Shown: piece by piece, positions 1 through 22,457 of the stretch
How the letters are laid out: each line of letters begins with the position of its first letter
How positions within the stretch are numbered: the stretch's first letter is position 1
Origin: a virus
Strand: one strand, 5' to 3'
DNA: 22,457 nucleotides
IMG/VR virus record: IMGVR_UViG_3300034108_001199
Location: 1-22,457 of that record
Translations under genes and position numbers: made by a program
Notes under the pieces: generated by a model
Database searches by the model: none
What the model saw: only the letters and a program-made list of their open reading frames with translations
Told to the model about the DNA's origin: nothing

Positions 1-1
1 A

Positions 2-748
2 GAGTATGAAAACTATAACGTGTATGTTAATGAACCAGTTACTCTTAACTTTGGAAACTGCGATATTATGCTATCGCCATGGATTTGTTCGAGCAACTCA
101 GAAGCTTCGTTCAAAGCTTTCAAGGAAACCAAAGCAAAGGTGTTAATGGGACACTTTGAATTTGCTGGATTTGAGATGATGAAGGGACAATTGTCAGATC
201 ATGGGCTCGATCGATCAGAGTTTAAGAAATTCTCATCTGTGTACTCAGGACATTATCATCATCCGTCATCACATGAAAATATCACTTACCTTGGCGCGCC
301 GTATGAAATGACGTGGACAGACTATGCCGGAAAAAGAGGCTTTCATATTTTCGATACGGAAACACACGAAATAGAATTCATTCAAAATAAATTTTCAATA
401 TTTCATAAACTTGATTACGATGATGAAGATCTCAGTGTAGAAGATATTGTTGAAATTGATGTTTCGCCATTGACACAAACCTATGTTAAGGTTATAGTAA
501 AAAAGAAGAACAATCCGTACGTGTTTGACTTATTCATAGATAAATTACAATCAACTGGATGTGCGGACATTAAGGTCGTAGAAGATCACTTAAACTTCGA
601 CGTTATTAGTGAAGGCGAGCTCGTAGACGAAGCTCAAGATACTCTATCTCTTCTTAAGACTTATGTGGAAGGTCTGGAAGTGAAGGCTGACAAGGCTCGA
701 ATTAACGAGTTTCTTCGTGATCTATATCAGGAAGCCCTCAGTCTATAA
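2..748 (+). CDS. 47: Recombination endonuclease subunit gp47 (Mre11/SbcD-like), 5' partial
   Basis: This is the nuclease subunit of the gp46/gp47 complex, which resects double-strand ends for recombination-dependent replication. The frame is open to the left edge, so the N-terminus (first metal-binding motifs) lies outside the window; 248 residues are visible, against about 340 in T4 gp47. Visible Mre11-family phosphoesterase motifs are GHFEFAGFEM (about base 149 on) and GHYHHPS (about base 248 on), which supply the late metal-ligand histidines. The C-terminal part is acidic and is expected to contact gp46. The stop overlaps the next start by one base (TAATG). Family identification is firm; the missing end cannot be judged. 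Confidence 0.93.
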   Translation, partial: EYENYNVYVNEPVTLNFGNCDIMLSPWICSSNSEASFKAFKETKAKVLMGHFEFAGFEMMKGQLSDHGLDRSEFKKFSSVYSGHYHHPSSHENITYLGAPYEMTWTDYAGKRGFHIFDTETHEIEFIQNKFSIFHKLDYDDEDLSVEDIVEIDVSPLTQTYVKVIVKKKNNPYVFDLFIDKLQSTGCADIKVVEDHLNFDVISEGELVDEAQDTLSLLKTYVEGLEVKADKARINEFLRDLYQEALSL

Positions 749-861
749 TGCAGGCAAAGATAGTAGAGCGCAAACTCAACTCGGGAGAAACTGAGTATGG
801 AGTTCAATATTCTGATGGACATATTACTTGGTTTAGTTCATTACCTAGATTACCTAGGTGA
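748..861 (+). CDS. Small hypothetical protein between 47 and 46 (37 aa)
   Basis: The ATG overlaps the gp47 stop (TAATG), an arrangement typical of translational coupling in T4-like phages, and the frame runs 37 codons to a TGA. The product is small and basic at its N-terminus (MQAKIVERKL) and ends SSLPRLPR; no domain is recognised. T4 also has tiny ORFs in the 46/47 region (47.1, 46.1, 46.2), so position supports it being real, but no sequence similarity is claimed. It could equally be untranslated spacer ahead of gene 46. Confidence 0.5.
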   Translation: MQAKIVERKLNSGETEYGVQYSDGHITWFSSLPRLPR

Positions 862-900
862 GAACACCGCCAAAGAACAAAATAGAAAGAAGCAAATATA

Positions 901-2610
901 GTGTTAACATTCACTAGCGTTAAGTATAAAAACATCCTTTCAACGGGTAATTCCTGGACATCGATTGATCTCAATCGTAACAAAAGTACATTGATAGTCG
1001 GAGAAAACGGGTGTGGAAAAAGCACCTTACTGGACGCAATTACGTTTGCGTTATACGGCAAAGCATTTCGCAAGATCAACAAGCCTCAGTTAATGAATTC
1101 TATCAATCAACGCGACCTCGTTGTTGAGGTAAAATTCAATTCAAATGGCGCTGAATATCTCATTAGACGAGGAATGAAACCAAATATATTCGAAATTTGG
1201 AAAGACAATATTCTTCTAAATCAGGATGCATCTTCTCGTGATTATCAAACATATCTTGAAGAAAATATTCTCAAAATGAACTATAAGTCATTTGGACAAG
1301 TTGTAGTGCTTGGTAGTTCAACATTTGTTCCATTTATGCAATTACCTTCATTCCACAGGCGCGAAGTTATCGAAGATCTTCTTGATATTCAGATTTTTAG
1401 TACTATGAACAACCTACTGAAAGAAAAAACCAACACAAATAAGTCAGATATATCAGATGTTAAATATCAACTAGATTTGATCAAGAGCAAAATAGAAGCA
1501 GCTAAAGAACATAATGAATCTATACGAAAATTAAAAGAAAACGAAGTTACACGTATTAAAGAAAAAATGCGTGAACAAATATCTCTCATTGAATCCAAAG
1601 ATATTCTAATAGAAGAGATAGATAATAAAATTACAGAAACTATAAAGACGATTGAAGATAAACCAGATGCTAAATCTCAACTAGATCAATTGAAGGCCCT
1701 TCAGGTCGACTTGAATGTTAAACTATCGAGTCTTCAAAAAGACGTGAAGTTTTATCATACGTATGATAACTGCCCAACATGTAAACAGGGTATTGAACAC
1801 GATTTTAAGTCACTTACTATTACAGAAAAAACTAATAAAATGGGAGATATCGAAGCGGCTATAGATGATCTTAATGTTAAAATTATAGATATATCGACAC
1901 GTTTAGAGGATATATCTATAATAGAATCTAAGCTTCATGTTATGAGTTTGTCACGAAACGATCATGCCACGAATATTCGCATTGCTCGATCTTCGCTAAT
2001 AGCGCTAAAAACAGAACTTGAAACTGCTGAACGTGGTGCTGCAGACGTCGATACAGCAAAAATTGATGCGTATCAAAAAGAACATAGGACTGCAACAAAC
2101 AAACAAAAGGCTTTACATGCAGAAAAGGAAGTACTGGCCGTAGTAGCTTCAATGCTGAAAGATGGTGGAATTAAGACTCGCATCATCAAACAGTATGTTC
2201 CAATTATGAACAAGCTTATCAACAAGTACTTAGCTGCAATGGACTTTTTTGTTGACTTTCAACTTGACGAAAACTTCAACGAAAAGATATTGAGCAGATT
2301 TCGAGACGAATTCTCGTATTCTTCGTTTTCAGAAGGAGAAAAGTTGCGCATCGATTTATCCCTAATGTTCACATGGAGAGCAGTGTCAAAGTTACGTAAT
2401 TCAGTGACGACAAATCTATTGATCATGGATGAAGTACTCGACGGCTCACTTGATCAAGCTGGAACTGATGAATTCTTAAAAATCATTAATGAACTTACGG
2501 TCGACTCAAACGTTTTTATCATCAGTCATAAAGGTGATACGTTGTACGATAAATTTGATCATGTAATCAAGTTTGAAAAGAAGAAAAACTTTAGTCAAAT
2601 CGCAGCATAG
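901..2610 (+). CDS. 46: Recombination endonuclease subunit gp46 (Rad50/SbcC-like ATPase)
   Basis: This is the SMC-like ATPase partner of gp47, using ATP-driven conformational change to process DNA ends. Domains in order are an N-terminal nucleotide-binding half with Walker A GENGCGKST (residues 34-42), long charged coiled-coil arms (about 180-290 and 300-420), a zinc hook CPTC at residues 291-294 that dimerises two molecules, and a C-terminal half with ABC signature SEGEK (477-481) and Walker B LLIMDE (acidic pair D510/E511). The start is GTG at 901, preceded by AGAAAGAAG; no better ATG fits, and the resulting N-terminus lines up with T4 gp46 through 'VKYKNI'. At 569 residues it is close to T4 gp46. 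Confidence 0.96.
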   Translation: MLTFTSVKYKNILSTGNSWTSIDLNRNKSTLIVGENGCGKSTLLDAITFALYGKAFRKINKPQLMNSINQRDLVVEVKFNSNGAEYLIRRGMKPNIFEIWKDNILLNQDASSRDYQTYLEENILKMNYKSFGQVVVLGSSTFVPFMQLPSFHRREVIEDLLDIQIFSTMNNLLKEKTNTNKSDISDVKYQLDLIKSKIEAAKEHNESIRKLKENEVTRIKEKMREQISLIESKDILIEEIDNKITETIKTIEDKPDAKSQLDQLKALQVDLNVKLSSLQKDVKFYHTYDNCPTCKQGIEHDFKSLTITEKTNKMGDIEAAIDDLNVKIIDISTRLEDISIIESKLHVMSLSRNDHATNIRIARSSLIALKTELETAERGAADVDTAKIDAYQKEHRTATNKQKALHAEKEVLAVVASMLKDGGIKTRIIKQYVPIMNKLINKYLAAMDFFVDFQLDENFNEKILSRFRDEFSYSSFSEGEKLRIDLSLMFTWRAVSKLRNSVTTNLLIMDEVLDGSLDQAGTDEFLKIINELTVDSNVFIISHKGDTLYDKFDHVIKFEKKKNFSQIAA

Positions 2611-2620
2611 GAGAATACGA

Positions 2621-2851
2621 ATGGCCAAATGGAATAGTAGTGCACAAAATTTTGCAAAATTACAAACTGATAGTCCAGTGTTATATCGGCATGTTCGAAC
2701 AGGCGATATGTATGTAGTATTGTGTGATGCATATGAAGTAACCACTGATGTAGCTACTCTTGTTACAGTGTATCGAAACGTTGAACAAGGTACTGTTTAC
2801 GTCCAAGAACGTGAAAGATTTTATGACGGTAGATTTGAAAAGATATCATGA
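2621..2851 (+). CDS. DUF1653-like small protein
   Basis: This 76-residue product carries a YRHVRTGDMY start, a VTVYRN strand in the middle and RERFYDG near the end, the layout of the DUF1653 fold (a short beta-rich domain of unknown function that is common in bacteria and phages). The ATG at 2621 follows GGAGAA and sits 10 bases after the gp46 stop; an in-frame upstream extension would overlap gp46 and lacks a site. Its stop overlaps the next ATG (ATGA), so it is probably co-translated with the cytidylyltransferase. Biochemical role unknown. Confidence 0.75.
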   Translation: MAKWNSSAQNFAKLQTDSPVLYRHVRTGDMYVVLCDAYEVTTDVATLVTVYRNVEQGTVYVQERERFYDGRFEKIS

Positions 2852-3282
2852 CAAACACCCGAATAGGCATCACATTTAGTACCTTTGATCTTCTTCACGC
2901 CGGACATATTTCAATGTTACGCGAAGCAAAGGATCATTGTGATTACCTTATATGTGGATTACAGGTCGATCCATCTGTTGATCGCCCAGAAAAGAACAAA
3001 CCAGTTCAAACATTAGTAGAAAGATACGTACAGCTTTCTGCGGTAAAGTATGTCGATGAAATAGTTCCGTATTCTACAGAAGAAGACGTAGTTGATATTC
3101 TAGGAATGTATGATATATCTGTAATAATACTTGGAGAAGAATATAAGGATCGCGACTTCAGTGGTAAAGATTTATGTCAGAAGCGCGGAATAGACTTATA
3201 CTTTAATAAAAGAGATCATCGATTTAGTACTAGCGACTTGCGAAAGCGAGTGAATTCAATAGAAAATTTGAAAATAAAATAA
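2848..3282 (+). CDS. Cytidylyltransferase-like nucleotidyltransferase (TagD/NMNAT-type fold)
   Basis: A 144-residue HxGH-superfamily nucleotidyltransferase. Visible are the N-terminal FSTFDLLHAGH signature (HAGH binds the nucleotide triphosphate), a mid-protein RYVQLSAVKYVDEIVPY segment typical of glycerol-3-phosphate cytidylyltransferases, a GEEYKDRDF loop, and a C-terminal FSTSDLRKR that occupies the place of the ISTS-type phosphate-binding motif. Length matches TagD-like single-domain enzymes. These transfer CMP (or AMP) to a phosphorylated alcohol, making an activated intermediate for polymer or sugar chemistry. The phage substrate is not evident; the nearby glycosyltransferases allow a role in nucleotide-activated precursors, but NAD or lipid precursors are also possible. 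Confidence 0.82.
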   Translation: MTNTRIGITFSTFDLLHAGHISMLREAKDHCDYLICGLQVDPSVDRPEKNKPVQTLVERYVQLSAVKYVDEIVPYSTEEDVVDILGMYDISVIILGEEYKDRDFSGKDLCQKRGIDLYFNKRDHRFSTSDLRKRVNSIENLKIK

Positions 3283-3293
3283 AAGGATATATA

Positions 3294-3713
3294 ATGTCAA
3301 ATGATTGGGTAAAGGATATAGGTGCGTTGCACACTAAGTTCGGTGTTAATGATTGGGTTTCTGGAAAATTAGAAACTGATGATGTGAGCACTCTTCGCGA
3401 GTTTCTTAAGTTTAGAATCAGCTTTCTGAAAGAAGAACTTCAAGAAACAGAAACAGCAGTCGAATCCTACAATCCAGAAGAAATCGTCGATGGTCTTATA
3501 GATCTGTGTGTTGTAGCTATCGGTACTCTTAACGCATTCAACGTCGACGCCTACCAAGCTTGGAACGCAATTCATACAGCGAATATGACGAAGGAGCCCG
3601 GGGTAAAACCTTCGCGACCAAACAAGTTTGGTCTTCCAGACCTGATCAAACCTCACGACTGGGTTGGTCCTAGTCATGAAAAAAATCACGGAATTTTGGA
3701 CAAATTGCAGTAA
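3294..3713 (+). CDS. MazG/HisE-like all-alpha NTP pyrophosphohydrolase
   Basis: A 139-residue mostly helical protein with the acidic pattern of all-alpha NTP pyrophosphatases: E47-E48-x-x-E51 in one helix, then E62/E63 and D66-x3-D70 in the next, followed by a hydrophobic helix (CVVAIGTLNAF) and a phage-typical tail ending in short basic and proline segments. Such enzymes cleave (d)NTPs to (d)NMP and pyrophosphate. Since this phage encodes dCMP hydroxymethylase, it needs an activity like T4 gp56 (dCTPase/dUTPase) to keep dCTP out of the pool, and this gene is one of two candidates in the window. Specificity cannot be read from sequence. A short ribosome site (AAAGGA) precedes the ATG. Confidence 0.8.
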   Translation: MSNDWVKDIGALHTKFGVNDWVSGKLETDDVSTLREFLKFRISFLKEELQETETAVESYNPEEIVDGLIDLCVVAIGTLNAFNVDAYQAWNAIHTANMTKEPGVKPSRPNKFGLPDLIKPHDWVGPSHEKNHGILDKLQ

Positions 3714-3729
3714 TTTTACACATAGCTGG

Positions 3730-3758
3730 TTGACATTTGCTACAGGATTGCTTATATT
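3730..3758 (+). promoter_or_regulatory. Sigma70-like promoter, TTGACA-17-TATATT
   Basis: TTGACA at 3730-3735 and TATATT at 3753-3758, separated by 17 bases, lie in the gap upstream of the 52-residue ORF. The downstream leader closely repeats the one at 3955-4016, with equal -35-to-ATG distance (62 bases). A host-polymerase-dependent early promoter is the likely role. Confidence 0.75.
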
Positions 3759-3791
3759 CATATAGTAAAGAAAAAACAAGAAGGTGTAGAA

Positions 3792-3950
3792 ATGGATACT
3801 AGCAAAGAAGCTGTTAACCTTGAGGCCTACATGCTCCGTGAGAAAGGTGATCCTGAGAGCCTGGCCATGGCTCTCTTGCTTGAGCAGATGATCGATGAAC
3901 TTGAGATTCATCGCAACGCTGCTCCTCGTGCAGAAATTATTGCCGCATAG
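3792..3950 (+). CDS. Small acidic hypothetical protein (52 aa)
   Basis: A 52-residue ORF starting at ATG 3792 after AAGAAGGTG, directly downstream of a good promoter. The product is acidic and helical by composition (MDTSKEAVNLEAYMLREKG at the start, an ESLAMALLLEQMIDEL helix, ending AEIIAA). No family is recognised. Having its own promoter and a ribosome site, and being followed at once by a second copy of the same promoter-leader, suggests an early-expressed host-takeover type protein, but that is only context. Confidence 0.7.
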   Translation: MDTSKEAVNLEAYMLREKGDPESLAMALLLEQMIDELEIHRNAAPRAEIIAA

Positions 3951-3954
3951 CCAG

Positions 3955-3983
3955 TTGACATTTACTATAGGATTGATTAGATC
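3955..3983 (+). promoter_or_regulatory. Sigma70-like promoter, near-copy of the preceding one
   Basis: TTGACA at 3955-3960, 17-base spacer, weaker -10 TAGATC at 3978-3983. From the -35 to the next ATG the 62 bases match the leader at 3730-3791 at roughly four of five positions, including ATAGTAAAGAAAAA and an AAGGTGTA ribosome site. Confidence 0.6.
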
Positions 3984-4016
3984 TGAATAGTAAAGAAAAA
4001 CCAAGCAAGGTGTAAA

Positions 4017-4376
4017 ATGACAAAGTTTGCTCAGTTTGACAAAACATCTCTCAAATCTCTCCGCGATGAGATGCAATCCCTCTTGAACAAATACGGTGTT
4101 GACTCAAATGTTTCATTCGAAGTCGGAAATATGAGGTTTTCCTCAGCCGAGGTTGAGATTAAGATTTCGGCAAAAATTGTAGGTGCAAAAACCCGTACTG
4201 ACACAATGCTTGAGCGTCAAATTTCTATGCTCGGGTTGAAGATGAAAAACCATAACGGTGATGAGCTTGTCGAGTATAACACTCGTGCCCCGAAAATGCC
4301 GTTCGTGTATCTTTCTGCTCGGGATGGCCGCAGGTATAAGTGCACCAAAGAAATGGCACAATTGAGGTTTGCTTAA
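4017..4376 (+). CDS. Hypothetical protein (119 aa)
   Basis: A basic 119-residue protein with its own promoter and a ribosome site AAGGTG. The N-terminal third is helical (SLKSLRDEMQSLLNKYG), then comes an alternating beta pattern (VSFEVGNMRFS, EVEIKISAKIVGAKT) and a C-terminal PFVYLSARDGRRYKC strand pair. It has the look of a small phage protein with a helix-plus-sheet fold; I recognise no named family and assign no function. Transcription is likely early, from the promoter just upstream. Confidence 0.75.
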   Translation: MTKFAQFDKTSLKSLRDEMQSLLNKYGVDSNVSFEVGNMRFSSAEVEIKISAKIVGAKTRTDTMLERQISMLGLKMKNHNGDELVEYNTRAPKMPFVYLSARDGRRYKCTKEMAQLRFA

Positions 4377-4388
4377 GTTTGGCAAAAA

Positions 4389-4420
4389 CGGTTGACAACC
4401 GAATGTTAACCGTTTATTAC
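4389..4420 (+). promoter_or_regulatory. Promoter with palindrome over the -35 box
   Basis: TTGACA at 4392-4397 and TATTAC at 4415-4420 (17-base spacer) precede the 256-residue gene. The -35 is embedded in a perfect inverted repeat CGGTTG-A-CAACCG (4389-4401), and a further half-site GTTAACCG follows at 4405-4412 inside the spacer, as expected for an operator bound by a repressor or activator. Confidence 0.6.
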
Positions 4421-4451
4421 TATATAGTAATCTAATGAAAGTGAATCAGAT

Positions 4452-5222
4452 ATGCTAATCGTGACTGACAAACCAGCAATCGATGCAGCCTTCACGGCTA
4501 AGACTCCACGCCCAATACGTGAAGTAATGCTCGAAATTTATCCTGACGCCACTGAAGACCGTAATGGTCGGTTCCATGCACCATACGATGGGTATGAATG
4601 CGCTATGACCGGTAAAGTATTTCGCGCCGGGGAGTTTCTCCCGATGGAAGAAGATGAAGAAAATTACAGGATTATGGGTACCGTTCGTAAAATACCGACT
4701 GGTCGGGATGCCGTGACCGGTGAGATCTATACGTGGAATGGGTCATTTGCTCAGAACCGCGAAGTTTGGGGACTTCTAATTGCACAGTCGAAAGCCTTTG
4801 ACGCCGCAAACTCTGCACACCTTGGATCAGTTGGCGCAAAACTTACTGTTAATGTTGTTGTTTCTTATATCCACACGTATTCTGGGTTTTATGGACAACA
4901 GTTTATCCATATTATGAAGGCTGGTAACGATGTGATAATTTATAAGGGAGCGAAGAAGTTGGCTGGCATTGGTGATGAAATCACTGTAACTGCGTCGGTC
5001 AAGGAGCATGGGATGCGGGAAGGCGTAAAGCAGACCGTAATTCAGCGTCCGAAGGTTTCTCCCATTACAGTTCAAGGGCAAGTCGAAGTAGAAAAAAATA
5101 TGACTTTGCGTGAAAGAATGGTTGAAAGTCTTGATAAATTGATCGCTATGGGTCGAATGTGCGAAGATGAAGCAGCCGTAATTATGAAAGATTGGGACGC
5201 TCTTCCTAAGCCTACTGTATAA
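4452..5222 (+). CDS. Hypothetical protein with C-terminal OB-fold-like region
   Basis: A 256-residue protein. Residues about 1-115 contain a region with a W/F-rich patch and a possible sugar or base-edge surface (HAPYDGYECAMTGKVFRAGE), of unrecognised type. Residues about 130-200 show a beta-rich series (VNVVVSYIHTYSGFYGQQF, NDVIIYKGAKKLAGIGDE, VTASVKEHGMREGVKQTVI) that resembles the OB-like domain found at the end of many phage replication-associated proteins, where 'KEH..REGVKQTV' is the recurring signature; the resemblance is from memory. A helical C-terminal tail follows. Codon use is GC-richer than in the core genes. Start chosen at ATG 4452 after GAAAGTGA. A nucleic-acid-binding role is an inference. 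Confidence 0.75.
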   Translation: MLIVTDKPAIDAAFTAKTPRPIREVMLEIYPDATEDRNGRFHAPYDGYECAMTGKVFRAGEFLPMEEDEENYRIMGTVRKIPTGRDAVTGEIYTWNGSFAQNREVWGLLIAQSKAFDAANSAHLGSVGAKLTVNVVVSYIHTYSGFYGQQFIHIMKAGNDVIIYKGAKKLAGIGDEITVTASVKEHGMREGVKQTVIQRPKVSPITVQGQVEVEKNMTLRERMVESLDKLIAMGRMCEDEAAVIMKDWDALPKPTV

Positions 5223-5278
5223 TGAAGAATCCGGAAATACAAATATATTCATGAAGTTGAAATAGAAGGAATAACAAT

Positions 5279-5782
5279 ATGATGAAAATTGAAGAAGGTA
5301 AGTTCTATCGCAATCGCTTGGGTGAGAAGATTGGCCCCATGAAACCCGTCAATGGCGTAACTAGTTACGCCTGGTTCTGTAAAAGGAACGCCGGACCGTT
5401 TTATACTACTTCGTATTATACAGACGAAGGTTTCTATGATGTAGCAATGGCGGATGAAGAAGACCTAATCGAAGAATGGGAGGAACCTGCGGCTCTCCCC
5501 CCTGCCACAGAAGCTGACGAGGGATGGGGACCTTGGAATGAGGGGAAACTACTCTTCCCAACCTGCCAAAGAAGCTCCCGTCCCACGAAGAATGACTATC
5601 GTGAAGAGTGCATCAATGGGGTGTGGCGTTGGCAAAGCAGACCTCATAAGCCTGTAGAAGAATTAATTGAGATATATGTTGCGGGTTCGCAAAACCCAAG
5701 AGAAGAACACACACACAAAATCTCCTATAAGAAGGTTAATGGGGTAGTTGATTGTTCCTCAGTTAAAATGGAGCCACTGTAA
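5279..5782 (+). CDS. Hypothetical protein with N-terminal GKFYR-type module (167 aa)
   Basis: Two adjacent in-frame ATGs (5279, 5282) follow AGAAGGA; either may be used. The N-terminus 'EEGKFYRNRLGEKIGPMK' followed by an aromatic stretch and 'YTDEGFYDV' is a short module I have seen repeatedly in small proteins of alphaproteobacterial phages and prophages; no function is known to me. The middle is acidic (DEEDLIEEWEEP), and residues about 80-125 are W-rich (GWGPWNEGK, GVWRWQ). Base composition is clearly GC-richer than the replisome genes, suggesting a separate origin. The stop overlaps the next ATG (TAATG). Confidence 0.72.
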   Translation: MMKIEEGKFYRNRLGEKIGPMKPVNGVTSYAWFCKRNAGPFYTTSYYTDEGFYDVAMADEEDLIEEWEEPAALPPATEADEGWGPWNEGKLLFPTCQRSSRPTKNDYREECINGVWRWQSRPHKPVEELIEIYVAGSQNPREEHTHKISYKKVNGVVDCSSVKMEPL

Positions 5783-6021
5783 TGACCGACCTTGTGCTAG
5801 AAGAATTTCTACACTTAGATGGCCCGTGGACATTTCCGGAGGTTATTAAGGGTTTGCCCCTTGAGGCTAATGAATTGCGACTGCCAGATCAAGGCGCTCC
5901 AACAATGAATTATGTGCGGGGAGATGTTGTCGATAAGTTAAGAGACAAAATAAGACACTTAGAACAAACATTAGAGTTCATGGAGTATGACGCAGCGGAG
6001 TTTAAAGCAAAATATAGCTGA
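5782..6021 (+). CDS. Hypothetical protein with C-terminal coiled coil (79 aa)
   Basis: The ATG overlaps the stop of the previous gene, so it is probably translated with it. The N-terminal half carries aromatic and proline residues (HLDGPWTFPEVIKGLP); the C-terminal 30 residues (VVDKLRDKIRHLEQTLEFMEY) form a likely amphipathic coiled coil. No family is recognised. Confidence 0.65.
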   Translation: MTDLVLEEFLHLDGPWTFPEVIKGLPLEANELRLPDQGAPTMNYVRGDVVDKLRDKIRHLEQTLEFMEYDAAEFKAKYS

Positions 6022-6035
6022 AATTTACATATAAC

Positions 6036-6067
6036 TGGTTGACATTTCGTCAACCATAGCATAATAT
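6036..6067 (+). promoter_or_regulatory. Promoter TTGACA-17-TAATAT inside an 8-bp inverted repeat
   Basis: TTGACA at 6039-6044 and TAATAT at 6062-6067 with a 17-base spacer. The -35 lies within a perfect inverted repeat TGGTTGAC-atttc-GTCAACCA (6036-6056). The same TGGTTGAC half-site begins the promoter at 3730. An operator for a phage-encoded early regulator would explain both. Confidence 0.68.
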
Positions 6068-6095
6068 AAACTATGATCCAATGAAAGGGAATCAA

Positions 6096-6326
6096 ATGTC
6101 ACGTACGCCAAACTATGTTATGACTGTTGATGTGAAAGATGGGAAAACAGACGATGAAGTTCTCAATCTTGTACGGATGCTAGTACGGCTTGGAAACAAA
6201 TATTCTGGGACGAAGAAATACGTAAAACTGCATGGCCGCGGATCTCGTCTCGGTGTTGCAAAGTATCATCAATCACTTCCTCTTCCTTTTGCAACAAGTG
6301 CCGATGTATACATTTACGACCGATGA
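6096..6326 (+). CDS. Hypothetical basic protein (76 aa)
   Basis: Start chosen at ATG 6096, which follows AAAGGGA at normal spacing; the ATG at 6081 lies at the ribosome site itself. The 76-residue product has a beta-strand start (NYVMTVDVKDGK), a helix (DEVLNLVRMLVRLGNKY), then a basic segment (KKYVKLHGRGSRLG) and ends in aromatic DVYIYDR. Composition would fit a small nucleic-acid-associated protein, but no family is recognised. It is the first gene after the palindromic promoter and overlaps the nuclease gene by 23 bases, so it may lead the modification-cassette transcript. Confidence 0.68.
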   Translation: MSRTPNYVMTVDVKDGKTDDEVLNLVRMLVRLGNKYSGTKKYVKLHGRGSRLGVAKYHQSLPLPFATSADVYIYDR

Positions 6327-6756
6327 TTGCCGACAATCAGTAGGAAAAATTGGTGAACAGGCCGTCCTCGAATTTTTCGAGGACGCAGTTCGTACTGATG
6401 ATTGGTACGATAGTGAAAAAGACGGAACGATTAATGGTATGACGTATGAGGTGAAAACATCTCGTCTCAACTTAAGTACAAAATCGTTTTGGATAGATAA
6501 GAAACAGTGGCACAAATGCGATAATGTTGATCTTCTCTTTTTTGTAAAGATTCCAGAAAAGGAATGTGATGGCATTATATTGTATCTAAGCGTGAACCAT
6601 AAAGAAAAGAAGGCACTTACATATGTAAGTGATGGCCGCGTTTGTCGCAAATATCCATTGACAGAATGTCTTCCCTTGTATATAATCAAAGATAGTAGAG
6701 TAAATGCCATTTTAGAGCATTCAAAATTAATTTCAAAACATGAAAGATTTAAATGA
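6304..6756 (+). CDS. PD-(D/E)XK-type nuclease-like protein (150 aa)
   Basis: The product shows the restriction-endonuclease-like core: an N-terminal helix with GKIGEQAVLEFF (E18), then D40 in a short strand, and the E49-V50-K51 triplet in the next strand (MTYEVKTS), matching D-x(8)-E-x-K spacing. After this comes a helix/strand pair (WIDKKQWHKCDNVDLLFFVKI) as in many PD-(D/E)XK phage and holliday-junction/restriction proteins. The start is ATG 6304 (GTG 6298 in frame also possible); no clear ribosome site is present, so coupling to the overlapping gene upstream is likely. It ends in ATGA overlap with the kinase. In T4, nucleases such as DenA and DenB cut cytosine-containing DNA; position beside gp42 suggests an analogous role, but this is inference. 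Confidence 0.72.
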   Translation: MYTFTTDDCRQSVGKIGEQAVLEFFEDAVRTDDWYDSEKDGTINGMTYEVKTSRLNLSTKSFWIDKKQWHKCDNVDLLFFVKIPEKECDGIILYLSVNHKEKKALTYVSDGRVCRKYPLTECLPLYIIKDSRVNAILEHSKLISKHERFK

Positions 6757-7319
6757 TAGTCATTATTGAAGGCCCAGATCGATGCGGAAAAACTACACTT
6801 ATTCAACAGCTTCGTAAGAACTATTTCAGCGATCCAAGAATTCTTGTTCATCATTCTACATCCCCGCCAAATGTAGATAACCAAAGTGTTTGGGAAATAC
6901 AGCACTACCTATTGCTTCTAGATGCTAGCTATCAACTTAACTATACTAATGATTTTAATATCATATTTGATAGGTTCCATCTCGGTGCAGTGGTGTATGG
7001 AAAAAAATATCGCAACGTTGACCCAGAAGATATTTTTTCGATTGAGAATATGTATATCCATAGAGATGATGAAATAGCTCTTATTCTACTTACAGATACT
7101 GCAAAAGCAATAGCCGAACGCAATGACGAAAAGTCATTTGAATCTTCTGAAGAAGAGTTTAATGAAACACTCACTGCGTTTGAAGCAGCGTTCAGTCGTT
7201 CTATTATTCCAAATAAACTTCGTATCAATGTTACAGAGAACGGTGGGTTTGTTAATACATATGACACAGTGACCAGCTTTTTAGACGGAGTAAAACCCAC
7301 ATATGCAAAGAGTAGCTGA
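6753..7319 (+). CDS. Thymidylate-kinase-like P-loop (deoxy)nucleoside monophosphate kinase
   Basis: A 188-residue P-loop kinase. Walker A is GPDRCGKT at residues 7-14 and the thymidylate-kinase-type DR motif is at 73-74 (IIFDRFHLG). A lid-like charged region (IAERNDEKSFESSEEEF) follows, then a short C-terminal helix. Thymidylate kinase family members phosphorylate dNMPs to dNDPs. In T4 the hydroxymethyl-dCMP made by gp42 is phosphorylated by gp1, which is a different sequence type; here this TMK-like protein sits immediately before gene 42 and overlaps it by 17 bases, so it is the natural candidate for the hm-dCMP kinase step. Substrate specificity is inferred from position only. Confidence 0.82.
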   Translation: MIVIIEGPDRCGKTTLIQQLRKNYFSDPRILVHHSTSPPNVDNQSVWEIQHYLLLLDASYQLNYTNDFNIIFDRFHLGAVVYGKKYRNVDPEDIFSIENMYIHRDDEIALILLTDTAKAIAERNDEKSFESSEEEFNETLTAFEAAFSRSIIPNKLRINVTENGGFVNTYDTVTSFLDGVKPTYAKSS

Positions 7320-7980
7320 TATTCGAGCTAAGCTCATTCAAAAATATAAAGACAAAGATTTCATCATCGATAAAACTGGGGTGAAAACCATCGAACTCAT
7401 TGGTGAGTCATTCATTGCTGATGAAGATTGGATTATTCGTAAACCAAATTACGAATACATTGAACGTGAACTCGAGTGGTATAGGTCACAATCCCTTTAT
7501 GTACAAGACATTCCAGGTGAAACTCCGGTCATCTGGAAGCAAGTCGCATCATCTAGCGGCCGTATCAACTCCAATTATGGCTATCTTATTTTTTCAGAAG
7601 AAAATCATAATCAATATGAAAATGTAATGGTTGAGCTTTTGAAAAATCGTAATAGCAGACGAGCTGTTATGATCTATAATCGTCCTTCTATGCATCGCGA
7701 TTATAAAGACGATGGAATGTCTGATTTCGTTTGTACGTATGCAAATACATTTCTCATTCGTAACGACAAACTCATCAGTCATTATCTGATGAGAAGTAAC
7801 GATTGTGTTTTTGGTTATACGGCCGACGTACATTGGTCGAGATATGTGCAGAAAATGCTTGCTGAAGATCTAGATGTAGAAGTCGGTGATATCATCTGGA
7901 CAGCAACGAATTTACACACGTACGAAAGACATTTTTCACATATTGAAAAGCTGATAGAAATAGAAAATAATGGCCAATAA
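7303..7980 (+). CDS. 42: dCMP hydroxymethylase (gp42)
   Basis: This enzyme makes 5-hydroxymethyl-dCMP from dCMP using methylene-tetrahydrofolate. The sequence tracks T4 gp42 almost without gaps: KDFIIDKTGVKTIELIG near the N-terminus, RELEWYRSQSL, QDIPGETPVIW, INSNYGY, a NSRRAVMIYNRPSM segment, GMSDFVCTYAN with the catalytic cysteine C144 (T4 C148), MRSND with D167, and GYTADVHW with D175, which aligns with T4 D179, the aspartate that replaces the asparagine of thymidylate synthase and favours dCMP. NLHTYERHF closes the active site. At 225 residues it is about 20 shorter than T4 at the C-terminus. It shows that the phage builds hmC into its DNA. It overlaps genes on both sides. Confidence 0.95.
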   Translation: MQRVADIRAKLIQKYKDKDFIIDKTGVKTIELIGESFIADEDWIIRKPNYEYIERELEWYRSQSLYVQDIPGETPVIWKQVASSSGRINSNYGYLIFSEENHNQYENVMVELLKNRNSRRAVMIYNRPSMHRDYKDDGMSDFVCTYANTFLIRNDKLISHYLMRSNDCVFGYTADVHWSRYVQKMLAEDLDVEVGDIIWTATNLHTYERHFSHIEKLIEIENNGQ

Positions 7981-8632
7981 TTTAACAGACATATACGTCG
8001 GCGTAAAGAAGAATGATCCAAACAGAAATGTTAATGATCTATATCCTACTCCTCCTCTAGCTACGTATGTTCTTCATAAATACGGCAACTTGCCTCATCA
8101 CATCGTTGAACCTTGTGCTGGTCGAGGAAACATTTCTATCGAACTGATTCGGAATGGATATTCTGTTGAGTCATATGACAAGTTCAAATACGATAACTCT
8201 TTGTGTGATATTACAACAGACCAAGACGTATTAACACTCGAAAAGCCATCATTAGCACAGGCTTTAGTAACCAATCCTCCATACCATAAAGACCTTCCTC
8301 GGCAAATAGCGCTAAAAGGTGCAACGGAGTATGACGTAACAGCCCTATTCGTAAGGCTTACGTTTTTAGAGGGTAAGAAACGCAAACAGTTATTTTCAGA
8401 TCATCCCCCATCTGATATCATATTTCTAAGTGATAGAATTAGGTTTGATTCAAACATAATAGAACAGGTTGAGAGGAAAGATCAAATCGGTGGAATGATA
8501 GCGTACTGTTGGATAATATTTCGAAAAGATCATTGTGGTCCAACTCAATTACGTTGGGTTTCTTTAGAAGAAGAATATGATGAGTGGCGCAATGGCTATG
8601 ATGCTTATCAACAAAACATACTGAGGAAATAG
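7970..8632 (+). CDS. SAM-dependent methyltransferase, probable N6-adenine type
   Basis: A 220-residue class I methyltransferase. Motif I is EPCAGRGN (residues 47-54), which binds S-adenosylmethionine; an aspartate-bearing strand follows (VESYDKF); and the amino-methyltransferase catalytic motif NPPY is at 102-105. A YPTPP segment just before motif I is typical of small phage methyltransferases of this kind. There is no obvious separate target-recognition domain, unlike T4 Dam. NPPY points to N6-adenine (or N4-cytosine) methylation; adenine is more likely because cytosines here should be hydroxymethylated. It overlaps gp42 by 11 bases and lies two bases from the deaminase gene. An N-terminal truncation is not suspected. 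Confidence 0.78.
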   Translation: MANNLTDIYVGVKKNDPNRNVNDLYPTPPLATYVLHKYGNLPHHIVEPCAGRGNISIELIRNGYSVESYDKFKYDNSLCDITTDQDVLTLEKPSLAQALVTNPPYHKDLPRQIALKGATEYDVTALFVRLTFLEGKKRKQLFSDHPPSDIIFLSDRIRFDSNIIEQVERKDQIGGMIAYCWIIFRKDHCGPTQLRWVSLEEEYDEWRNGYDAYQQNILRK

Positions 8633-8634
8633 TA

Positions 8635-9087
8635 ATGCAAAAAAATACATTAAAATGGGATCAGCGATATCTTAAACTAGCCCAGCAAATAGCACAATGG
8701 TCTCGTGACCCTTCCAGTAAAATTGGTGCTATTGCGGTTGGCTCAAAGGGTCAAGTTTTATCTCAAGGTTTTAACGGGTTTCCCCGAGGATTAGAAGATA
8801 GTCATAACCGCTTGGTTCATCGTGAGACGAAGTACAAGTTTACAGTTCACGCTGAAATGAATGTTATTTACAATGCGTCTTATAACGGTACTTCTCTTGA
8901 TGGTTCTACCCTGTACGTGTATGGATTACCGATTTGTTCTGAGTGTGCAAAAGGAATCATCCAAGTAGGAATCAGACGTGTTGTTATGCCGACTCAAAAT
9001 ATTGATCCAAGATGGCTTGACTCGTGGATAGTGAGTAAAGAATTCTTCGAAGAAACCGCGGTTGAGTATGAATTTATTGATCTTTAA
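8635..9087 (+). CDS. cd: dCMP deaminase
   Basis: The enzyme deaminates dCMP to dUMP, feeding thymidylate synthesis and reducing dCMP/dCTP. Zinc ligands are visible as H72-A-E74 (HAEMN, with E74 the proton shuttle) and C101-x-x-C104 (LPICSECAKG). The N-terminal YLKLAQQIAQWSRDPSSKIGA and FNGFPRG segments match the T4/eukaryotic dCMP-deaminase group. At 150 residues it is shorter than T4 Cd (193), lacking part of the zinc-binding insert. It lies just downstream of gp42 and the methyltransferase, and probably ends that transcription unit, since a 123-base gap follows. Confidence 0.93.
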   Translation: MQKNTLKWDQRYLKLAQQIAQWSRDPSSKIGAIAVGSKGQVLSQGFNGFPRGLEDSHNRLVHRETKYKFTVHAEMNVIYNASYNGTSLDGSTLYVYGLPICSECAKGIIQVGIRRVVMPTQNIDPRWLDSWIVSKEFFEETAVEYEFIDL

Positions 9088-9164
9088 CAAACAACTTAAC
9101 AGTGTACTTTCTATAAATTTGTGATAAAATGATATAAAATATTAAGCATTTTATGTCGAAGTAG

Positions 9165-9172
9165 CATAAATA
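9165..9172 (+). promoter_or_regulatory. Possible late-type promoter (CATAAATA) ahead of agt
   Basis: CATAAATA differs at one position from the T4 late -10 consensus TATAAATA and lies 39 bases ahead of the glucosyltransferase ATG, in the only sizeable gap in the cassette. The gap is extremely AT-rich and also holds TATAAAAT at 9133 and a 7-bp AT-only inverted repeat, so chance matches are likely. Confidence 0.3.
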
Positions 9173-9210
9173 GTACCATTAAGTGACAGGTTATATTATG
9201 GGGTATATGA

Positions 9211-10449
9211 ATGAGTAAGATTGCCATAATCATGGCACGTGGCATCGAAGGTTGTGGTGTTACAAAATATACAATCGAGCAGGTGAAATGGCTCAAATCC
9301 AACGGTTACGATACAAAGGTTTATGCTGCAAAAGACAAAAACTTTTCTCGTAAGAAATCTCATGATCTTGGGGTTGTTGATTTATTCAAATTTGAAGACG
9401 TAACCCAAGTCGATCGAATGATCGAAGAGTGCAATAATTCTGATTATATTTTTGTCAATTCTTTACCTTCTATCACTAATGGTAGAGGTAAAGGCTCCAG
9501 TTCAGGCGCAATCGATAACTGGATTAAAGCACTTAAGGCATTTAAGAAGCCAGTAATTCTTATCCAACACGATCATACTATATATTCAATTAAGAGAAAC
9601 GCAGCATTAGATGAAGCGATTGATGCTGCTAATCTTATTTTTGTTCACTCTCGAACGAATGACTTTTCAGATTATGTAAAAGAAAAGAATAAGTCTAATT
9701 CGCTCATGTCTTTCTTCGGTGAAGAAGAAAGTACAAAAAAGATTCTTAGCTTTCAGCCCGGATTAGACTTTGATCTAAATAGAAAGCTTTATTGGAAAAA
9801 CATTAGTCTTCAGGACGATAAACACCACAAGTGGATTGGTCGATGCACCTCTTGGAAGGGCTTCGACTTAATGTTTGCATGGCACAATGGTTATCTTGCA
9901 CCAAACGGTTATTTAACAACGTTTGAGGGTATTGAAAAATCACCGGCATTTCTTGGATTTAAAGAAATCAGTGACTTTCACAATGCCATTTTAGAAAATC
10001 CAGAAGAAGCAGATTTATCTAATCAATATGGAGATAAAGCCACAGTGTTTGGTCCATATAAAAATGACGAACTACTTCATAGAATGTCAAGGTCTGGGTT
10101 TGGATATCAGTTGTCTGTTCTTAAACCAAGATATATCGAAAGATCGATTGAGTATACTCATTGTGAAGTTGCTTCGGTTGGAACAACGCCAGTCTTTCGA
10201 AAAGAATACGGAGATGTATGTATTCATCGCATAACTGGTGATCCTCTTTCTCAATCAAAAGATAATTTCACTGTTTGGCTATCAAAAGATAAAGCAAACA
10301 TGGAAGAAGCAATAAATACAATCACATCTCTTCGAGATCCTATTAAGCGTGATGAATGGCGGGAAGGTGCCTTTGAGTTCTATAAAGCACATCAAGACTC
10401 AAGTCATGTATTTGCTGACCTTATGAAAAATGTGAAAGATAATCTATGA
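9211..10449 (+). CDS. agt: DNA alpha-glucosyltransferase (T4 AGT-like)
   Basis: The enzyme transfers glucose from UDP-glucose in alpha linkage to the hydroxymethyl group of hmC in duplex DNA, protecting against restriction. The sequence aligns with T4 AGT along its length: IIMARGIEGCGVTKYTIEQ at the N-terminus, YAAKDKNFSR, VILIQHDHTIYSIKRN, FVHSRTNDF, NFQP-equivalent SFQPGLDF, WIGRCTSWKGFDLMFAWH, GIEKSPAFLG, RMSRSGFGYQLS, YIERSIEYTHCEVASVGT PVF and a C-terminal HQDSSH. Length is 412 against 400 in T4. It belongs to the GT-B-fold GT72 family. The ATG at 9211 follows GGGG at suitable spacing, and the stop overlaps the cytosine methyltransferase (ATGA), so both are translated together. Confidence 0.93.
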   Translation: MSKIAIIMARGIEGCGVTKYTIEQVKWLKSNGYDTKVYAAKDKNFSRKKSHDLGVVDLFKFEDVTQVDRMIEECNNSDYIFVNSLPSITNGRGKGSSSGAIDNWIKALKAFKKPVILIQHDHTIYSIKRNAALDEAIDAANLIFVHSRTNDFSDYVKEKNKSNSLMSFFGEEESTKKILSFQPGLDFDLNRKLYWKNISLQDDKHHKWIGRCTSWKGFDLMFAWHNGYLAPNGYLTTFEGIEKSPAFLGFKEISDFHNAILENPEEADLSNQYGDKATVFGPYKNDELLHRMSRSGFGYQLSVLKPRYIERSIEYTHCEVASVGTTPVFRKEYGDVCIHRITGDPLSQSKDNFTVWLSKDKANMEEAINTITSLRDPIKRDEWREGAFEFYKAHQDSSHVFADLMKNVKDNL

Positions 10450-11642
10450 CATTCACACATGCCTCGATAGTTCCTCTTATTGGAGGAGAAACAATAGGTG
10501 CCGAACGAGCATTTGGCCGCAGACCAGAGTTTATGATGTCATACAAAGCCTTTGCAGCCAATGATTCTCATATCGTACATCATTACAGCAATGATGTTCC
10601 GTACTACGTTTTAGATGACGGAGGAAATCCTCATACAAATGTAGATGTAATTTCTTCAGTTTGCCCATGCGCAGGACTCAGCCAACTATCTCACGGATTT
10701 GGTGATCACAACGAAAACAATAAGTGGCTTCGAATCACCACTGAGTATGTTCTAGGAGAACTAAAGCCAAAGGTTCTTTATGGTGAAAATGCTCCAGGCT
10801 TTGCCGGTAAGATTGGTGAAAACGTTCGCAATGAACTAAAGACGATTGGTAAGAAAAACGGATACACGATGTCGGTGTATCGTACCAAGACACTTCTTCA
10901 TGGCGGCCCGCAAATTCGTGAACGATCATTCTATTTCTTTTGGAGAGGTTCAAGAGTACCTCTTTTTCACTACTATAATAGGCCATACACTCGTATTGAA
11001 GATGTTTTGTCAAATGTATCTTCAAATTTTCAGATGGAATGCATAAATAAGAATACTCCATCGAAGTGGGATCTGTATTACAAGTTTGTTCTTGATCATA
11101 TTCATGGCGGCATCACTCATGCAGAGTTCTCAAAGATAGTTGAACCTCAGAACGTACGCAACTCAGATATCTTCTCATATATTGAACGTGCCGGATATGA
11201 CTACAAACAAGTAGGTAAGTGGATGGCAGAGCAAGGTTACGAAAAAGAAGTCGCTAAATGTGACTATCGTTATGAAAAGCTCAAGAATGGTGGAAACATC
11301 ATGCGGCGTGGTAGTATCATTCCTAAGAATTATATCGGTGCATTTGTTGGTCATTATCCAACGATGTTGACTCATCCTGTAGAAGATCGTTACATCACGT
11401 ATCGTGAAGCAATGACGATTATGGGACTTCCTTCTGACTTCGAGTTATTGAACCCAAAGAAGAGCGCAAACCACATTTGTCAAAATGTTCCGGTTCAAAC
11501 TGCAACCGATATTGCTACAGAAGTACTTGAATACTTAAATGGTAATCGAGTTATGATTGACACCGATTATATTTTGCAGTATAATCATACTCAAAAAGCA
11601 GAGTATGTAACGAAACAAAACACATTAGAAAGCTTTATATAA
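10446..11642 (+). CDS. C5-cytosine DNA methyltransferase
   Basis: A 398-residue C5-methyltransferase with the motifs in order: motif I PLIGGETIGAERAFG (10-24); motif IV SVCPCAGLS with P74 and the catalytic C75; motif VI GENAPGF (E114-N115); motif VIII PQIRERSFYFF (155 on); a divergent middle region (about 170-290) in the place of the target-recognition domain; motif IX-like ITYREAMTIMGLPSDF; and motif X NHICQNVPVQTATDI (342 on). All catalytic residues are intact, so it is probably active. Its ATG overlaps the glucosyltransferase stop. Because the phage makes hmC, the usual substrate should be scarce in its own DNA, which makes the role puzzling. Confidence 0.88.
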   Translation: MTFTHASIVPLIGGETIGAERAFGRRPEFMMSYKAFAANDSHIVHHYSNDVPYYVLDDGGNPHTNVDVISSVCPCAGLSQLSHGFGDHNENNKWLRITTEYVLGELKPKVLYGENAPGFAGKIGENVRNELKTIGKKNGYTMSVYRTKTLLHGGPQIRERSFYFFWRGSRVPLFHYYNRPYTRIEDVLSNVSSNFQMECINKNTPSKWDLYYKFVLDHIHGGITHAEFSKIVEPQNVRNSDIFSYIERAGYDYKQVGKWMAEQGYEKEVAKCDYRYEKLKNGGNIMRRGSIIPKNYIGAFVGHYPTMLTHPVEDRYITYREAMTIMGLPSDFELLNPKKSANHICQNVPVQTATDIATEVLEYLNGNRVMIDTDYILQYNHTQKAEYVTKQNTLESFI

Positions 11643-12284
11643 TTGACAAATTTTCATTTAATTTTAGACTTTGAAACTTTAGGACAAGATGTATTCGAAA
11701 TTCCAATCTTAGATTGTTCGTATGTAGTATTTGATTGGGACCGATTCACATCAGATAATCCATATACACTAAAGGAAATAGTTTCTTTAGCGAAAAAAGA
11801 TAAACTTGATATGAAAGCTCAAGTGAAAGAATACGGTGCAAAGTATAATCAACGCGACGTTGATTGGTGGATGAGTCAATCAACAGAAGCCAAAAGAGTG
11901 CTTAAGCCAAGTTCATCAGATATATCTGTAACTCAGTTTATAGATAACTTTATTCAATACACAAAGAATTCTGGAAAAATTAACTATTGGTGGAGTCGAT
12001 CAAATACTTTTGATCCCATTATTCTTGCTCGTTATGCGAAAGCAGTTGGTCGCAAAGATGAAATAGAATCAGTACTTAAATTCTGGGCAGTACGGGATAC
12101 TCGAACTTGGATTGATGCTAAACTTGGTTTTCCCAAAGAAAATGGATTTATTCCATTGAAAGACACTGAATATTGGAATGAAACATTTGTAAAACATGAT
12201 AGTCGTTACGATATTGCCGCCGATATTCTTCGGTTTCAGACGATAGCAAGACTTGAAAATGATATGGAGCAACCCTCAAGATGA
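11643..12284 (+). CDS. dexA: Exonuclease A (DexA-like 3'-5' DNase)
   Basis: A DnaQ-fold 3'-5' exonuclease. Exo I is ILDFETLG (D9, E11); a DVDWWMSQSTEAKRVL segment matches T4 DexA's STIEWWKNQSPEAR; Exo II is WSRSNTFDP; Exo III is HDSRYDIAADI. RDTRTWIDA also matches T4. Length (213) is close to T4 DexA (227). The reading frame can only begin at TTG 11643, immediately after the in-frame TAA of the methyltransferase, because no ATG or GTG precedes the conserved DFET; no strong ribosome site is seen, so initiation probably relies on coupling. The end overlaps the next gene (ATGA). Confidence 0.87.
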   Translation: MTNFHLILDFETLGQDVFEIPILDCSYVVFDWDRFTSDNPYTLKEIVSLAKKDKLDMKAQVKEYGAKYNQRDVDWWMSQSTEAKRVLKPSSSDISVTQFIDNFIQYTKNSGKINYWWSRSNTFDPIILARYAKAVGRKDEIESVLKFWAVRDTRTWIDAKLGFPKENGFIPLKDTEYWNETFVKHDSRYDIAADILRFQTIARLENDMEQPSR

Positions 12285-12826
12285 CATCCGAAATGATTAC
12301 TAAAGATCCTGACTACTACAATCGTAAGTACTACTATAATCCTAAATTAGCTGAACCCATAATTGACCAACCCAAAGTCAACGATACCAAATATAATGAA
12401 ATTCAAGATTCCGGTGCAGTGCGTGAAAGCTTAGGGCAGCATTACACGCGACATATTCCATTAGAAGCACTTTGTGCAGCTGCAGCATCTTTTGAATATG
12501 GTTCTAAAAAATACTGCGATAGAAACTGGGAGAAAGGTCTCCCATGGCAACAAATGATTGATAGCCTTAAAAGGCACATTGAAGACTTTGAGCGTGGACA
12601 CGATAGAGATGATGGTGAAAGTGGTTCTGGTTTACATCAAGTTTGTATGATTACTGCATGCGCTATGATGTTAGCAACATCTGTTATTCGTAATATTGGT
12701 CTAGATGATCGCCTAATAAAAGTAGATGAAAATGCATTAACTGCAAAGCAATGTACTCAATGGATTCAATCTGAACTTGAGCGATCTAATATATCTGATT
12801 TTGAAGGGGATAATAATGGAAATTAA
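12281..12826 (+). CDS. dATP/dGTP diphosphohydrolase-like (DUF5664 type)
   Basis: A 181-residue protein whose central part (about 42-145) shows the family pattern: DSGAVRE start, a helix of small residues (LEALCAAAASFEYGSKKY), NWEKGLPW, then DSLKRHIEDFERGHDRDDGESG with conserved H99 and a cluster of acidic residues, followed by H119 in GLHQVCM and a hydrophobic helix. This is the DUF5664 family, which from memory is labelled dATP/dGTP diphosphohydrolase N-terminal domain and occurs widely in phages. A role in trimming the dNTP pool fits the neighbouring cassette; dCTP is also a conceivable substrate given the hmC pathway. The first 35 residues are Y-rich and not conserved. Confidence 0.75.
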   Translation: MTSEMITKDPDYYNRKYYYNPKLAEPIIDQPKVNDTKYNEIQDSGAVRESLGQHYTRHIPLEALCAAAASFEYGSKKYCDRNWEKGLPWQQMIDSLKRHIEDFERGHDRDDGESGSGLHQVCMITACAMMLATSVIRNIGLDDRLIKVDENALTAKQCTQWIQSELERSNISDFEGDNNGN

Positions 12827-13772
12827 GATTAACGTAGAGGATCTACGAAAAAAGAAGCTCTTTGTGAGTACGCCTATGTATGGTGGTCAATGTGCCGGTA
12901 TGTTTACAAAGTCAACAAACGATTTGGCTATAGCATGTTCTCGGTATGGAATTGACTTACGGTTTTATTATCTTTTTAACGAATCTCTTATTACACGAGC
13001 AAGAAACTATTGTGTAGATGAATTTTTAAGAAGTGATTGTACGCACATGATGTTTATTGACTCGGATATTGGGTTCAACTATAAAGACGTTTTGACTTTA
13101 TTACATCTTTGCGATGAAGATACAAATCACGGAGTTATGACCGGCCCATATCCCAAAAAGACTATCGCATGGGAAAAGGTTAAGTCAGCGGTTGATCAGG
13201 GATTTGCTAATGATAGTCCGTTTTCACTCGAGAACTTTATTGGCGATTATGTTTTCAATCCCGCCGATGGCATCACAGAATTTAAGATCGATGAGCCAGT
13301 TTCAGTAAAAGAAGCTGGAACTGGTTTTATGATGATCGATAGGAAAACATTTGCTAAATACGCAGAGGCTTATCCTGAGCTAAAATATCTTCCTGATCAT
13401 GCACGCACAGAACATTTTGATGGTTCGAGAGAAATTACAGCTTTCTTTGATTGTGTGATTGATCCAGTTTCGAAACGATATTTGTCTGAAGATTATAACT
13501 TTTGTTATAAGTGTACTAAAATTGGAATAAATGTATGGATGTGCCCATGGATGGAACTTAAACATGTTGGTTCGTACGTTTTCGGAGGATCACTTGCTGC
13601 AATTGCCGCAATTTCAGCTTCTCCAACAGCCAGTTTAGAATCAAACGCAAAAAACTATTTGACACCTGAGCAAAATGGTGTTAAAGTAAACAATTCAATA
13701 GTGCAACGCCAGCGCGGTGCAATAGTACCGCGTCAACAAAGGCGTGCTGCAATGAGAAAGGCCCCTAAATGA
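12816..13772 (+). CDS. GT-A-like glycosyltransferase family protein
   Basis: A 318-residue protein starting at ATG 12816 after AGGGGA. An N-terminal KKLFVSTPMYGG strand is followed by LITRARNYCVDEF and FIDSDIGF, in which D82-S83-D84 is the metal-binding DxD of GT-A glycosyltransferases; a GTGFMMIDRKTF segment and YLSEDYNFCYKCTKIG (with the acidic ED typical of a catalytic base region) lie further on, then KHVGSYVFGG. The last 25 residues are strongly basic (RQRGAIVPRQQRRAAMRK). This type of protein is recurrent in marine T4-like phages. Whether it modifies DNA bases, for example as a second sugar transferase, or virion or host glycans cannot be told; location next to gp45 and the basic tail allow DNA. 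Confidence 0.75.
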   Translation: MEIKINVEDLRKKKLFVSTPMYGGQCAGMFTKSTNDLAIACSRYGIDLRFYYLFNESLITRARNYCVDEFLRSDCTHMMFIDSDIGFNYKDVLTLLHLCDEDTNHGVMTGPYPKKTIAWEKVKSAVDQGFANDSPFSLENFIGDYVFNPADGITEFKIDEPVSVKEAGTGFMMIDRKTFAKYAEAYPELKYLPDHARTEHFDGSREITAFFDCVIDPVSKRYLSEDYNFCYKCTKIGINVWMCPWMELKHVGSYVFGGSLAAIAAISASPTASLESNAKNYLTPEQNGVKVNNSIVQRQRGAIVPRQQRRAAMRKAPK

Positions 13773-14422
13773 AATTTACAAACGAAACAATTAACATCCT
13801 AAAGAACTTTGCTTCGGTGAATTCTGGTATAGTATTTAAACCTGGTTCTGAGCTCAAGACAATACATCCCCAGAAGACCATTATGGCATCAGCAAGAATA
13901 TCCGAAAGCATTCCAGGTGTTGCTCGGATTTATGATCTTCCTAGGTTCCTTGCTACTCTTAGTTTATTCGACGATCCTGACGTAGAATTTAAAGATGATC
14001 GGTTTATTATTTCTTCAAATAATAGAACTGTTAGTTACACTTATGCTGCTGAAGCAATGATTATAACTCCTCCAGATAAAGGTATCAATTTTCCTTCGCC
14101 AGATCTAGTTGTTAACATTACTTGGAAGGATCTTGATTCTGTTATTCGAGCAGCAGGAGTACTAAAACTATCTGAAATAGCATTCATCAACAACAATAAC
14201 AAAATTTCAGTTTCTGCTGTAGATTCTAAAAATACATCAGCAGATGTGTATAGCGTTGTTCTTGGTGACTGTACTCAAGTTGATCCGTTTAAAATGATCA
14301 TCAAGGTTGACAACCTTAAATTAGTACCAAACGACTATGAGGTATCCTTGTCATCTAAAGGATTAGCATATTTCAAATCGAATAAGGTAGATTATTACAT
14401 TGCTCTTGAGGCAACAAAATAA
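13769..14422 (+). CDS. 45: Sliding clamp gp45
   Basis: This trimeric processivity clamp tethers gp43 to DNA and, in T4, also links late transcription to replication. The 217-residue product matches the gp45 layout: an N-terminal MKFTNETINILKNFASVN helix, IMASARI, ARIYDLPRFLATLSLFDDPDVEF, a central ITWKDLDSVIRAAGVLKL and a C-terminal GLAYFKSNKVDYYIALE strand. Length is just under the T4 clamp (228). The start overlaps the stop of the glycosyltransferase gene (ATGA), with AGAAAGG upstream. In T4 the 45-44-62 mRNA is a RegA target; regA lies downstream here in the same order. Confidence 0.93.
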   Translation: MKFTNETINILKNFASVNSGIVFKPGSELKTIHPQKTIMASARISESIPGVARIYDLPRFLATLSLFDDPDVEFKDDRFIISSNNRTVSYTYAAEAMIITPPDKGINFPSPDLVVNITWKDLDSVIRAAGVLKLSEIAFINNNNKISVSAVDSKNTSADVYSVVLGDCTQVDPFKMIIKVDNLKLVPNDYEVSLSSKGLAYFKSNKVDYYIALEATK

Positions 14423-14433
14423 GGAGAAAAAAA

Positions 14434-14649
14434 ATGGAAACACAACTTACACTTAACGATATTGCATCGGTAATTAACATCATCGATGCGGTAAGTACTC
14501 GAGGTGCTTTTAGAGGCGAAGAACTTGCAGAAATAGGAACTCTTCGTAACAAGTTCGCTACTTTCTTGCAAGATGCACAACTGTCTGAAACCGAACTACA
14601 AGAATTGCCTTCTGTTGATGAATATGCAAATAGTGCAGAAGCTGAATAA
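14434..14649 (+). CDS. Hypothetical acidic protein between 45 and 44 (71 aa)
   Basis: A strong ribosome site (AAGGAGA) precedes ATG 14434, and the gene lies between the clamp and clamp-loader genes, so it is certainly expressed with them. The product is acidic and helical (LNDIASVINIIDAVSTRGAF, then ELAEIGTLRNKFATFLQDA), ending in an acidic tail. T4 has no gene here, but marine T4-like phages often have a small helical protein in this place. No function is assigned. Confidence 0.8.
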   Translation: METQLTLNDIASVINIIDAVSTRGAFRGEELAEIGTLRNKFATFLQDAQLSETELQELPSVDEYANSAEAE

Positions 14650-14674
14650 TTGAAAATTACTTGGAGGTGTTGTT

Positions 14675-15616
14675 ATGAAAGAGTTTTTGTGGTCGCAGAA
14701 ATATCGCCCAAGAACCGTGAATGAATCAATTCTGCCTAAAGATCTAAAGGACACCTTTCAAAAATTTGTTGATGACAAGAATGTTCCAAATTTGATTCTT
14801 GCTGGTAGAGCTGGTGTTGGGAAAACAACAATTGCACGTGCTATGCTTGATGAACTTCATGCTGACTATATTATTATCAATGGATCAATGAATGGAAACA
14901 TTGATACGCTTCGCGTTGATATTCAAAACTTTGCTTCAACTGTATCGTTTACCGGAGGAAGGAAATACGTAATCCTTGATGAGGCAGACTATTTAAACCC
15001 TCAATCGACACAGCCAGCCTTAAGAAATTTCATGGAAGAATTTTCAAAAAATTGTGGTTTCATTCTTACATGTAACTTTCTCAATCGCATTATTGATCCC
15101 TTACACTCTCGATGTTCAGTTATCAATTTCAACATCACTTCTTCAGATAAGCCTAAGCTTGCAACTCAATTTTTCAAGCGGGTTTGCGGTATACTTGATG
15201 CTGAAGGCGTGCCGTATAATCAAAAGGCTATTGCAGAACTTATCCAAAGCTATTTTCCTGATTGGCGTAGAGTACTTAACGAATTGCAACGCTATGCGGC
15301 GACTGGGAGTATTGATGAGGGCATTCTTCGAAACAAGGGATCTGAAACTCTTGAAGAACTTATTTCTCACTTAAAAAGTAAACGCTTTAACGATGTACGA
15401 AAGTGGGTAGGAGAACATTCTGATATTGATTCTGCCACTCTTTATCGGCAACTATATGATATTCTTCCAACAAAGCTTAATAGCTCTTCGTCAATTGCCG
15501 ATTCTATTATCATATTAGCCGAATATGAGTATAAGGAAGCATTTGTAGCTAATCCAGAGATTAATCGAGTTGCAGCGCTTATAACACTCATGGCAGAACT
15601 TAACGATTGGAAATAG
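14675..15616 (+). CDS. 44: Clamp loader large subunit gp44
   Basis: AAA+ ATPase that, as a gp44(4):gp62(1) complex, opens and loads the gp45 ring. Walker A is AGRAGVGKT (residues 43-51), Walker B is VILDEAD (D102-E103), sensor 1 is LTCNF (131-135), and the arginine-finger SRC is at 145-147. The N-terminal LWSQKYRPRTVNE is the RFC-box-like start, and the C-terminal collar is helical. Length 313 is like T4 (319). A strong ribosome site GGAGGTG lies before ATG 14675. The order 45-x-44-x-62-regA matches T4 with two small insertions. Confidence 0.96.
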   Translation: MKEFLWSQKYRPRTVNESILPKDLKDTFQKFVDDKNVPNLILAGRAGVGKTTIARAMLDELHADYIIINGSMNGNIDTLRVDIQNFASTVSFTGGRKYVILDEADYLNPQSTQPALRNFMEEFSKNCGFILTCNFLNRIIDPLHSRCSVINFNITSSDKPKLATQFFKRVCGILDAEGVPYNQKAIAELIQSYFPDWRRVLNELQRYAATGSIDEGILRNKGSETLEELISHLKSKRFNDVRKWVGEHSDIDSATLYRQLYDILPTKLNSSSSIADSIIILAEYEYKEAFVANPEINRVAALITLMAELNDWK

Positions 15617-15617
15617 C

Positions 15618-15824
15618 ATGAAATGGCTCAACTTCTTTACTGGTACGCGCGAGGAAATGCATGTTTGTTTGATATGTGCCAATAAGTTCTTACGGAAAGA
15701 CTGTGTTGAAATTAAATACCGCTATGGTTCTGGTGAAGGACATATAGGTACTGCGTATATGTGCAGTGAATGCAGCAATACAAATATTGAAGACGAGGAT
15801 CACGAAGATGTCGAATCCATTTGA
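15618..15824 (+). CDS. Zinc-ribbon-like small protein inserted between 44 and 62
   Basis: A 68-residue protein with two CxxC pairs (C17/C20 and C49/C52) spaced as in a zinc ribbon, preceded by the hydrophobic MKWLNFF and followed by an acidic tail (EDEDHEDVE). The ATG lies two bases after the gp44 stop, and the end overlaps gp62 by 17 bases, so translation is probably coupled. No homology to a named protein is recognised. Confidence 0.7.
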   Translation: MKWLNFFTGTREEMHVCLICANKFLRKDCVEIKYRYGSGEGHIGTAYMCSECSNTNIEDEDHEDVESI

Positions 15825-16203
15825 TTATGTGAATGAGATTCTTTTAACAAAAAAGAACTCGATGAGAGGAAGCGAAAACGATAGTTTAGCTGAAAGTGGA
15901 TATAATCCGTGGCTTACTAACGCGTCTTTATCATATCACGATGATACACTTCTTGCTGCTAACCTGTTGAATCAAAACGCGCACCTTTCCAAAAGAGCTC
16001 AATATGAACTTCTTCTTTCTGTTGTTAGACCAAAGAAAAGACAATTTAAGAAGTGGGTAAAAAATACTTCAAACGAAGACTTAGACGCAGTTTGCGAAGT
16101 ATACAAGTGTAATAAAACCATAGCAAAACAATATTTGTCTATTCTTTCTTCCGATCAAATTAGAATCTTAAAGGAATCGCTTATAACCGGAGGCAAAGAA
16201 TAA
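15808..16203 (+). CDS. 62: Clamp loader small subunit gp62
   Basis: A 131-residue protein recognised by position after gp44 and by the segment LLSVVRPKKRQFKKWVK, which parallels T4 gp62 'MAAVPRGKRYGKWAK'. The N-terminal MSNPFDYVNEILLTKK is also typical of marine T4-like gp62. The protein is all-helical in appearance and shorter than T4's (187), as in cyanophages. The start ATG 15808 is chosen over an upstream in-frame one because MSNPFDY begins the conserved part; it is reached through overlap with the zinc-ribbon gene. It caps the gp44 ring to form the clamp loader. Confidence 0.87.
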   Translation: MSNPFDYVNEILLTKKNSMRGSENDSLAESGYNPWLTNASLSYHDDTLLAANLLNQNAHLSKRAQYELLLSVVRPKKRQFKKWVKNTSNEDLDAVCEVYKCNKTIAKQYLSILSSDQIRILKESLITGGKE

Positions 16204-16222
16204 CATTGTAACCACCATATAA

Positions 16223-16230
16223 TATAAATA
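16223..16230 (+). promoter_or_regulatory. T4-type late promoter TATAAATA upstream of regA
   Basis: An exact TATAAATA lies 111 bases before the RegA start, in a 137-base gap. The leader downstream holds a short hairpin made of two EcoRI-type palindromes (GAATTC at 16247-16252 and 16256-16261 around a TTG loop). A late-type sequence before an early regulator is unexpected, so the function is uncertain; in marine T4-like phages TATAAATA-like sites may serve other times. Confidence 0.5.
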
Positions 16231-16340
16231 ATGTTGGACCCAATTGGAATTCTTGGAATTCTATAGGGTAAGGATTAGTTAATGACTAGTCTCAACAATA
16301 TTAATTATCGCTGAATCAACGGCGAATAGAGGTGGAAATA

Positions 16341-16736
16341 ATGAGTGCTGTAGATAATTTTGTAGAAGTAACACTACCATCACAAGACTCCTTTCTTAAA
16401 ATAAAGGAAACTCTTACAAGAATTGGCGTAGCTTCAAAGAAAGACAAGACTCTATATCAGTCTTGTCACATTTTACATAAACAAGGCAAATATTACATTG
16501 TGCATTTCAAAGAGCTTTTCATATTAGATGGAAAGGCCCAAGAACTATCAGAAGAAGATAGAGCTCGGCGTAATACGATTGTTAATCTTCTTGAAGAGTG
16601 GAAATTGGTGAGTATAGTTATCCCTGAATCCACACAAAATGTAGTTGCTCCTTTATCACAAATAAAGATACTTTCTTATAAAGAAAAGGACGCATGGACT
16701 ACGATTGCAAAATATAGCATCGGTAAAAGAAAATAG
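16341..16736 (+). CDS. regA: Translational repressor RegA
   Basis: RegA binds early phage mRNAs near their start codons and represses translation, including its own and clamp genes in T4. This 131-residue protein follows T4 RegA closely: FLKIKETLTRIGVASKKDK, LYQSCHILHKQGKYYIVHFKE, EEDRARRNTIVNLLEEWKL and a C-terminal WTTIAKYSIG. ATG 16341 follows AGAGGTGG; an in-frame GTG at 16332 lies in the ribosome site and is rejected. It is about 9 residues longer than T4 at the ends. Gene order 62-regA-43 is the T4 one with hsp20 inserted before 43. Confidence 0.96.
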   Translation: MSAVDNFVEVTLPSQDSFLKIKETLTRIGVASKKDKTLYQSCHILHKQGKYYIVHFKELFILDGKAQELSEEDRARRNTIVNLLEEWKLVSIVIPESTQNVVAPLSQIKILSYKEKDAWTTIAKYSIGKRK

Positions 16737-16767
16737 TTGACATAAACGGTGTTTTAGTATATAAATA
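16737..16767 (+). promoter_or_regulatory. hsp20 promoter: TTGACA-17-TATAAA, overlapping a late-type TATAAATA
   Basis: TTGACA at 16737-16742 overlaps the last bases after the RegA stop, with a 17-base spacer and TATAAA at 16760-16765. The same -10 extends to an exact TATAAATA (16760-16767), so both host sigma70 and a phage late sigma could use it. Transcription would start around 16771-16773, at the foot of the first leader hairpin. Confidence 0.75.
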
Positions 16768-16770
16768 AAT

Positions 16771-16820
16771 TGGGATGCCAATAGTGGGTCCCATTTATTA
16801 GCTTGCTTAACGGAGGCACC
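16771..16820 (+). promoter_or_regulatory. ROSE-like RNA thermometer in the hsp20 leader
   Basis: The roughly 50-base leader folds into two hairpins with little left over. Hairpin 1: 16772-16780 (GGGATGCCA, G77 bulged) pairs with 16785-16792 (TGGGTCCC) around AUAG. Hairpin 2: 16801-16806 (GCUUGC) pairs with 16812-16817 (GGAGGC) around a UUAAC loop, burying the whole Shine-Dalgarno and containing a central G-G mismatch. The U-U-G-C-U just upstream of the ribosome site is the hallmark of ROSE elements, which control small heat-shock genes of rhizobia and other proteobacteria by melting on warming. Folding was done by hand. Confidence 0.62.
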
Positions 16821-17303
16821 ATGCAAAATTTTTATGATACTATAGGGTTTGAGAAAATCTTTCAACGTATAAAAGAACTTGAAACTCAAACGACTAAAGC
16901 AATCGCATATCCACCATACAACATCAAACGCACAAGTGATAACACATATGTTATCGAAATTGCTATTGCTGGATTCAATAAAAGTGATATTGAAATCACT
17001 CTTGAAGATAGCACCTTAAAGGTAACTGGACGTGTCAGCAAAGATCAGGAAAACGAAAAAGACTTCATTTTTAAGGGTATTGCTGAACGACCATTTAATA
17101 GAGTGTTTACACTAGCCGATACAGTAGAAATCAAAAACGCTGAGCTTATAAACGGTATGCTTCGTATTTGGCTTGATGATTTTATACCGAAAAAGAAGAC
17201 TAGAAAAGTCGAGATTAATGATCCAACTACCGGTAAACCATCAAGGGCTTACAAAGAAACTTCTGAACCAGAACCTGGTTCATATGGTTATCTTAGCGAA
17301 TAA
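16821..17303 (+). CDS. hsp20: Small heat-shock protein Hsp20 (alpha-crystallin domain)
   Basis: A 160-residue holdase chaperone. The alpha-crystallin domain spans about residues 32-125: YNIKRTSDNTYVIEIAIAGF, DIEITLEDSTLKVTG, RPFNRVFTLADTVEI and the signature A107-ELI-NGML (A-x-x-x-N-G-x-L). VEI near residue 120 is the likely C-terminal I-x-I-type anchoring motif. The N-terminal arm is short, and the C-terminal tail is rich in P, E and G. Hsp20 next to the DNA polymerase region is a hallmark of marine T4-like phages. It has its own promoter and a structured leader, so it is separately regulated from regA and 43. Confidence 0.93.
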   Translation: MQNFYDTIGFEKIFQRIKELETQTTKAIAYPPYNIKRTSDNTYVIEIAIAGFNKSDIEITLEDSTLKVTGRVSKDQENEKDFIFKGIAERPFNRVFTLADTVEIKNAELINGMLRIWLDDFIPKKKTRKVEINDPTTGKPSRAYKETSEPEPGSYGYLSE

Positions 17304-17331
17304 AAACTAATATATTGATAAACTAACTAGT

Positions 17332-17362
17332 GCAATTAGCGGTTATAGCTGCTAATTGCTTT
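17332..17362 (+). promoter_or_regulatory. Hairpin in the gap before gene 43 (terminator or translational operator)
   Basis: A perfect 9-bp inverted repeat GCAATTAGC (17332-17340) / GCTAATTGC (17351-17359) encloses a 10-base loop and is followed by only three T. It lies 24 bases before the gp43 ATG, with the ribosome site GAGG at 17376. It may end hsp20 transcription or, as in T4 where gp43 binds a hairpin in its own leader, act as an RNA operator. The short T run disfavours a strong terminator. Confidence 0.5.
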
Positions 17363-17383
17363 AACATATTATAATGAGGTTTT

Positions 17384-19903
17384 ATGGGAAGTTTTTATAC
17401 ATCAGTTTATCGATATGGAGGAAGTATACTACATCGCGGTTATACAGAAAACGGCACCAGAATACATGAAAGAGTAAAATTCTCACCAACCTTTTTTCTT
17501 AAAGCAAAAGGTGATTCGTGGGATGGTAAATGGAAAGCGCTAGACGATACTAAAGTAAATGCGATTAAGTTTGACTCTATTAATGAAGCTAAAGAATTCT
17601 TTGATTTATACAAAGACGTTGACAATTTCACAGTGTATGGGAATAATAACTATGCCACACAGTTCATTAACGATCGCTATCCAGGCGACATTAAAGCAAA
17701 TCTAAATCACATTGCAGTTGGCAATCTTGATATTGAGGTTCAATCAAACGACGGATTCCCACATCCTGAAAAGGCGGAACATCCAGTCACAGCAATTACA
17801 GTAAAGAATAGCAAAAGTACGATATATCATTGTTGGGGCTTAAAGCCATATGATGCCAGCAAAGCTACTGGAATTCCAGAGGGATGTATGGTTCGTTACG
17901 TAAAATGTCAGAATGAATCAGAACTCTTAATGAAATTCCTAACATATTGGGAAGAACATTATCCCGATGTTATCACTGGATGGAATGCAAGACTATTCGA
18001 CATTCCATATTTAGTGAATAGAATAGCTCGTGTTCTTGACGAAAACTGGGCAAAAAAGCTTTCTCCATGGAACGTTGTGAATTATCGTCAGATTAACGTC
18101 AAGGGTAAATCCCTCGACGCATATGAGATCTATGGTATTGAGCAACTAGATTATTTAGATTTATTCCAGAAATTTGGGTATGTATACGGAACCCAGGAAT
18201 CATATTCACTCGATCATATTGCAAACGTGATTCTCGGTGAGAGAAAATTGTCGTACGAGGAGTATGGTTCTCTTCATGAGTTATACGAAAAAGATCATCA
18301 AAAATTCATTGATTATAATCTTAGGGACGTTGTTCTTGTAGATAAGCTGGAACAACAAACCGGTCTTCTTGCGCTTGCCCTAATCATTGCGTACAAAGGA
18401 GGCGTGAATTATCCTGATACCCTTGGCACTACTGCCATTTGGGATTCTATCATCTATCGGTATCTAAGCAAAAAGAATATCGTGGTGTCGCCATCAGCAA
18501 ATAAGTTCCGGCCGGAATACCCAGGAGGTTATGTTAAGGATCCAGTTGTTGGTCGACATGAGTGGATTGCATCCTTTGACTTGAACTCTCTGTATCCTAT
18601 GACAATTGTGCAATATAACATGTCACCAGAAACGATTGTCGATGAAACCGGTCCAGTTATGCCTCGTGATGTCGACTACTACCTAAATGGTATAGACCTG
18701 CCTCCAGAGGTTCACGAGATGAATGTAGCAGTGGCTGCGAACGGTGCTATGTTTCGAAAAGACAAACAAGGTGTAATTCCAGAGATCATCGAAAATTACT
18801 ATGCTGAACGAAAAGCCATGAAAAGGGAAATGCTTTTAATAAAACAAAAGTATGAAAAAAAACCGAGTTCAGAACTCAAAAGAGAAATGAACCAACTAGA
18901 TAATGGACAACAGGCTGTAAAGATTCTTTTGAATTCCTTGTATGGAGCGCTGGCAAACAAATATTTCAGACACTTTGACATTAGAATTGCTGAAGGTATT
19001 ACTTTATCTGGTCAACTCGCAATTCGATGGGCAGAAAAGCACATGAATATCGCAATGAATAAAATCATGAATACATCGAATGTTGATTATGTTCTTTACA
19101 TGGATACTGATTCATTATACGTGAATATGGCTCCTCTTGTTAAGAGTGTAAATCCCCAAGATCCAGTTGACTTTCTCGATAAGGCTTGTGCGAAAAAATT
19201 TGAAGGAGTTCTTGAGGATGCGTATTTAGAACTATTTAAGCAACAAAACGCTTTGAAAAACACAATGGCTATGAAAAGAGAATCAATCGCTGATGCTGGA
19301 ATATGGACAGCGAAAAAAAGATATATCCTTAACGTTCATAACTCAGAAGGTGTTCAATATGCTGAGCCTGAACTGAAGGTAATGGGTATTGAAGCAGTAA
19401 AATCATCGACTCCAGCAATTGTACGCGGTAAGTTTAAAGAAGCCTATAAGATTATGCTATCTGGGAATGAAGAAAGTTTACAGAAATTTGTAAGTGAATT
19501 CTATGATAAGTTTAAAGGGCTTCCTCCAGAAGACGTTAGCTTTCCTCGAGGTGTAAGCGAAATTGATAAGTGGGAAGATAAAAATAGTCTTTTCAAAAAA
19601 GGCGTACCAATTCATGTAAGAGGAGCAATCATTTACAATAACGAAGTAAAAAAGTTACAACTTCGTGAAGATGAAATTAAGAATGGTAACAAGGTAAAGT
19701 TTTGCTATCTCAAGCTTCCCAATCATGCTGCAACTAACATTATTTCATTTCCGCGCTTTTTACCCAAAGAATTGAACTTGCATAAGTACATAGACTACGA
19801 TATGCAATTTAACAAGACCTTTAGGGATCCCCTCAAGCTAGTATCTGATGCAATTGGTTGGCACCTTGAACATGTCAATACAATTGAGAGTTTCTTTGAT
19901 TGA
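17384..19903 (+). CDS. 43: DNA polymerase gp43 (family B)
   Basis: Replicative polymerase with proofreading. The 3'-5' exonuclease motifs are Exo I DIE (D116, E118), Exo II GWNARLFDIPYL and Exo III YNLRDVVLVDKL. Polymerase motifs are A SFDLNSLYP (D399), B KILLNSLYGALANKYF and C YMDTDSLY (D574, D576). Length is 839 against 898 in T4, as in cyanophages; the C-terminus ends FRDPLKLVSDAIGWHLEHVNTIESFFD, with a likely clamp-binding end. Start ATG 17384 follows GAGG. All catalytic residues are intact. Its stop codon is inside the uvsX promoter, so uvsX transcription is started independently. Confidence 0.97.
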   Translation: MGSFYTSVYRYGGSILHRGYTENGTRIHERVKFSPTFFLKAKGDSWDGKWKALDDTKVNAIKFDSINEAKEFFDLYKDVDNFTVYGNNNYATQFINDRYPGDIKANLNHIAVGNLDIEVQSNDGFPHPEKAEHPVTAITVKNSKSTIYHCWGLKPYDASKATGIPEGCMVRYVKCQNESELLMKFLTYWEEHYPDVITGWNARLFDIPYLVNRIARVLDENWAKKLSPWNVVNYRQINVKGKSLDAYEIYGIEQLDYLDLFQKFGYVYGTQESYSLDHIANVILGERKLSYEEYGSLHELYEKDHQKFIDYNLRDVVLVDKLEQQTGLLALALIIAYKGGVNYPDTLGTTAIWDSIIYRYLSKKNIVVSPSANKFRPEYPGGYVKDPVVGRHEWIASFDLNSLYPMTIVQYNMSPETIVDETGPVMPRDVDYYLNGIDLPPEVHEMNVAVAANGAMFRKDKQGVIPEIIENYYAERKAMKREMLLIKQKYEKKPSSELKREMNQLDNGQQAVKILLNSLYGALANKYFRHFDIRIAEGITLSGQLAIRWAEKHMNIAMNKIMNTSNVDYVLYMDTDSLYVNMAPLVKSVNPQDPVDFLDKACAKKFEGVLEDAYLELFKQQNALKNTMAMKRESIADAGIWTAKKRYILNVHNSEGVQYAEPELKVMGIEAVKSSTPAIVRGKFKEAYKIMLSGNEESLQKFVSEFYDKFKGLPPEDVSFPRGVSEIDKWEDKNSLFKKGVPIHVRGAIIYNNEVKKLQLREDEIKNGNKVKFCYLKLPNHAATNIISFPRFLPKELNLHKYIDYDMQFNKTFRDPLKLVSDAIGWHLEHVNTIESFFD

Positions 19904-19928
19904 CATAGAAAGCATTTAGAGATATAAT
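19900..19928 (+). promoter_or_regulatory. Consensus sigma70 promoter for uvsX
   Basis: TTGACA at 19900-19905 and TATAAT at 19923-19928, separated by exactly 17 bases, both perfect consensus. The -35 overlaps the gp43 stop codon. Transcripts would start about 19935, leaving a 27-base leader with a CGGAGA ribosome site. Confidence 0.85.
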
Positions 19929-19961
19929 ATTACATAATCACAAATCGGAGAATTTCATTTA

Positions 19962-21044
19962 ATGTCGCTAATAGAAAAATTGATCAAATCTTCAACAATC
20001 AAGCTCACATCGCCTTTGCTCGATTCTAAGGTATTTGGCAAGAAAGAATCAGTCCCAACACAAGTGCCGATGATAAACGTCGCTTTATCAGGTAGTGTTG
20101 ATGGTGGGCTTCTTCCGGGTCTTACAATGCTAGCTGGCCCATCTAAACACTTCAAATCTGCGTTTGCTCTACTTATGGCCGGAGCATATCAGAAGAAGTA
20201 TAAGGACGCGATTGTGTTATTTTACGATTCAGAGTTTGGTACGCCTCAAGCTTATTTTGAAGCATTTGATATTGACATGACTCGAGTAATTCACACGCCT
20301 ATTACTAACGTTGAAGAACTTAAGTTTGATATTGTTAAGCAGCTTGAAGCGATTGAAAAGAAAGATAGAGTCATCATCATTTTAGACTCGATCGGTAACC
20401 TTGCTTCAAAGAAAGAAGTCGATGATGCTGCCGATGGTAAGTCTGTTGCAGACATGTCTCGTGCTAAACAAATCAAATCCCTGTTCCGCATTGTTACACC
20501 TCATCTGAATCTAAAAGATATACCAATGGTTGTAGTGAATCATATCTATATGGAACAGGGCTTGTATCCAAAGGCGATTGTGAGCGGTGGAACCGGGATT
20601 TATTTGTCGGCTGATAATATTTGGATCATCGGCCGGCAGCAAGAAAAAGAAGGTACCGAGATTAAGGGCTATCATTTTGTGATTAACATTGAAAAATCGC
20701 GCCATGTACGTGAAAAGTCAAAAATTCCAATTACTGTCACGTTCGATGGTGGTATCGCCAAATGGTCCGGACTCATGGACGTAGCAGAAGAAGGTGGATT
20801 CCTTCGTAAACCAAAGGTTGGTTGGTATGAGGCGGTGAATCCTGATACTGGAGAAGTGCTTTCAGATAAACTTCTTCGAGCAAAAGAAATTGCCGATAAC
20901 GGTGATTTCTGGAAAATGCTGTTTGACAAAACCAATTTTGCAGGTTATATTAAAGATCGGTATACAGTATCGAATCGTTCTCTTCTCAATGACGATGAAC
21001 CTCGAGCATATCAAGATGATGAGGAAGATGAAAGTATCGATTGA
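19962..21044 (+). CDS. uvsX: Recombinase UvsX (RecA-like)
   Basis: Strand-exchange recombinase that forms filaments on single-stranded DNA and drives recombination-dependent replication. Walker A is GPSKHFKSAF, with the lysine-serine of UvsX instead of the RecA GKT, as in T4 (GPSKSFKS). Walker B is VIIILDSIGN; a DSEFGTPQAYF segment follows the P-loop, and VSGGTGIYLSADNIWIIGR is the DNA-binding loop region. The C-terminus is acidic (DDEPRAYQDDEEDE), as in T4 where the tail is regulatory. Length 360 is close to T4 (391). It has its own strong promoter. UvsY is not in the window. Confidence 0.96.
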   Translation: MSLIEKLIKSSTIKLTSPLLDSKVFGKKESVPTQVPMINVALSGSVDGGLLPGLTMLAGPSKHFKSAFALLMAGAYQKKYKDAIVLFYDSEFGTPQAYFEAFDIDMTRVIHTPITNVEELKFDIVKQLEAIEKKDRVIIILDSIGNLASKKEVDDAADGKSVADMSRAKQIKSLFRIVTPHLNLKDIPMVVVNHIYMEQGLYPKAIVSGGTGIYLSADNIWIIGRQQEKEGTEIKGYHFVINIEKSRHVREKSKIPITVTFDGGIAKWSGLMDVAEEGGFLRKPKVGWYEAVNPDTGEVLSDKLLRAKEIADNGDFWKMLFDKTNFAGYIKDRYTVSNRSLLNDDEPRAYQDDEEDESID

Positions 21045-21297
21045 GTACTTTACAGATCGTAAGAGACACCTGGTGTGTATTCCTTATTCGATCGAAAATC
21101 TCCACAAAATGGCAGAAGATCTTAGCATTGGGCGACATTGGTTTCATAGAGGCTCTGGCCTAGATCATTATGATATTCCAAAGAAACGTATTGCTGAGAT
21201 TGAAGCTAGGTGTGTAATTATTACATCTAAAGAAATTCTAGAAATTATTAGAGGGACGTATGATAGAGCAAACGATTCTAGCGGGGATGATTTATAA
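21028..21297 (+). CDS. DUF4031-like protein between uvsX and 41 (89 aa)
   Basis: Starts at ATG 21028 inside the end of uvsX (17-base overlap) and ends 38 bases inside gene 41, a nested, coupled layout. The pattern is an N-terminal beta strand (VSIEYFTDRKRHLVCIPYSI), a helix (LHKMAEDLSIGRHWFHRG), then DHYDIPKKRIAEIEA and a final helix, which fits DUF4031, a small family of unknown function whose hallmark is an HYD/HY-T motif and a basic helix. An internal ATG a few residues upstream (21016) is possible. Confidence 0.78.
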   Translation: MKVSIEYFTDRKRHLVCIPYSIENLHKMAEDLSIGRHWFHRGSGLDHYDIPKKRIAEIEARCVIITSKEILEIIRGTYDRANDSSGDDL

Positions 21298-22457
21298 CGA
21301 AAGTTACATACGTAAAGTATTACCATTTCTAAAAGACGAATATTTCGACGATCAAAACGATAAATTTGTTTATACAACAATTAAGTCCTATATTGATAAA
21401 TATAATGGATTGCCTACAAAAACTGCTCTTCAAATTGCAATTAATGATGCAAATAATCTTAATGAAGAACGCTATGGGCAAATAATTGATCTTCTTGACA
21501 AAATAGAACACGATCCTAATACTGACATCAACTGGCTTGTTGATAAAACAGAAAAGTTTTGCCAAGACAAAGCAATTTATAATGCTGTAAGACAGTCTAT
21601 TCTTATTCTTGATGACAAGGTAAAGGATCTTGATAAGGGATCAATACCTAAGCTTTTAAGTGATGCGCTTGGCATTAGCTTTGATTCTAATGTTGGTCAC
21701 GATTTCCTTGAAAACTATGAAGAACGATTTGATTTCTATCACCGAATAGAAGAAAAACTTCAATTCGATCTTGAGTACTTTAATAAGATTACAAAAGGCG
21801 GTCTAAGTAAAAAATCTTTGTCAGTAGCTCTTGCAGGAACTGGGGTTGGAAAAACTTTATTCATGGCACATTGTGCAGCATCTTCTCTTATGTCAGGAAA
21901 AAACGTACTATACATCACACTTGAAATGGCTGAAGAGCGCATTGCAGAACGCATCGATGCCAATTTGCTTAACATCAATCTCGATGATCTCAGCCTAATT
22001 ACGCGTGATTCGTACCAAAAGAAAATTGATCGAGTTAAAAGTAGAACCACAGGTAAATTGATTGTTAAAGAATATCCTACTGGGTCAGCGAATGCAAATC
22101 ACTTTAGGCATCTACTCAATGAACTTCGTCTGAAAAAGAACTTTATTGCCGACATCATTTTTGTTGATTATTTAAACATTTGTGCAAGTTCGAGGATCAA
22201 AGGTGGAGCGAACGTAAACTCGTATACATTGATAAAGTCTATAGCAGAAGAGCTTAGGGGTTTAGCGATGGAGTTTAACGTTCCAGTTATGTCTGCTACA
22301 CAGACTACACGAAGCGGCTATGGCAATTCAGACGTAGAAATCACAGATACATCTGAATGTATTTGGGTGAACGAAAGTCTACAATTAAGAAATGGTAATG
22401 TTATACATTTACGCGATATTCAAGTAGGTGATCAAATCATCTCTAATGACGGTTACA
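21260..22457 (+). CDS. 41: Replicative DNA helicase gp41, 3' partial and intein-interrupted
   Basis: The DnaB-type hexameric helicase of the T4 primosome. From ATG 21260 (after GAGGG) the frame stays open to the edge. The N-terminal part matches T4 gp41 (WLVDKTEKF, ISFDSNVGHDFLENYEERF); Walker A is AGTGVGKT (residues 192-199), then NVLYITLEMAEERIAERIDAN, KEYPTGSANANHFRHLLNEL, Walker B IIFVDY (D303), SYTLIKSIAEELRGLA and the DNA-loop segment. After 366 residues, at DTSE, the homology stops and an intein begins. The rest of the helicase (in T4 about 110 residues beginning S-A-G-L-P) would follow downstream of the window. Function requires splicing. Strong family call. Confidence 0.93.
   Translation, partial: MIEQTILAGMIYNESYIRKVLPFLKDEYFDDQNDKFVYTTIKSYIDKYNGLPTKTALQIAINDANNLNEERYGQIIDLLDKIEHDPNTDINWLVDKTEKFCQDKAIYNAVRQSILILDDKVKDLDKGSIPKLLSDALGISFDSNVGHDFLENYEERFDFYHRIEEKLQFDLEYFNKITKGGLSKKSLSVALAGTGVGKTLFMAHCAASSLMSGKNVLYITLEMAEERIAERIDANLLNINLDDLSLITRDSYQKKIDRVKSRTTGKLIVKEYPTGSANANHFRHLLNELRLKKNFIADIIFVDYLNICASSRIKGGANVNSYTLIKSIAEELRGLAMEFNVPVMSATQTTRSGYGNSDVEITDTSECIWVNESLQLRNGNVIHLRDIQVGDQIISNDGY
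22358..22457 (+). other. N-terminal part of an intein inserted in gp41 at DTSE/(S)
   Basis: From C (22358) the in-frame sequence CIWVNESLQLRNGNV is foreign to helicases and fits intein block A; IQVGDQIISNDGY follows as in the Hint-domain pattern 'hh..GD.hh...G'. The last element resembles gp41-1-type inteins (IQVGD...SN.GY, from memory). 33 residues are visible. The cysteine would be nucleophile 1; the first C-extein residue should be the serine that follows DTSE in other gp41 proteins. The rest, including any endonuclease, is beyond the edge, so cis versus split cannot be told. Confidence 0.87.

What the first reader, a model, noticed from the sequence alone, without database searches (positions are those of the whole stretch)
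22340..22457. Intein inside the gp41 replicative helicase, cut by the window edge
Seen: gp41 homology runs without break up to the conserved DTSE motif (TxDTSE in T4: SDIAES), then changes at once to a cysteine-led sequence with Hint block-A features and the IQVGD...SNDGY stretch. Known: T4-like gp41 genes from marine metagenomes carry inteins (the fast split gp41-1 type, in my recollection with the same IQVGD..SN.GY element). Ungapped alignment with DnaB places this point two residues before the site of the Ssp DnaB intein (SDLRESG/S), and it is 13 residues after the TRSGY/ position I remember for gp41-1. Inference: a different, perhaps new, insertion site in the helicase.
Basis: partly seen in the sequence, partly recalled or inferred. 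Interest (0 to 1): 0.88.

Follow-up and report, generated by a model that had tools for sequence, protein, structure and literature searches.

The report
Split intein at second helicase site
The phage's replicative helicase gene is broken by a mobile, self-removing protein element (a split intein) at a position different from that of the well-known gp41-1 intein; many phages carry the same element, including one cultured Shigella phage, and in two phages the helicase is coded in three pieces.

Summary
Confirmed. T4-like gp41 (window 21260-22357) matches relatives up to TDTSE, then becomes an intein N-fragment (Cys1 at 22358). The contig ends 100 nt later, but a near-identical locus elsewhere (intein 100/100 nt) shows the rest: an 89-aa N-fragment ending in a stop, a separate 349-aa endonuclease ORF with a Vsr/EDxHD-type fold, then an ORF with the C-fragment and C-extein SFGLPATADF. 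Intein-free relatives read TDTSE|SFGLP, so the insertion is exact and the +1 residue is Ser.

About 30 distinct N-fragments occupy this site, as a clade separate from gp41-1-site inteins. Distinctive features: always split; a conserved ~50-aa helical leader on the C-fragment; C-terminal Lys-Asn in 25/25 distinct C-fragments, where gp41-1-site inteins have His-Asn (9/9). Modelled as one chain, the fold matches gp41-1 (Z 21.9).

Cultured Shigella phage ESh36 carries a member. Two contigs carry both inteins, so the helicase is coded in three pieces around a 12-residue middle extein. A mosaic relative suggests recent homing.

The kind ("fractured genes") is known. Neither this site nor these features appeared in papers I could read, but the key 2009 paper was unavailable. 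Splicing is untested.

The parts
21260..22357 (+). N-extein: residues 1-366 of T4-type gp41 replicative helicase, up to TDTSE
   Evidence: PHROG 19 E 6e-103; relatives 83% identical; T4 gp41 structures 8DTP/8DUE match the intein-free relative L002 at E 1e-105
22358..22457 (+). First 33 codons of the intein N-fragment (Cys1 to ...SNDGY), cut by the window edge
   Evidence: 100/100 nt identical to L088, whose N-fragment is 89 aa followed by a stop; profile match to gp41-1 6QAZ E 1.8e-16
22331..22457 (+). Last 127 nt of the window, identical to L088; consistent with an assembly-graph branch at k = 127
   Evidence: Base-by-base comparison: last difference from L088 at offset -28 from the junction; the k = 127 reading is inference

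Best explanation
The window ends inside a split class 1-like intein that interrupts gp41 between Glu and Ser of DTSE|SFGLP. The gene is 'fractured': one polypeptide is helicase residues 1-366 plus an intein N-fragment; a free-standing homing endonuclease gene of Vsr/EDxHD type lies in between; a second polypeptide is a helical-hairpin leader, an intein C-fragment and the rest of the helicase. The two intein fragments associate, Cys1 attacks the upstream peptide bond, the N-extein passes to Ser+1, the terminal Asn cyclises, and an intact gp41 is released. The endonuclease is thought to cut intein-free gp41 alleles of co-infecting phages, so that repair copies the element and some flanking gp41 DNA. 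Shown here: exact insertion, split architecture in relatives, predicted Hint fold, predicted endonuclease fold, wide occurrence at one site, a mosaic flank. Inferred: splicing, cutting, that the window's phage has the same downstream half as L088, and that the leader hairpin helps the right fragments pair.
For: Exact in-frame insertion against intein-free alleles. Complete loci with N-fragment, stop, endonuclease ORF, C-fragment and C-extein. Intein DNA identical over the window's 100 nt. N-fragment profile matches gp41-1; single-chain model of L114 aligns with gp41-1 6QAZ at Z 21.9, rmsd 1.3 over 126 residues. Cys1, SxxH, block-F Asp, terminal Asn and Ser+1 are kept in the family. Endonuclease model matches I-Bth0305I (Z 10.2) and Vsr (Z 9.5). 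Mosaic flank in L083. A cultured phage carries a member.
Against: The penultimate His and the block-F His usual in inteins are missing throughout the family. Only 33 codons of the intein are in the window, so its own downstream half is unseen. No splicing or cutting was tested.
Confidence: 0.88

Rival explanations
1. The two halves are made but do not splice; they assemble non-covalently into a working helicase, as reported for some phage genes split by endonuclease insertions, such as nrdA of phage Aeh1.
For: Split phage enzymes that work without splicing are reported in PMC2988022. Two histidines that usually help the reaction are missing.
Against: Cys1, block-F Asp, terminal Asn and Ser+1 are conserved over widely different loci, which is hard to explain without selection for splicing. 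The intein would otherwise leave about 90 extra residues on each half at a conserved helicase motif. Inteins without the penultimate His can splice: PMC4031507 cites such cases, and Npu DnaE ends ASN.
Confidence: 0.06
2. The insertion site and this intein family are already catalogued in Dassa et al. 2009 among the 26 fractured loci, so nothing here is new apart from further members.
For: From recollection of its abstract, that paper described split inteins with a free-standing endonuclease in between, in phage-like metagenomic genes, and a Vsr-related endonuclease family; its title is cited in PMC10343443. The family is common in viral contigs.
Against: The held papers that I searched name gp41-1 and gp41-8 but give no DTSE|S site. 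The junctions I recall for those two (TRSGY|S and SQLNR|S) differ from it.
Confidence: 0.35
3. Assembly chimera: helicase and intein come from different genomes and were wrongly joined at about 22358.
For: The last 127 nt of the window are shared with another contig, and the contig ends there.
Against: The same junction occurs in about 30 distinct loci and in a cultured phage. The identity starts 27 nt inside the helicase, not at the junction. If k was 127, the k-mer before the branch already joins the window's own allele to intein sequence.
Confidence: 0.03
4. In the window's own phage the intein is contiguous, or has lost the endonuclease, so the downstream half differs from L088.
For: Loci without the endonuclease exist (L094, L104, L106, L113, L114, L116, L128).
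Against: Its 100 visible nt are identical to L088 and L083, which have the endonuclease. No contiguous member was seen at this site.
Confidence: 0.08

Closest known systems
gp41-1 split intein (PDB 6QAZ)
   Same: Same host gene; class 1 split intein; SxxH block B; closest solved fold (Z 21.9, rmsd 1.3 over 126 residues)
   Different: Site 12 residues further downstream; separate clade (support 97/93); KN instead of HN; no block-F His; ~50-aa helical leader on the C-fragment
gp41-8 split intein
   Same: Split intein in a gp41-like helicase; by recollection its C-fragment text resembles this family's
   Different: By recollection it sits after SQLNR and ends THN; no sequence was available here to test
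Fractured-gene loci (Dassa et al. 2009, not readable here)
   Same: Gene broken in two by a split intein with a free-standing, Vsr-like endonuclease gene in between
   Different: Unknown whether this site, the KN end, the leader or the double arrangement are in it
Ssp DnaB intein
   Same: Neighbouring position in a DnaB-type helicase; Hint fold (1MI8, Z 19.2)
   Different: Site two residues further downstream by alignment (Ssp site from memory); cis-splicing, not split
I-Bth0305I / Vsr (EDxHD-type) endonucleases
   Same: C-terminal domain fold of the ORF between the halves (Z 10.2 and 9.5)
   Different: Weak sequence match (E 0.025); long N-terminal helical part without a clear match; cutting not tested

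Membership tests
Class 1 intein | Cys or Ser at position 1 | tested here: met
   Cys at 22358-22360 in the window and in all aligned members
Class 1 intein | Block B TxxH | tested here: met
   SxxH in all full-length relatives, the variant also described for gp41-1 (PMC12245125); not visible in the window itself
Class 1 intein | C-terminal Asn followed by Cys/Ser/Thr | tested here: met
   N|S in 25 of 25 distinct C-fragments; not visible in the window itself
Class 1 intein | Penultimate His in block G (usual, not obligatory) | tested here: not met
   Lys in 25 of 25 distinct C-fragments
Class 1 intein | Hint fold | tested here: met
   AlphaFold2 model of the L114 pair read as one chain, pLDDT 79.9; Z 21.9 to 6QAZ
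Class 1 intein | Excises itself and ligates the exteins | not testable with these tools
   Needs expression of the fragments
Fractured-gene split intein | Host gene in two ORFs, each with an intein fragment, endonuclease ORF between | tested here: met
   L088, L083 and many others; in the window only the first part is visible
gp41-1 group (TRSGY|S site) | Insertion after TRSGY, THN end, same clade | tested here: not met
   Site 12 residues downstream, TKN end, separate clade
Vsr-like (EDxHD) homing endonuclease | Vsr/EDxHD catalytic domain | tested here: met
   Z 10.2 to I-Bth0305I, 9.5 to Vsr over 95-109 residues; sequence profile aligns the DF...H...W pattern at E 0.025
Vsr-like (EDxHD) homing endonuclease | Cuts the intein-free gp41 site | not testable with these tools
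   Only indirect: mosaic flank in L083

The most novel reading that the evidence does not exclude
A previously uncharacterised gp41 split-intein family with a conserved helical leader on the C-fragment and Lys-Asn in place of His-Asn, which in some phages works next to a gp41-1-type split intein, so that the replicative helicase is built from three polypeptides by two mutually selective trans-splicing reactions around a 12-residue middle extein. The leader and the altered active site could be what keeps the two reactions apart.
Probability: 0.35. Interest if true: 0.75.

Novelty: new variant of a known kind. Interest (0 to 1): 0.56.

Why it matters
Natural split inteins such as gp41-1 are main tools of protein ligation, and pairs that do not cross-react are wanted. 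This family has an unusual C-terminal motif and a conserved leader hairpin, and it occurs beside a gp41-1-type intein in one protein (L093, L116), which is a natural test of selectivity. A cultured Tequatrovirus (ESh36) carries a member while coliphages with an identical downstream helicase part do not, so splicing, homing and cost to the phage can be tested in ordinary laboratory phage crosses. The allele mosaic around the window's intein suggests homing in natural phage populations.

Tried and rejected
The scan of bacterial and archaeal genomes with the N-fragment profile found no relative. An exact search for the window's own allele at the junction found no other viral contig, so the window could not be extended directly. 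Dassa et al. 2009 could not be opened by DOI or PubMed id, and no held paper that I searched gave a full list of gp41 insertion points.

The first two alignments for structure prediction put C-fragment rows on the N-fragment; they were dropped for A6. Pfam gave no family above its cut-off for the endonuclease ORF. In one search the endings YGN, FGN, YSN and FSN are gp41 text (SGYGN|SD...), not intein ends, and six of the nine 'double' hits (L096, L100, L102, L107, L120, L187) are single-site loci misread in the same way; only L093 (same contig as L129) and L116 are true doubles. Class 3 was considered because of the Cys in FYCN of block F, and rejected: Cys1 is present, position F:4 is Asp, and the block-F Cys is not at F:4.

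Full report
WHAT IS IN THE WINDOW. The ORF 21260-22457 runs off the end of the window. Its first 366 residues are T4-type gp41 (PHROG 19, E 6e-103). At 22358 the text changes from helicase to CIWVNESLQLRNGNVIHLRDIQVGDQIISNDGY. Relatives 83% identical in protein continue from TDTSE with SFGLPATADFMF.

THE MISSING PART. The window is a whole virus record of 22457 bases and cannot be extended. Contig IMGVR_UViG_3300042992_002239 (L004, L082, L088 and L103 are stretches of it) carries the same 100 intein bases without a difference. There the N-fragment is 89 aa and ends in a stop at 1113. A 349-aa ORF follows (1189-2238), then an ORF 2222-2845 whose start reads MIADYDLYLK...ETIDISVSGDNLFYCNGILTKN|SFGLPATADFMF. 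L083 has the same order, and so does L084 (79% identical N-fragment), except that its middle ORF is broken into two frames. That the window's phage continues in the same way is inference, but a strong one.

A FAMILY, NOT A SINGLE CASE. Further searches gave about 30 distinct N-fragments at the same site and 25 distinct C-fragment ends. Every N-fragment whose end can be read stops after 88-115 residues. Each complete C-fragment has a leader of about 50 residues before the 35-residue Hint part. Two kinds of locus occur: with an endonuclease ORF (about 1290-1430 bp from N-fragment stop to C-fragment junction) and without one (260-446 bp: L094, L104, L106, L113, L114, L116, L128). The leader is present in both kinds, so it is not a remnant of the endonuclease.

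UNUSUAL ACTIVE SITE. C-fragments at this site end TKN in 25 of 25 distinct sequences; gp41-1-site C-fragments in the same set end THN in 9 of 9. Block F reads GDNLFYCN (GDQLFYAN in ESh36) where gp41-1-site members have GNHLFYAN or GDHLFYAN, so the usual His at F:13 is missing too (nomenclature from PMC4031507). PMC12245125 reports that the THN motif matters for fast C-terminal cleavage by gp41-1, and that Npu DnaE ends ASN. A change here is thus interesting but does not rule out splicing.

RELATION TO gp41-1. A maximum-likelihood tree of N-fragments separates the two sites with support 97/93. A single-chain model was built from L114, in which only a TAA separates the halves in frame; the stop was read as Gln only to fold the pair, which is no claim of read-through. 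It has the Hint fold with a two-helix hairpin for the leader (mean pLDDT 79.9) and aligns with gp41-1 6QAZ at Z 21.9, rmsd 1.3 over 126 residues.

THE ENDONUCLEASE. A profile of twelve aligned middle ORFs has Vsr as its best, weak sequence hit (E 0.025). The last 130 residues of the predicted structure match I-Bth0305I (Z 10.2) and Vsr (Z 9.5); the tied top row, 3HRL (Z 10.3), is an uncharacterised endonuclease-like protein. This fits the Vsr-like homing endonucleases recalled from the fractured-gene paper.

SIGNS OF RECENT MOVEMENT. L083, L088 and the window can be compared base by base. From offset -728 to -307 before the junction L083 equals the window and differs from L088 at 70 sites; from -280 to the junction it equals L088 at every site and differs from the window at 38. 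Through the intein and beyond, L083 and L088 agree in 3480 of 3480 nt. The simplest reading is a co-conversion tract of 280-307 bp. The stretch shared by all three at the switch is 26 nt, short for an assembly error at common k-mer sizes, though an error is not excluded. The window carries the same intein with its own flank up to 28 nt from the junction. Its last 127 nt are exactly the stretch shared with L088, as expected if an assembler with k = 127 stopped at a branch where two gp41 alleles lead into one intein; this is inference.

A CULTURED CARRIER. Shigella phage ESh36 (ON528746, Tequatrovirus; listed in PMC9686686) has SDIAE|C..., a hypothetical ORF, and a C-fragment ending TKN|SAGLPATADF. 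The three ORFs are annotated 'DNA primase/helicase', 'hypothetical protein', 'DNA primase/helicase'. Of 1366 phage records that match its C-terminal ORF, only ESh36 itself covers the intein part, and its helicase part after the intein is 100% identical to that of intein-free coliphages. The paper's main text does not use the word intein. The record is marked UNVERIFIED by GenBank.

TWO INTEINS IN ONE HELICASE. In L116 and L093 the gene carries both a gp41-1-type intein at TRSGY|S and this one at DTSE|S. The middle polypeptide is C-fragment 1, a 12-residue extein (SSSDPELTDTSE in L116, SNSDLGLEDTSE in L093) and N-fragment 2. The two loci are independent: their inteins differ, and only L093 has the second endonuclease. 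Searches with these middle ORFs found no third case. A wrong pairing would drop the 12 residues, so the two inteins should be selective; that is a prediction. PMC10643990 describes neighbouring inteins in one helicase gene that affect each other's homing, a useful comparison.

VERDICT. It is a split intein of the fractured-gene kind at a second gp41 site, with features that mark it off from gp41-1. I rate it a new variant of a known kind, with the open point that the 2009 catalogue could not be read.

Noticed in passing
L028:1-1781, L096:1528-3838, L102:721: UvsX (RecA-type) genes of related contigs also carry inteins: in L028 a split intein at VSGG|C...HN|TG with an HNH/NUMOD3 ORF between; in L096 a split intein at TYQTM|C...HN|S and, 12 residues further, a contiguous mini-intein at ISGG|C...HN|TG.
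   Followed up: partly
L116:1529-2293, L093:2783-3559: The ORF within the gp41-1-site intein of the two double loci begins like a GIY-YIG endonuclease by eye; Pfam found only a NUMOD3 motif, in L116. L028 has an HNH/NUMOD3 ORF at that site instead.
   Followed up: partly
window 9211-11642: A T4-type DNA alpha-glucosyltransferase gene (Pfam AGT, E 4e-69) lies next to a C-5 cytosine DNA methylase gene, which suggests glucosylated or otherwise hypermodified cytosine in the phage DNA.
   Followed up: no
L084:6873-7921: The endonuclease ORF of this relative is broken by a frameshift while both intein halves stay intact.
   Followed up: no
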